NCBI GenBank assembly: GCA_963556255.1
Contig: OY744614.1
Location: 40,834,078 to 40,898,077 of the forward strand
Reading direction: 5' to 3'
Origin: Allolobophora icterica
Lineage: Eukaryota > Annelida > Clitellata > Crassiclitellata > Lumbricidae
Length of the DNA: 64,000 nt
Shown here: one piece after another, positions 1-64,000 of the stretch
How positions within the stretch are numbered: the first letter of the stretch is position 1
Layout of the letters: each line of letters begins with the position of its first letter
Notes under the pieces: model-generated
Databases searched by the model: none
What the model saw: only the letters and a program-made list of their open reading frames with translations
Told to the model about the DNA's origin: nothing
Position numbers and translations under genes: made by a program

Positions 1-134
1 CACCGCCTTTCACAAAGTCATTGGGTTCGCTCTTGGTGACAACAGCTGTTCAGTAATGAGTGACGCGATCGTCTTTTTCGTAGACTTAACTATAGCTAAT
101 GCAGATATTGGATATCTGAATGACTTCAACTCAA

Positions 135-420
135 AAGAAGAAGAAGAGCAGTCCCTTAAGCTTGCGACGAGGCAGCCATGGATATGAAGTGTTAGCGACT
201 TCATTTTCTTAGCCTCGGCATATGAGGGCGGGTGGCCAATCTTCTCCCTCATCATCTCATCTTTCCAATAACAGTTTTCGGTCAGTGTACTCATTATAGC
301 CGAGCTGGCTGTCGGGGGGGGGGGAAGGGGATATCGAATCAAATTTTGCCTTTGTGAGGATTTGAACCCCGACCTCTCGACTGACAGTACAGCGCGCTAA
401 CTACTACACTATCGAGCGCC
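135..420 (-). repeat. tRNA-derived SINE, copy A
   Basis: On the minus strand the element begins with a tRNA-like head: an A-box-like TAGTGTAGTAGTTAGCGCG and a B box GGTTCAAATCC about 35 nt later. A body follows, ending in a CTT-rich tail that reads as AAG repeats on the plus strand at about 135-146. Related copies lie near 2050-2280 (+), 5744-5880 (-), 6219-6640 (-), 13928-14246 (-) and 38227-38506 (-). It sits in the presumed intron upstream of the RASD-type exon. Confidence 0.7.
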
Positions 421-424
421 CAAA

Positions 425-585
425 ATAACAATAATGATAACAATAACAAGCAATAATAATATTAAATAGATAATAAAAGTGAAAATAATAGCAAGTAATA
501 ATAATAATAAGAGATAGGTAATGAGAATGATAATAATATGAAGTCATAATAATAATAATAACAATAGCAATAATAATAATAATAA

Positions 586-656
<71 letters not shown>

Positions 657-981
657 TAAATAGTCTAATATCTAAGTCCCCGAGGGATCATATGTACCTT
701 GGGGCATAAAAAAAAATAATAATGGATTCATTTATTCATTCATTTGAGCATTTATATAGCGCCCCTTCAAGGAGGCTACTCAGAGGCGCTCCCGACTCCG
801 GCACGGATATACAGAACAGTTTTTATCATATAGTGCAGAAAGACTCAGGTTGGGTTTTAGGAAGGAGACAATAGAAGGATATAATAGAATCATAATAATG
901 GCAAGTCGTATACTAATAAATAGATAGACCCCTAATGATAAGCATAACAATAAACAGTTGATGTCGTTGCTGCTGCTACAG
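425..981. other. Presumed intron of the RASD-type gene, with (AAT)n microsatellite
   Basis: No gene is seen here. An imperfect AAT/ATA repeat occupies about 425-660. A short stretch near 750-775 reads TTTATATAGCGCC, a motif that recurs at 12015, 23043, 30497 and 49200 and probably marks the end of a dispersed repeat. The segment ends in a tract CTGCTGCTACAG that acts as the splice acceptor for the next exon. Confidence 0.5.
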
Positions 982-1637
982 GTGATCTCTTCATCATCGT
1001 CTACAGCATCGACAATCGGGAGAGCTTCGAGGAGGCCCAGCGTCTTCAGCAGCAGATCTTCGACTACAAGGGACGCAGCTCCAGCGGGGGCACAGGCGGT
1101 GGAGGGCTCAGCTTTGGGGGTGGTGGCAGCAGCGGCGGCGGGAGCGGAACAGGAGGCCCGAGCAGCTGGCGCAAGAGGAAACCCTACGTTCCGATGGTCA
1201 TCGCCGGTAACAAGTGCGAGATGCGCACGGGGTCCGAGGCGCTGACTTCCGCCACCCGGGAGGTCGAGACCTGGGAGCTGATGCGACTGGCCGAGAACCG
1301 GCCAAGCGTGGGTTGCCTTGAAACGTCGGCCAAGCGTAACATCAACATCGAAGAGATCTTCCTCAAGCTGTTCATGCTCGCCAAGCTGCCTACGGAAATG
1401 ACGCCATCTCTGCACCGGAAGGTGACTCCGTCCTTCGTCGTGACGTCAAGTCCCCGGGGGTCGCGGCGGAGGATGACCCTGCGGCGACGCCTGAGCGACG
1501 CCTGCGGGGCCGTGGCCTTAGACGTGCGAAGGCCGAGCATAAGGACGGACCTTCTGATCGTCAAGGCCAAGCAGCAGATGGAGGAAACGGAAAAGAAGGT
1601 TCGGAAGAGGGAGAAGAAGAGGTGCACGGTCCAGTGA
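982..1637 (+). CDS. RASD1: RASD1/Dexras1-type Ras-like GTPase, last exon (partial)
   Basis: This is the 3' coding exon of a Dexras/Rhes-family small GTPase, a membrane-anchored G protein acting in GPCR and cAMP signalling. It starts after the acceptor CTACAG at 981 and opens with a segment matching the family's LTGDVFILVFSLDNRDSFEE region (here DLFIIVYSIDNRESFEE). It then has a G4-like GNKCE, the G5 motif ETSAK, the family signature AKLPTEMTPSLHRKV, a basic C-terminal extension with RRPSIRTDL, and a terminal CAAX box CTVQ. The G1-G3 motifs must lie in an exon to the left of the window. A Gly/Ser-rich insert of about 35 residues precedes the G4 strand. G4 reads NKxE instead of NKxD. The assignment rests on the C-terminal signature; RASD2 is an alternative name. 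Confidence 0.85.
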
Positions 1638-1890
1638 CGTCACGGTCCAGTGACGTCGCGATCCAGGGACGTAGCCTACCACACGATCTCATCAATTGCT
1701 TCTGACGTCTATCATATCCAGTGACGTCATGATCCAGTGTCGTCACGATCTAGGGACGTAGCCTACCACACGATCTCATCAATTGCTTCTGACGTCTATC
1801 ATATCCAGTGACGTCATGATCCAGTGTCGTCACGATCTAGGGACGTAGCCTACCACACGATTTCATCAATTGCTTCTGACGTCTATCGCA
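1622..1890. repeat. 87-bp tandem repeat with CRE palindromes
   Basis: About two and a half copies of an 87-bp unit follow the RASD-type stop codon. Perfect cAMP-response palindromes TGACGTCA lie at 1635-1642 (overlapping the TGA stop), 1722-1729 and 1809-1816. Further half-sites (TGACGTCG, CTGACGTCT, GTGTCGTCACG) recur in each unit. The repeat is in the 3' flank or 3' UTR. Confidence 0.75.
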
Positions 1891-2473
1891 TTGAAGCGTC
1901 ATCGCTTCATACATTCTATTGCTATGAGAGGTTCATAAAATTAATGTTCAGATACACATCGAAAAATCTAGAGTGGGCCACTTTGAATCCGCGCCTGAAT
2001 TAGAGGTCGACTCGACAAGATTCCAGTTGCTATTCTCATTTGTTTTCAAATTAAGACAGGGCAGAAATTTGCTTCGAGATTTCTGCTCCACCTGCAGCCC
2101 TTGCTAGCTCAGCTATAGGCCTACACTGACCGTACATTGTCGGTGGGATGATAGACGGTGAGGCAGAGGATTGGTCACCCGCCCTGATATGCCGACGCCA
2201 AGAAAATGAAGTCACTAACGCTTCATATTCGTGGCTACCTCACGGCTAGCTTACGGGTCTGCTCTTCTTCGAAGACCTACATTTTTCAAATTGGCTACCC
2301 ACCATTATGCCTCTCTATCTGAGCAGACATATTTTTAGGCATTGATCACGGATTGGTCTGCCATTGGGTAGGCCAAATTGATCCTTCTGATGTTAGATAC
2401 CAACGCGATAGAAGTTACTAATTAAAGCCTAATTTACCAATTCCGCTAAGTAGGAGACTTTTCAAATCACATA

Positions 2474-2515
<42 letters not shown>

Positions 2516-3561
2516 GAGTACAAAATGGCATTGACCTAGCACTTGGCGATTCGGAAAATGAAGTTTTCATTTAGATATTTGGAAATGCCTTTACTCCAGC
2601 TCAACATCCCTGCACAGGTCGTTCACTAAAAACATCTTTTTACAAATCCTATCCTGATTAAACCTCGTCCCCCATACCCCTCTTGCCACTTAAATTCTAA
2701 GCATGCACCATCTAACTTCCTCGCCCTTTGCCTGGAACCGATTTTAAGCTACAGCAAAACTTCGGTATATCGAACTTCGGTATATCGAACTTCGGTATAT
2801 CGAACTTCGGTATATCGAACTTCGGTATTTCGAACTTGCGGTTGTAATCGAGCAACAGTAAATTGCCCGACCACAATCAATCCTAACACATCCAAACGTA
2901 GCTCTGTTTCATCGAATCTGCTCATATCGAAGTCTCGCTTTTATCGAATGCTATATTCAGGCCTTGTCGGAACAGTGGGCATGCAGACTTATCGAAGTTG
3001 CAGGGTCAATCGGCAACTCGATACTATTGGACTAATAATTATTATTACAGGGCCAAAGTAATGAGTCCTGGCTTTTCCTCATCGGTCCCGCGTTCCCTAA
3101 AGGCATTTCTGTTTCCCCGGGGCTTCTGTGCTGAGAGCGCCTCTGAATAGTTATTCTGCGAGAGACGCTTTATAAATTTCTAGATACAATACAATACAAT
3201 ACAATACAATACAATACAATTAATGAACAGATGCTTTGTTTCCCGACTGGCTAAGAGACAAGACTGATTGACGTGTTTGTCTGGTCACTTTATGTTTATG
3301 TTGATTTCATTTCTGTATACCACGGTAGCCTCGTTATGTTAATTGCAATCTTATTGCCCAGTGGAGGATTTAACTACAAGAGCAAGGAGCGGCACCTCAA
3401 AGACTCTAATTTCTAAAAACTTGTGCACATGTTTCTTTGCCCGGCAGCTAGCAATCCGCACAAGGAAAAATCCTCTCCACATAATTATGCTTGTGAGCAG
3501 TGATTCCGTTAACGCCTGAATTCATGGAGTCATGGACGCATCACATCACACAATTGGATGT
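1891..3561. other. Gene-free repeat-rich interval
   Basis: No coding region is supported. It holds a plus-strand SINE body at about 2050-2280, an (AT)n run at about 2478-2512, a 15-bp tandem repeat at 2759-2838 and an (AATAC)n run near 3184-3220. Confidence 0.5.
2759..2838. repeat. 15-bp tandem repeat, possible pogo/Tigger-like terminus
   Basis: Five near-identical copies of AACTTCGGTATATCG stand directly after CTACAGCAAA. The context resembles the terminal sequence of pogo/Tigger-type DNA transposons, reiterated. No transposase was found nearby. Confidence 0.55.
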
Positions 3562-3818
3562 CAGGGGCGGATCCAGGGGGGGCCAATCCGGCCATGGCCC
3601 CCCCATGTGAAATTTTTCTTTATTTACACAGGCGTTTTATGGGCGTTTTATGATGTTTACACAGGCGTGCCCCCCCCGTAGGTGCAGGACGTGGGTCATG
3701 TAGACTGAAGACAGTAAAAAAGGTTAATGACTAAAAAAAGGTCATCAACTTTTTTGGGAGATGGTAGGTATGTAAAAATGTTTGGCCCCTCCTGACAGAC
3801 CTTCTGGATCCGCCCCTG
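3562..3818. mobile_element. Small non-autonomous DNA transposon (CAGGGGCGGATCC termini)
   Basis: Perfect 15-bp terminal inverted repeats, CAGGGGCGGATCCAG at the left and CTGGATCCGCCCCTG at the right, bound a 257-bp element without coding capacity. Flanking octamers TTGGATGT and TTGGGGTT are imperfectly duplicated, which fits a hAT-type 8-bp target duplication. A related terminus recurs near 51775. Confidence 0.7.
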
Positions 3819-3926
3819 TTGGGGTTCCAAGCAATATAGATGAGTCATGGACTCCACACCGATCCAGGACGAAGATGAGGATAAGGTTGAGGATGAGGAG
3901 GATGAGGATGCTGACGGTCCCCTCTG

Positions 3927-4080
3927 TCTTGATGTAGGAGTGGTATCGTAGACGTCGATGTCTTCTTGGACACCGAACGTTGCCTCGTTAATCTCGAGGC
4001 TGGGGTCGAGTTTGATGCAGTGGAGGAGGTTGACGACGAGACCCGGGCAGACGCAGAAGCCATGGGCGTCCGGAGGGGCA
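3927..4080 (-). pseudogene. Exon-like fragment similar to N-formylglutamate amidohydrolase, copy 1
   Basis: The minus-strand translation contains CVCPGLVVNLLHC and KLDPSLEINEATFGVQEDIDVYDT, closely related to the fragment at 16150-16344. The KLDxxREINEA-type motif resembles the N-formylglutamate amidohydrolase (HutG) family. Upstream coding similarity is lost soon after the segment, so this looks like a broken copy. An (AAT)n tract follows on one side and GAGGAT-type repeats lie on the other. Family assignment is tentative. Confidence 0.4.
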
Positions 4081-4242
4081 ATGGGGACTTTGGAAGCAGC
4101 CTGAAACAGACTTGGGAAGTCTGGGTCAAAGAACTGAACTGCAGTAAACGGAGGCCTATTGGGTCGCTGTTCCCCTACAACGATTCGGACACATATCGTC
4201 TATTTTCGAGCATTGGACAATCTTCCACTCAAGACTATAACT

Positions 4243-4323
<81 letters not shown>
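4243..4323. repeat. (AAT)n microsatellite
   Basis: About 27 uninterrupted AAT units. It creates long poly-Asn and poly-Ile reading frames that are not genes. Confidence 0.95.
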
Positions 4324-4324
<1 letters not shown>

Positions 4325-4429
4325 TCTTTCCTTTATTAATTCAAACCGACAAACGCAGTAAGATTACATTGGGACACGACAGTACAATTATCAATATCTT
4401 AACTAAACAAACGTTATGGCAGCCATAGG

Positions 4430-4535
4430 CCTACAAGGCGCCCGCCCGAGGGGGTTACTGGAATCGAACCGCGGACTGCTGCTCTCGTGCTGCTCTCCTG
4501 GCCATGAGTGTTACCATTACTCTATCCCCCTCCCA
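4430..4535 (-). repeat. tRNA-like SINE head
   Basis: On the minus strand, GGGGGATAGAGTAATGGTAACAC resembles an A box and GGTTCGATTCC is a perfect B box about 55 nt later. A similar segment lies at 26440-26560. The spacing and poor arm pairing suggest a tRNA-derived repeat instead of a functional tRNA gene. Confidence 0.5.
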
Positions 4536-5254
4536 TAAGAACATAAGAAATACCTCAAAGAACATTTCGAGCGTACCTTAAGACAGATCGCTTTTATTGG
4601 GTCCGTAAGAGACGCGTCAGCCTATAATATCGCAAAATGTCATTGATGGTCGTAAATTTCTATAGCGTATTTTAAACTAACTCTCTCAGTTAGTCTAAAT
4701 CATGTTAACCCGAGCACAAGGCGTCATAAATACAGATGTTTTTTGTTCATTAAAGTTTGGGGAGCACTCGTGACTAAGACGAGTATACCCCTTAGACAGT
4801 AGGTCTATACATGATATTAGATGTTTGTCTCTGAAGATATACAAAATCTCGTTCCACTATTAGTTAATGGTTTCGTTTAATCCATGCACTGTCTTAGAGC
4901 TGCTTTTGGGGATTGCTGCGGTCTGGCTACCCAACCCTAGTCCCTGACATTGCAGGATAAGGGAGGTAGGATTTTTCCCGTGCTCAAAACCAGCTTCAGG
5001 AAGCTTACTCTTCCTCCTCCCGTCCAGCTGTCTTCTTTGAGCTCGGCTTTGCTGTTTCAGGCTGCTTCCAATGTATAGATGAGGTTAGTTACGATCTTTG
5101 TGGACTTGTCTTTTCCATGTTACATTACTAAAAAATCAAATTGGCAAACAGTATGCAGTCCACTCTACCAGCAACTGGATTAAAAAGGCATATAAGTCTT
5201 TTATTTATATTCCTAATTATGGCATATATATATATATATATGGCCTACTGCGTA

Positions 5255-5297
<43 letters not shown>

Positions 5298-5313
5298 CTA
5301 CTGCGTAGAAATA
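4536..5313. other. Gene-free interval ending in (AT)n
   Basis: No coding or RNA gene is supported. Two (AT)n tracts lie at about 5222-5240 and 5257-5294, each followed by the same GGCCTACTGCGTAGAA segment, indicating local duplication. Confidence 0.4.
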
Positions 5314-6218
5314 TGCAGGGGCGTCTATCTCCCCAAAGTCACTGGAGCAATTTCCCCTCCGCTCCCCTTCCCCTCCCCTCCCACCACATTGCAAATTCCA
5401 AAGCAGTAAATTGAAAAGACACTCATTCATAGACTTTTTGTTTACAGTGTTTGAGTGAAATTACTTTACAAACCACACAGTTACTTGCAACAAACAATGC
5501 AATCTTAATCCGTTTGGCCGTGAGGGCATAGCCCATTGTCTAAAATTTTAAATGAAAATGTTAATGAAAATGTTATTACGTTGTCAAACTCACTGTCTGC
5601 AGCCATTGTAAGTGTAAGCAGTTTTGACGGACAAACGAACCAGATATTATTCAAGGAAGACGCATAGAATGAACCAAGTTAATGATGGCATACACACTAA
5701 CAGATCCCCCTTTATTTCTTGGAAGGAGCATTTGCTCCAAGGTTTAGCGCATTTTCTTAGCTTCGGCATATGCGAGCAGGTGGACAATTCTCTCCCTTAT
5801 CGTCTCATCTTCCAACCAATCGTGAGTACTCAATAGAGCTAAGTTAACAAGGGTGCGCACTGCGCAGGTGGAGCAGAAATCCAGAACCAATTTCCGACCT
5901 AGCGAAAATCAGCAACTTACCTGTTTGTTGGATTCGTCCACAAGAAACCTCAAACGTAACTGGTTCTACGAGACTCGATCCGGTGGTTCGCCTTAGACGG
6001 TCCTGGCTGGAATTGCGATCAATCACGTGAAGAGCTTCTTCATTCTGCCGATGAGATAGATTAAAAAACCCTGTTTACATAACAACTCAACACATACCGA
6101 CTGTGGTTCTTTTGTGACAAAACATAAAAAATTAAACAGAGGCCTACCGAATAGAACATTTGCTTTTTAAACGATAACATCGCAGACAGATTTTGATTCT
6201 TATGTCATAAAGCGCCAT

Positions 6219-6264
6219 AGAAGAAGAAGAAGAAGAAGAAGAAGACGAATAGCAAGAACAAGAA

Positions 6265-6295
<31 letters not shown>

Positions 6296-6640
6296 AGAAG
6301 AGGAGGAGGAGGAGGAAGAAGAAGAAGAAGAAGAAGAAGAAGAAGAAGAAGAAGAAGAAGAGCAGTCCCTTAAGCTAGCCCTGAGGCAACCATGAACATG
6401 AAGTGTTAGCGACTTCATTTTGCTTATCCTCCTCATATGAGAGCTGATGGACAGTCCTCTGCCTCGCCGTCTCGTCTTCCCAACGATAGTGCACGATCAG
6501 TCCTACTCATTGATATCTGAGTAGGCTAGGGACGCAGGTGGATGAGAAATCTTGCATCAAATTTCTGCCCTGGCGGGGATCTGAACCCCAGATCTCTCGA
6601 TTGACAGTCCACCACGCTAACCACCACACTACCGATCACA
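6219..6640 (-). repeat. tRNA-derived SINE, copy D, with long (AAG)n tail
   Basis: Same family as the copy at 135-420. The head at about 6570-6640 carries a B-box-like GGTTCAGATCC on the minus strand. The tail is an expanded AAG/AGG microsatellite at 6219-6362. This copy and the one at 13928-14246 are followed by matching flanking sequence, so both belong to a larger duplicated block. Confidence 0.7.
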
Positions 6641-6689
6641 CCCATACAAACTCGAGCACTTCTTAAGCGTCATAATTCCGGCAGAAATA

Positions 6690-7110
6690 AACATGCGTTT
6701 TAATACACAATGGCAGAATAACGATGTTGTAAATAAATCCTGATCCTGAGTCTGATTTACATACTGACCCTGACTCAGCTACTCAGTAGGCCCCCTATCG
6801 TCAAAATGCCTTAGGATTTCATCAGCAACCGCGCTACTGGATTTGTCGCAAATTTTCATACAAACTCAAAGTTATGCCTACCTGTATCCGCGAGAGTCGA
6901 TCAGCTGCATTTTCGGTGTCTCTCCTGACTGGATTTCTGTTCCATCGAGTGAAAACATCCTTTCTGCCATACAGAATTTCACGGGCGACACAACCGGTCG
7001 TCGCCAATTATTTTCATTTTAAAAGAATGTGCCCTTATTGGATTTTATGCGGTGTGCCTGCAAAGACTTTGAACGTGTATTCGGGGATGTATTTGGGCTG
7101 TATCCGCTCA
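6690..7110. repeat. Left copy of a dispersed direct repeat
   Basis: The segment from about 6690 to 7015 matches 14256-14600 in the same orientation, with shared landmarks ACACAATGGCAGAATAACGA, GTCAAAATGCC and TTCATACAAACTCAAA. A diverged version is also recognisable inside each 916-bp unit (TTTCATCAGCAACTT, TGTTGGATTCGACGC). No gene is seen. Confidence 0.6.
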
Positions 7111-8266
7111 TCTGATGCTTACTGAATCAAACGCGTGGAGTTTACCCTTTCTGGATGATATTGTTAACGCCTATAAGAGCAGGGCCTTGGGGTCCATGCA
7201 ATCCAACGCTGCCAGGTTCTGGCCACAAATCTGCGAAAATCCAAAACCAGCTACAGAGGCTGAAAAAGTAGGCTTAGATGAAAGGAGCCAGTGATCGGGT
7301 AAAAGAAAAATGGCCAGAATTTATAATCTAACCTCTGTAGAGTGGTTATAATGGACATGTCGAATATCAGAAAAATTAGAACATTGGACGGCACAATTAA
7401 GAAGTGCGTCATCAATATTAACAAAAATATGTTACATTTCATTTTCTATTCGATCGGCAATTATTTTCCCAAAAACCTACTGACTTGCAGTGCAAACTTT
7501 ACGCACATTGAAACCCAGTAACATACAGTGAAACCCAAAAATAACTAATGAAACCCAATAATATCCCATATTATATAGTTTTCCAGATCTGTGTGTCCGA
7601 CGATAAAGGCTCCGGAATGTAATTGACGCTGCTTAAGCGCAGCGCCCGTCTGCCTGCTTCGCCCGATGCAGACAAACGGGCCCTGTGCTGTGGAATGTAT
7701 GGAATGTAACTGCCTAAGGCTTATCGGGCGAAGCCCGATGCAGGCACATCGGCGCTACTAAACATGCCTCAGAGGCCGTTCGCAGACGTTCCTACTGTTG
7801 CTGCCCAAGTCCTGCATTAAGCGTAGCCTGATGCAGGCACACGGGCGCTGCTAACTATGCCTGAGAGGCCGTTAGCAGACCTCCCTACTGAAGCTGCCTA
7901 CTGATGCTCCCTATTGATGCTGCTAACCATGCCTCAGAGGCCGAATTATAAAAGCAAGTAGGCCTATAGTCGCAAGGACAAACCGTCGACCACGTGTCAC
8001 TTTTTTCACCGAACCCGTATTTTCACATGGCCAGCTTTATGTTGCATTCACGAAACAGAGACAACATCAAAATAGGAACCCATCAAGAAAACTGACCGTC
8101 GAGGTCATTTGCTAAATGATGCTCGAATTTTCACTAGCAATATCACTTATAATCAATCATTCCAACAAACAATTTCTTTTCTCTTCCTATCAATCCATTC
8201 ATTTTCTTTTCAACCCGTCATATGACGGGCAAATACTCCAGTGAAACGAATGGTAATAAATTATAT

Positions 8267-11200
8267 CCAATAAACCTAAATTAAGCCAATGATGATAATC
8301 TAATAAATATCTAATAAAATATTATGACTAAAAGTCTTGATGTGTAGTACCAAATTGTATTAATTTATGTATCAAAGCATTTATAGGGCCTACATTGTCT
8401 TTATTATACCTCTCTATGCGACGATCACGCATAGCCTACTACAAGTAGTTCGCTACAAACTAAACCCGAGAGAAATTTCATTTTACTAATATAACACACA
8501 TCGCACAGCATAATATTTTGGTTCCCACGTAACCAAACATGTCCAGTCTCAAGATAAAATAAAACTTAGATGTAGGCACCGCATATAGGCAGAATAGCAG
8601 TTATGTAAATAAACTTTTCCGTGCCTAATCTATATATTGATCTACTGTACATTACTCTACTTAGTATCGTCCAAGTGCCTGATGATTTCATCAGCAACTT
8701 ACCTATTTGTTGGATTCGACGCAAGCTCAAATGAAAACTCAAACGTACCTGCTTCCAGCAGACTTTGAAGACTTGACATTCTGCCAGTCGTTGGCGGCAT
8801 TCTTCCGTTCGTTGGCGGCATTCTACCAGTCGTTGGTGGTGCAGATATTGATGCAGGGACAACTCCAGCGTGCCATGGCAGATGCCATAGCAGCCGTGTC
8901 TTACCCGACGATGCCAGGAACCGTTACTATCAGAACTAGACTACATTGGCTTGGACGCGATGCGACGTCAAGACTGACGGATCACACATATCTCAGCCGC
9001 CAGATCTGACAGTGACCACTATCAGAACTAGACTAAAATGGCTAGGACCAGATGCAACGTCAAGACAAGCGGATCGAACAAGCCCAGCCACCAGATCTGA
9101 CAGTGACTAACTCCTGACAACTTTTGGCCAAAACGGCCCTCAGGGCCGATACAGCTGCTGGGCTCTCCAGGCTACCAGGTTGCCAATAAATCTAAATTAA
9201 GCCAATGATGATAATCTAATAAATATCTAATAAAATATTATGACTAAAAGTCTTGATGTGTAGTACCAAATTGTATTAATTTATGTATCAAAGCATTTAT
9301 GGGGCCTACATTGTCTTTATTATACTTCTCTATGCGACGATCACGCATAGCCTACTACAAGTAGTTCGCTACAAACTAAACCCGAGAGAAATTTCATTTT
9401 ACTAATATAACACACATCGCACAGCATAATATTTTGGTTCCCACGTAACCAAACATGTCCAGTCTCAAGATAAAATAAAACTTAGATGTAGGCATCGCAT
9501 ATAGGCAGAATAGCAGTTATGTAAATAAACCTTTCCGTGCCTAATCTATATATTGATCTACTGTACATTACTCTACTTAGTATCGTCCAAGTGCCTGACG
9601 ATTTCATCAGCAACTTGCCTATTTGTTGGATTCGACGCAAGTTCAAATGAAAACTCAAACGTACCTGCTTCCAGCAGACTTTGAAGACTTGACATTCTGC
9701 CAGTCGTTGGCGGCATTCTTCCGTTCGTTGGCGGCATTCTACCAGTCGTTGGCGGTGCAGATATTGATGCAGGGACAACTCCAGCGTGCCATGGCAGATG
9801 CCATAGCAGCCGTGTCTTACCCGACGATGCCAGGAACCGTTACTATCAGAACTAGACTACATTGGCTTGGACGCGATGCGACGTCAAGACTGACGGATCA
9901 CACATATCCCAGCCGCCAGATCTGACAGTGACCACTATCAGAACTAGACTAAAATGGCTAGGACCAGATGCAACGTCAAGACAAGCGGATCGAACAAGCC
10001 CAGCCACCAGATCTGACAGTGACTAACTCCTGACAACTTTTGGCCAAAACGGCCCTCAGGGCCGATACAGCTGCTGGGCTCTCCAGGCTACCAGGTTGCC
10101 AATATATCTAAATTAAGCCAATGATGATAATCTAATAAATATCTAATAAAATAGTATGACTAAATGTCTTGATGTGTAGTACCAAATTGTATTAATTTAT
10201 GTATCAAAGCATTTATGGGGCCTACATTGTCTTTATTATACTTCTCTATGCGACGATCACGCATAGCCTACTACAAGTAGTTCGCTACAAACTAAACCCG
10301 AGAGAAATTTCATTTTACTAATATAACACACATCGCACAGCATAATATTTTGGTTCCCACGTAACCAAACATGTCCAGTCTCAAGATAAAATAAAACTTA
10401 GATGTAGGCACCGCATATAGGCAGAATAGCAGTTATGTAAATAAACCTTTCCGTGCCTAATCTATATATTGATCTAATGTACATTACTCTACTTAGTATC
10501 GTCCAAGTGCCTGACGATTTCATCAGCAACTTGCCTATTTGTTGGATTCGACGCAAGTTCAAATGAAAACTCAAACGTACCTGCTTCCAGCAGACTTTGA
10601 AGACTTGACATTCTGCCAGTCGTTGGCGGCATTCTTCCGTTCGTTGGCGGCATTCTACCAGTCGTTGGCGGTGCAGATATTGATGCAGGGACAACTCCAG
10701 CGTGCCATGGCAGATGCCATAGCAGCCGTGTCTTACCCGACGATGCCAGGAACCGTTACTATCAGAACTAGACTACATTGGCTTGGACGCGATGCGACGT
10801 CAAGACTGACGGATCACACATATCCCAGCCGCCAGATCTGACAGTGACCACTATCAGAACTAGACTAAAATGGCTAGGACCAGATGCAACGTCAAGACAA
10901 GCGGATCGAACAAGCCCAGCCACCAGATCTGACAGTGACTAACTCCTGACAACTTTTGGCCAAAACGGCCCTCAGGGCCGATACAGCTGCTGGGCTCTCC
11001 AGGCTACCAGGTTGCCAATAAATCTAAATTAAGCCAATGATGATAATCTAATAAATATCTAATAAAATATTATGACTAAATGTCTTGATGTGTAGTACCA
11101 AATTGTATTAATTTATGTATCAAAGCATTTACGGGGCCTACATTGTCTTTATTATACTTCTCTATGCGACGATCACGCATAGCCTACTACAAGTAGTTCG

Positions 11201-11930
11201 CTACAAACTAAACCCGAGAGAAATTTCATTTTACTAATATAACACACATCGCACAGCATAATATTTTGGTTCCCACGTAACCAAACATGTCCAGTCTCAA
11301 GATAAAATAAAACTTAGATGTAGGCACCGCATATAGGCAGAATAGCAGTTATGTAAATAAACCTTTCCGTGCCTAATCTATATATTGATCTACTGTACAT
11401 TACTCTACTTAGTATCGTCCAAGTGCCTGACGATTTCATCAGCAACTTGCCTATTTGTTGGATTCGACGCAAGTTCAAATGAAAACTCAAACGTACCTGC
11501 TTCCAGCAGACTTTGAAGACTTGACATTCTGCCAGTCGTTGGCGGCATTCTTCCGTTCGTTGGCGGCATTCTACCAGTCGTTGGCGGTGCAGATATTGAT
11601 GCAGGGACAACTCCAGCGTGCCATGGCAGATGCCATAGCAGCCGTGTCTTACCCGACGATGCCAGGAACCGTTACTATCAGAACTAGACTACATTGGCTT
11701 GGACGCGATGCGACGTCAAGACTGACGGATCACACATATCCCAGCCGCCAGATCTGACAGTGACCACTATCAGAACTAGACTAAAATGGCTAGGACCAGA
11801 TGCAACGTCAAGACAAGCGGATCGAACAAGCCCAGCCACCAGATCTGACAGTGACTAACTCCTGACAACTTTTGGCCAAAACGGCCCTCAGGGCCGATAC
11901 AGCTGCTGGGCTCTCCAGGCTACCAGGTTG
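8267..11930. repeat. Tandem array, four copies of a 916-bp unit
   Basis: Units start at about 8267, 9183, 10099 and 11015, each beginning with a variant of CCAATAAAT(C)CTAAATTAAGCC. They differ by only scattered substitutions. Each contains a pair of opposing ORFs of about 100 codons, two CTATCAGAACTAGACTA-type sub-repeats about 90 bp apart and a TTTTGGCCAAAACGGCC palindromic stretch. The ORFs lack recognisable domains, so they are best regarded as incidental to repeat conservation. Confidence 0.9.
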
Positions 11931-13927
11931 CCAGGCTACCAGGATTGACGGTGCCAAAACTGCCGGAGTTCTCTGGCCTGTGTAATTTATCGACATGGCG
12001 AAGTTGCATACATTTATATAGCGCCTTACTCAAGTAGCTTTTAGTCGATTAAACATCGCAAGGAATGTAATGTCTAGGTCTAAAAACGCAGACTGGTATT
12101 TTTCCCAGGTGATGCAACCGTTATCTGGCTTTCTGAAGCCCAAAATAATCGTCGATCGAAGGCACCGCATATATCTTCGATTTAAGATATTATATTTCAA
12201 GAAGAAGTGAAGACGGCGTCTGATTTTTAGTACCTTCGAGGACAGTTACATGTAGGGCCTACGGCTTGCGAGTTATACTAGGCTATGTGACAATGCAAGA
12301 ACGTCCGAAATAATTGTCAATCTTGCTATGGCTGTATGCATGAAAATGCTTCAGTGTAGCCTAATGGTGTCCTTTTACCACACAAGACCTGCTTATCTAT
12401 GAGTATACGTATAATTATGCAGTTGAGTTTGACTGTTCTATTAGGTGTTGATGTTTAGTATATTGTGGTAATTTAGACTGTTGAAGTTATTAATCAAACC
12501 AGCATCCAAACCGCCATCCAGAGTGATAAAATTATCTTAGGTTATATATTTGTGATTCGAGATTATGGATGTCGATGTGTAAGATTCTGATTGGATGGAT
12601 CCGAACGGAGTAGTGAAAAACTGTCGTCTGCTCGGATGAGAAAGATTGTGAGTTGGACTCTTGACTGCTTTGTAGCGAGACGCCGTGAGAAACAGTGCAA
12701 ATCCATCCATGCACTCCGGGTCTTTCGAAATAATCGAATTAGATCTGTCGTTTAGTAGCTGATGTGAGGACGGAATAGTGAATCAATCTGTTGGAAGTTT
12801 TAACGTTTTCGAGCTGTCGAGGGTGAGTCATTCTACCGTGAAGACGGTAGGTGTAGTAGCTTAAAGTTAAAGGACAGTTGCATGTACGGTTTGCGAGTTG
12901 TACGAAGTGACAGTGACAAGAACGTGCGAAATAATCGTCGATCGAAGGCAGCGATCTCAGATCTGGGATATTATACTTCAACAACAAGTGAAAGTTGAAC
13001 TGAACTTTCAACCAAGAAACGATGGTAAAGTTCGAATGTGGAACGCCAAAGTTCTACGAGCAGTGCGAATTGTGAAGAGACATTCTTATGGACAATCCAA
13101 GTACGAGTGACCGGCAAGAATCGAGTTGGGGGAGATTAGCAGAGGTAAATAATAATTAGTTAATCGCAAGATGCTGGATTGGTAGTGATAATCAACAATT
13201 CTGTCAGTTAGCAATTTATATATAGAACATTAATTTGATCACATGATTGTGTAATTATCATGCGTTATTCTCATATAATAATTAAACTGAAAGTAATTGA
13301 CATTCATCACTAGATTACGCAATTTAGGCCTATTGCTATATACTAAAGATAGGGGAAATTAAACTGAAGTAGCGGGTAATCGTAATCGTAATCTCCAACT
13401 TATAAAGCGCTGCTCGGGGGTCAAACTCACGGCTGCAGCCTATTCAAGAGCGCTGGGTATACGATCAAATACCAGGTTTACGCGCTACATTCAGTAATGA
13501 CTAGAATACAAAGAGTAAACCTCAGATGCATAATCGTGTGGGCTATCCATAAAATCCAACCCTGCCATATTCTGGCACCAAGACGCGTGATCCGCTACAG
13601 AGGCTGACAAAGTAGGCCAATGCGAAAGGATTCAGAGACACAGGAACTGTAAAATGGTCAGAATTTTTTACCTAACCCCTGTAGGGCGGCTATATTGGAC
13701 AGTCCATATTCAACATTACAAGAAATATATCAAATTTAATTTCGTTTCAATCTTCAATCAGTGTGCGAATCTCCTAATAAGTAACTGTGACGGTTTTGAC
13801 ACACACTGAAATCCAATGACACCCAAAGAAACCTAGAAATGCCTAATGAAACATAATAACACGGAACGAATTATAGGCCTACTCAATGAAACTAAATGAA
13901 ACCCATGATATTAAGGTAAAGAAAGCA
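11931..13927. other. Interior of the composite element without recognised genes
   Basis: Nothing coding is supported. Two segments, around 12140-12290 and 12860-12990, are related to each other (shared AATAATCGTCGATCGAAGGCA and TTGCGAGTTRTAC), so the region contains an internal duplication. The stretch near 13545-13700 is a diverged direct repeat of 7190-7350. Confidence 0.4.
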
Positions 13928-14246
13928 AAGAAGAAGAAGAAGAAGAAGAAGAAGAAGAAGAAGAAGAAGAAGAAGAAGAAGAAGAAGAAGAGCAGTCCCT
14001 TAAGCTAGCCTTAAGGCAACCATGGGTATGAAGTTAGTGACTTAATTTTCTTATCCCCCGCATAAGGGGCGGGTGGCCAGTCCTCAGCCTCGCCGTCTCA
14101 CCATCCGAACGATAGTGTACAGTCAGTCTGCTCATTGATATTTGAGTAGGCTAGGGACGCAGGTGGAGGAGAAATCTTGTACAAAATTTCTGCCCTCGCG
14201 GGGATCTGAACCCTAGATCTCTCGATTGACAGTCCGCCACACTATA
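13928..14246 (-). repeat. tRNA-derived SINE, copy E
   Basis: Same family as copies A and D, with an uninterrupted (AAG)n tail at about 13930-13989. The 5' head is truncated near 14246, where the following CTATAGGGG sequence begins. Confidence 0.7.
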
Positions 14247-15759
14247 GGGGCCTACAGGCTGAAATAAACATGCATACACAATGGCAGAATAACGATTAGG
14301 CCTATGTACATAAATTCTGATCCTCAGTCTTATTTATATACTGACCCTGTCCCTGGCTCAGCTACTCGATCAGTAGGCCCCCATATCGTCAAAATGCCCC
14401 TGGATTTCATCAGCAACAGCTCTGCTGGATTCATTGCAAATTTTCATACAAACTCAAAATTAGGCCTACCTGCATCTATCTGCGAGTCGGTCAACTGGAT
14501 ATTCGGTGTCTCTCCCGGTTTGAGTTGTGTTCCATCGAATGAAGACATCCGTTCTGCCAGACAGAATTTCGCGGGTGACACATCCAGTCGTGGCCAATTT
14601 TCACGCGCAGCCTACTACAAGTGGTTCGCTACAAACGAAGCACATAAGAAATTTCTTTTTACCAAATATAGCATATGACGGGTTGAAAAAAGAAAATGAA
14701 CGGAAAAGAGAAAAGAAATTGTTTATTGGAATGCTTGATTATAACTGACATTGCTAGTGAAAATTCGAAGCATCATCTAGCAAATGGCCTTGACGGTCGG
14801 TTTTCTTGATGAGTAGGCCTACTTTGATGTTGTCTCTGTTTCGCGAACGCGACAATGCAACACAAAGTTGACCATGTGAAAATACGGGTTCGGTGAAAAA
14901 ACGTCCCACGTGGTCGACGGTTTGTCCTTGCGTCTATACTCGCACGGTTAGCAGCGCCTGTGTGCAGCATCAGTGGGGAGCATCAGTAGTAAGGTCTGCG
15001 AATGGCCTCTGAGGCATGGTTAGCAGAACCCGTGTGCCTGCATCGGGCTTCGCAGTCATCAGTTACATTCCATACATTCCACAGCGCAGGGCCCGTGTGC
15101 CTGCATCGGGCGAAGCAGGCAGACGGGCGCTGCGCTTAGGCAGCATCAGTTACATTCCATACATTCCACAGCGTTTATTGTAGGACACACAGAATTAGGA
15201 AACTATATAAATGATTGGATAACATATTATTTTGGTTCCCACGTAACCAAACATGTCAAGTCTCAGAATAAAATAAAAATTAGATGTAGGCAACAGAGGC
15301 TTGCGGGTATGCTCCAGAACGACCACGCTCTTCGGATAGTTTGTAAGAGCCGGAGGGATTATTTTTACCTCGGGCGTTAAAACGAGTAATAATAATAATT
15401 TTTAAAGAATTCGACAAATAAAGATTTGTAATGGGTATGCCTAATATAATAATAACTAGTGTATTTCCCCGTCATATTATGACGTCATATCATAGGCCTG
15501 TATGTATCGTTGGTTATCGCCGTCGTCAAGACAAACGATTTATGTTTCACAATAGAACAGAACCCGTTTGTGACGTAGCGTCCCCCGACAGACGGACACT
15601 ATATGGATATTATATGTGTACTACTTTCCCTAGCCAGAAATTAGATGAATAGGGCCATTCCGGACATTTTATATGTTACATCAGTTAATATTGAAGTCCC
15701 TGAGGAATCCTGTATACCTCGGGGCATAAAAAAATTAATAATAACAACAATAATAATGA

Positions 15760-15770
15760 TAATAATAATG

Positions 15771-15841
<71 letters not shown>
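15760..15841. repeat. (AAT)n microsatellite
   Basis: AAT/GAT repeats followed directly by GAGGAG- and GAGGATG-type purine-rich repeats to about 16140. The long Arg/Met- and Ser-rich ORFs here arise from these repeats. Confidence 0.9.
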
Positions 15842-15844
<3 letters not shown>

Positions 15845-16149
15845 GAGGAGGAGGAGGAGGAAGAGCAGGAAGAGGAGGATGAGCTGGACGATGCTGAGGG
15901 TGAGACTGAGGATGCTTAAGATGAGGCTGCTGATGATGATGATGCTGAGGGTGCTGATGAGGATGCTGAAGTTGAGGATGTCGAGGATGACGAGGATGAT
16001 TGTGAGGCTGAAGATGCTTAGGATGAGGAGGAGGATGCTGAGGATGAGGATGATGAGAACAAGGACGAAGGTGAGGATGATGAGGATGAAAAAGAGGGTG
16101 CTGATGATGGGGTTGAGGATGAGGAAGATGAGGATGATGGCGGTCTTCT

Positions 16150-16344
16150 CTGTCTCGATGTTGGAGTGGTATCGTAGGCGTCGATGGCTTCTTGGACCCC
16201 GAACTTTGCCTCGTTAATCTCGCGGCTGAGGTCGAGTTTGTTGCAGTGAAGGAGGTTGACGATGAGACCCGGGCAGACGCAGAAACGATCGCAGAGGGCC
16301 TGACGTACCTCGTGGGCCAACTCCCCCGTGTTCTCGTCTTTCAC
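16150..16344 (-). pseudogene. Exon-like fragment similar to N-formylglutamate amidohydrolase, copy 2
   Basis: The minus-strand frame reads NTGELAHEVRQALCDRF, then VCPGLIVNLLHCNKLDLS and REINEAKFGVQEAIDAYDT. The order of an N-terminal ALCDRF-type helix, a strand ending in a basic/KLD motif and a REINEA segment resembles N-formylglutamate amidohydrolases, which remove the formyl group in histidine catabolism. Only one exon-sized piece is present, and both sides run into microsatellite DNA. It is the better preserved partner of the copy at 3927-4080. It could be a true exon of a gene whose other exons were not found; the family call is tentative. Confidence 0.4.
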
Positions 16345-16359
16345 TGTTGTTAATGCATA

Positions 16360-17085
16360 GACAACGGCTGATCGTAATTCGGTCTGCTGTCATGAGCTAA
16401 CCTACAATTCAGGGCCTAAAGTAAAGTGTTTTTGACATACAGTGTGCAGTTGAAATTGTCGAATGTGCAGTTGACTTGATTGAAGTGTGCAGAGTGTAGT
16501 ATGAATTTCTGAGAGAATTAGCTCAAGATAACTACACACGATTTCATTCTAATACCTGAAATTTTACTTACCCGTCCAAGTACAGTTTGAAAGTTGATAA
16601 AAAAATTGCTGATCGTTCAATCAATGAATGGCGAGATAGCCCTTGAGCATGTACTCGAGCTAATGGTGGGCATTTTGAACATCAACTTTGAAGGACAACA
16701 TTTGACTCAAATTAATTTTAAAAGTTGATGTCTTCATGTTTTTGTCGAATTCTAAATTTAAATTTAAAAAATAAAAAAAATGAATTTTTACATGTTGGAA
16801 AGTTCGAATTTTGTTTTTCCAAATTTGAATGTTCATAACTTTGGAATCTGTTGATAGAATTTGATGAAATTTTCAGAAAATATTGATAATGTATCTCTCT
16901 TTCAATATTTGAAATTTTAGTGAATTATTTTTAGAATTGACAGATTTATTGCCAAAACAAAAGGGTATCAGTTCAATTGAAACACAGTGTATGTTGTTAC
17001 CTTAAATCATAGCTTTCGTCCACAGTAAATAAATCTTAATCGAAGGCACAGAGAAATGTTTGGTGGGTACCAAAATGGCATCTTG
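16360..17085. other. AT-rich interval without features
   Basis: No coding region, RNA gene or clear repeat was recognised. Sequence near 16670-16960 is strongly AT-rich. Confidence 0.4.
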
Positions 17086-19546
17086 CAAAGGTCTGAATGA
17101 CCTCGGTTAAGAATAAAGCTGTATTCACTAAGTATAGGAATAAATATAAGCTTATCAGATTACAAACTGAGCAATCTTACTATGCTAAAGAATTTCTTAA
17201 AGAATTTCTTAAATATAGCGATGACATTAAAAGAACCTGGCAAGTCATTAGAAAAATAGTAAAAACCGATGACCGCGATTCAATGATTAAGGAAATAAAT
17301 ATAGATGGCAAGCTGTCATCCAACTCTGAACTCATGGCCACCAAATTTAATGCTTACTTCACTGAACTTGCAGAAACCCTATCTGGAAAAATACCACCAT
17401 CTACCCGAACTTTTAGTGAATACCTTCCAGCATCTATAATGAACTCCTTTGTTTCTTTACCTACTACACCCCAAGAATTAAGGATAATAAATAAGTCTTT
17501 AAAAATCACCCACAGTTCTGGGATTGATGATGTTGACCCCCCATATAGCTTCCCAGGTAATGGACGTAATATCTGACCCACTAGCTAAGATCATCAATTG
17601 CTCATTAAGAACTGGTCAGGTACCCCTAGAACTAAAAATGGCAAAAGTTACACCAATATACAAACAAAACGATAGGACTGAAATATCTAACTACAGACCT
17701 ATCTCTGTTCTACCCTTCTTTTCTAAGCTACTCGAAAGAGTTATGTATGATCGCTTATTCTCATACATAAAACATAATAACCTTCTTTACAAACTCCATC
17801 ATGGCTTCCAACCGGCACACTCAACTTCCATGTCTTTGATTGATATTCAAGATAAAATTTCCGAAGCAATGGACAATAACCAATACTCCCTAGGCATCTT
17901 CTTGGACCTAGCCAAAGCCTTTGATACCGTGGATCACCGAATTCTCATAGCAAAATTGGAACGCTACGGTATCAGAGGCATAACACTCGACTGGTTTAAA
18001 AGTTACTTGACTGATCGGAAACAACAGGTCCTATGCAATAATACTTTATCCAAATTCTTGCCTATTAGGTTTGGGGTCCCCCAGGGCTCTATTTTGGGGC
18101 CTCTTCTATTTCTCATATTCATCAATGATCTTCCCAACTCTAGCCCACTACTTCATTATATCCTATTTGCTGACGATACAAATGTCTTTCTCTCTAACTC
18201 CTCATATGATGAGCTATTTAGAGTCGCAAATAGGGAATTAAGGTCTGCAAGTGACTGGTTCAGGGCTAACAAGCTCTCTCTCAATCTGACTAAATCAAAT
18301 TTTATCTTATTCCGATCACAGAACAAGCAAATTCCAATCTCTTCGACTGACATAGTCATAGATAATAAATCCATCCCCCAGGTTAATTCAACGAAATTTC
18401 TTGGTGTTTACATTGATCAACACTTGAAGTGGAGAGTCCATATTGATGAAATTAATAAAAAAATAACCAAGAACATCGGAATACTTAAACGAATTTCATA
18501 TATAGTACCTCCCCACATACTGATTAATCTTTATTTCACTCTCATCTATCCTTATCTTACCTATTGCAACCTTATATGGACTTCGACCTATTCTACGAAC
18601 TTAAACAACCTAAGAATTTCCCAAAAAAAGGCAATACGAGTGGTCACTAAATCTCCATATAACTCGCATACTCAACCCCTGTTCACCCAATACAAACTAC
18701 TAAACATTATGCAACTTAGGTTCATGCAAACTTGTGAATTTATGTACAAATACCACAATAACCTTCTCCCCCCTTCATTTGCATCCTATTTTATTCGAAC
18801 TTTACATACAATCAATATGAGAAATAAACCTGATTATAGAAGTATCTATGCTAGAACAGACATTCGTAAAATGTCTATTAAGTACCAAGGCCCTTACCTC
18901 TGGAATAGCCTCCCACCCTGTGTCCGAACTTCCTTGTATTATAAACAATTTAAATATCTACTGCGTGCACACACAGTAGAGCACATAGTTTAATAGTTTA
19001 ATTGTTTAGTTAAGAAGTAGTTAAGATTCATATTATGTTTTGCTACTTTATAAAGCAGGCACATGTTGTATACCTAACTCATGTCTAAACCAAACCCCTC
19101 AGTGTACTATGTCCTTCTTTACTACACCGTGAGGCTTACACCTATGTACTTACCTCTGCTATTATTTACCCTCCTCATTTTACTTTGTCCTCCTTACTTC
19201 ACTTGAACACTCCTACCCATGTACCTATTCCTGCCTGCATCTATCTACCCCCTTACTGACTCTGGCTATTACTTCTACTCATACATTCTCTGTCATCTTT
19301 TTCTACTTTACTTTGAAACACAGGCCCCTCTTAGCGGGATTAGTCCCTTCTGGGTGCCTATTTGATCTCACCTACAATTTACTATGCAAATGATACGTAA
19401 ACATGCTTGTCTTAAATAGTTTAGCCGATGAGAATTTTAATATTTTGTTACCACTTCTCTATGCTAATTTTTTTCTCTCAGTATTACTTGTTTGCTTGTT
19501 TTACTGGGATCAATAAAAGTTTTGTCATTTGTCATTGTCATTGTCA
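17085..19546 (+). mobile_element. Non-LTR retrotransposon, 5'-truncated
   Basis: The element includes the reverse transcriptase ORF below, a 3' UTR and a 3' terminus made of TTTGTCATTTGTCATTGTCATTGTCA repeats rather than poly(A). That tail style is typical of CR1/Jockey-group LINEs. The apurinic endonuclease that normally precedes the reverse transcriptase is missing, so the copy is 5' truncated. The truncation point, about 17085, is approximate. Confidence 0.75.
17097..18993 (+). pseudogene. Jockey/CR1-like reverse transcriptase ORF2, frameshifted and truncated
   Basis: The coding sequence is spread over two frames. The first (17097-17576) carries the connector before the reverse transcriptase up to the SSGIDD motif. 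The second (17524-18993) carries the polymerase: KVTPIYK, NYRPISVLP, GIFLDLAKAFDTVDH, GVPQGSILGPLLF, catalytic FADDT and a C-terminal thumb ending near WNSLPP. The frame changes once within about 17524-17576. In life this enzyme nicks DNA (through the lost endonuclease) and reverse-transcribes element RNA at the target. The frame break and missing 5' end mean this copy cannot be autonomous. Confidence 0.85.
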
Positions 19547-21034
19547 AATAGTGGGTCAGGACAAGAAATGCCTGCAAAATAGCCACCTCAAATGTCCATT
19601 CTAAACCCAGGTCTATTCGCTCATCATCATTTCTTTCTCTATCTAGACCTCTAGTCTCCTGCTCTCTGAAATTATGCAACAGCTCCTTAGTCTGCACCGG
19701 CTGTTTGGAATGAACTCCCAAAAGATTTCCGCCAGTTTGCTCATCCTCCTGACTCGCCAGTTAATTTAACCTCTCTTCCGCTTGCACTGTCCTCCAGTGC
19801 TAGGTGTCATGAAGCAGCTTCTCAACCAGTTTGGGTCCTGTCTACCAGTTGGACTCACAAATGGCGGGCTCTCTCACACACGTAGAACCAATCCAGTTCA
19901 AACCATAGCTTGCTGTTTGTCACCACGTTCAGAGTTCGAGCTGGGCCGTGTTGCACTGAGGATGAAGAATGACGATAGCAGAAGCAAGTCCGCAGCAGGG
20001 CCTACTGTCCCCCTTTAACCTGGAAGCAATCCACCTGACTGTAAACCCTCCCCCATCTCCCCTCCCCTTCCTCCACTACACCTCCCCACTCCCCTCCCTC
20101 GCATTCCCCACCCAATCCACTCCCCTCTTCCTTAACCCCCTCCTCTTCCCTCCTGTTGAAGTGGGGGGTCCGGGGGTTCTCCCCCGGAAAAATTCTTGAT
20201 TTCTACATTGCCGTAGGTGAGTTTTAGCGCAGTTTTTGGAGCAAGAAAACTGGCTTTGGAAGACTATACATTTTAGTTCAACTGAGCTGTTGAATTAATT
20301 TCTGCAGGGCTCCTAGTGCACTGTAAAAATTTTATGGAACAAGCTGTAATAAAAATGGCACAAAATTTCAGTGCTACAATTATTGTTGTGTAGTGCAGTG
20401 AAAATGGGATTATCAGGTCTTGAATTATTCCTGCAAAATAGGTCTAATTGTCGGCTGGATAACACTGTAGTAGGCAGGGATAGAGCCTTTTACCGCTGCA
20501 TTACACCAGAAATGTGCATTCATAATGCAATCTTTAAAATCCCCATAATATATTTTCTGAACAGTGTCCTATATTGACCAATATTTTAACATGTGTCCCA
20601 TATTTTGGAAATTTCTAAATCAACAGGATTGTGAATGCTTTTCTTCAATTTTTAAAATACTTTTAGCATCTTTCATCAACAAAAAATAGCAGAACATAAT
20701 GGCCACTAGCTAACGAAAAACAAATAATAGGCTAATGATACACTATAGCACTGCTTAGACACTGTACGGTAACCTCAGCAAATATTGCATGGCCGATAAT
20801 ACTGATACATGACAATACAATACTTTAAGAATCATTAGTAATTATTAGTCACTTTATTAGTCACTAATTATTAGAAATTAGTGATTGTGCCAGAGGGGGA
20901 AACTTTTCCCCCTGGCACAAATTGGAAGCAGTCTGCTCCCTTCCCCCTCCCCCTACGTAGGCTACGTAGTAGGCCCTGGTCCGCAGCACACGGTTGCGTT
21001 CACTACAGCTGACACTGCCTGAAATGTAGGCCTA
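19547..21034. other. Gene-free interval
   Basis: No supported gene. A CCCCTCCC-rich stretch lies at about 20045-20180 and ends with GGTCCGGGGGTTCTCCCCCGG. The rest is AT-rich with no recognisable element. Confidence 0.4.
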
Positions 21035-21042
21035 GGCTAGAC

Positions 21043-21449
21043 CAGCGGCGTAGCTAGGATATTTGGCGCCCGGGGACGAACTATGAATTTGGCGCCCTCC
21101 CCCCCCCCGTTTTACCATTTTACATTTTCCAATTAATCGAATAGCAATTTTATTTTTAATGAAATAAAATAAAATATGAAAAAATACAGATAGCACATGC
21201 ATGGTACCCCTTAGTGCTCATTAGAGCGTCAAAATCATACATGAGAACTGGTTTGTAAGTAATGAGGATATTACTGGATATATTTGGGGCGCAAAAATTA
21301 AATCTGATGAATTTACTTGGAATAAATTAGTTAAAACTGCATCAAAATTAAGAGTAAAATGATTTATCTTAACCCTCATTTTGGCGCCCCTTTCCTTTGG
21401 CGCCCGGGGACACATGTACCCCCCTGCCCCTCCCCTATCTACGCCTCTG
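21043..21449. mobile_element. Non-autonomous hAT-like DNA transposon with perfect 8-bp TSD
   Basis: Terminal sequences CAGCGGCGTAGCTAGG and CCTATCTACGCCTCTG are imperfect inverted repeats. The octamer GGCTAGAC occurs directly outside both ends (21035-21042 and 21450-21457). An 8-bp duplication with CAG-type termini points to the hAT superfamily. Internally, GGCGCCCGGGGACRMA is repeated in the same orientation near each end. There is no coding capacity. Confidence 0.85.
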
Positions 21450-21474
21450 GGCTAGACTATTGATTAGATTCGAC

Positions 21475-21775
21475 GATGGCCCAGTTAGCTACATCGGTAA
21501 GAGCGTTGGCTGCGCGTCTCATGCGACTCTGTGTTAGAGAGCATGCGGACCGCGGTTCGCTTCCCGAATGTGGCTTATTTCAGAGATTTAAACCTCGGGC
21601 TAGCACGGTCCCAACACGGGGACCTTAAATGGCGTGGCACCCATTCAAACGGGCAGCGGTGGTGAAGGATCTCACCCGATCAATTCATTGAAAAATGAGC
21701 CGGGTCTAGGCCATATACGGTCGCTATAGAAAATCGCGAACATTTGTATAGGGTCTATGGATTAAAAGAGTCTTG
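21475..21775 (+). repeat. tRNA-derived SINE
   Basis: The head reads GGCCCAGTTAGCTACATCGG with an A-box-like TAGCTACATCGGTAAGAGCG and a B box GGTTCGCTTCC at about 21554. The body carries GGGTCTAGGCCATATACGG. The arms do not fold as a clean tRNA, so a SINE is favoured. Confidence 0.55.
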
Positions 21776-22912
21776 ACTAGACTTGGCGAGATTAGATTAT
21801 GTCAGCTGCTTGCATGGATTCGATCGTATTCGTAATCTCGAGATATATACAACGCCCAAAGGAAACCGTGAGATGCGGAAACCAGCTTCCATCTTATTAC
21901 CGGCGCTCAGTCAGAAAAAGGTAAAAAGAAGAAGATCTGTATAGTCAGTGAAATAGTTCGGGGTGAGTGCCATGACAGAAATTTACCATCATACACTTCC
22001 ATCCGTGCATAATTCGTTTGGCTGCAACGCTACAAATCACCTCTTTGTTTTCATTAAATGCCAACTGAATCGTAAGCGTGTTCTGATGTAGGCCTATATT
22101 AGTTTTGCTGATTAAAACATTTTAAATGAATCATCCAACAACTTAGTGGAACAACGAACAATCACTTTCTTAACAACTGATGCAAAGAAAAAAGTGAAAT
22201 TTCTCACTCGGATCTTCGCTTCTGTGATCGTTCTGTCCGTTGAGTTCTTTATTACTGTCTGCAGCTGTTGTTTCAAACATCGACCGTCACGAAATTCTTA
22301 TTCATTCAAAGATTTCCGACGTCGACAGTTTTCAAATTCTTGTTTATTCGAAGAATTTCAAGTGTAGGCCATCTTCGAGCGTATATAGACCGTCTTTCAC
22401 GAAGCGAGAAATGCTGCACCATGACAACGTCTATATATAAAGAGATGACGTAAGACAAACGGCCCTGAGATGGCGTCATCGCTTCAGAAAAGGTTACCTG
22501 CGAAAGGTCATGGTTAAAAATGACAAAGGCCTTTCAAGTTTACGTCTGCCTGTAGCTCCTCAGCCGCTTAGCGTGTCTTCCAGTCTATCGATTCTCCAGA
22601 ATATCGAATCATGTTGCTCGAAGTGTATGTCTGCATGTATGTCCATTTGTATATACGTAGAGTAGTGGTAACATCACTGGCGTGAAGAGCAAGAGGTAGC
22701 GGGATCGCTTCCTGCAACCCTCCAAAATTTAGGTCCACTCAGCCTTTCATTCGCGAGATGGCACGTTGTCAAAATGAGATGTAGGACGTGATGGGCGCCT
22801 TGCATGGCTGCCGTGTAAGTTAAATTCGGCTCCTGTAATAACTTGTGATCATCCGTTCATACTGATTTGTAATCATACTGCGTTATTGTCAGTTTGAAGA
22901 TATTAAACGCAG

Positions 22913-22962
<50 letters not shown>

Positions 22963-23519
22963 GCAAGTACGTAAGTATGTAGGCCCTATGTGTGTCTGTA
23001 TGCATCTGTCTATATGTATGTATCAGTGCATGTATAAAACTTTAATATAGCGCCTTTTTTTGATTACAGAATGCGGCTTTGGTTAGCAGCGACCATTGAT
23101 GCCTTGTGCATTATATAAAGGCGATACACAAGTTGCAGGTTTTACGCGATAATGAACTAGTGAGGAATAATCTAAAATAATCTAATATTGGAATAAGCAT
23201 GGACAGACTGACAGACAGACAGAGACATGGCAGGCAGACCGGGAGGCAGACAGACAGACAGATATGGCACTTTCATCGTCTGTCTTCCTCTATGTATGTC
23301 TGTCTGCCTATTGCATTTGGCTGTTTATTATAAAAAGATTTGATTCCATTATCCGCGAAATTGACTTTTCTTGGTCCCATGATCCCCGTGATTTCCTTAT
23401 TTGCCCTCTCGATCGATTCCATTTTCGGATTCTTCCCAGACAAATTTTCTCTGACTAATTAAATTATTCATTGGCGAATAATTCTACATGTATAGGCTAT
23501 CTCTGCCAGCACGCCCATG
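21776..23519. other. Gene-free interval with simple repeats
   Basis: Contains an (ATT)n run at about 22914-22962 and an imperfect GACA/GACAG tract at about 23204-23266. The ORFs at 22146-22453 are short, overlap each other and show no domain; no gene is called. Confidence 0.4.
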
Positions 23520-24051
23520 GCGGCGATCTAGGGGGTCGAGGGGGGACATGTCCCCCACCTTTAAGGGTGGGGGACACGCCATACATTTGTCCCCCCAAAG
23601 TTTGAAGAAACACGAAAAAGGCTGAAAAATGTAATTGCGTGTAAGGGTTTTCACTGCTTTTTCGACCAGATGAAGTAAAAACTCATTTTTTAGCAGAAGT
23701 GTCCCCCCGAAAATTCAAAGAAAGCAAGAAGAAATTTTGAAAAAGTCATGAAATTTTCCGGATGATGAATTTGTAAAAAAAAGGTAATAGATTATGTAGA
23801 GGGTTTCAAAGGTAATGACATCACGGTTGGGAGACCGGAAAAAGGATGTAAAAAGTAAAGAAAGTGAATGACTAAAAAAAGGTCATAAACTTTTTTGGGA
23901 GATGAATTCGTAGAAAAGTCATGAAGTTTTTGTGGAGACGAATTCCTAAGAAGGAAAAATTTTGGGGGGGACATGAATTCCTAAAAAAAGGTAATCGACC
24001 AGACCATGAGCAACTTTGCCCCCCCCCCACCTCTCAGACAAGATCGCCGCA
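23520..24051. mobile_element. Candidate non-autonomous DNA element
   Basis: The ends read GGCGGCGATCT and AGATCGCCGC, an imperfect inverted pair. Inside are several copies of a GGGGGGACA and AAAAAAAGGTAATGAC-type motif, related to sequence inside the elements at 3562 and 51724. Confidence 0.5.
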
Positions 24052-24214
24052 ACTGAGCACGCCCACATGGAACCCATGGTAACGCTCCTTGGACCCATGA
24101 CAATGTAATCTCTAATTAATTGTACAGGGCTTTGGTGTTGAACTCACACCGCATTACTCGTACTTCAATCGATCCTCACCATGGTTAGTTTGTACTTGTA
24201 TGTAGGCATATCAA

Positions 24215-24383
24215 CAGGGGCGTCTATCCCCCCTAAGTCATTGGAGCAACGTCCCTTTTCCCCCTTTTCTTCCCCCTCCCCGTTCCTCCCCCCTAAAATG
24301 GTGGCACACACACTGACAGATCTCCCCCCCTATTTCATGGATGGAGCATTTGCTCCAAGGTTTATATGGTGTAGACGCCCCTG
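24215..24383. mobile_element. Small non-autonomous element (CAGGGGCGTCTA termini)
   Basis: Perfect 12-bp inverted termini CAGGGGCGTCTA and TAGACGCCCCTG bound 169 bp. Parts of a related element are at 5314-5400 and 5700-5745 (shared GGAGCATTTGCTCCAAGG), where the two ends are separated by an insertion. Confidence 0.65.
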
Positions 24384-25799
24384 CATATAAAAATATATTG
24401 AATTCACAATAATTATGCACTCTGAATTATAATATTTAATATGGGCCCTAGACAGTTAGTTCGGATTGTTACTAGCTTTAACTATCAACTATCAACCAAA
24501 GCCATCAATTAGTATTAACAATGTAAACTAGACTTAGCCTACCTAAACCAGCATCAATGATTTAAATCAGTGTTTCCCAAAGTGGGTTCTGCAGAACCCT
24601 AGGGTTCCGTGAGGGGAAGACAAAGGTTCCGTGCAGCAATTGGATAAGTGTTGTTTGAATGAGTTGTTACATTATAAATCAGACTCCGAGGTGAAGACAC
24701 AGGTTCCGTGGAGAAATTTCATTTAAAACAATTTCTTTTCTCAAATCAAAATCAATTCCTTTGTTGAGAAAATTCAAAAATGTATACATGATACACCATG
24801 GAAATGTCTTCTTTTGTCAGAGATTCAGAGTCAAATAATGCTAAATCACACTAGAACAACAGAGGGGATTGGACACGACCCCCCCTGGGTGTGCAATGAA
24901 GACTTAACTGTGGGGGTCCTAAGAAACACTGGGGGTTAAAGCCCCGACAATTCTCATCCTGAGCACAGAGGTTCCAATTTGGATGTATTAGTTATGACAG
25001 ATTTAGCCAGAGTTCTGAACTCTCTGCAGCTTCACTCCCTCGGCATGTTTGCTTATTGATGCCAGTAAGAAGCGAGTTACAGTAATCTAGGCGATTGGAA
25101 ACCAATGCATTTGTGTGTTAGTTTAACATGTCGCGTTATGTTATTCCCGGAGACGTGGCAATCTTCTGATTACGAGTCTTACTAAGAAGACATATGTACT
25201 ATGGCATTGCTGTGCACAGATTCAGTGGACACGTGCCTTAGGCCCCCTAATGCCCTTTGCCGAATCTCTTCATCCTTGTATCCCAATATCCACTATCGCC
25301 TTGCTGCTTCAACTTCAAATCCATGTCTCAGATCATGTATTACCCTTTTGTCAGAATTTCATCCTCTCTCTGGATCTGGTATAATCTTTCGTCATTTCCA
25401 CCGATACTCAATTACCAAGAATTTGAATACATTTAATTAAATGACAATAAGTGAAACCGGAACAAAGAAGGTTGTTTTCTTCATCATGCATCAACCACAT
25501 TATAGAATTATGAAAATGGAATCATTGGAGATAAAATGGAAAAACCCAATGATTTACTATTAAAACGTGCTGACGCTTAACTCCTGCAATTCAAAAACGT
25601 CCTTGAAAAGGTATTTCAAGCATTGTGGGCAACACCAGCGCAGTAAACGAGGAAATTAGCATTCAAGCCCCAAGACCTAATTAACCACAATTAAACTGTC
25701 ACTGCTGTGTTGAATAAACCTGTGAAACTGTCACATATGTATCGATTGTCCGCTGTGCTTTAAAACTAAAGCAAATGCTGTAAAGCCGTCGCACTGCTA
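24384..25799. other. Interval between repeats and the 3' end of the POLDIP3 gene
   Basis: No gene is supported. Around 24565-24700 the sequence CAGTGTTTCCCAAAGTGGGTTCTGCAGAACCCTAGGGTTCCGTG resembles a hAT terminus but no partner end was found. The stretch nearest 25800 probably includes POLDIP3 3' UTR. Confidence 0.4.
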
Positions 25800-28700
25800 T
25801 CACATGTGCACTGTAAAACTGACAGGTTTAACTGGTGTCTGCTCCGACGCTGTCTTGAAGAGTGCCTTGTGCAGAATGTTTGGATCCAGCTCTACCACTT
25901 GTGTTGGCACCGTCTTGTTCAGTCTGAAACCAAAGTGAAAATGTCCACAGTAAATTAGACCTACTGCACCACTTCCTGACCTGACCCCAAAAGATTATGA
26001 GGTCAAGAATAACTTTACCTATCATGACCAAAAAGTCTTGATTTTGTACACGTGGCAAGCACAGTGTGGAATCGTTTACAAGCTCCTGGTTTACACACCA
26101 TTCTGATTAGTGCAGTGATGTTATATCCCACAAAGCTATTAACTAAATAAACCATACTGGTAACACACCACACAAGAACTGCAGTGAAGCACTAAATATT
26201 GACTATTTCCACATTATCCTTCTTTACGTGAAGACTGGTTACACACTGTATCATAAAGCGTGTCCACACGGTATAATAGTCAACATCAGTAAACACCGGT
26301 AAGTAATAATATATTCATGTTTATTGACAAGCTCACTGACAAACCTCAGTAACATTGAAACATATGATGGTACAATTATCAAGATCTTATAGAACACACA
26401 TCTTGGCAGCCTGTTAGGTGCCCGCTCATTTTAAAGCAGCCCCCTAGGAGTGGAAGGCTGAGTCGACCTATAGGAGTTCACGGGTACTGAACCGCGTCTT
26501 TCGAGATCTTAAGTTCTCCTTGCAAAAGTGTTACCAGTCATCTATCCCCCTGACATCAACCAACATAACTAAAGACTGTGGCAAGCATGACAAAATCAGC
26601 TAAGTAGCAACATAAAACAGCCAGCCAAGAAACCCAAATGCCTTGAAGTTTGATTAAGTTGATGCAAGTCATCTCACCTGAGTGGCTGGTGCTGCTGCAG
26701 ATCAGACAATGCAGTTGTCTGAGCTCTTTTGCCTTCTTCCAACACTAAATTCATAGGAGCACCTACGGCAAAAATTACATCAAACAGCTGCAAGGCTATC
26801 TGATGTCTTAAGATTAAGGCTACAGGAACATGTAGTTAAGGGTCATCCATAAATGACCTACTTCGACTCCTGCCCTTGTCTGCATTTAGAATTACCCGTC
26901 TCCATTGGGAATAATCCCCTCCCCGTAGTCTGCATTTGGGCAAGCCCCCTCTCTGCAGACTTCCATTACTGATGACTCCTAACAATAGAATTGCAAAGCA
27001 CAATAGAGCTACTTATGTAACTTACTACACAGCTTACCAGATGCTGAAGTTACTTAAAGAGCACATTTAAAATGTATTTTTCAAACTGTTCACTTACTTT
27101 AGAATACTCTTAAATCATAAATTCTAAGGAAACTGGTGTAACTATGTTTATCAAGTGCAATTAGCAATTGGTTAATAAAGAACATATTTGCTTTCTTATT
27201 TTTTTAACACTTTAGCGACGAGCATGTACTAAAATGTATGCAAAAACTAATCCCTCTGGTTGTTAAAGGGTTAAGTGAGGGAGGCAAAATGTGACGGCGC
27301 AAAAGTAGCACTTCTAGTGCCGAGTGCAGTGAACAAGGATTATACATGCCAGGAAGCTCCTCTAAAGCCTATTACTGCCAAGCAAACACGGAACACAGTC
27401 ACAAGAGAGATCAACCGTCCACATCATTCATATTTACTTCCCACCATCAACATCACCATTACTTCTAAGAACCACTGTCCTCGGGGTTGAAGGATATTTG
27501 AGATAAACGCGAGAACAGCACTCCAACACCTGGAACAGTGGCTACACTGGTTCCTTGATGGCCATGTTCGCAGAGCACACTCTGGGCCCACCTGCATCAC
27601 CAGTGGCTCAGTGAGAGACATCAATGGGTCCTAAAGGCATGTCTATGTGGGACTTAACAGTCACTTACTGTGCACTATAACAGTGGCATAGAAGGTGTCT
27701 GTAAAAGTTGTCTACAAATAGGTACACTTGTCTAACTTCATTTCTTGCACAGAGAAACTATTAGGACTGCTTTTACTGACCATCCAGTTCCCTCATGTGG
27801 TATTTCGCAACGGCTGCAACTGCATCCTCCCGATTGACGTAGACCACTTCAGCGTGTCCTGCTCTCACAAGACGCGCCCTTTTCAGTGCGCCAACCGCAC
27901 CAAACAGCTCCTAGAACATTCAAAAACTATCATTAGACAAAACCAAACTGTGTTATTAATCTAGAACAGCCTAAACAGCAAAGGACGCTGATATCATAAA
28001 TTTTTTAGCCCAAGTGATGATGCAAACGGCATGGCACGTAGAAAATCGGGCTGTCCTAGATATCTAGGACAGCCCGATTAAGAGCTGACTAATAACAATG
28101 GGGCCATTTTGTAATGATGGACAAAATGTTGGATCCAAGTCCGTCCCAGACTGCCTTCTACAGGATTCTGTGTGCAATGCAATGCAAGCTCTTGATGAAA
28201 AAACACGTAAGCCTATTTGTCCACCGCTACAGAAAGCCTATAAGGGACTCCACAACAGTCCAGCAGCTAGCACGCTAAACTGTCATTTGAAAGGCTGGGG
28301 TTCAAATCCCCAGCAGTGAACTCAGCTATGACAAGTACACTGACCAGGGCTGTAGTAGTAAAATTAGAGGTGAGTACACGCTACGGGTTAGTTTTCTGAG
28401 CAAATTAGAGGTGAGTATACGCTACAGTATTTTGTGAGTATATGCTGCAGTATTTTAATATAAATAAATGTAAATAATTTGTGAGGTGAGTATACGGTCT
28501 CTAGAGGTGAGTACATGCTGTATACCCGCGTATACCCTCGACTACAGCCCTGACACTGACTGAATACTGAGGATAGGGCTGGCCATTGCCTCATACACTA
28601 AGTTAAAGAAAAATGAAGTTGCTAAAACTTCATATCCATGGCTGTCTCCATGGGTTCAAGGGACTGCAAATAAAAACAAATGCTTCTGACAAATATATTT

Positions 28701-31700
28701 GTGTTAATTAGCAACTTGGTCAGCATCAACGTTTCTTCATTTCTACAGATACAGAATGCTTGCTCATGATTTCAGAAGAAACAGTTATCATATGCCACCA
28801 TTAAACAACTGCTCAATTTAAACACATCAAACAATACTCATCGTGATATCATCATGTGGAAATATTCATTGTGATATCCTAATATGAACATACTCCGCAT
28901 GATATCATTGCGTGAAAATACTCACCGTGATATCTTCATGTGAAAATACTGACCGTGATATCTTCATGTGAAACACTAGGATGCAGATTAGAGACCTGGA
29001 TACGATATCCTTGCAACGGACTGGCCATCTCTTCAGGGTGCTGCAACAGATTCCAGAAACTTCTCAGTAAACAAAACATCAAAAGAACAATGACATAAAG
29101 CTGCGATAGTCGTGATGCCATAGACAATCAAACTAACAATTAAGCTCCGAACGTTTGTCTGGTGCCAGGCTTTTGTGATTAAACTCTGCAAGTGTTCCAT
29201 TCCCTCCAAACTCGCCAACATGTCTCCATTACTTCTTACTGATCCTTATTCAATCCAAAATGACTATTTTGTGTCTTTTATGAATCATTTAGATTAACCA
29301 GGTGTTTGGTGTTTGGGAGTTAGTCACTTCATATATCATACGCTCCCCTTAAATTATTATTATTATTATTATTATTATTATGCATTTAATAAGCACCGTT
29401 GTCCAATGACAAAGCATAAATCGATGGCACTGAGCAATTGTGAATGAAAGACTTGCTTAACCGTCTCGGGGAAGAGGCTTAAACCCATATTCTCTGCATT
29501 ACAAAGTGATAGCTCTAACCAATTGCCTATTGTTTTCCACAAACTAGACCTGAAATGTTTATAATATCCAAGTGCCCGGTTTTCAACAAATTACTGTTTG
29601 AAAATTTAAATACCAAACCAATACCTTTGCAGCAGCAGCAGCAGCAGCAGCAGTTGGAAGTCTTGGCTGAGTGGAAACAGGTGTTTGTGGTTTGTGGACG
29701 ACTTTGACTGGAGGCTGAGACACAACTGTCTGAATTGGTTGCTGGTCAGCTACTTTACCAAATGAAATTCTGGAACTCATTGGGAAAGCCGAGACATTCT
29801 GCCCAAAAGCAAACAAGTAGAACGTAACAAAGGTAACACAACTATCGCTTGCTGTTTATTACAAAGCGGTCCAAGATTGACAGAAAACTTATTTTAAAGT
29901 GTTAATAATAAAAACTTTAAACACTTAATACCATAGTACCAACATGCATACTATTCAGTTTGCTTCCCCTACAATACAAATGCATTAAACAAGAAATCAT
30001 GCTGTTGATACTTAGTCCAAACAACATAAAGTGCACTTCACAAGATGAAATATAGTTACGTTTAACCCTTTAACGATGAGGGGATTAGTTTTCCATACAT
30101 TTTAGTGCACGCTTGTCATCATTTTGAAGTGTTATGGAAAACCTTGCACTTCTTGCAAAACAAATGCAAATGACGGCATGAAGACTTTCATAAAATTGGA
30201 AGAGTTTTGACTGTAGCAACTGCTGTTATGTTGCACTACTCTGATGCTCACCTGCTGGAAAGGCTTCTGTGTAGAGACAATACTTGCTGCGCGTTGATCA
30301 TTTGTCATTGTAATCAGTAACTTCGCATTGTTCTGTAAGATTTGTGTATTGGGTTCACCTGGATTACCCTGAAAATAAAATACAAAATACATCTACATTG
30401 TACACGTAAACAGTTACACTGACTGTATGTAACAATTGTTTCTATTCACATAATACACGAATACAAGATCTCAATAGTAATGGTAATGGCAAATTTATAT
30501 AGCGCCACTTCAAGAGAGTGTTTACGGAAAAAATGCCAGAGAATCTGAGAAGCTCATGTCACAGGTTGTTAGGCAGCTTGTCACCTTACCATGACAAACG
30601 AAGCCACAGTGAATTTTTTGCTTGTGAGAATATCTTACGAGAGACATATTCCTAGCATGCCTAGTTTCACTATACTAATGCGAATGTCGATTGATCATGT
30701 TTTCTGAATTATGATGTCAGTGTGCCATAGAAGTAGTTACATTACACTTACATCAACATTTACATTTGCAACTTCCTCAGAAAACTCACCATCAGTGGTT
30801 GAGGAACAGGCATGAGAGGAGGAGTAGAACAATTTACAGTCTTAACTATGTTGCCGCCAAAATTCATAACTCCCAGTTGGCTGCCAGGTGGAGCTACTGG
30901 AGCACCCCAGGCAAACGGCTGCTGGGTTTCCAGTGTAGCAAACAAACTTACAGGAGTACGCTGAACTGACGTAGGAAACAACGGTGGAGCCGAGATTCCT
31001 CGTTTGGCCTCCAGCTTCTGCCGAACGTCAAACAGTGGAGGGACAGATCCAGCAGTTCCTTCCTTCTCCAACTTTTTGTTCAGTATCTTCTGACGCGCAT
31101 CTGCAAACTTTGTCTTTGCAAGTATCTTCTGCCGGGCATCCGAGACAGTGCCTCCACTTTGTGGCCCTGGAATTAAACTCGGCACCGGTGCCCCACCAAG
31201 TCTCGGTACTGTATGCACATTTGCTGCTGGTGCATTGCCAAGTCGAGATGCTGGGCCTAGTCTCTGAGGCAGGACGCCAACATTTTTTTCTATAGGGTCC
31301 GAGAGCCGCTGTCGTGCATCAAACCGCTGTGTCAATTTTGTTGAAGGAGGTGCAGTAATTGGCTTTTTGACAAAGGGTTTCTTTCCATTAGGAGGTGTTA
31401 TCTTTATTCTTGTTTCCACTGTGTTAGTTTCAATTCTGGCAGCAGTCCTAGAAAAAGGCACAGTTAAAACAAAAGAGAACTTACGACAAGAAGGCAGTTA
31501 TATTTCCAGAAAAGAAAAAAGTAGGATCTGTTAAAAATACACTTTCACCACTGACCACTTATTTTATAGTCACTTATTCACCTACTCTTTCATTTACACA
31601 ACTGCACATTCTAATGACTATGCATAAATACTCAAGGTCCTATGACAGGGTCTACCTGAATCCCCAAACCCAACACTTCAAAAGTGGTGAAAATGCCAAA

Positions 31701-32239
31701 TTGACGAAACACTCAAAACAATTTTTTCTGAGATAGAACATGTCGTTGCATGGGCCGAGGCATGCAATCTGAAATTGAATCAGGCCAAAATCAGATAAAT
31801 GATTATCCGGCAACCCAGAAAAAGTTGGGAGTGGACATACCTGGTGCCAAAATGGGATTGCTAGGGTAGAAATTATGAGCATTTTAGGAGTAACTCTTAA
31901 GGAACATCTTGGTTTCGACACACGTTTGGACAGCATTAAGGTCAGACAGTCACGTCAGTATCTAGAAGGCCATGCACTGTGCCATGGTTACCCATGGGCT
32001 AACAGGCCCCTCACTAAGTGATGTCGTTGGTGCAACCACAGTCCACTGTGGTACGGATGCTTTACGCGGCCCCTATATGGTTGGGCTTTGTAGACCGATC
32101 ACCTCGAAACTAGCTACAATGTACTCGCGAAGCCTTCGAACAGCATGTTAATTCTAGGTTACATGGTACCCTACCTCTTTCTTGGGTTTACACCAATTCC
32201 TTTTTGCTTTATGTAGTCGTCTAATGAACAGTCGGCCAT
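25800..32239 (-). CDS. POLDIP3: POLDIP3/SKAR, complete 8-exon coding model
   Basis: Homologue of POLDIP3 (SKAR), an RRM protein of the TREX/exon-junction mRNA export and S6K1-coupled translation machinery. Exons in transcript order: 32175-32239, 30790-31447, 30252-30368, 29625-29798, 28954-29040, 27781-27910, 26678-26762, 25800-25923. All introns are GT-AG, phases agree and the total is 1,440 nt (479 aa plus stop; human is 421). Exon 1 encodes MADCSLDDYIKQKG, the family's N-terminal UAP56-binding-type motif. Exon 2 has the DARQKI/DARQRL repeats. Exon 4 has eight alanines from GCT/GCA codons. Exons 5-6 form the RRM (YRIQVSNLHPSV, then ELFGAVGALKRARLV and AEVVYV). The last exon has VVELDPNILHKALFK, like the family C terminus. 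Joins are inferred from splice consensus and homology, without transcript data. Confidence 0.88.
26440..26560 (-). repeat. tRNA-like SINE head in the POLDIP3 3' region
   Basis: The minus strand reads GGGGGATAGATGACTGGTAAC followed by CGCGGTTCAGTACCCGTG, A- and B-box-like. It resembles the segment at 4430-4535. It lies in the last POLDIP3 intron. Confidence 0.45.
28044..28079. repeat. 36-bp perfect palindrome
   Basis: Positions 28044-28079 are a perfect palindrome with no spacer, centred between 28061 and 28062 (arms AATCGGGCTGTCCTAGAT). It lies in the POLDIP3 intron between exons 5 and 6. No function is known. Confidence 0.9.
28830..28975. repeat. 28-bp minisatellite spanning a POLDIP3 exon-intron junction
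   Basis: On the minus strand, GATATCACGGTCAGTATTTT is followed by four diverging copies of the same 28-bp unit. The first copy contains the end of exon 5 and its GTCAGT donor; the second has a consensus GTGAGT in the same position. Later copies have lost the GT. The array therefore arose from duplication of the exon end and splice donor. Confidence 0.85.
31690..32155 (+). pseudogene. Non-LTR reverse transcriptase C-terminal fragment
   Basis: Broken plus-strand frames read HVVAWAEACNLKLNQAK, a stretch around ILGVTLKEHLGFDT, and later peptides resembling the thumb region of CR1/Jockey-type reverse transcriptases. There are several stops and frame changes. It is inserted antisense in POLDIP3 intron 1. 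Confidence 0.55.
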
Positions 32240-32569
32240 CTTCTACTCGCACGATTAGATCTCTTTTCCTATCCACAATAAAACAACTGAGACTAATTTT
32301 AACGGTTAATAAGTGAACATTAATTAATTCCCAATTAAAACAATTTTTTCCTCGCGAACAGGAAACGACGAAATGATGAAAGAACTCGAAGCAACTGCAT
32401 ACGTCAAAAGTTAAATTTATCGAGCGCTAGTTTATGTAAGTAAGTATATGAGCTCAGGCGTTAACATAATATGGGTTTAAAGTTGTTCAGAAGTATTATG
32501 TTAGAACCACTGCAGGTTAACCTTAAACTCTTAATAACCCATCCTCTTATGATCATAAGCTTTGATAGT

Positions 32570-32765
32570 GTCCACTAAAGTGTCAACCAAATAATTCCAC
32601 ATGTCTACAACTTTCCCTCTGAAGAATTTCTGCCCTAATGTTCTTTTCTGTTTCTTAAATAATTTATGCCTATGTCCTCGAGTCGCCTTGTTTGAAACTA
32701 ATTACAATGCATTGACTCCTTTCCAGTAACAATCTTATAAGCTTCAATTAAGTTGGGCGATGGGC
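32570..32765 (-). pseudogene. LINE reverse transcriptase C-terminal remnant
   Basis: The minus strand carries LIEAYKIVTGKESMHCN and, in shifted frames, pieces resembling a KYKLFKK...RKFFF...VDMWN C-terminal motif common in CR1/Jockey-type ORF2. It is short and decayed, and lies upstream of the POLDIP3 start codon. Confidence 0.45.
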
Positions 32766-32769
32766 GGTT

Positions 32770-33883
32770 GGTGAAGTAAGCACAAAATGTAAGTAGTGGT
32801 GATTGAAAACTTGAATTTCCTTATACATTTAATGTTTTAAAAGTTAAATCGTGGGAACAAACTAATTTTAGGGCAGACAAACGAACAGTATTAATATAAG
32901 ATGGTTGGGCAGACAAGAGATTTGTTTATCCTAATAGAACTGTGTAGATATGACGGTGGCTGAGGAGTTAATCTAGGAGATGTAAGCATTTCTTTTCACT
33001 TGTAAATGAAAGTTCCGAGGAGAGATCACAATATGGGATGGGTTGCTAAATTGCAGTGCCTTTGCTGATGAAACACTCGGGAATGGTGTTCCGGCACCAT
33101 TTTTCAGCTATTAAAAATAATTTAGTTATTTGAATAAAAGAATAATTTAGTTAATGTGACGTCAACAATTTTCTTGGGGAGGGTCTCACCGAGACCTCTC
33201 CCAAACCCCATCCCATTTTTCTTGGGCTTCGCCCTCGATTTAGCCTTTCTATAAATATTCAGTTTCGGAACCTTTTTCTAGAAAAAAACAGTGGTAAGTT
33301 AGTATCATATAACTCATTAGCCCACAGCACAAGGAGGGATACCTATGAAACTGTCTCATCCCATAGAATTTTGGCATGAAATTGACCTCATCAGAGGCCT
33401 AGTCTCTCTCCCTCTCTCTCTCTTGCTCCCTCCTTCTCTCTCTGTCTCTGTCTCTGTATAACAGGAACTGCAGAATATGGTGCAAACATGATGTTCCAAG
33501 TTGCATGCACATGGTACAGTCCATACACTACGGCCCATTTACATATCAGCATTTATTTATAGTGACCATATGGCTTTGACCCTGCTCATTTTTGCAATGA
33601 ACTGATCGGTGACACAACGTTAAGTTTCCCGTATATGGACCATGCTAGCCCAAGATTCAAATCTCTTAAACAAGCCACCATCAGTAAGTCAACCAGCAAC
33701 CACGAGCGCAGGTGCATGGGACATGCGCTGTAACTACTGTGTGATCTAACTGGGCCAGTTTGATACATTCCCTTTGATACACGTACATGTATGTGCATTC
33801 ATTGAATGTTCTGAATGTGTCAGTAAAAGCTTTTGCGGTCGCGCAAATGGAAACACCAGCCAGTTACCCACAGCACCATAACT
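32770..33883. other. Gene-free interval upstream of POLDIP3
   Basis: No gene is supported. A CT-rich simple repeat lies at about 33400-33460. The POLDIP3 promoter should lie just above 32239, but no core motif was recognised. Confidence 0.35.
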
Positions 33884-34672
33884 CAGTGGTTTTCAAACTT
33901 TCTGCACCACGGACCCTTAATTTTTCTAGGTATAGGTCACAGACCCAAGTATTTAAACAATCAAATTTATCACTTAAAATTTAATAAAAATAACAGGCAG
34001 ACTATTTCCACAATACAAGCTTGCTTATGACGATGAGGACTATTATAATATAAAATGTAACACTGAATAAATTGCTATTAACATCCTGGAATAATTATTG
34101 AACACAGTCATTTTTAAGAAATCAGTAACATCAGTTTCACCAAAAACTAGTAATGTCAGTGGGAGGGATGTGCTTGCTTTGCTTTGCACAAACTGTCAAT
34201 TCTTGGCAGTTATTTTGGATAAGCACACACAAAAGTCACTTTCAACAACAAGTCTGGATCTATACTTGGTCTTCATATTAGTAAGTGTTGAAAATGCTGC
34301 TTCACACAAATATGTTGTTGCAAAACATAACAAAATGTTACAAAATATCCTTGTGGGATAACAATGGATATTCAGAAGCCCTGAATTACAATTACAATTT
34401 GGAGAGAACCCCAGTTGATCGAAATCCAACATGTTCACAAGATTCGAGGGAAAGACACAAAGGAAGACCAAGACTGAGTTGGACAGACAAAATGAACGAG
34501 AAGATCAGAAGATTTGCGACTAACATTGACAAAAGACCGGGGAAAATCGAGATCATGTATTAGCACCCATCGTCGCAAAGTGTTAACGAATTTTTCAGAA
34601 CGCTCTTGCGGACCCCTGCCACATCCTTTGCGAACCCCTCTTGGTCCTCGGACCACAGTTTGGAAAGCTCTG
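33884..34672 (-). mobile_element. hAT transposon remnant with TSD and transposase tail
   Basis: The ends CAGTGGTTTTCAAACTTT and CAAACTGTGGTCC...CAGAGCTTTCCAAA (minus strand) are typical hAT inverted termini. Octamers CCATAACT (33876-33883) and TCATAACT (34673-34680) are a 7/8 target duplication. Inside, about 34193-34360 on the minus strand encodes a piece with TTYLCEAAFSTLTNMKTKYRSR, split here as TTYLCEAAFSTL and KTKYRSR, which is the C-terminal dimerisation segment of ZBED5-like hAT transposases. The rest of the transposase is deleted. Confidence 0.8.
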
Positions 34673-34907
34673 TCATAACTGGCAACTTCTATCCACTTAA
34701 TTAACATGTATGTACTTCAACGCTGTAACGCTGCTGCTTTACATGTAAACGAAAATATCATATGCATATCGATTAATTTCTACCAATTGGCAAGAATCGG
34801 TTACAACAAGGACAAAACTAAAGACACTGATCATTAATTACAGTTTCCAAGCACAAGACAAAAATGAAGCACAGTTTAAAACTGCTTCAGCAGTCAGCTG
34901 GTGAATA

Positions 34908-35706
34908 TACAGGGTGGGCCAGTAGGAATGCACCAACTTTGAATGGATATAACTTGAACAATTATTACCCGAACATCGTGCCCGATATACTAAATTGAAA
35001 GTAATCATCCACTCTACTACTGTGTCAAATCTTGCACTGATATACGGCACCACTGTTATAAAATTTCGGTGCGGCGCACACCTCTCAATTTTGAATGTAA
35101 ATATTGAACATCATGACGCCGCTCGCGGAAGAGGATAGAATTTTAATCCGAATTTTAAGAGCAGAAAAAGGATACAATGCACATCAGATGATGATAGAAT
35201 TCCCTTCTAGAAAATGGAATAAATATGCTCTAGATCGATTGATTAAACAAATTGATGCTACGGGAACGTCTAACAGCCGCAACTGTGGTCGCAAACGTTC
35301 TGCGCGCACAGCAGCGAACATTGCACAAGTCCAAGAGTTAATTTCCAGCCAAGACAACAATCCAGGGACGAGTAAGAGTCCGAGCACGTGGTGGACATTA
35401 TTGAGTATTTGTTTGACTGATGGTAAATTCACTCAAGATATTAATTGTTAGTACTAAGTGACTGTTTAGAACTGACGTCTTCAGTTTCAGACTTTTGTTT
35501 TTTCTTGCAGTTTTATGGCCAGAAAATGGCACATCGAATATTAATAGCATTATCTCATAAAGTCGTAAAATTATCTCGTAGATATTTTGCAGAATCAAAA
35601 AATGGATAATTATCTTCAATCTGATATATTGGACAAGACGCTCAGATAAAAATTATTCAAGTTATAAGGCGTCAAAGTTGGTGCATTCCTACTGGCCCAC
35701 CCTGTA
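34908..35706 (+). mobile_element. Deleted Tc1/mariner-superfamily element with 35-bp perfect TIRs
   Basis: Perfect 35-bp terminal inverted repeats occupy 34908-34942 and 35672-35706, starting TACAGGGTGGGCCAGTAGG. TA dinucleotides flank both ends, the expected mariner-type target duplication. At 799 bp the element is too short for a full transposase and is an internal-deletion derivative. Confidence 0.92.
35104..35451 (+). pseudogene. Transposase N-terminal helix-turn-helix, truncated
   Basis: The ORF reads MTPLAEEDRILIRILRAEKG, NAHQMMIEFPSRKWN, IDATGTSN and GRKRSARTAANIAQVQELI. This is the N-terminal HTH region of a family of Tc1/mariner-like transposases common in insects and marine invertebrates. 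The catalytic DDE/D domain is absent; similarity stops near PGTSKS. Start at 35104 or 35113. Confidence 0.75.
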
Positions 35707-35850
35707 TATGTGGTGTATATAATCCCTGCCAGTATGACCATTGGCATTAGATGGGACCCATGTGGGCTCTATATGGGGACAATGTCGGCAGGATTAGGCT
35801 GTCATACGCACAGCAAGCAAGATAAGACAGATACAAGAAGTTACAGTCAA

Positions 35851-35936
<86 letters not shown>

Positions 35937-35980
35937 ACATCATCATCATCATCATCATCATAATCATCATCATCATCATC
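35851..35980. repeat. (CAT)n microsatellite
   Basis: Nearly pure CAT repeats, giving poly-His and poly-Met reading frames that are not genes. It lies just beyond the FLCN stop codon and would be in the 3' UTR if the transcript extends that far. Confidence 0.95.
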
Positions 35981-35998
35981 ATCAATATGTCATCATCG

Positions 35999-38900
35999 TC
36001 ATCGACGAGACTGGTGCTGCAGACTCAGTCCCTTCATCCAGAATTCGAGAACTGTTCGGTCTTCCTCTTTTGCGCCGATTACGTTCAGCAGCTTAGCATC
36101 TTCCTTCAGTCGATTGCCTCCGACCTTAGTGTACTTGAACAACACTTTTGCTTTGCTACGAAACACAATGAAATCAGAATGAAAACAAAACTGTCGCCAC
36201 ATACACAAACGGCGCTTTTGTAATTTCAGTTGTTAACGCAGATTTACATAGCACCTCTATATAGCACAGTTACATAGCACCTTTATATAGCACAGTTAGA
36301 TAGCACCTTTATATAGCAACTTTATATAGCACCTTTACATAGCACCTTTATATAGTACAGTTACATAACACAGCCACATAGCACCTTTATACAGCACCTT
36401 TATACAGCACCTTTACATAGCACCTTTATATAGCACAGTTACATAGCACCTTTATATAGCACAGTTACATAGCACGTTTATACAGCACCTTTACATAGCA
36501 CCTTAATATAGCACCTTTATATAGCACCTTTACATAGCACCTCATAAAGGAAAGACTCGTCACAGGTTCTCTTGCCTACAACAATCTAAACGCATGCATG
36601 AAAATTCTCTGTAGATTGTTCTCCAGTTTCTGACGAGGAGAAATGAAAAGGCACTTGCAACACGTGGATACTTTTGGATATTTACCTAACTATAGCTTCG
36701 ATTTGCCATCGGCTGATCCCTTGTGCACTAGAAACCGAGGCAACAGAAGTTACTAATTCATACTAAAAGTAAAACACTGATTGACATGTTATTAAGCCCA
36801 CATTGGCCCCATAGCTGGCCATAGCAGACACAGGCAACATAGTTTTTATAATCCAAGTAACACTTGTGCAGATCTACAGCACGGCAGAAAGTTTGGTGAC
36901 TTGTATAGACTTGGACAACATCGGTTCAACTATGTCGCACCTTTCAAGGAGCTGATATAGACTCGGACCATAGCCTAGTCATGGCGAACATCTTAGATTT
37001 GCTGACGATATAGACATTATTGAAGAAAACATCGACGTCCCAGAAAAAACAGCAACGAGATTGACATCGGACAGCAGACCATATGGACTGATCGTAAACA
37101 CGACGAAGACAAAAACGATGGTATTCGGCAGCGAATCAATTGAACGGCAAATAACCTTAGACGGAGAAGTACTAGAAAACGTTAAAGAGTTCGTGTACCT
37201 GGGAAGCACGTTTACACATGATCTAAGTTGCAAGAGAGAAGTAACTCTGAGATTTGCCAAGGCTAAAGCTGCTCTCGCTGCTTTAGACAAGATCTGGAAA
37301 AGTAAAGAGATAGCGCTGAAGACCAAGCTGGCAGTCCTGGATACTTGTGTGTTCATGTGTTCAGTGGAGCTTTGTACGCCTGTGAGACGTGGGTGATAAC
37401 CAAGGAAATTGAAAGACGAATAATGGCTTTTGAACGAACGTGCTATCGAAAACTCCTGAGAGTCGGATGGAGACGAAAGATGACAAATGAAGAACTGTAT
37501 AGTCAAATTGGCCCAAGAGAAACTCTCTTACAAAAAGTAATTTGCAGGAAATTACAACTTTTTGGACATATATGTAGAATGAATGACTCCAGGAAACTCA
37601 AGACGCTAGTTTTTGGCATGATGGAGGGGAAGAACAAAAGAGGACGCCCTAACAGAGAATGGACAGACGATATCATGACATGGTGCAGAAACGATTCTTT
37701 ACAGCACCTGAGCCACATAGCAAGAGAAAGAAACACATGGAAGGAAGTGATAAAGAGCGCATCAAGCACCTACGGGCGATGAACCCATGGTTAATGATGA
37801 TGATGATGATAGACTTATAACGTGTACATTAAAAAGATGAATAAATCTTGTTACATTTCCGGTCACATGAATAAAAGTACTCAAACTGTGCCGGTAATTT
37901 CCAACTGAAATAAGTTTTAACCATCAAAAATATAAATATGTGTAGTAGTTTACTAACTTGAGCCATTCCTCTTTGAGGCAAGTCAAGAACGGTTCTACAA
38001 GGCAGTCCACTAAGGTCTCGCACAACAAAGTCTTTTCCATTTTCTCCAGTACAGTTGGTCCTGAAGGAAAAACAAAACCAGATTTTGAGCATAGTTTGGC
38101 TACTGAGTAACGCTATGTGTCTTAATGTAATGAATAACTGAGATTATATGCGGCATTTGACATGCATCAAAAGCAGTGCAAAGACAGTAAGGTTCTGAAG
38201 AGGAATATGTAACTAAAGGTATACATGAAGAAGAAGAGCAGTCTCTTAAGCCAGCCATGAGGGAACCATGGGTATGAAGTGTTAGCGACTTCATTTTCTA
38301 AGCTGCGGCATATGAGGGCGGGTGGCCAGTCCTCTCCCTCACCGTTTCATCTACCCACCGACAGTGTACTCATTATAGCTGAGTTGGCTAGGGGATGCAG
38401 GTGGAGCAGAAATCTTGAATCAAATTTCTGCCACGGTGGGGATTTGAACCTCCGACCTCTAAACTGATGGTCTAGCACGCTAACCAATACACTATTGAGC
38501 ATCCCCAAAAGGAACACATAATCCTTCAGGAATTGCAAAATTAGCCACAGAGTAAAAAAATTCTGGGATGGGTAGAACTCGTCAAGAACCGGCAGAGCAG
38601 GGGTGCCTTGTCAGGCAATGGCATTAAAATGTTGATTATAATGGTAATGCACTGAAAAAGATAACAGGTTTCTCTCGTGCCACCAGTTGTACAAGAGAGA
38701 CAGTGCCCCAACTCAGTGATGAAAAGGAGGTCGATGCTGTTAATTAGGCAGAGGATCTCAAACGAAACAAATATTCATAGAACAGGTAACCTTTTAAACT
38801 CGAAGGAAGCATCATCACATAACAGGCAGTTTTCTGTAACAGCAAGTTGCTTTATTGTTTTATAAGCAATCATGGTACCTTTCTGGGGCAGGGCAGTAGA

Positions 38901-41900
38901 CGTCGGTGAGTACACGTGGTAGTGATATGATGCGAGTTCATGGAGGCCACTTTCTGATTCTGCTGCTAGCATCGATCTTGTCATCTCGCTTGAGATGCAG
39001 CCACGTTCCAGTTGGTCGACCTCCGACGGTTCGCTTATCTGCAGCACGATGCTCGGTGGAAGGTCGTCTGGAAGGGGAACATCCAGCGACATTCCGACAA
39101 AGTTGCATCTCTCCCAGTCGTGGTAATTCTTTGTGTAGTAAACCACGTGGCAACAACCTTTTGGAAGAAATATCTGGAAAAAATGCATGGAATTTCTTAG
39201 CTCTGCAGCTATCGTGTTGGTGGAAATTAATCTAGCCGTAGTTTGGCAAGAAAATCTCTTCTTATAAGCTACCTTTTCTTGTTCCTACCATATTCCTCCA
39301 AGTTGTACATTCATTCATTCATTCATTAAAGAAAACTATTCATAAGTGCTCCAACCCTTGTCTCAACAAACAAGAACCCTTTTGTGAGAAACAGTTTTAC
39401 CCCGCAGCATAATAAAGAAACTTACAGACTCAATAAACACAGAACAGACGGCATTACATGTTATAAACGGCCATCAAGAAATAACTTCACACACTTTCTT
39501 CACTCTAAAACCACTCCATTTGCCATTCAAGTCCAATTAACTTCGGTATTCAAAAGCAAACTAGTCACTATTGAAACTTAATTTAAAATTCCAACATTTG
39601 TTTATGTTACGTTTCAAAATAATTATTTTACCCCTGCACCAATTGAAACTCACTTTGAGGCAGTCGATTGCAGAGTGCACAAGTTTGCGGCTTCGTGATC
39701 TAACAATCACCTGATGGCCGATGACTAAGTGGTGAACAAGCTCGTGAAATCGACTGTAGCCGAGAACCTGAAATTTTAAAATAACAGTGAACATAGAACA
39801 AGAAGAAAAGTTTCTGAAACTCAAGATTTTGTGGGATGTTACAACGAGTAGTTTGCAACTTGTTTTCCAACTAGTTTTGCAAATTTGAAACTTACAACAT
39901 GTGCAAACGTGTTAACTACAGTGCTATGTACTGACAGGAACATGCTATCAATAACATGTTCCTATCAGTACATAACTGGCTAATTTTAAGTTTATTGAAT
40001 CAACAAATCAACAAGCAAGCAACAAGAACATAACAGTACATAACTGAAATCAGCATTACATAGCGTCAACAAAGTAAACAGATTATATAGGTAGTCTTAG
40101 TAATTGTTTAGGGGTACATAGTGCATTACTAGAGCCTGATATTGCAGAGAAGTTCCTGTGCAGAACATTGGGCAAGGCAGTAAATAAATTATTACGACAT
40201 GATTAAAGTGGCATCACAAAAATTTACAACCTACATTAAAAATAAATTTAACAAGAAATAATTATTAATCTGCAACCGTTGCATATTAAAAATAAATCTA
40301 ATAAGAAATAAACATACTAAATCTGCCGCCTTTCTATATTAACACAAATTTCATACAAAATAATTATAACAAATTTGTAACCTTTTAAACAATTATTACT
40401 CTTTCTAGCTTAAAAACTCCCTAATGCACATATGATGATAAAAAATCTTCAAGTAAAAACCTTGAGCAAATTGCGTGGATGCGTAAAAGTGGTGGAAGGT
40501 TTGTCCATTTCCTCGCTGTCACTGTGTGGTGCTGACGATGGACATTCCTTGCGGACGTCGTCACGAAAAAACAGCTTCACAAAACCCTCTTCCGTTTCTG
40601 TTGGCACATACGAAAACCAACAGGAAAACATTACTCAGATGGCAGAAACAGTACCAGTCAGACCTGGGATAAATAATTAAATACAACACATGTCATAATT
40701 GTATGCAGAGACATGTGGAAATTATTAATAAGGTAGATATAACTTATCACAAAGATTCCAATCATGGAAGGAAATCTCTTAAATGGTTGGACAGATTCAT
40801 TTAATTAATTAGTGAAAACTATAGCTATGTGGAAATACAAGAACCAGTATAGCAATACATAAAATATTTAGAGCGATGTAAGTGACACAAGATAGCTTCT
40901 AATCTTCAATGTATGTATATGTACATATGTACGTATGGATGTATTTGTGCAAGTATGTATGTATGTATGTTCATTTGAATGTATGTATGCATGGTATCTA
41001 TGTATGGTATGTAAGTATGTACATATGCAAGTATGTATGTCTGTATGGACGTATGTATGTATTATATGTATGTTTGTCTGTATGTATGTATGTATGTGGA
41101 AACTTACCACAGTACCTTTCAAGTACTTCACAAAACTGCAGCCTGTGCCAATCTATATGATGTTAAATGTCAGTAAGATAGAAACATCATTACCAAACAA
41201 CACTAATGCACAGAAAACTAAAAGAGTCACCAACGGTGATAAACCAGAATAACAAAAGAACCTCTAGAACAAACCTTCTTGCTTTTCCATGTCAACCGCT
41301 GTTTCCTCTGTCGGTGGTCCCTCCACCATACGTTCTATCAGCCGGTTGCTACCTGCCTTGAGAAGCCACGTGAATGACTTATGCAGCCACTCGAATACGT
41401 GTTTATCACCTGTCAAGTCTTTCAGCGATCTGGACGGTTTGGCACTAGATCGGACCAGCCGAAGATGCCTCTGATTTGCTAAATGGGCCGGGGGCGGCTT
41501 CTGTTCCCGTGTGGGGTATCGAAGAGATTCCTTGCTGTAAACCGCATCTGCCTCGGCCTTCAGATGGTCAATAATGTGACGAATGTGTTTTGTAAGAAAT
41601 GGCCACGAGTTCAGCAGAAAGATTTTGTCCGTCATAACGACAATGATGCTGTAGTTTCGCTGAAAGCCACGCGAGTAGTTATTGTCCTTGAGGAAGAAAT
41701 TCTGACTTAAGACGTGAATGCCTTGGTCATCACCGAAAAAGATCGGACAATCACGTCCGGTGCACACCTTAAAAAACAAACAATACAATACAGAAAGAAT
41801 AAAAGCATTTCTGATAAACTCAATATGTGCTAATTATTTGTAAAAATCGGTCAAAATAATGGACTCTTCCAATCACGCAACCTACTTTCTAAATTTAAAT

Positions 41901-43705
41901 GGCGGAAAAAAGCAGGCGTTTGGAAAATCTGGCTACTATATTCTGAAAGTGTTATGCTCAAGATTTATCTGAACTGCGCTCAGTTATAGGAAATGAGCGT
42001 TTTTACTGAGCAGAACAACTTCTTATCAATAGCTGCTATTTCTTTGATTACTGCACATGTTTGAATGTATGTAAGTGTAGGTTTTGATACAGATTACAAG
42101 TATGTACGGGGCGACTCAGTCAGAAGCGGTGATCTTGTTTGAAAGGTGACGGGACACTTTGAAATGATCTGGTCCAAACAGAGTCTTGAACTGATCTGGT
42201 CAAAAAGAGGTCAATAATTTTTCACACTTATGTGCAAAAACAATTTTTTGACCTTTTTTGGTGTCTCTCCATTTATGGATGACTCATACCTTGAAGATAT
42301 ATCATACAAAACGTATTACATAGGTTAACATCTAGTTCACCAATGTATGTATAACACTTTAACAACGAAAGTGTACTAGAAGCGACTGGGAACCACTGCA
42401 GCTCCTCGTTAACGTGCTAAGTGCTTTCCACTAAAGAAACCTTAATCTGTTGCATAATGGACAATCAAAACAACAAGTAATGAAACCCAATTCTGTAACA
42501 AAGTCACATGACTATTCCTGACCTCGCCGCTGAGGCTGCGCACACAGGCCTGGCGAATGATGCCGTAGACTTCGGGCTGATGCGGGTATTGGCTGCTGAT
42601 GTAGCTGACCTGTGACTCTTCGTCATGGCTGATGAAACCTGAGTGGCCAGTTTCAAATGACCTACAAGCCTTTGAACATCAACAAACAATCCAATTTCAT
42701 GGCTTGTCATAATCATGCATTGTTATGCACCACCTTACGTATTCACAACATCTCGCTTGCTCAAGACGTTTCTGTTTCCACGGGGATGCGTAGTCTATAC
42801 TGCGAGAGGTGCCTTATAAATTCCTAGATACAATACAATACGATACGATCTAATGCAATGTAATGCTCACATATGTACTGCAATGTAATTGTTTGATAAC
42901 AACTACAGCATGTTCCAGGAACAAACAATGTTAGTTTTCATTACCAACAACAAGTTCAGCTGAAAGCACATGATGCTTTAATAGCTGGAAAAGTACCAAT
43001 ATTGTGCTCTTGCACTCATGTAGAACACAAGCAACAAAGTGCCATCTCCAGTTACGAGTTTAAATCGTGTTCAGAGTTCCTTGTCCATATTAGACTTGTA
43101 AGGATCTTCAGTGCCATTGAGAGGTTCCTAGAACAGACTCTACATAAGTATCTGGCTGTATATACACACAAAAATATACACACATGCATCCATCAAACTA
43201 TCATAACAGCACTGCAATGCACAATAAGTAAGTATGCTGCTAATTTACATGGCACCTTTCGTGAACCTCACAAGGCGTTACCATAGTTATCTAGCAGATC
43301 CAAAAGGTTCAATTTTATGTGGATTAAAATTTTCCTGAGCTGTAACTCCTGGTTAAGGCAAGAGAAAACAGTCAATTATTACTTAAACCATGATTAAATA
43401 ACTTCAAATGAACAAATGAGCTAATCAAATATTTTATCGATGAAACAGTGTCACACCTCACAAAGTGCAGGAATTTTTGGCTTATCTACAGCTGGACTGG
43501 CTGGGGCAGAAGCCGAGTCTGTGGTGTTTGAAGAGGTGTAGTCCATCGAGCAGTACCAGCTGCTTGGACCCGAGTCGGGGCCATCCCGCGACTCCGTGTC
43601 GCTGCTCTCTGTGTCATGTTCCTTCTCAGCGAACGCCCGGGTGCAGAACAGAACCGCTGGACCATGAATCTCACAGAAGTGACACAGCGCTACGACTGCA
43701 TTCAT
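35999..43705 (-). CDS. FLCN: Folliculin (FLCN), complete 8-exon coding model
   Basis: Homologue of folliculin, the Longin/DENN-domain GAP for RagC/D that signals amino-acid status to mTORC1 and TFE3 at the lysosome. Exons in transcript order: 43455-43705, 42523-42661, 41275-41767, 40461-40597, 39654-39767, 38879-39173, 37958-38060, 35999-36155. Phases agree and the sum is 1,689 nt (562 aa; human 579). Exon 1 starts [20 protein letters not shown]. Exon 2 has [10 protein letters not shown] and [13 protein letters not shown]. Exon 3 has [24 protein letters not shown] and HIRHIID, whose arginine likely corresponds to the catalytic arginine finger. Exons 5-8 are the C-terminal DENN region, ending [17 protein letters not shown] and FWMKGLS. 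The exon 1 donor (GAGGT|GTGACA) is weak and was chosen because it keeps phase. Confidence 0.93.
36238..36545. repeat. Minisatellite of TATATAGCACCTT units
   Basis: About 25 degenerate repeats of TTTATATAGCACC/TTACATAGCACC, 11-13 bp each, in the last FLCN intron. The unit resembles the TTTATATAGCGCC motif of dispersed repeats elsewhere in the window. Confidence 0.9.
36985..37782 (+). pseudogene. Non-LTR retrotransposon reverse transcriptase fragment
   Basis: Starting near 36995 the frame reads [14 protein letters not shown], the catalytic FADD box. Then come [82 protein letters not shown] and [12 protein letters not shown]. This is the classic C-terminal half of a LINE ORF2. Two frames (37061-37396, 37345-37782) show a frameshift around 37345-37396. 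It is inserted antisense in FLCN intron 7. Confidence 0.85.
38227..38506 (-). repeat. tRNA-derived SINE, copy F
   Basis: Full head with a B-box-like GGTTCAAATCC on the minus strand, body as in copy A and a short AAG tail at 38227-38240. It lies in the FLCN intron between exons 6 and 7. Confidence 0.7.
39925..39974. repeat. Imperfect 20-bp hairpin
   Basis: TATGTACTGACAGGAACATG (39925-39944) pairs with 39955-39974 with one mismatch, leaving a 10-nt loop. It is too short for a standard animal pre-miRNA and may be a tiny inverted-repeat element in an FLCN intron. Confidence 0.6.
40905..41100. repeat. Degenerate (GTAT)n microsatellite
   Basis: ATGTATGT-type repeats in the FLCN intron between exons 3 and 4, giving Tyr/Met- and His/Thr-rich ORFs on both strands. 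These are not genes. Confidence 0.9.
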
Positions 43706-45000
43706 ACCTTTAAAAAAGTACAGTAATTGTAAACTTGAGAATTCTACAGCACCTAAAAGAAGTGCAATCGCAGGGTTCAGCTTTTTAAAGGCGAGAATCA
43801 GCTTACTTAAAACGTGAACTTGTTAACGTGAAGTTATTGGGGGACACGTGTTAGGACAGAAGCGCGTAAACCATGCCACGGATAACAAGGGACAATGTCT
43901 AGAAAGTCAATATTTAGTTGTATGCTGCAGTTCTTGCATGGCGTGTCAACCCATATGGTATGTTAAGTTAATAGCTTTGGGGGATATAATGGTGCTTAGG
44001 GGACATAATGGTGCTTTGGGGAGGGGGGGCTACCATCATCCTGTAAACATCGATGACATTACACAGATACCTTAGCACCACACTTTGGCAGCCTTATCTT
44101 GGAAGATCTTATACCATCCAGTACTTGGTAGTAGAACAATCACTAAACAGTTTAACAAATTAATTAAGCCTATTATTTGGTACAGCATCAGCTGTGTATT
44201 AAATTGCAATATGAACGCTGTGCTGGCCCTACTTTCAGTGACAATGAAATTTGTCCATTGCCAGCTTGGTCTAAGAAACTAAATAGCGCTTCCCTTATGT
44301 TCCACTATGGCATATGAAGACTTTACCGAAACTGGCCCAAAAACGAAGCACTAATAAGAGAGTTGATTTGATTAAGTGATGGCCACTAATTAAGCTGTTC
44401 TAAACTGACGGGACAAGAATACTAGATCACAGAATTATGACTGAGTCAAATGTACAAGATCGCCGTAGGGTGTGAAATAATCAACATTCTTGTGATCGTT
44501 CATGCTTCTGAAAATCCAAGTAAACAGATTTGAAACAACAGATCAAACCTTTCTTTAAAACCGTATAATTATCACAACGAAAGACGACGATCTAGCGATT
44601 AAGAGGATCGTGTGCTGAATGCTTGACAATGAAACACTTAAATGGAATTTAACGTATCGAAACTCGTAACTCTCGACTACCAATGTTTTGATGAGCGTTA
44701 GCGCGCACGTGATAAGCAATCACATCACGACAGAAGGCCATTAGACAGAGAGAGACAAGCAGGGAGAGACAGCGAGAGAGACAGGGAGACAAAGATACAA
44801 ACAGACGGAGACAGAAGAATCGAAAGGCGTCAGTAGGAGGGCCTAATATACGTCGACCTTCACCTTGCCATAAACAAGAAAATAAGTAAGTACGCGAAGA
44901 TAATTCAATGTTGCGATAAAATTGTACAAGCTTATACTATCACAGGCCTATATAATTATTATACTTATAATATTATAGGCCTACTATTGTCCTGGACTTT
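43706..45000. other. FLCN upstream region
   Basis: No gene is supported. It should include the FLCN 5' UTR and promoter; no TATA box in a convincing position was found. A GAGACAGAGAG-rich stretch lies at about 44740-44820. Confidence 0.35.
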
Positions 45001-45109
45001 CTGAAAGCGAATGAATTTGATTTCGAATTGATTTTTGAGATGGGCGAGAACCTGATTCAAGCTAACGTGATGTACAGTCACCGATGGAGTGGGGCAATAT
45101 TTTTCATTA

Positions 45110-45300
45110 TAAAGCATTTATCAAGCGCCACTCTTTTCTGACCAGGCATCAGTCGATGGCGCGGAGCTATTGTGAGTGAAGGATTTGCTCGAGGTCCCTA
45201 GACGGTAACCGTCTCAGGGAGGCGCGAACCTGTAGGCTACTTACCGCATTACAATTAAGGCCAGCGCTCTAATTAACCATTCGGCTACCGTGTCCGCAAA
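45110..45300 (-). repeat. tRNA-like SINE
   Basis: The minus strand reads CACGGTAGCCGAATGGTTAATTAGAGCG, A-box-like, followed by GGTTCGCGCCTCCC, B-box-like, then a body ending ...CGCTTGATAAATGC. A related but decayed copy lies at 29385-29530 in a POLDIP3 intron. Confidence 0.5.
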
Positions 45301-46035
45301 CAGTTGACCAAGCGCACACTGATGACACGTGACTGTGATGCTGACTAGTAAAGGAAATATTGACGGATATTGATAAGCTGATCTGTGAGGTCATCGAGGA
45401 AAGGGATAAAATTTTTATTAAAAATTCCTGGGAACAAGAAGTAACCATCTAGGAGTTGCACTCATTTTGACTAATGGCAATTCGAGTACGTAAATAAGTA
45501 AGCAAGTTAGTAAATAAATACTGTACAATTTTTATCGTTGGCTTTATATAGAATTCGAATGCAAGGAATTAGGCCTACGTTGTTGGAGTACAGAAGGCAC
45601 TCATATAGGCCTAGGGGGTCAACCATATTTCCCGAAAGGGGTGAAAATGCAAAATTCCCCAAAACAATTTTATGACAGTTGACTATATGACAGCTAGGGC
45701 TTTGCACTCCGGGCTAGAACTACACTTATCAGGTCTACGGCAAACATCAAAGGATGTAATGAACACACGAACACTTAGAGAGAAAAGCCGCCAGCGTGCT
45801 AGTTCTCAAATGTTCCTTCCTTCTGGAGAAACTTTCCTGTTGTGTCTCGTTACTCAATGCTCCCCAGCGTTTTGAGAGACTGGACACATTAATACAGGAT
45901 AAAGTTTCTAAATGTTCAGTCTGGAAGTTGGATTTAGTAAGAAACAACCTGATCGTATTTCCCTAAGCCAATTTTTTAATGATCAACGAGCTGTATTGTA
46001 TTTTAAAAAATTAGATTCTCAGCAACTGTCCGGTA

Positions 46036-46463
46036 AGGGGTCATCCACATATTACGTACACACTGAGGGGGTCGGATTTAGGCGATTTTGCGTACGGGGG
46101 TGGGGGTCAAACTGTGTACGTGCGCAAAATAAATTTCTAATTATGACATCCACATTAGCCTATTTATAACTCTGTATTGTCCTATAGTCGTCCGATGGCA
46201 TTTTATTACATTATATAAAAGCCATGCGCAGTTATTCTGTGCTGTGAACGAGACACCTATAATTTGTCTATATTGGCCCTCACTCATCCTTCAATAATCT
46301 GGCCTAAAGTGCAGACAGCCTGGGGCTGTCGAGACACTTTCTGCAGCTGGTCTACCGGGGGGGGGGGGGGCGGGGGCGGGGAGTGCGTCAAGCGTACGTA
46401 CGCAGGGGGTGTGGAATTAAGTACGCTTGCGAACAGGGGTCCAATTTATATGGATGGCCCCTA
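46036..46463. mobile_element. Candidate non-autonomous DNA element (TAAGGGGTCATCC termini)
   Basis: TAAGGGGTCATCCACATA at the left end is an imperfect inverted match of TATATGGATGGCCCCTAA at the right. The interior has GTACG-containing internal inverted motifs and a G-rich run at about 46359-46370. There is no coding capacity. Confidence 0.6.
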
Positions 46464-47646
46464 AAGTTCCACCCATTGGTCTCAAGTTCATTCAAGCAAA
46501 TAAATACAAAAGTATGGAGAGTTTGACAAGTATCCCTGGCATTTATCCTGTTTGCTTGTAATTGTAATTAGTAACTTCTGTTGCGCCATGTGTCTAATGC
46601 TCAAAGGCATCAACCAATGGCACACCAAAACCCAGCCGTAATCAGGTCAATATCCAGAAGATCAGTCCGTAAGACTTGTGTTCTCTACTAACGTATTAAA
46701 GAACTTTGTTAATGACACATAGCATATGCATGATTATAGAAATATGTGTACAATGAAACAGTGAAAGGCTTACAAGAATAAATTCAGTGCTTTTTTTGTA
46801 TATAAAATGCAAGAATATGCACAACGTAATATGTGCGACTGTAATGAAAGATTTCATAACACTTCCATGTATTAGTACAACACTCACAACCTCCTAGCAT
46901 GGTGTTTTATAAGGTTTGATGTTTGTCATTCTAAGGTTTGATGTTTGTTATTAAACAGTATACAGTATTTGGCATTTACAGTAATTATCTAATTTGGCCA
47001 ACGTTAGCTACATATTTACAGAATAAATTTGTTTATGGCAGCCATACAAAAATAAATAAAACACTAGCCACCAAGAAAAACCAACTTAAAAGCATTAGTA
47101 AGTAATCATCTAGTTCCAGCACCAAAATGTATAATTCTACATCAATTAGTTTCCCATGGTTGGTGCCAAGTGACAACCTAGCTTTCATCACACTGTAGAA
47201 AGAAATAAAATTAACTTCAGTGTTATGCCATTTACAGCTTTTTCCAAAACTGTTTACGAAACGCCACGAGTCCTACAATCAGCACTGACAGGAACTTGGC
47301 AGAAAGTTATTATCATCATTATTGAAATCATGCAGTCAGTGGTTGAAAGCCGACACCCATTCACAAGCTACCATGTAAAGTCATCCACTTTATTCTGCAC
47401 TAATGCGCAGTGATTCAGCTCTCGAGTTAGTGACTCGAAATGCAAATAAACTTTCCCATATTTTGCCTCGAATCAATGGATCTACCATTAGTTAGGACCA
47501 AACTGTTGCTATGACGCAATGGCAACAATAATGCCACAACTTGATTAGCGTCCTACTACAGACAAAATCGTTCCATAAATGAGACAAAGACAGTATCAAC
47601 TCCCGTCGTCTGTACATAGAAAGCGGAACTGGAACGTGCAGCTCTG
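46464..47646. other. Interval downstream of MIC10
   Basis: No gene is supported. The part closest to 47647 probably includes the MIC10 3' UTR. Confidence 0.35.
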
Positions 47647-50369
47647 TTACTGCGCCTCTTTTGGCTTTTCAATCTACAACCAAAAACACTAACATGTAGT
47701 ACGAGGATGAAGAACATGAGCATCACTTACTGCTAATCTGAGACGCAGACATGGGTATGAAGTGCTAGCGAGTTCACTTTCTTAACTTCAGAATGTAAGT
47801 AAGTAAGTATATCCTTTATTCAAAACCACCTGCTAACCACATTTTGGTGTACATAGTTTATAATATTAATTTAAGCATATAACATTCGAATGACAAAGGT
47901 TTTGCGAGCTAAAGAGTCGGCATTAGGTATAATTCTATTGTGTGCCCTGGGGCACAGTGAGCATACAACAGCTTTCTCTGGAAGTAATAGCTGATGCAGA
48001 ACATGGGAGGGCAGAAGGCCAGTAATCTCCCTCAATGCCTAATCTTAGTGAGCATGATGATGATGGAGTTCTCTGCCCAAAGACAGGTTCATTGGCTTAA
48101 TGCCACCTGGAGATGACATGAGTGAGGTGGTTTCCCATTGCCTTCCTCCCAGAAAACTGGGTGAGCAACTTGTCCAAGGTCGCTACGCAGTGGCTTGAGG
48201 TAGATTCGAACCTGTGACCCTCCGGTTACAAGGCACAGAACATAACGCTACATCATCACGTCCCACAAGTCAGCATGTTCCTTTTAAAGACGATTACTGG
48301 TGTACCAGATGACTCTTCATGTCAACCCACTGGATGTATCCAACGGATATAATTTGGTTACTATTATTGCTACTGTTACTAATGATCATGTTTAAAAAAT
48401 ATCAGTTAATAAACATTAAGTTGCAGGGGCCAAGTCACATATATGCTTTTAGCTTTTACCTGGCTCCTGTTGCTTTTCCTCTCAGACTGTTTGATGCTGT
48501 AGCGTTTTTAGGTGTAATAAACGTTAATATATAGGGAAATTTACAGTGCACCCCTTTTAAGTAAATATACCATGTTACCATCTGGATTCCGGCCTGGCAC
48601 CGAAGAAAGGACCAACAACCTGGCTATTGCGGACTCGAATTGATAGAGCACCAGTTAATAAGCTGGTCTCCCTGACATGGTTTTTGTGCGGCACCGAGAA
48701 CTTTAGGAGATTTACATTACATCTGTTACAGTTTGTGAGAACAGCATTTGAACAGGAATTACTCATTTGAAGACTTTTCAGTCAATTAGTGCAGAACTGT
48801 AAACAGTTTACACAGTTGGTTAGAAGAATTATGTATCCAGAAAACTGAGACCAAAGATGTTTTGAAGTTACCTTCTTGACATGTCCATGAAATGATTGCG
48901 GATGCATGAAGTCCTGTTGGCAGTTAGCATATCCCATTCCGAGGCCTACGCCTGCACCGAAAGCAACTGGCCATGGTCTCCCTAGTCAGTAAGAAATTAC
49001 CTTTAGAGTTTTTCTAGTGTTTCTGTGAAAAAGTTAATAAGTTGGTCTATTAACAAGAAGTAAATCCATTCAATTCTTGAGTAACAAGTTCAGGAAAAGT
49101 AAATCTCTGCCACTACCCACAGTGCCAGTCCCAAGCCTGGTAAAAGGAGGAGGACAATGTCAATGGCCCTGCTAGCTAAAGATTGTATTATATTTGGAAA
49201 TTTGTAAAGCGCCTCTTAACACTCTGAGGTAATCGGAGGCGCTCTCGATGTGGGAACCCTGGGAGGAAAAAATGCCTTCAAGGAGCAGACAGGTAGGCAA
49301 GAGACCCCAGACAAAATCTTTGATCGAATTGAGGGGAGGGCAATTCCAAGAGGAGGGACTCACAATAGCAGATAAGCGATGCTGGGCCATAGCAGTCCCT
49401 GCCCGAAAGTCAAAGAGATCAAGTTGATCAGCGGAGCGGAGGAGATGGAGGGAGGCCACAGAGATGGGTTTGTACATTACATCACAGAGGTACTTGGGAT
49501 CCAGTCCCTGCTGGGTTCTGGAGATGTTGCGAAACACTTGAACTACTATTAAAGCTACTAATAAAACTAACTAAAGCACAGTGTGGTCAATCGCATACTT
49601 TATGGTGCAGAAAATGCTTGCCACTGAGGCCCGCCCAAGCACCGAGTGAAAGCAATCAGCAATGGAAGTGTTTGGTCTAACAAAGCATGCAAAACGCCTT
49701 GAAAAATTGGCAGACTGACATAGTTGCTAATTTACCTTACTATACCATGCTGGTCAAAACACTATTTCAACTGTAAATAAAACCATCTGGGGCTTGTTAT
49801 TACACTTATAAAATATGAAGTTTAATGAATAACTTACTTTTAAAGAAAATCACAGAAAAGACTATTCCAAGACCGATCCCGCTCGCTGCAAATAAAAATA
49901 ACAGTTACAGTGAACAATTATACTTAGAACACTTCAGACATTCTTATACCAAAGTCAATCACCACAGATAATATTGCATTTCAGTATCTCTTTTGCAAAT
50001 ATGACGCAACCACGGACGCCATCACAGCCACTTACATCGGTACAGCAATTTACATTTAGCGACATAAATGCACCTGGACATTCACAAAGGAGATTATCGA
50101 TATATGAAGTACGTATGGCAGCCGAAGAGATCTAGAGGCGCGGCTGAAAAGGTAAGCAGAAGTGCTGCAAGATCTAGACGAGCCTGTACTGTAGGCATTT
50201 GGAGGACAATACAAACAAATAAACAAGATTCATAAACAAAGTTAAGCTGGAAGCTCCGTGTTATATCCACTGAAATAAGCTGATACTTGCCTGTTTTTAT
50301 GGCGGTGTCAGATAGGCACCTATCCCATTTACGGCCAAGTTCATCTTCCGACCTTAGCGGCGCCGCCAT
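47647..50369 (-). CDS. MICOS10: MIC10 (MICOS10/MINOS1), complete 4-exon coding model
   Basis: Homologue of MIC10, the small inner-mitochondrial-membrane protein whose oligomers bend cristae junctions in the MICOS complex. Exons in transcript order: 50291-50369, 49838-49885, 48872-48981, 47647-47673, totalling 264 nt (87 aa; human 78). Exon 1 contains SEDELGRKWDRCLSD, the family signature. Exon 2 encodes the first glycine-rich membrane segment ASGIGLGIVFSVIFFK. Exon 3 encodes RRPWPVAFGAGVGLGMGYAN, the second glycine-zipper membrane segment, then CQQDF. Exon 4 gives IEKPKEAQ and the stop. Intron 1 uses a GC donor (CAG|GCAAGT). In-frame ATGs also exist at 50378 and 50408; 50369 was chosen for length, but 50378 is possible. 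Confidence 0.92.
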
Positions 50370-50409
50370 TTCCGTCATTTGACCGTGGACAACCGATCTT
50401 CCGGTCACT

Positions 50410-51723
50410 ATGATACATCATACATATCTATGCATAGATACATATTGTACTTCCGGTATAGTTAACCTCAGTGTCCATAGATCTATAAAATAAACAGAGA
50501 TCTTCCAGTTGACTCGAAAACCAGTTTGCAAACCGCAACCGAAAAACACAACTGTTACTTCACTGACTGAAAGTTTGGAAAGGTCATAAATTTGTATATA
50601 GGCCTAAGTTAGTTAGTTGGATATAAATCGACTTGACATAACGAGTTAGGAACTAGTATGCACGGTTATACAGACTCCCAAAAAAGAAGTCGCGGGAACC
50701 AGCTTATTCACATGAGCTTAGTCAAAGCAAAACCGATAGGCGGGAGAAAAATCGGTTCCAGGTTTTAATCCAAAAGGGTCAGGCAAGCAGATGCTAAGGA
50801 GGAACTTGGGAGCTGTTTACAGTTGAAATGGCGAGGCAGGCGAGGGTTAGAGGAAGAAGAATTGGTGTAGGATTTGTGACAGATCAGTGTTTTCAGTTTT
50901 TAGTGAAAGACCTGGTAATCGTATTTACTGTGAAGATACCTACCCGACAGCATGCCCATGTAGAGCCCATCTATAAATTAGGTGGGCTCATGGGCTTGGG
51001 CTAGCCCATAATCAGCCCCATCTGGGAGCGAGGTGAGGAGCCCGTTATCTGAATAAAATTTGATGTGGGTGACAAGTTGGCTCATGTGCTTCGGTTGCCC
51101 ACATCGAACCCATCTAGGCTTGAGTTCAGGAGTCCATAAATCGACATTTGCAACTATCCGAATTTTGGGTGGGCCAGTAGATGTGAAAGGGGGCTTTGAG
51201 CGCAGGGCCCTCTGAGGGCCCCGAGACCAATGGGCCCTTACAGCAGATCGACCTTCAAAGGGTCTCCAGAGGCCTACGAACCCATATAGCATATCCACTT
51301 TCTCCTGTGTATTTTAGAACAAAATATGCGGGCTTTGAGCGCAGGGCCTTCAGAGAGGGTCCTGAAACCCACGGACAATTATAGCAGGCCGACTTCCAGG
51401 CAGTCCGTGGAATCCACGAACGCTTATAGCTTAGAAGTCCTCGAGTGTGACAACTTTCACAGTGTGACAGATATTATCGTCACATCTGTCACGTTTTTAA
51501 GCTAGGAGTGTAATAACAGCTTTAACTATTTAAATTAGGAATATACGCCAAGTTGAATATTTTTTAAAAAACGGTGCGGCGCTCCTGAGTAGGTATCTTG
51601 AAGGGGCTATTTTAAATTCACAGAACGAATGAATGAAAGAATGGAAATAGAGAGACTGAGAGAGAGGTAGAGAGATAGACAGAGACATTATTTAATCATA
51701 ATCATAATTATACCATAATCGTC
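50410..51723. other. Interval between MIC10 and the next element
   Basis: No gene is supported. Around 51190-51430 there are two diverged tandem copies of a unit of about 140 bp beginning GGGCTTTGAGCGCAGGGCC. An AGAGA-rich run lies near 51640-51690. Confidence 0.4.
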
Positions 51724-52000
51724 ATCATAGGCGCCGACTTTTGGTTTTGTCTCTGGGTGCCAGTCAGGGGCGGATCCAGAAGGCTTATTTTTTTAGTCAT
51801 CCGTCAAAAAATAAAAGGGGGCCATGTCTCCTAAAATTTGGCGACTTTTAGGAATTCATCCCCATAAAAATGTAACGACCTTTTTAGGAATACCCCAAAA
51901 TTTAATTTAAGGTCCGAATTCCTCTGGGGGCCAGGCCCCCACCGAACTTTTTCTCTGGGTGCAATGCACCCAAGGCCCCCAAGAAGTCGGCGCCTATGAT
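51724..52000. mobile_element. Non-autonomous DNA element with 17-bp TIRs
   Basis: Perfect inverted termini ATCATAGGCGCCGACTT (51724-51740) and AAGTCGGCGCCTATGAT (51984-52000). Part of a CAGGGGCGGATCCAGAAGG element is nested near 51775. Confidence 0.75.
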
Positions 52001-52065
52001 CATCATTACACCAGTAATATATACTTTTTTCGCTTAATACAGAAAGAAGTAGAATCACTACTCAC

Positions 52066-52184
52066 CAGATGATTGGTTTTTTCCTTGGGTGGATTTCCGT
52101 TTCGTCCTGTGCAGCAAGAATTGTCCTCAAGACCAAGGCCAAGACCGTAGTCTCAAAGACAACACGAGTTTTGCCTGGACTCAT
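52066..52184 (-). CDS. Candidate first coding exon of an unrecognised small protein
   Basis: From an ATG at 52184 the minus strand reads MSPGKTRVVFETTVLALVLR and continues through DETEIHPRKKPIIW to a perfect GTGAGT donor (exon end 52066, phase 2). The hydrophobic stretch FETTVLALVLRTILAA could be a membrane anchor or signal peptide, followed by a charged segment. No family was recognised and no downstream exon was found with confidence. The strong donor and open frame are the only support. Confidence 0.4.
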
Positions 52185-52700
52185 CAGGGCGTCTTCGAGA
52201 CACCGACGGCCTCCTCCCAGCTAACTGCTGGTCTTCCGCCCCCATGTGTAGAACACGATTGTTGAACGACAAATACTATGTAATGATATTTCAGGGTCTA
52301 TTGTGTTGCCTGTATTGGAATCGTCTAAACTTTTAGTGAAAAACAAAAATATATCCCACAAAAAGCTGCGAGGGCACAGGCTTATTTTGATGGCGGCCTG
52401 AACTCGCCACGTCACAAAGCTATCAATGGGCTCCTGCGGTTTTTAATTATGAGACAAACGCCACTTTGCCACACACCGCGCCCTGATAACGATGCCAATA
52501 TAAATCTTAAAAATTTTCACAGAGCTATGCTATATTCAGCCTTATACTGGCACGGCATCAGCTAAAAAATCCGTAATAGCCAGGCTCGAAGGAAAATTTT
52601 TACCATGTTAGGGCATCCGTCCTTATAACAGCGCCGTATGAGCTCAAAATTTGTTATAGCCTGACTGTAAGGAAGAATTAAAATTTAGAGAATTTAACAA

Positions 52701-53045
52701 CTACAAATTAATATCATCGTCCTCCATATTCTCCACGACAGGTTCACCCAAGGCTGCTAAAATTGCATCTTCTACCTGTTGAGGCAGTTGTAAATTTTCA
52801 CATTCAGAATCTGAATCTTCATTTACGCCTACCTTTAGCCCGTTAACTTTCTCACGCAGCGACTTCCGTTTAATTGCGAGCTGCTTTAATTTTAACGCCG
52901 ATTCATTCAGCCGCTGTTTCGTCTTTCTGTAATTTTGATTTATTCTTCTAAGCTGCATTTCTACAGATTTAATTTTCTCTTTTTTACTAACCTCTTTAAA
53001 TGGAATATCAGCTAAAGCTCGCAAAAATTTCTGTTCCTTGTCCAT
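52701..53045 (-). CDS. Unrecognised 114-aa coiled-coil protein with acidic tail
   Basis: An intact intronless ORF. Residues about 15-70 are rich in Lys, Arg, Glu and Leu with heptad-like spacing (KSVEMQLRRINQNYRKTKQR), predicting a basic coiled coil. The C terminus is acidic (NEDSDSECE and ENMEDDDINL). A TATATATA box lies about 80 nt upstream of the ATG, at 53125-53132. It may be a terminal gene of the adjacent virus-like element, which is transcribed in the same direction, or an unrelated gene. About 1.7 kb of repeats separate it from the next ORF. No family is recognised. Confidence 0.45.
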   Translation of the reverse strand: MDKEQKFLRALADIPFKEVSKKEKIKSVEMQLRRINQNYRKTKQRLNESALKLKQLAIKRKSLREKVNGLKVGVNEDSDSECENLQLPQQVEDAILAALGEPVVENMEDDDINL

Positions 53046-53124
53046 TTCCGAATGATTATAACACGTTTACCGTTCAACAACCGTCTTCCGACACATGGGA
53101 TGTCAATCCAGACTGAGCAGGTCC

Positions 53125-53132
53125 TATATATA
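53125..53132 (-). promoter_or_regulatory. TATA box candidate for the 114-aa ORF
   Basis: TATATATA on the minus strand, about 80 nt before the ATG, with TCAGTCTGG about 25 nt downstream as a possible initiator. Confidence 0.35.
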
Positions 53133-53369
53133 AACACCCACGTTGCTCTGCCTGCCTGCCTGCCCACTTCCATAGTAAGCATGCAGAGACTCTTACGCAC
53201 AGCCTGCCCAGCGACCAAATTTTGCGACGGCCCATATAAGTCGATAGTTAAGACTCGCACAGAGACTGGCAGGCGCGCGGCTACCCCAGCCTGGCCCAGC
53301 CAGCAAAGTTTAGCACAGAGCCGCAAGGCTAGCCAGCAACGACACATGAGATTCATGACAATACAATGA

Positions 53370-53490
53370 ATACATATGCATACATACATGCATACATACA
53401 TACATACACACATCCATGCATACATCCATACATACATGCATACATCCATACATACATCCATACATCCATCCATACATACATACATGCATA
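53370..53490. repeat. (CATA)n/(CATC)n microsatellite
   Basis: Degenerate CATACATC repeats. The Cys/Met/Tyr-rich ORFs on the minus strand derive from this. Confidence 0.9.
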
Positions 53491-53654
53491 CAAATTATTT
53501 GTGCTTTTATGAGACACTTGATATTAACTATAGCTTTTGACTTAACCATTGTGCGGAGAACCGAAAAGGCAGACACAGGCCAACGCAGACGCAGACAGAG
53601 ACACACACAGAGGCGCACACAGGCACACACACAGAGGAAGACATATGCCCGCAT

Positions 53655-53879
53655 AGAGGCTTTAGGCTGCATCATTCGACGCTTGATATAAAACAGACGC
53701 GTATTATTTTCCACCAGTGCAGCGGTCTCTGACAACTACCTAATTGTGATTTATTGCTTTGTACCCACACAGAGGCTTTAGGCTGCATCATTCGACGCTT
53801 GATATAAAACAGACGCGTATTATTTTCCACCAGTGCAGCGGTCTCTGACAACTACCTAATTGTGATTTATTGCTTTGTA
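53655..53879. repeat. Perfect 109-bp tandem duplication
   Basis: Positions 53655-53763 and 53771-53879 appear identical, separated by CCCACAC. Each copy contains GATATAAAACAGACGCG, a TATA-like motif. It stands between the coiled-coil ORF and the capsid-gene cluster. Confidence 0.9.
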
Positions 53880-53989
53880 TTATATTCCATTAGTAAGCAT
53901 CCTGTTTCACGTGATGTGGCTTTGTTTAGCGCTGAGAAATCTCGGGGATATAGGCCTACATTGCATTTACGTAAAGTTCATCCATCATC

Positions 53990-54050
53990 CTTTCCATCCA
54001 TCCTTTCCATCCATCCATCCATCCATCCATCCATCCATCCATCCATCCAC
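53990..54050. repeat. (CCAT)n microsatellite
   Basis: A run of CCAT units, imperfect at its left end. Confidence 0.9.
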
Positions 54051-54805
54051 CGCGGAGAACATTTAGCGTGTTCAAACCAAAAAAGCTATACTTAGAATAT
54101 TTTTTCTATAGCGCCTTAAAGATATAAATTTAAACTTTTTGAGTAGGGCCTATGTAGTAAACCTTGTATAACTTAGTCAGTATATATAGATATATTGTTA
54201 AATGTTTATTTATTCCGTCTGGAATTGAATTCTGCATATCTATTATATTTTCAATAGAAATTTTGTAGCCAGAAAATATATTTTATATGCGCTTGAACAC
54301 ACATCTGCAATCATTTTTACGGGGGTCTTCATTTTTATGCATTTTTGGCGCAACCAAATATAAATATTTAAATTTTTTTGACGAAAGGAATGGAAGAGGA
54401 GATAAAGTGCTAAAAATTAATGTTTACATTACATCAGTATGTTAAGAATTGACTTAGATATTGAAATTTCAAAATCTCCGTAGGTGATAAAAAAATTCTG
54501 CTAGTTTTTGAAGACATATGACGATTTTCGAAAAAATCCAGCACCCTTTCCATATAGTAGCATGACTTACCATGTTTTACTAGTATGCGCTACGATTAAA
54601 TCGATTTTAATACTCATTATTAAGTTTGTTGGTAATAGATGTATAATAGGGATTCAAAGTCACCCCCAAAATATGACCACATTATAGGCCCGTGTGCCAT
54701 TTTTTTAGATTACAAATCATCTGCTTTCGTGGTCGTTAAAGGCATATGCTGGCGGCGCGCTAGGAATTACAGACTCACTACTCCAGCCGCCTACGATGAA
54801 AACTT
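54051..54805. other. AT-rich interval left of the capsid-gene cluster
   Basis: No gene is seen. It contains a TTCTATAGCGCCTT motif near 54105, shared with host dispersed repeats, so the left edge of the virus-like element may lie between here and 54806 unless the 114-aa ORF also belongs to it. Confidence 0.35.
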
Positions 54806-55411
54806 TTATTTTGAGGTTCGCGGGCAAGTCCCAGTGCTGGTTAGTTTCTTTATTAGTTCCGCCACCATGTCGTCTTTGCTTTGACTCGGCAACTCTTTTT
54901 TTCCGCTCTTGCTTTGTATATCACGTTTCATCGTTCTATATTTTTCCTCCTCCCCCAGAATAAGTTTATATTCATCGTCGCTTATAGCTGTGTCTTCTAA
55001 CGCCCGAGAAATATGGTCATGAACTGTGTTTAGCTTACTTTCCGCCAAAATACAAATTTCGTCGTGTTTTGAAGCTTTAGCAACAAACGATCGGCTAACA
55101 ACATTTCCAATAATATCCAGAAAACTCGTCGCTATGGCCAAACTCTCCAGAACAATACCAGGAATAAAACCAATACCAGTGGCTAACATAGCTGCCCCAC
55201 CCACCCCAGTTCCAAGACTAACTATAGCAAGGCCGGCCGAGGCCCCATTAGCCACATCTACAACCCTCTTATACTTCTTGCATAGTTGTCCCCGACTTAT
55301 CGCCTCAGATCTCAGGAATGCTTCTACTTCACCGATCTTCTGTAGACGAAACGTCTGCGACTTCGTGTCTGACGAAATTGTCGGCTCCGTAAGCGTTGGA
55401 TACAAAGCCAT
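54806..55411 (-). CDS. Gly-rich hydrophobic Polinton-type protein, 201 aa
   Basis: The function is not established. Residues about 1-45 are polar and include VEAFLRSEAISRGQLCKKY. Residues about 50-105 are strongly hydrophobic and rich in Gly and Ala (ASAGLAIVSLGTGVGGAAML, then IPGIVLESLAIATSF), resembling two membrane-inserting helices. Residues about 110-175 (KHDEICILAESKLNTVHDHI then ISDDEYKLILGEEEKY) look helical. Proteins with this layout recur in metazoan Polinton-like elements, from general recall. As the last ORF of the minus-strand array, 9 bp past its neighbour, it may be a membrane-active or virion accessory protein; that is inference. An ACTATAAAAA stretch precedes the ATG. Confidence 0.7.
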   Translation of the reverse strand: MALYPTLTEPTISSDTKSQTFRLQKIGEVEAFLRSEAISRGQLCKKYKRVVDVANGASAGLAIVSLGTGVGGAAMLATGIGFIPGIVLESLAIATSFLDIIGNVVSRSFVAKASKHDEICILAESKLNTVHDHISRALEDTAISDDEYKLILGEEEKYRTMKRDIQSKSGKKELPSQSKDDMVAELIKKLTSTGTCPRTSK

Positions 55412-55420
55412 TGTTTTTTT

Positions 55421-55975
55421 TTATAGTTGCTCTATTAGTAAAGTTACGTTTAAGTCGATAGATGAAGTACTTTCAACGCCTCTCTTTTTGCCTTCAATTC
55501 GGAAACTCGTTTGTCCTGGAACGAATATTGCCCTAGCTGCATCAAATTGTCCACTTGAAATGTCGACTGTACGATCGATGCTACCACCAGCAGCCGCCGG
55601 TGCTATAACGCGAACTGTTGCATCACCACCGCAAACACCAAAGACTGTTAGCTTCCAGAACCCGCCCTCTAACGAAACCCCCTGATTGGTGGTTTGCAAA
55701 CTTATACACGGAAAACGCGCAGCGGTCAATGGAAGAGTTTGCCACGCACTGGTGGTTACCGTTCCGGCCGCCGTATAGATATCGCGGCTGTGGTAATCGT
55801 CAGACACGAAGTCGATGTGTTGTTGAGGCACCGCGGTCAATAGCTCTGCGGTAGGCTTCGGGATGTCGTACCCCCAGTGGCCCACATCACCTAGACTGTC
55901 TATGCTGTATTTGCACATGTCTATTTCTCCGTGTTGACGGAGATACCCCCGAATCTTGTAGTGCGTGTCAGTCAT
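55421..55975 (-). CDS. 184-aa protein, probably beta-rich, between fibre and membrane protein
   Basis: Not recognised. The sequence has few helical stretches and many beta-favouring segments (AWQTLPLTAARFPCISLQT, GFWKLTVFGVCGGDATVRV, STSSIDLNVTLLIEQL). That pattern fits a jelly-roll or lectin-like tip or cap protein. Its position just after the fibre gene (7 bp) suggests it works with the fibre; this is inference. A GTATAGAAAAAAT motif stands immediately before the ATG. Confidence 0.6.
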   Translation of the reverse strand: MTDTHYKIRGYLRQHGEIDMCKYSIDSLGDVGHWGYDIPKPTAELLTAVPQQHIDFVSDDYHSRDIYTAAGTVTTSAWQTLPLTAARFPCISLQTTNQGVSLEGGFWKLTVFGVCGGDATVRVIAPAAAGGSIDRTVDISSGQFDAARAIFVPGQTSFRIEGKKRGVESTSSIDLNVTLLIEQL

Positions 55976-55982
55976 ATTTTTT

Positions 55983-57845
55983 CTATACTACTGACTGTCC
56001 CCCGTGTCTAAAATATGTATAGATCTGGAAGTGGGATATTCCAAAAGTACCTTGTGTTGGGCTGGTGGCCAAGACCACCAGCATGAATTTTTTGTGTTCT
56101 GTGTCACAAGTGAAGGTGAACTCTTGTGCAGAATTAGTCAAAGCGACAGTGGAGGAAATGAGAGCAGGGACTCTCTGTGAATCGGTGGTTGGAACCCCAT
56201 AAAACTTCCAGGACGTGATACGCGGAGCAGTAGGACTAGATCCCCCGGCCAGACTAACCTTCCATATTCGCACAAGCGTCGGGCATTCAATCATTAAATA
56301 AGTCCCTGTAACCCGATCCCCAATCTGGGTTCTCGATGTGGACGCCGTCCTCCACTCACCTCTCACACCCGAGTTGAATGCCATATGGGGCGGGTTAGTG
56401 GGTAAAGATTCGTTGGCTGAGGCAATAAAACCCGTTTCGGAAACGTTTCTGGAAAGGGGCGGAATATGGCCGCTGTAGTTGAGAATCTTGATGCCCGTCA
56501 CGTATCGCCTTTCATTAGCTATCTCACTGTCTACATACCGTTTATTTGTCACATGCAACGGTTCTGTTGGTACTCTATCACTCTTTGTCATGTTGTCGGC
56601 GATCAGCTTCGATACTTGTGCCATACTCGTCGCGTCGCTTTCGGACGTTGCTGCGCCCGTAGGGAGCCCAGTAACTCTTTTACCGCCCATGATTAAATCA
56701 CCAGTCATTGCATCACCAGCTTTAAGCACGCATGCGCTCCTAACGATAACATCTTGCTCGTTGGCGTACGTCTTAGCAGCTTCAGCTTTCTGGTCCACAT
56801 AGAGTCTAACTGAAGCTCCAATCTCAGCGTTTTTCGCGTCCACATACCGTTTGTTAGTCAAGTACTTTGGTCCAGCCGGCACCGTATCATTATTCTTAGT
56901 GGCGTTGCTGATCAGCTGCGTCACCTGTTTCAAACTCGCGGCGTCGCTATCGGATCCTGGAATTTCTGTTGGGAGTCCAGTCACTCTTTTGCCACCCATG
57001 GTCAAATCACCAGTCATAGAATCGCCGCTTTTGAGCACATGCCCGCCTCTTACGATAGCATGCTTCTCGTCCACATATCTTCTAGCGGTGGTGACCTTCT
57101 CATCCACGTACTGTCTGTAAGAAGCGTCGCGGGAATCTACATACCGCTTATTCACCACATGCAACGACTCCGTTGGTACTCTATCGAGTTTTACTAGAGC
57201 GCCAGCGACCGCCGTTGACACTTGTTTCCAACTCGCTGCGTCGCTATCGGATCCTGAAATTTCTGTTGGGAGCCCAGTAACTCGGTGGCCGCCCATAACT
57301 AAACTTCCAGTCATTACGCCGCCGGATTTGAGCACGCACGCATTCCTGACGATAACATCTTGCTCGTTAACATAACTTTTAACAATAAGGTCCTTGTCAT
57401 CTGCATACTGCCTAACGGAATCTCTCAGCCCCGCATTCTTCTCGTCCGTGTACTGCCTGGCATCGATAAGTTTTTGGTCTGCATGATTTTCGGCTGCGGT
57501 CGCCTTCTGGTCCGCGTATCGTACCACTTGTGCCCAACTCGCAGCGTCGCTATCGGACGTTGCTGTGTCTGTGGGCAGCCCAGTAACTTTGTGGCCACCC
57601 ATTTTTAGAACACCAGACATCGTTCCACCGGTGATTTGTAAGTTGTCCTGATCTATGATGTCTGCATAAGCCTTTGTCGCGGCGTCTGTTTCCATCGTGG
57701 GCGTTCCCACGTTTGTCAGTCGAAAACCTCCAGCCGACAGAATTCCCATCATGGTATCACCCGCTTTGTGGACGAGCCCAGCGGCGCTTATCTGCCCCCC
57801 TCCCACCCCACCTCCACCGTCTCTTCCAAATTTATCAACCGGCAT
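55983..57845 (-). CDS. Repeat-built fibre protein, 620 aa
   Basis: A probable trimeric virion fibre. After a Gly-rich N terminus (DGGGGVGGG) come four to five modules of about 100 residues. Each has a signature like MTGDLTMGGKRVTGLPTE followed by SDSDAAS and then an alpha-helical shaft segment with repeated RYVDEK or KRYVDS units. The same grammar occurs in phage tail fibres and Polinton fibres. The last roughly 180 residues form a different, beta-rich domain (from GIKILNYSGHIPPLSRNVSE), the likely receptor-binding head. At DNA level the modules are about 300 bp repeats, strikingly conserved between 56640 and 57610. The ATG is directly preceded by TATATAAAAA. Confidence 0.8.
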   Translation of the reverse strand: MPVDKFGRDGGGGVGGGQISAAGLVHKAGDTMMGILSAGGFRLTNVGTPTMETDAATKAYADIIDQDNLQITGGTMSGVLKMGGHKVTGLPTDTATSDSDAASWAQVVRYADQKATAAENHADQKLIDARQYTDEKNAGLRDSVRQYADDKDLIVKSYVNEQDVIVRNACVLKSGGVMTGSLVMGGHRVTGLPTEISGSDSDAASWKQVSTAVAGALVKLDRVPTESLHVVNKRYVDSRDASYRQYVDEKVTTARRYVDEKHAIVRGGHVLKSGDSMTGDLTMGGKRVTGLPTEIPGSDSDAASLKQVTQLISNATKNNDTVPAGPKYLTNKRYVDAKNAEIGASVRLYVDQKAEAAKTYANEQDVIVRSACVLKAGDAMTGDLIMGGKRVTGLPTGAATSESDATSMAQVSKLIADNMTKSDRVPTEPLHVTNKRYVDSEIANERRYVTGIKILNYSGHIPPLSRNVSETGFIASANESLPTNPPHMAFNSGVRGEWRTASTSRTQIGDRVTGTYLMIECPTLVRIWKVSLAGGSSPTAPRITSWKFYGVPTTDSQRVPALISSTVALTNSAQEFTFTCDTEHKKFMLVVLATSPTQGTFGISHFQIYTYFRHGGQSVV

Positions 57846-57873
57846 TTTTTATATACAAAAAGGTGACGGAAGT

Positions 57874-58248
57874 CTAACATAAGTCAAGCACGATATCTTC
57901 AAAATTCTTTCCAGCAGCGAGCTCTATTAGCACGGCTAGGCAGAGATGACCACATACCACATCATCTGGCCCCTGTAGCTGAAATGTTTGTGTTCTTATA
58001 GGATTTTTTAAATATCTAGAAATTTCGAGAGGCGGATCCAGCCCATAACTGTCAAAATAGACGGCTTTTGGTCCATCTATCCAATAGGCGACCCAGTGAG
58101 TACCATCACCAGAACCGGAATCCAGATTAACAACTCCACACTCCTTCTCACGAGCCACGGCGGGCAGACCATCTCGCATGAAAACACCGCGGAAATGCGG
58201 CAGCGCTCTGGCAACTTTCTCTATGTCAAAGTTGCTCAGCGGTTTTAG
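57874..58248 (-). CDS. Adenain-type cysteine protease, likely produced by -1 frameshift
   Basis: A C5-family maturation protease that in adenoviruses and Polintons cleaves capsid precursors. Catalytic residues are visible: His in GDGTHWVAY, Asp in YFDSYG, Gln in FQLQGPDD and Cys in VVCGHLCL, with Gln-to-Cys spacing of 7 as in adenain. The first ATG in frame (58179) would give only 101 aa and omit a typical N-terminal segment, LSNFDIEKVARALPHFRGVF, which is intact upstream. The frame is open back to a TAA at 58279-58281 without any ATG. It meets the end of the 190-aa ORF at a slippery heptamer, so translation most likely enters by -1 frameshift, adding about 124 residues to that protein. Internal or non-AUG initiation is the alternative. 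Confidence 0.85.
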   Translation of the reverse strand, partial: LKPLSNFDIEKVARALPHFRGVFMRDGLPAVAREKECGVVNLDSGSGDGTHWVAYWIDGPKAVYFDSYGLDPPLEISRYLKNPIRTQTFQLQGPDDVVCGHLCLAVLIELAAGKNFEDIVLDLC

Positions 58249-58254
58249 TTTTTT
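58208..58254 (-). promoter_or_regulatory. Candidate -1 programmed ribosomal frameshift signal
   Basis: In the frame of the 190-aa ORF the last sense codons are CAA AAA AAC, directly followed by the TAA stop. The heptamer A AAA AAC (58254-58248) fits X XXY YYZ. Slipping back one base opens the protease frame. After an 8-nt spacer (58247-58240), CTGAGCAACTTT (58239-58228) pairs with AAAGTTGCCAG (58218-58208). This forms 11 base pairs with one bulged A and a 9-nt loop. Confidence 0.75.
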
Positions 58255-58817
58255 TGTCCGATGTACAGGCCGGATCCTTTACACATTGAACAGCAACCAC
58301 CATAAGTCTGGCGCCCGAGATATAAACCGGTCCCGCGGACCTGAGCTTCGAGTTCGCGATTGTGACGCGCGGCCTCTGCTAAAGCCGCGTCGTCGATCCG
58401 TTTTTTCTCGGCTTGGGCCGCATCGCTGGCCTGTTTCTTGCGCAGAGCCTCTGCATCGCTGGCCTGTTTGTTGTGCACGGCCTTTGCCACCTCGGCGGCC
58501 CCTCCAGCCGCGGCACCCACCGCGCCTAACCCACTAAAAATCAGCGGGAGGAGAGCCAGTAGTGGAAGAAATCCGCCCGATTTTGTCATCTTTTTCAATT
58601 GTGTTTTGGTGAATCTCAGCTCCATGCCAACGCCTTCCGAAATCTTCCTCACGATTCGGGCGGCTTGAACTTTCGTAAGCGCGAGCTTATCTTCTCCGCG
58701 AAGCTGGCCATGAGTGAGCCGGATCGTGGCACCAGTGCCGGCGCGCGCAGCTCTAGCTAATGTTTGCTTTTGCCCTTCGGTCAGTGAAAGGCCGAACGCA
58801 ACGTATTCAGTTTTCAT
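58245..58817 (-). CDS. Hydrophobic pX-like minor virion protein, 190 aa
   Basis: The N-terminal 85 residues are basic and polar (SLTEGQKQTLARAARAGTGA; RLTHGQLRGEDKLALTK). A strongly hydrophobic Gly/Ala segment follows (GGFLPLLALLPLIFSGLG, then AVGAAAGGAAEVAK), resembling membrane-active minor capsid proteins. Next is an alanine/lysine-rich helix with a duplicated KQASDAEALRK/KQASDAAQAEK unit, and a tail with two GxGLYxG motifs around CCSMC. Similar proteins beside the major capsid gene in metazoan Polintons are compared with adenovirus pX (mu). Its stop codon directly follows the slippery A AAA AAC, so it may exist both alone and fused to the protease. It starts 57 bp after the major capsid gene ends. 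Confidence 0.75.
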   Translation of the reverse strand: MKTEYVAFGLSLTEGQKQTLARAARAGTGATIRLTHGQLRGEDKLALTKVQAARIVRKISEGVGMELRFTKTQLKKMTKSGGFLPLLALLPLIFSGLGAVGAAAGGAAEVAKAVHNKQASDAEALRKKQASDAAQAEKKRIDDAALAEAARHNRELEAQVRGTGLYLGRQTYGGCCSMCKGSGLYIGQKN

Positions 58818-58874
58818 TTTTGGAAAAAATATATCTAAAAGAGGGCCTTGTATCTAAATGTGAAAAACCGATTT

Positions 58875-60170
58875 CTAGTAGACGACGTTGAATTTGCTGC
58901 CATCCGATTCAAAATTCAGGAGTCGGTCGCTGATCAGGACGGCATATGCTGTCGTATTATTTGGTACCCCTTCGTTAAAGTCCACCTTGATTTGTATGTC
59001 CTGTACAGAGGTTTTAAGTCGTTCGGATTGCCTGCGCACGTCCAGGACGAAGATCGGAAACAAATCTACAAATTCGATTGGTGTCGGTTGGCATGACGAT
59101 TCACGCGCGTCTATACCGCAATATTCTTCCTTGAAGTCACGTAGGGCCTTGTAAGCGCGAGAGGTTGTCCTCTTGGTGAAGTCGAGATTCATGTCAACCA
59201 CCGGGTAGCGATCGCTGTTGAGCATAGCGAAAATGTTGCGAACCTGCACATGGTCAAACAGTGCCGGATTCTGGCCTTGATGTGCATTCTTTCCAGTCTG
59301 AAAAGCAACAAGAATCCAGCGTGGCTTTTCCGTGCCCGACTTAACGCTCAAACGCCAGGAAAAAGTCGTCGCTCGTGGCACCGCAATGTTGTCGCATTGC
59401 ATGGCGCGGAATGCTACAGGTACCTTAACCTTGGCTTCAATCTGCTTCATAAGCATGCTTTTATACTCCAGAGCGGGTATTATATGCGGCATGAACCAGG
59501 AGAGTTTAGTCAGCGCGATCTGGCCATTGGCCGCTGCGGCTTCCTTGAAGATCGCGTCTGCATCCCCCTGCCGGCTCAGCAGTAAGGAGTGTTTGATCCC
59601 GTATACGACCTTGTGATAATCATCGCAAAAACCGAATAGATGTCTTAAGGGAACGATGAATGAAAACGTTCCAATAGGGACGGGTTTTCCAATGATCATC
59701 AGTCGACGGGCCTCGAAGCCGATATTCGCAGCCGCCGCCGCCGCGGTCGTGTCCTTCTGCCAACACATGTTTAAACCTTCGCCTTTGGAAAAATCATCGC
59801 CGTATACCAGCATGCCTTTCATCGTCGTGGCTTGCCCAGGTGACATGACATTCTCTATCTCGGTATTGTTAGCCAGGTATCGAATTTGAGAAAACATGTA
59901 CGGGATAGCATTGTTGATGAATGACACCAACGAGTCTGCGTTGTAACCCGCGCCAGTTGATGTAATCCTGCCCTCCACAAGAAGGTAACTCTTGGAAGGT
60001 TGCGTGAAAATGTCTTGATTCTGGATGTCTATCTGTATGGCCTGGCCGTTGTTAATAGCCGCAGGGTTTTGTGATTCATACTCACGGTATTCAAACGATT
60101 CTATGCTATTGTCATCGGGTACCGCCGAAGCGATGTCCAACATTTCACTCGGCACGTCAAATGCCGCCAT
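58875..60170 (-). CDS. Double-jelly-roll major capsid protein, 431 aa
   Basis: The Polinton/adintovirus-type major capsid protein that would build the icosahedral shell. Recognisable parts are an acidic N terminus (DIASAVPDDNSIESFEYREY), FTQPSKSYLLVEGRIT with SFINNAIPYMFSQIRYLANN, the GMLVYGDD and CWQKD region, KPVPIGTFSFIVPLRHLFGF, and a C-terminal jelly roll with RWILVAFQTGKN, FAMLNSDRYPVVDMNLDF and IFVLDVRRQSERLK. Length falls within the usual range of Polinton capsid proteins. A CTATAATA stretch immediately precedes the ATG. Confidence 0.9.
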   Translation of the reverse strand: MAAFDVPSEMLDIASAVPDDNSIESFEYREYESQNPAAINNGQAIQIDIQNQDIFTQPSKSYLLVEGRITSTGAGYNADSLVSFINNAIPYMFSQIRYLANNTEIENVMSPGQATTMKGMLVYGDDFSKGEGLNMCWQKDTTAAAAAANIGFEARRLMIIGKPVPIGTFSFIVPLRHLFGFCDDYHKVVYGIKHSLLLSRQGDADAIFKEAAAANGQIALTKLSWFMPHIIPALEYKSMLMKQIEAKVKVPVAFRAMQCDNIAVPRATTFSWRLSVKSGTEKPRWILVAFQTGKNAHQGQNPALFDHVQVRNIFAMLNSDRYPVVDMNLDFTKRTTSRAYKALRDFKEEYCGIDARESSCQPTPIEFVDLFPIFVLDVRRQSERLKTSVQDIQIKVDFNEGVPNNTTAYAVLISDRLLNFESDGSKFNVVY

Positions 60171-60281
60171 TATTATAGTTAAAAAAGTTCAAGCTTCAAT
60201 TATTAATCATGTTGCAAATTAATTTCATATGTGGTGGGTTAAACATTTTTTTCCGTTTTGTGAATTAGTCGGAAATTTTTT

Positions 60282-60740
60282 TCATTTTGCAAGAAACAGA
60301 CCCCTACCACAACGACTCGGCTTTATAGTCTTGAAACCGGATCCAGCAATGCGGCTGTTTATGTCAGCCATTGTCGGAACAACGGGTGGCGGACTCACAG
60401 CCAGTTGTTTCAAGTATTCGATGCTCTTGTCGCTGAGCGCCTTCTCCAAAGGTGCGGGAACAACGGGCGCGGCAGATGAATTTTCATTTCGTAAATGAGC
60501 TTCATTTACGGCCGCAGCGCGTCTCGCTTTCACGGCATCAACAATTTGCCTGACGGCAGATGCTGTTGTGGCGCCGGCTTTCGCGACATTACCAACCGCC
60601 TTGGCAACGTTTGTGATTGTGCCTCTATTCGCCGAAATGAAGGAGCCTGCACGGCCAAGGAAACCCGCGATTTTGGGTATCCAGTCGAAAAGTCCACCAC
60701 CCACGACACGACGCCGCTTTTTAATTCCAAGAACAAACAT
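60282..60740 (-). CDS. pVI-like minor virion protein, about 152 aa
   Basis: Start taken at the second ATG (60740); the first (60770) would overlap the penton gene, while 60740 leaves a 22-bp gap. It begins with a basic run (KKRRRVV) followed by GGGLFDWIPKIAGFLGRAG, an amphipathic helix after a GG motif, and a helical TNVAKAVGNVAKAGATTASA segment. It is Pro/Ala-rich in the middle and ends in RCGRGLF. A basic plus amphipathic-helix layout resembles adenovirus pVI-type membrane-lytic proteins. IAGSG near the C terminus fits the (M/I/L)xGx-G consensus of adenain cleavage. Role is by analogy. Confidence 0.7.
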   Translation of the reverse strand: MFVLGIKKRRRVVGGGLFDWIPKIAGFLGRAGSFISANRGTITNVAKAVGNVAKAGATTASAVRQIVDAVKARRAAAVNEAHLRNENSSAAPVVPAPLEKALSDKSIEYLKQLAVSPPPVVPTMADINSRIAGSGFKTIKPSRCGRGLFLAK

Positions 60741-60762
60741 GAGAATATTTAAGTGTGAAAAT

Positions 60763-61563
60763 CTACGCACTGCGGATGTGAAACCTTATAGTTACTGTCT
60801 CACCGCGGAGGTTTAATTGTTCACCATTCTGGTCTGTCAGCCACACACGAATGCCCTGTACGTTGCCAGCAGGTGCAACTGGTAGGTACACCAGATTTTT
60901 CGGAGACTCGATTACCTTGTAGCCGGGCGATACATCCGGGAAAAAACTGTAGATTACTGGCAGCTGGCTACCATTTCGATACGATCCAGAGATAATGTCA
61001 CAATTTACCAGGATTGTGTCCACGCGGAGAATATCGACTGGATTTTCTCCCTCTTTATAACCACTACCAAGCCTCTGAGGGTTAAAACCGAGCATTTGCC
61101 TGATGGTAGATTGAGCCATATTTACCTTATATAGGGCATTCGTAATTTTTATGAAGGCGCGTAGGGTAGATGCGTTAGCTCCTATGGTAATAGGAGAATT
61201 AAAGCCGAGTGGTGCCACACCCGTCGGAGAATTTTGCTTTTCTAACTGCCTACCGATTTCATCATTAATCTGTGCGATCTCGTAGCTTCCGTCGGGCAAA
61301 ATGATCGTCTTCCACGTCACACCATTGTCGGTGCTGTAGACGAACTTGTTATTTGTACTATCGATGTTGGGAATCGAATTATAAGTTTCAAGATTGATCA
61401 AAGCAAGCTCAAAGCGTCTTTTTGGATCCAGGTACAGCGGTGGTGAGAAAGCCGTGGTCCACCCTGTAGTATCTGAGGAAACAACTATACTAAAATTTTC
61501 CTTAGGCTGTAAAAGTTCTCTAATTTCTTCGAGCAGTTTCTCCGAGCGTTCCATCTGAGCCAT
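60763..61563 (-). CDS. Penton-like minor capsid protein, 266 aa
   Basis: Contains the pattern of Polinton minor capsid (vertex) proteins. An N-terminal helix (LLEEIRELLQP) is followed by FELALINLETYNSIPNID, FVYSTDNGVTWKTIILPDGS and YEIAQINDEIGRQL, then RQMLGF, ILVNCDIISGSYRNGSQ, IYSFFPDVSPGYKV and a final single-jelly-roll edge with IRVWLTDQNGEQLNLRGETV. It would form the pentamer at capsid vertices. It begins 18 bp after the 370-aa ORF. Confidence 0.8.
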   Translation of the reverse strand: MAQMERSEKLLEEIRELLQPKENFSIVVSSDTTGWTTAFSPPLYLDPKRRFELALINLETYNSIPNIDSTNNKFVYSTDNGVTWKTIILPDGSYEIAQINDEIGRQLEKQNSPTGVAPLGFNSPITIGANASTLRAFIKITNALYKVNMAQSTIRQMLGFNPQRLGSGYKEGENPVDILRVDTILVNCDIISGSYRNGSQLPVIYSFFPDVSPGYKVIESPKNLVYLPVAPAGNVQGIRVWLTDQNGEQLNLRGETVTIRFHIRSA

Positions 61564-61581
61564 GAATTTTGTTTTCTATTT

Positions 61582-62694
61582 CTATTTTATGAGCATGTTT
61601 CTATTCAATTCGAGTGCCAGCTCTTTGGAGATCGCACCGGAACGCAGTAACTCGTCAAGAATGGCGGAGATTTCGTTGCCGAGACCTGTGTTTCCCGCGG
61701 CCCTAGAGGCCACCAAAAGCTGCAACCTCTCTACCAGAGCGTTTGGGTCGTTGTAAAATTGCACCGCGCCGCCTCGAATCAGCTGGAACTTTTTACTTTT
61801 CCGGCCATGAATAGGCAGACCAGACATCTGTACGAGTTTTTTAAAAGTTTCAATTGCTTGAGGCGAGTATTGCTTAGTCTTAACGAAGCGTTTCGTTAAC
61901 AGGCTGAACAACGACTCATCGGCCGGAGATTCGAGAACGAGGTTACCACCTTTAAACACTCTCAGTCTACCGGCAGACAACGCGACGGGGTCAACGGAGA
62001 GCTCACCCAAGGCGTTACCTTGTAATTTCAGAGGAACGGTTGGAACACTGAAACCCTTTCCCTTTTTGATGAGGGTGTGGCCCTCTATCAGTGTATCGAT
62101 TCGCTTTTTATATTCCCTTAGGGCTTCGATATCTGCAGTCACCGCATCTACCTTTTCTTCGTCTTTTTGCTTTTTAGCCAGCTTTTTCTCTTTGCCCAGG
62201 GTGTGGCGATTATAGTGATTGACCTCACCGATTATCTTTTCAGCACCTGCCTTGTCGGCTAAATCGAGCTCGCTCGGAGGTCTGAAACCGTGCCTTATGA
62301 TTGCCTCGACGTTGAGATATTTGTTTGGATCGACTAACAGTGCGGGGGGGATTCGGGATGCTGGAAGCGCTGGAAGGGCTGGAGCAGCCGTTGGAGCAAC
62401 TGCTCCCACGGAATCACCGAACAAAGCTGCTATCGGGTTAAAATTAGCAGACTCTGAAATCTGCGCCGGCAAATCCTGTAAAGCGCTGGTGACTTTCTGC
62501 AGCTCCTTAGACGTAGCCACCTGGGATTCAGCGGTGGCTGTGGCTATTGGTTTGAAAAGCTTTGCCGCATCGTACTGAAGATTGGCTTCACCGAGCTTCT
62601 CATCCACGAAACGCTGTCTCAATCGATTTCTCCGAGCTAAATAATCCTGAGTTAACGCGTCTCGCTCCTGTTTAGAAGAAACCTTTGTCCACAT
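61582..62694 (-). CDS. Conserved Polinton-type protein of unknown function, 370 aa
   Basis: No enzymatic motif is seen. The N-terminal third is helical and charged. There is a Pro/Ala linker around residues 100-120 (APTAAPALPALPASRIPPAL). The middle is a Lys-rich coiled coil (GKEKKLAKKQKDEEKVDAVT). The C terminus has SGLPIHGRKSKKFQLIRGGA, FYNDPNALVERLQLLVAS and ISAILDELLRSGAIS. The last motifs recur in Polinton proteins of other invertebrates, from general recall. LIRGGA contains IRGG, which fits an adenain-type site. Its place between the ATPase and penton genes suggests a virion or packaging role. Confidence 0.7.
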   Translation of the reverse strand: MWTKVSSKQERDALTQDYLARRNRLRQRFVDEKLGEANLQYDAAKLFKPIATATAESQVATSKELQKVTSALQDLPAQISESANFNPIAALFGDSVGAVAPTAAPALPALPASRIPPALLVDPNKYLNVEAIIRHGFRPPSELDLADKAGAEKIIGEVNHYNRHTLGKEKKLAKKQKDEEKVDAVTADIEALREYKKRIDTLIEGHTLIKKGKGFSVPTVPLKLQGNALGELSVDPVALSAGRLRVFKGGNLVLESPADESLFSLLTKRFVKTKQYSPQAIETFKKLVQMSGLPIHGRKSKKFQLIRGGAVQFYNDPNALVERLQLLVASRAAGNTGLGNEISAILDELLRSGAISKELALELNRNMLIK

Positions 62695-62734
62695 CGTGGT
62701 TGTATGTCGACTATATGTTGCCTATATCATGTCT

Positions 62735-63421
62735 TTAAATACTTGCCTTGGGCTTATAGAAGCGATCGAACCCGCAACGATATTTTCCATCGTACACTTT
62801 GGACGTCAAATCTATGACTGCGAATCCATATGGCTGGGCAGCACACTCGCTGAAGAACGTACGGAACTCATCGAAAGACATGTCGCCGCCCACGAACGTA
62901 TCGTGAATGGCTCGTAAATTCTTGCTATCCTGGTTGAAGAGGACGATAAGATTAGCATTGTCACGGATCGCTTGCTTCGGAATTCGAAAATAATTCTGTG
63001 TTAAGTAGAAGCAGTCCGCGCCACCGTGTCGACCCATAGTGAAATACCTTTCGATGGGCGACTGTTTTTCAAGCATGACGTCATCGAACACTAGAAGGCT
63101 TCTGGCATTCTTATTTAATGATTCAACTGGAACTATTTCATCTGAGCAAGAGTGAAAGGAAGCCACTTCCTTCCCGGCAACTTTTTCCAACTCTGTAACC
63201 CAGTCCCGGAGGAACTGATATTTTTCCTGTCCCAGAGACTTCGAGTATAGATACAGCCGATCAAAACGCAGGTACCCCTTCTTCAACAGAAGGTTGAGTA
63301 GTAGGTTTGTTTTTCCACATCCGCTAGGCCCACAGATTATGCATCGTATGCTTGATGGCAACAACCAATGGTGGTGTTTTTTCCCATCGTCGGCTTCGAG
63401 ATCGAAATTTGTTATTTCCAT
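62735..63421 (-). CDS. FtsK/HerA-type genome-packaging ATPase, 228 aa
   Basis: A DNA-packaging ATPase of the Polinton/adintovirus group. Start taken at 63421 (MEITNFDLEADDGKKHHHWL); the open frame continues to 63568, but those 49 codons overlap the divergent gene and lack similarity. Walker A is GPSGCGKT at residues 31-38 and Walker B is LLVFDD at about 109-114. A sensor-like FYLTQNYFRIPK follows, then NLIVLFNQD. Size agrees with the family. It shares a 38-bp intergenic space with the divergent PLA2-type gene. Confidence 0.9.
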   Translation of the reverse strand: MEITNFDLEADDGKKHHHWLLPSSIRCIICGPSGCGKTNLLLNLLLKKGYLRFDRLYLYSKSLGQEKYQFLRDWVTELEKVAGKEVASFHSCSDEIVPVESLNKNARSLLVFDDVMLEKQSPIERYFTMGRHGGADCFYLTQNYFRIPKQAIRDNANLIVLFNQDSKNLRAIHDTFVGGDMSFDEFRTFFSECAAQPYGFAVIDLTSKVYDGKYRCGFDRFYKPKASI

Positions 63422-63459
63422 ATAGAGACAACGAGTTATGATTGTATTCAACGAACACA
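63422..63459. promoter_or_regulatory. Bidirectional 38-bp intergenic promoter region
   Basis: Only 38 bp separate the ATPase start (minus) from the PLA2 start (plus), so promoter elements for each must overlap this gap or the opposite gene. No clear TATA box is visible inside it. Confidence 0.4.
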
Positions 63460-63999
63460 ATGTATTGCCTACGATGTAAGAAACATACTGAGACTTCAAA
63501 TGAAACAATCGTCGAGTTACGAAACGGTCGGCCAGCCAAGAAGGGAACCTGTGCCGTCTGCGGTGCAAAGAAGAGCCAAATTTTGCCTTCTAAAGTGCGA
63601 AAGACTGGAGGTTCTCTACTGAATAGCGCTCTTAATATTCTACCTCTGCCTGAGATGCATATGAGCCTTCCATCCGGTATGTCTTCGGAAGATAATCCGG
63701 GAGGTTCTTTTCAGAATACAGGAAAGTACTCTTACTGTGGACCATTCACAAAACTCGATAAACGGCTGTCACAGCGATATCACGGTGTTAATCAGCTCGA
63801 CCGTGCGTGCCTCCACCACGATGTGGCTTACGCAGTTCATAAAGATACTCCGGGGCGTAACCACGCAGATGACATCCTCGCTGCAGCCGCGTCGAAGATC
63901 GCACTCACCGATGAAACTCCGGATTATGAGAAGAAGGATGCGCGGCTGGTATCGGCCATTATGTCAGCGAAGTCGAGGCTGGGAATGGGTGTCAGAACA
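63460..63999 (+). CDS. Zinc-ribbon plus parvovirus-type phospholipase A2 protein (partial)
   Basis: Runs off the right edge; at least 180 codons are visible. Residues 1-40 form a DUF5679-like zinc ribbon: MYCLRCKKHTE with Cys 3 and 6, NGRPAKKGTC and CAVCGAKK with Cys 31 and 34. Residues about 90-150 form a parvoviral VP1u-type PLA2: the calcium-loop motif YCGPFTKL and the catalytic LDRACLHHDVAY (His120-Asp121), then HADDILAAA. Such PLA2 modules help virions breach endosomal membranes, and fusions of this kind occur in adintovirus-like elements. The calcium loop has GPF where many have GPG. It is the only plus-strand gene of the element in the window. Confidence 0.88.
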   Translation, partial: MYCLRCKKHTETSNETIVELRNGRPAKKGTCAVCGAKKSQILPSKVRKTGGSLLNSALNILPLPEMHMSLPSGMSSEDNPGGSFQNTGKYSYCGPFTKLDKRLSQRYHGVNQLDRACLHHDVAYAVHKDTPGRNHADDILAAAASKIALTDETPDYEKKDARLVSAIMSAKSRLGMGVRT

Positions 64000-64000
64000 A

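What the first reader, a model, noticed from the sequence alone, without database searches (positions are those of the whole stretch)
58208..58281. -1 ribosomal frameshift signal joining the pX-like protein to the viral protease
The protease frame has no ATG before its conserved N-terminal part and is closed by a stop 31 nt upstream of the junction. The overlapping 190-aa ORF ends in CAA AAA AAC TAA. A AAA AAC is a canonical slippery heptamer, placed directly before the stop, and -1 slippage enters the protease frame exactly. An 11-bp stem with one bulge starts 8 nt downstream. All three parts of a textbook signal coincide. Frameshifting would tether the protease to a membrane-active virion protein at a fixed ratio, like retroviral Gag-Pro. 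I do not recall this being described for Polintons or adintoviruses.
Basis: partly seen in the sequence, partly recalled or inferred. Interest (0 to 1): 0.93.

Follow-up and report, generated by a model that had tools for sequence, protein, structure and literature searches.

The report
Ribosomal frameshift makes Polinton viral protease
A virus-like Polinton element carries a conserved 'slippery' site just before a stop codon that very probably makes some ribosomes shift frame and fuse a small virion protein to the viral protease, a trick familiar from retroviruses but little described for DNA viruses of eukaryotes.

Summary
On the minus strand the pX-like ORF (58245-58817) ends CAA AAA AAC TAA; a -1 slip on A AAA AAC enters an adenovirus-type protease frame with no ATG until codon 25. 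The stretch before that ATG is nevertheless constrained as protease: 10 synonymous against 2 non-synonymous change types over 94 genomic places, 14 against 6 over 114, and a predicted helix and strand lie there. Heptamer and stop are kept in 98 of 98 loci (94 places) and 20 of 20 others; 699 of 702 pattern matches keep the exact bases, though many copies are recent. In metagenomic relatives 3 of 8 pX/protease pairs fit only a -1 overlap ending AAAAAAY-TAG. Other Polinton families in this genome lack the site at the protease start; 10 of 12 have an in-frame Met there and 9 of 12 have PolB upstream. The stem is present but weakly supported (13 of 118 loci break its core, no compensation). Best reading: programmed -1 frameshifting giving a pX-protease fusion. 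No expression data. A 2024 preprint proposed slippery sites for adintovirus Penton and Hexon-Adenain, not pX.

The parts
58245..58817 (-). pX-like minor virion protein ORF (190 aa), zero frame, with two C-terminal G-x-GLY-[LI] motifs
   Evidence: Adeno_PX E 0.0072 below cut-off; 133 homologues at E<=1e-3. Virion role inferred
58248..58254 (-). slippery heptamer A AAA AAC in zero-frame phase
   Evidence: kept in 98 of 98 loci at 94 places and in 20 of 20 further loci; 699 of 702 pattern places
58245..58247 (-). pX stop codon TAA directly after the heptamer
   Evidence: 98 of 98 and 20 of 20 loci
58208..58239 (-). candidate stimulatory stem-loop (8-bp GCAACTTT/AAAGTTGC plus outer pairs, one bulge)
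   Evidence: 7-bp core paired in 105 of 118 loci, eighth pair in 55 of 118, no compensatory change
57874..58254 (-). protease reached in the -1 frame (126 codons from the heptamer, then stop)
   Evidence: adenovirus-protease fold; pN/pS 0.12
58180..58242 (-). segment between the pX stop and the first protease-frame ATG, constrained in the -1 frame
   Evidence: 10 synonymous / 2 non-synonymous types over 94 places, p 2.4e-5; 14 / 6 over 114 places, p 1.6e-5; random expectation 0.238 synonymous
58279..58281 (-). -1-frame stop upstream of the heptamer (closes the protease frame in this copy)
   Evidence: absent in part of the other copies
58875..60170 (-). major capsid protein, double jelly roll, upstream neighbour
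   Evidence: PF21738 E 9.2e-55

Best explanation
The late mRNA of this Polinton (adintovirus-like element) carries a programmed -1 ribosomal frameshift signal. Most ribosomes stop at TAA and release the 190-aa pX-like protein. A fraction slip back one base on A AAA AAC while the P and A sites hold AAA and AAC, miss the stop, and continue into the protease, giving a pX-protease fusion. The stop next to the heptamer and the downstream hairpin may favour pausing. Shown here: the site, its phase, its conservation, and constraint on the protease frame before any ATG. Inferred: that the shift happens, its rate, that the fusion is the main or only source of protease, and that pX carries the protease into the particle.
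For: Heptamer and stop in register. 98 of 98 loci (94 places, one of them the window's own), located in this test by tblastn with the protease, keep AAAAAAC-TAA and an open 126-aa protease frame; 48 of the loci were fetched through an exact 22-nt junction match, 50 through the protease protein, whose query spans the -1 reading of the heptamer. 20 of 20 further loci, picked for differing frame lengths, keep it, one with a whole extra AAA codon. 699 of 702 places. Segment before the first ATG: 10 synonymous / 2 non-synonymous, p 2.4e-5; the same changes read in the other two frames give 2/10 and 0/12; 14/6 over 114 places. Protease pN/pS 0.12 over 61 distinct sequences. Helix 14-21 and strand 27-32 reach up to Met32 of the model (pLDDT 91.3), so an ATG start would remove part of the fold. 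Three of 8 pX/protease pairs (same contig by inference) fit only a -1 overlap of 12-13 codons with deduced AAAAAAYTAG; 0 of 1904 mismatched placements fit. Of 28 pX homologues with the C..C-G.GL tail, 17 end ..KN* and 6 ..KNx*.
Against: No transcript, reporter or peptide data. The stem shows no covariation and its core is broken in 13 of 118 loci. Many copies in the genome are recent, so copy counts are not independent. pX itself is interrupted within 100 codons of the junction at 4 of 114 places (L013, L097, L127, L130), and L112-L131 reach only about 55 codons upstream. Some relatives within or near the clade start the protease elsewhere (P0008, P0014, P0017 in the 31-row clade; P0019, P0020, P0025, P0027 just outside). 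Five of 28 tail-motif homologues lack KN. Five of 8 pairs gave no overlap of 3 or more codons; their protease was called from a later or separate Met. The KKL label is scattered on the protease tree no better than shuffled (14 changes, 307 of 500 shuffles as low).
Confidence: 0.86

Rival explanations
1. The protease is translated from its own start, by non-AUG initiation, reinitiation after the pX stop, or internal entry.
For: Several relatives have a Met at or just before PLSN (P0019, P0020, P0025, P0027, P0017). In other Polinton families of this genome 10 of 12 fetched proteases have an in-frame Met upstream.
Against: In the window family the first in-frame ATG is codon 25, and starting there would cut off a predicted helix and strand. 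The near-cognate CTG at protease codon 5 is CTG in 64, TTG in 6 and CTT in 44 of 114 places. A separate start would not need an unchanging A AAA AAC.
Confidence: 0.06
2. Splicing joins an upstream exon with a start codon to the protease.
For: An AG (in AGC, protease codon 6) is present at 114 of 114 places and could act as acceptor; no RNA data exclude it.
Against: The stretch before that AG is A-rich, not a pyrimidine tract. AGC also encodes the conserved Ser. Splicing would not by itself keep AAA AAC next to the stop.
Confidence: 0.04
3. RNA polymerase slips on the A run and part of the mRNA is already in the protease frame.
For: The run is 7 A here, 10 A in L126, and 6 to 8 A are deduced in three relatives.
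Against: Runs of 6-7 A are short for polymerase slippage (recalled). What is kept is the heptamer phase with C (or Y) at its end and the stop, not the run length: the one longer run adds a whole codon.
Confidence: 0.03
4. A frame-breaking mutation or assembly error in a dead element.
For: Most vertebrate Mavericks are degraded, with stops and frameshifts (PMC8097293, passages only). Two pX homologues (P0087, P0106) read past the junction as if the A run were one base short.
Against: The same junction stands at about 700 places, with the protease frame constrained, and is deduced in three metagenomic relatives.
Confidence: 0.01

Closest known systems
Retroviral Gag-Pro -1 frameshifting (recalled)
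   Same: A slippery heptamer near the end of a virion-protein ORF; the protease is reached in the -1 frame; the fusion would bring the protease into the particle in a minor amount.
   Different: Late gene of a DNA virus or transposon; the upstream partner is a small pX-like protein, not Gag; the protease is a cysteine protease of adenovirus type; the stop is immediately after the heptamer.
Adintovirus Penton and Hexon-Adenain ('Hexain') slippery sites, PMC11071296 (section 16 read; other passages)
   Same: Same virus group and -1 frameshift; for 'Hexain' the same kind of downstream protease.
   Different: Software (KnotInFrame) predictions mentioned briefly in what I read; the partner named is Penton or Hexon, not pX. 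Its supplements and figures were not seen.
Gene G/GT frameshift of long-tailed dsDNA phages (PMC5009743, passages only)
   Same: Conserved -1 shift near the 3' end of a late gene of a dsDNA virus.
   Different: Bacterial or archaeal hosts and tail-assembly chaperones, no protease.
Frameshifting in herpesviruses: KSHV LANA1 / EBV EBNA1 and drug-resistant thymidine-kinase mutants (PMC5009743, passages only)
   Same: Frameshifting in DNA viruses of eukaryotes.
   Different: Repeat decoding or rescue of mutants, as described there, not a heptamer-stop junction joining two genes.
Adenovirus protease
   Same: Same protease fold (4piq, Foldseek E 4e-7).
   Different: Sequence match to solved adenovirus protease only E 0.013; in adenovirus the protease is a separate gene (recalled).

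Membership tests
Programmed -1 ribosomal frameshift signal | X XXY YYZ heptamer in zero-frame phase | tested here: met
Programmed -1 ribosomal frameshift signal | A coding -1 frame entered from the upstream frame, constrained ahead of any ATG | tested here: met
Programmed -1 ribosomal frameshift signal | Conservation of site and phase in relatives | tested here: met
   within this genome; outside it by deduction only: 3 of 8 pairs, 23 of 28 tails with KN at or one residue before the end
Programmed -1 ribosomal frameshift signal | Downstream stimulatory RNA structure at about 5-9 nt | tested here: inconclusive
   Present in the window but no covariation, 7-bp core intact in 105 of 118 loci
Programmed -1 ribosomal frameshift signal | Measured shift above background | not testable with these tools
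   Needs a reporter or peptides
Polinton / Maverick / adintovirus | PolB, retrovirus-like integrase, jelly-roll capsid protein, packaging ATPase, adenovirus-type protease (list as in PMC8097293 passage) | tested here: met
   PF03175 4.8e-23 and PF00665 2.7e-10 in the adjoining L099 (same element by adjacency); PF21738 9.2e-55 and Pox_A32 3.4e-8; protease
Polinton / Maverick / adintovirus | Terminal inverted repeats and target-site duplication | not tested
   Element ends were not mapped
Adenovirus-type cysteine protease (adenain) | Fold and catalytic His, Asp/Glu, Gln, Cys | tested here: met
   H59, D74, Q100, C107 invariant in 49 rows (their catalytic role is recalled); Foldseek top hits are adenovirus protease. 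No Pfam family matched at E<=1
Adenovirus pX (PF05829) | Score above the curated cut-off | tested here: not met
   16.6 bits against 25; hence 'pX-like' only

The most novel reading that the evidence does not exclude
In one clade of Polintons the maturation protease stands behind a pX-like virion protein instead of behind PolB (where it has its own start), has no start codon, and is made only as a -1-frameshift fusion: a retrovirus-like tether of protease to a virion protein at a fixed ratio, evolved independently in a eukaryotic DNA virus and still kept in an element family whose junction is present at about 700 places of one genome.
Probability: 0.6. Interest if true: 0.88.

Novelty: new variant of a known kind. 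Interest (0 to 1): 0.78.

Why it matters
Programmed frameshifting is thoroughly known in RNA viruses, retroelements and phages. For DNA viruses of eukaryotes the review passages I saw name only herpesvirus repeat decoding and thymidine-kinase mutants, and one preprint offers predictions for adintoviruses. A conserved frameshift into the maturation protease would show how Polintons dose and deliver that enzyme, support the view that they make virions, and warn that gene callers truncate or misplace the protease start (many of the 85 homologues begin at an internal Met). About 700 copies of the junction in one genome make it testable by RNA sequencing and proteomics.

Tried and rejected
DNA of relatives in IMG/VR: no usable locus from four scans, so nucleotide evidence outside this genome rests on bases deduced from overlapping proteins. 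Artefact or dead element: rejected. A non-AUG start at CTG: not conserved. Stem as proven stimulator: not accepted. Adenovirus-type cleavage motif (recalled consensus): none found in pX, so whether the fusion is processed is open. Tree of 83 protease rows: 31 rows with the window form a supported group (99/97) holding 13 KKL rows (window included), 15 called from an internal start and 3 with other starts; two further KKL rows lie outside (P0015, P0023); the label needs 14 changes, no better than shuffled, because gene-called starts are noisy; no single origin is claimed.

Rows left out of counts: 4 loci that repeat a place (L006=L050, L008=L051, L017=L059, L033=L076) reduce 118 loci to 114 places and 98 to 94; L069 is the window itself. 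In some searches and 114 rows were picked by a pattern that contains the heptamer, so those calls say nothing on its conservation; searches do. One search scored 150 of 1652 candidates, 150 of 1633, 150 of 1636; the rest were not looked at. Searches list only the first 100 places; the totals are the tool's counts and cover only copies with an intact 34-nt stretch.

Full report
WHAT IS THERE. The window (G000:C14:40834078-40898077, an assembly of 1.12 billion bases) holds on its minus strand the late genes of a Polinton: packaging ATPase, several further ORFs, a double-jelly-roll capsid protein (PF21738, 9.2e-55), a pX-like protein and a protease frame. The next 9 kb of the contig (L099) carry an rve integrase (PF00665, 2.7e-10) and a 1252-aa PolB (PF03175, 4.8e-23). 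The pX-like ORF ends CAA AAA AAC TAA; one base back, the same bases read AAA AAA CTA and lead into the protease frame.

THE SITE IS NOT CHANCE. Canonical heptamers are not rare: 11 in-frame cases in the 9 late ORFs scanned, but only the pX one occupies the last two codons; shuffling pX codons puts any such heptamer there with P = 0.0023. A 22-nt junction string occurs at 440 places of the genome. Ninety-eight loci (94 places, one being the window's own), each located in the test by its protease, carry AAAAAAC followed by TAA and an open 126-aa protease frame. Of these loci 48 had been fetched through the exact junction string and 50 through the protease protein, whose query spans the -1 reading of the heptamer. 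Twenty more loci, chosen from the P0023 search for differing frame lengths, keep the same codons, 20 of 20; L126 carries one whole extra AAA codon. A pattern allowing synonymous changes in Gln, Lys, Asn and stop finds 702 places, of which 699 have the exact bases. Many copies are recent duplicates (two other places, L072 and L073, equal the window over 3,396 bases), so they are not independent witnesses. pX is interrupted within 100 codons of the junction at 4 of 114 places.

THE PROTEASE FRAME IS CONSTRAINED BEFORE ITS FIRST ATG. The first in-frame ATG is codon 25 after the heptamer. In the 63 nt between the pX stop and that ATG, the loci L001-L098 show 12 change types relative to the commonest copy: 10 synonymous, 2 not (expected synonymous fraction 0.238, p 2.4e-5); read in the other two frames the same changes are 2/10 and 0/12. 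With the 20 more diverged loci the count is 14 to 6 over 114 places (p 1.6e-5). The whole frame has pN/pS 0.12 over 61 distinct sequences, with 49 of 78 variable sites at third positions. A model from 49 aligned sequences (pLDDT 91.3, pTM 0.85) places a helix (14-21) and a strand (27-32) up to Met32, so an ATG start would delete part of the fold. Foldseek's best match is adenovirus protease (4piq, E 4e-7); sequence alone gives E 0.013.

RELATIVES OUTSIDE THIS GENOME. Protease homologues: 85 at E<=1e-3. pX homologues: 133, of which 120 were listed; 19 of the 120 end exactly in Lys-Asn. Of 28 that share the C-terminal C..C-G.GL motif, 17 end ..KN*, 6 ..KNx* and 5 have no KN. Eight pX/protease pairs appear to share a contig (inferred from equal contig length and source). 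For each I asked whether any nucleotide sequence can encode both proteins in overlapping frames. Three pairs can, only in the -1 frame, with 12-13 overlapping codons and the deduced ending AAAAAAY-TAG; 0 of 1904 mismatched placements can. The other five gave no overlap of 3 codons or more; their protease was called from a later or separate Met. No usable viral contig in IMG/VR was found.

A NATURAL CONTRAST. Searching the same genome with a distant homologue (P0042) found other protease families (150 of 1633 candidates scored). Of the 12 junctions I fetched (L100-L111), none has AAAAAAC at or before the protease start (3 of 12 have one inside the protease piece), and 10 of 12 have an in-frame Met ahead of the conserved part (for example MSSATVKNIDVEG..); L100 and L111 do not. 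In 9 of the 12, tblastn finds the C-terminus of PolB upstream. So, in this sample, the frameshift goes with the position behind pX. In a tree of 83 proteases, 31 rows group with the window (support 99/97) and hold 13 of the 15 KKL rows; the label as such is no more clustered than shuffled.

THE STEM. The 11-bp stem with a bulge is real and is the best fold of its 36 nt (0 of 200 shuffles as stable); over 61 nt z is -2.98, over 111 nt -0.78, and in another subfamily -1.01. Against other windows of the late region it is in the top few per cent at 40, 60 and 110 nt but not at 80 nt (181 of 1239 as stable). Its 7-bp core is paired in 105 of 118 loci and the eighth pair in 55 of 118, with no compensatory changes. 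I count it as possible, not shown.

MECHANISM. Most likely ribosomes terminate at TAA to give pX and a fraction slip -1 to give a pX-protease fusion. One other late ORF (60282-60752) shares the pX tail motif G-x-GL[YF][LI] among the nine scanned, so the motif may serve virion incorporation and bring the protease along; this is inference. Rivals (own start, splicing, polymerase slippage) are weaker for the reasons given in their sections.

LITERATURE. Searches: polinton+frameshift+protease (17 papers), adintovirus or ribosomal frameshift (20 of 2,819 listed), adintoviruses+adenain, maverick+programmed ribosomal frameshift, adintoviruses+frameshift, polinton+slippery, polintons+ribosomal frameshift, eukaryotic + double-stranded DNA virus + programmed ribosomal frameshift. 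Of these papers I opened five by passages (PMC11071296, PMC10120064, PMC8097293, PMC5009743, PMC12567637) and one section of the first in full; the rest I saw as listings. Only PMC11071296 speaks of the matter: predicted slippery sites in some adintovirus Penton ORFs and 'a similar relationship' for Hexon-Adenain. The original adintovirus paper is not held. Within these searches I found no pX-protease frameshift.

VERDICT. Observation confirmed; interpretation supported at about 0.86, with the stem and all expression claims open.

Noticed in passing
L100-L111: Other Polinton families in the same genome carry the protease behind PolB (9 of 12) and mostly with an in-frame Met (10 of 12), so the protease gene has different positions within the group.
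   Followed up: partly
whole genome G000; L072, L073: The element family is abundant and recent: 702 places match the junction pattern and two places are identical to the window over 3,396 bases.
   Followed up: partly
L001-L048 junctions: Junction sequences look like mosaics of two or more subfamilies (upstream and downstream variants recombined), suggesting recombination or gene conversion between copies.
   Followed up: no
56530-57629: The 620-aa ORF contains repeats of about 100 codons (spacings 309, 297, 306 nt); no Pfam match at E<=1; possibly fibre-like.
   Followed up: no
58420-58485: A 33-nt tandem duplication inside pX; the pX C-terminal half differs between copies by what look like whole-codon changes.
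   Followed up: no
60282-60752 and 58245-58817: Two late proteins share the C-terminal motif G-x-GL[YF][LI]; in distant pX homologues the motif is repeated. Possible incorporation or cleavage tag.
   Followed up: no
P0120 / P0045, P0105 / P0017: Relatives whose pX ends KNG* or SKK* and whose protease starts with its own Met may use a stop-start (ATGA-type) overlap; not tested at nucleotide level.
   Followed up: no
P0087, P0106: pX homologues that read past the junction in the third frame (..GKKTRTSEQF, ..GKKTKTSEQL), as if the A run were one base short; decay, assembly error or slippage.
   Followed up: no
L099 1090-4848: PolB also shows a weak Endonuclease_7 match (E 1.6e-4, below cut-off).
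   Followed up: no
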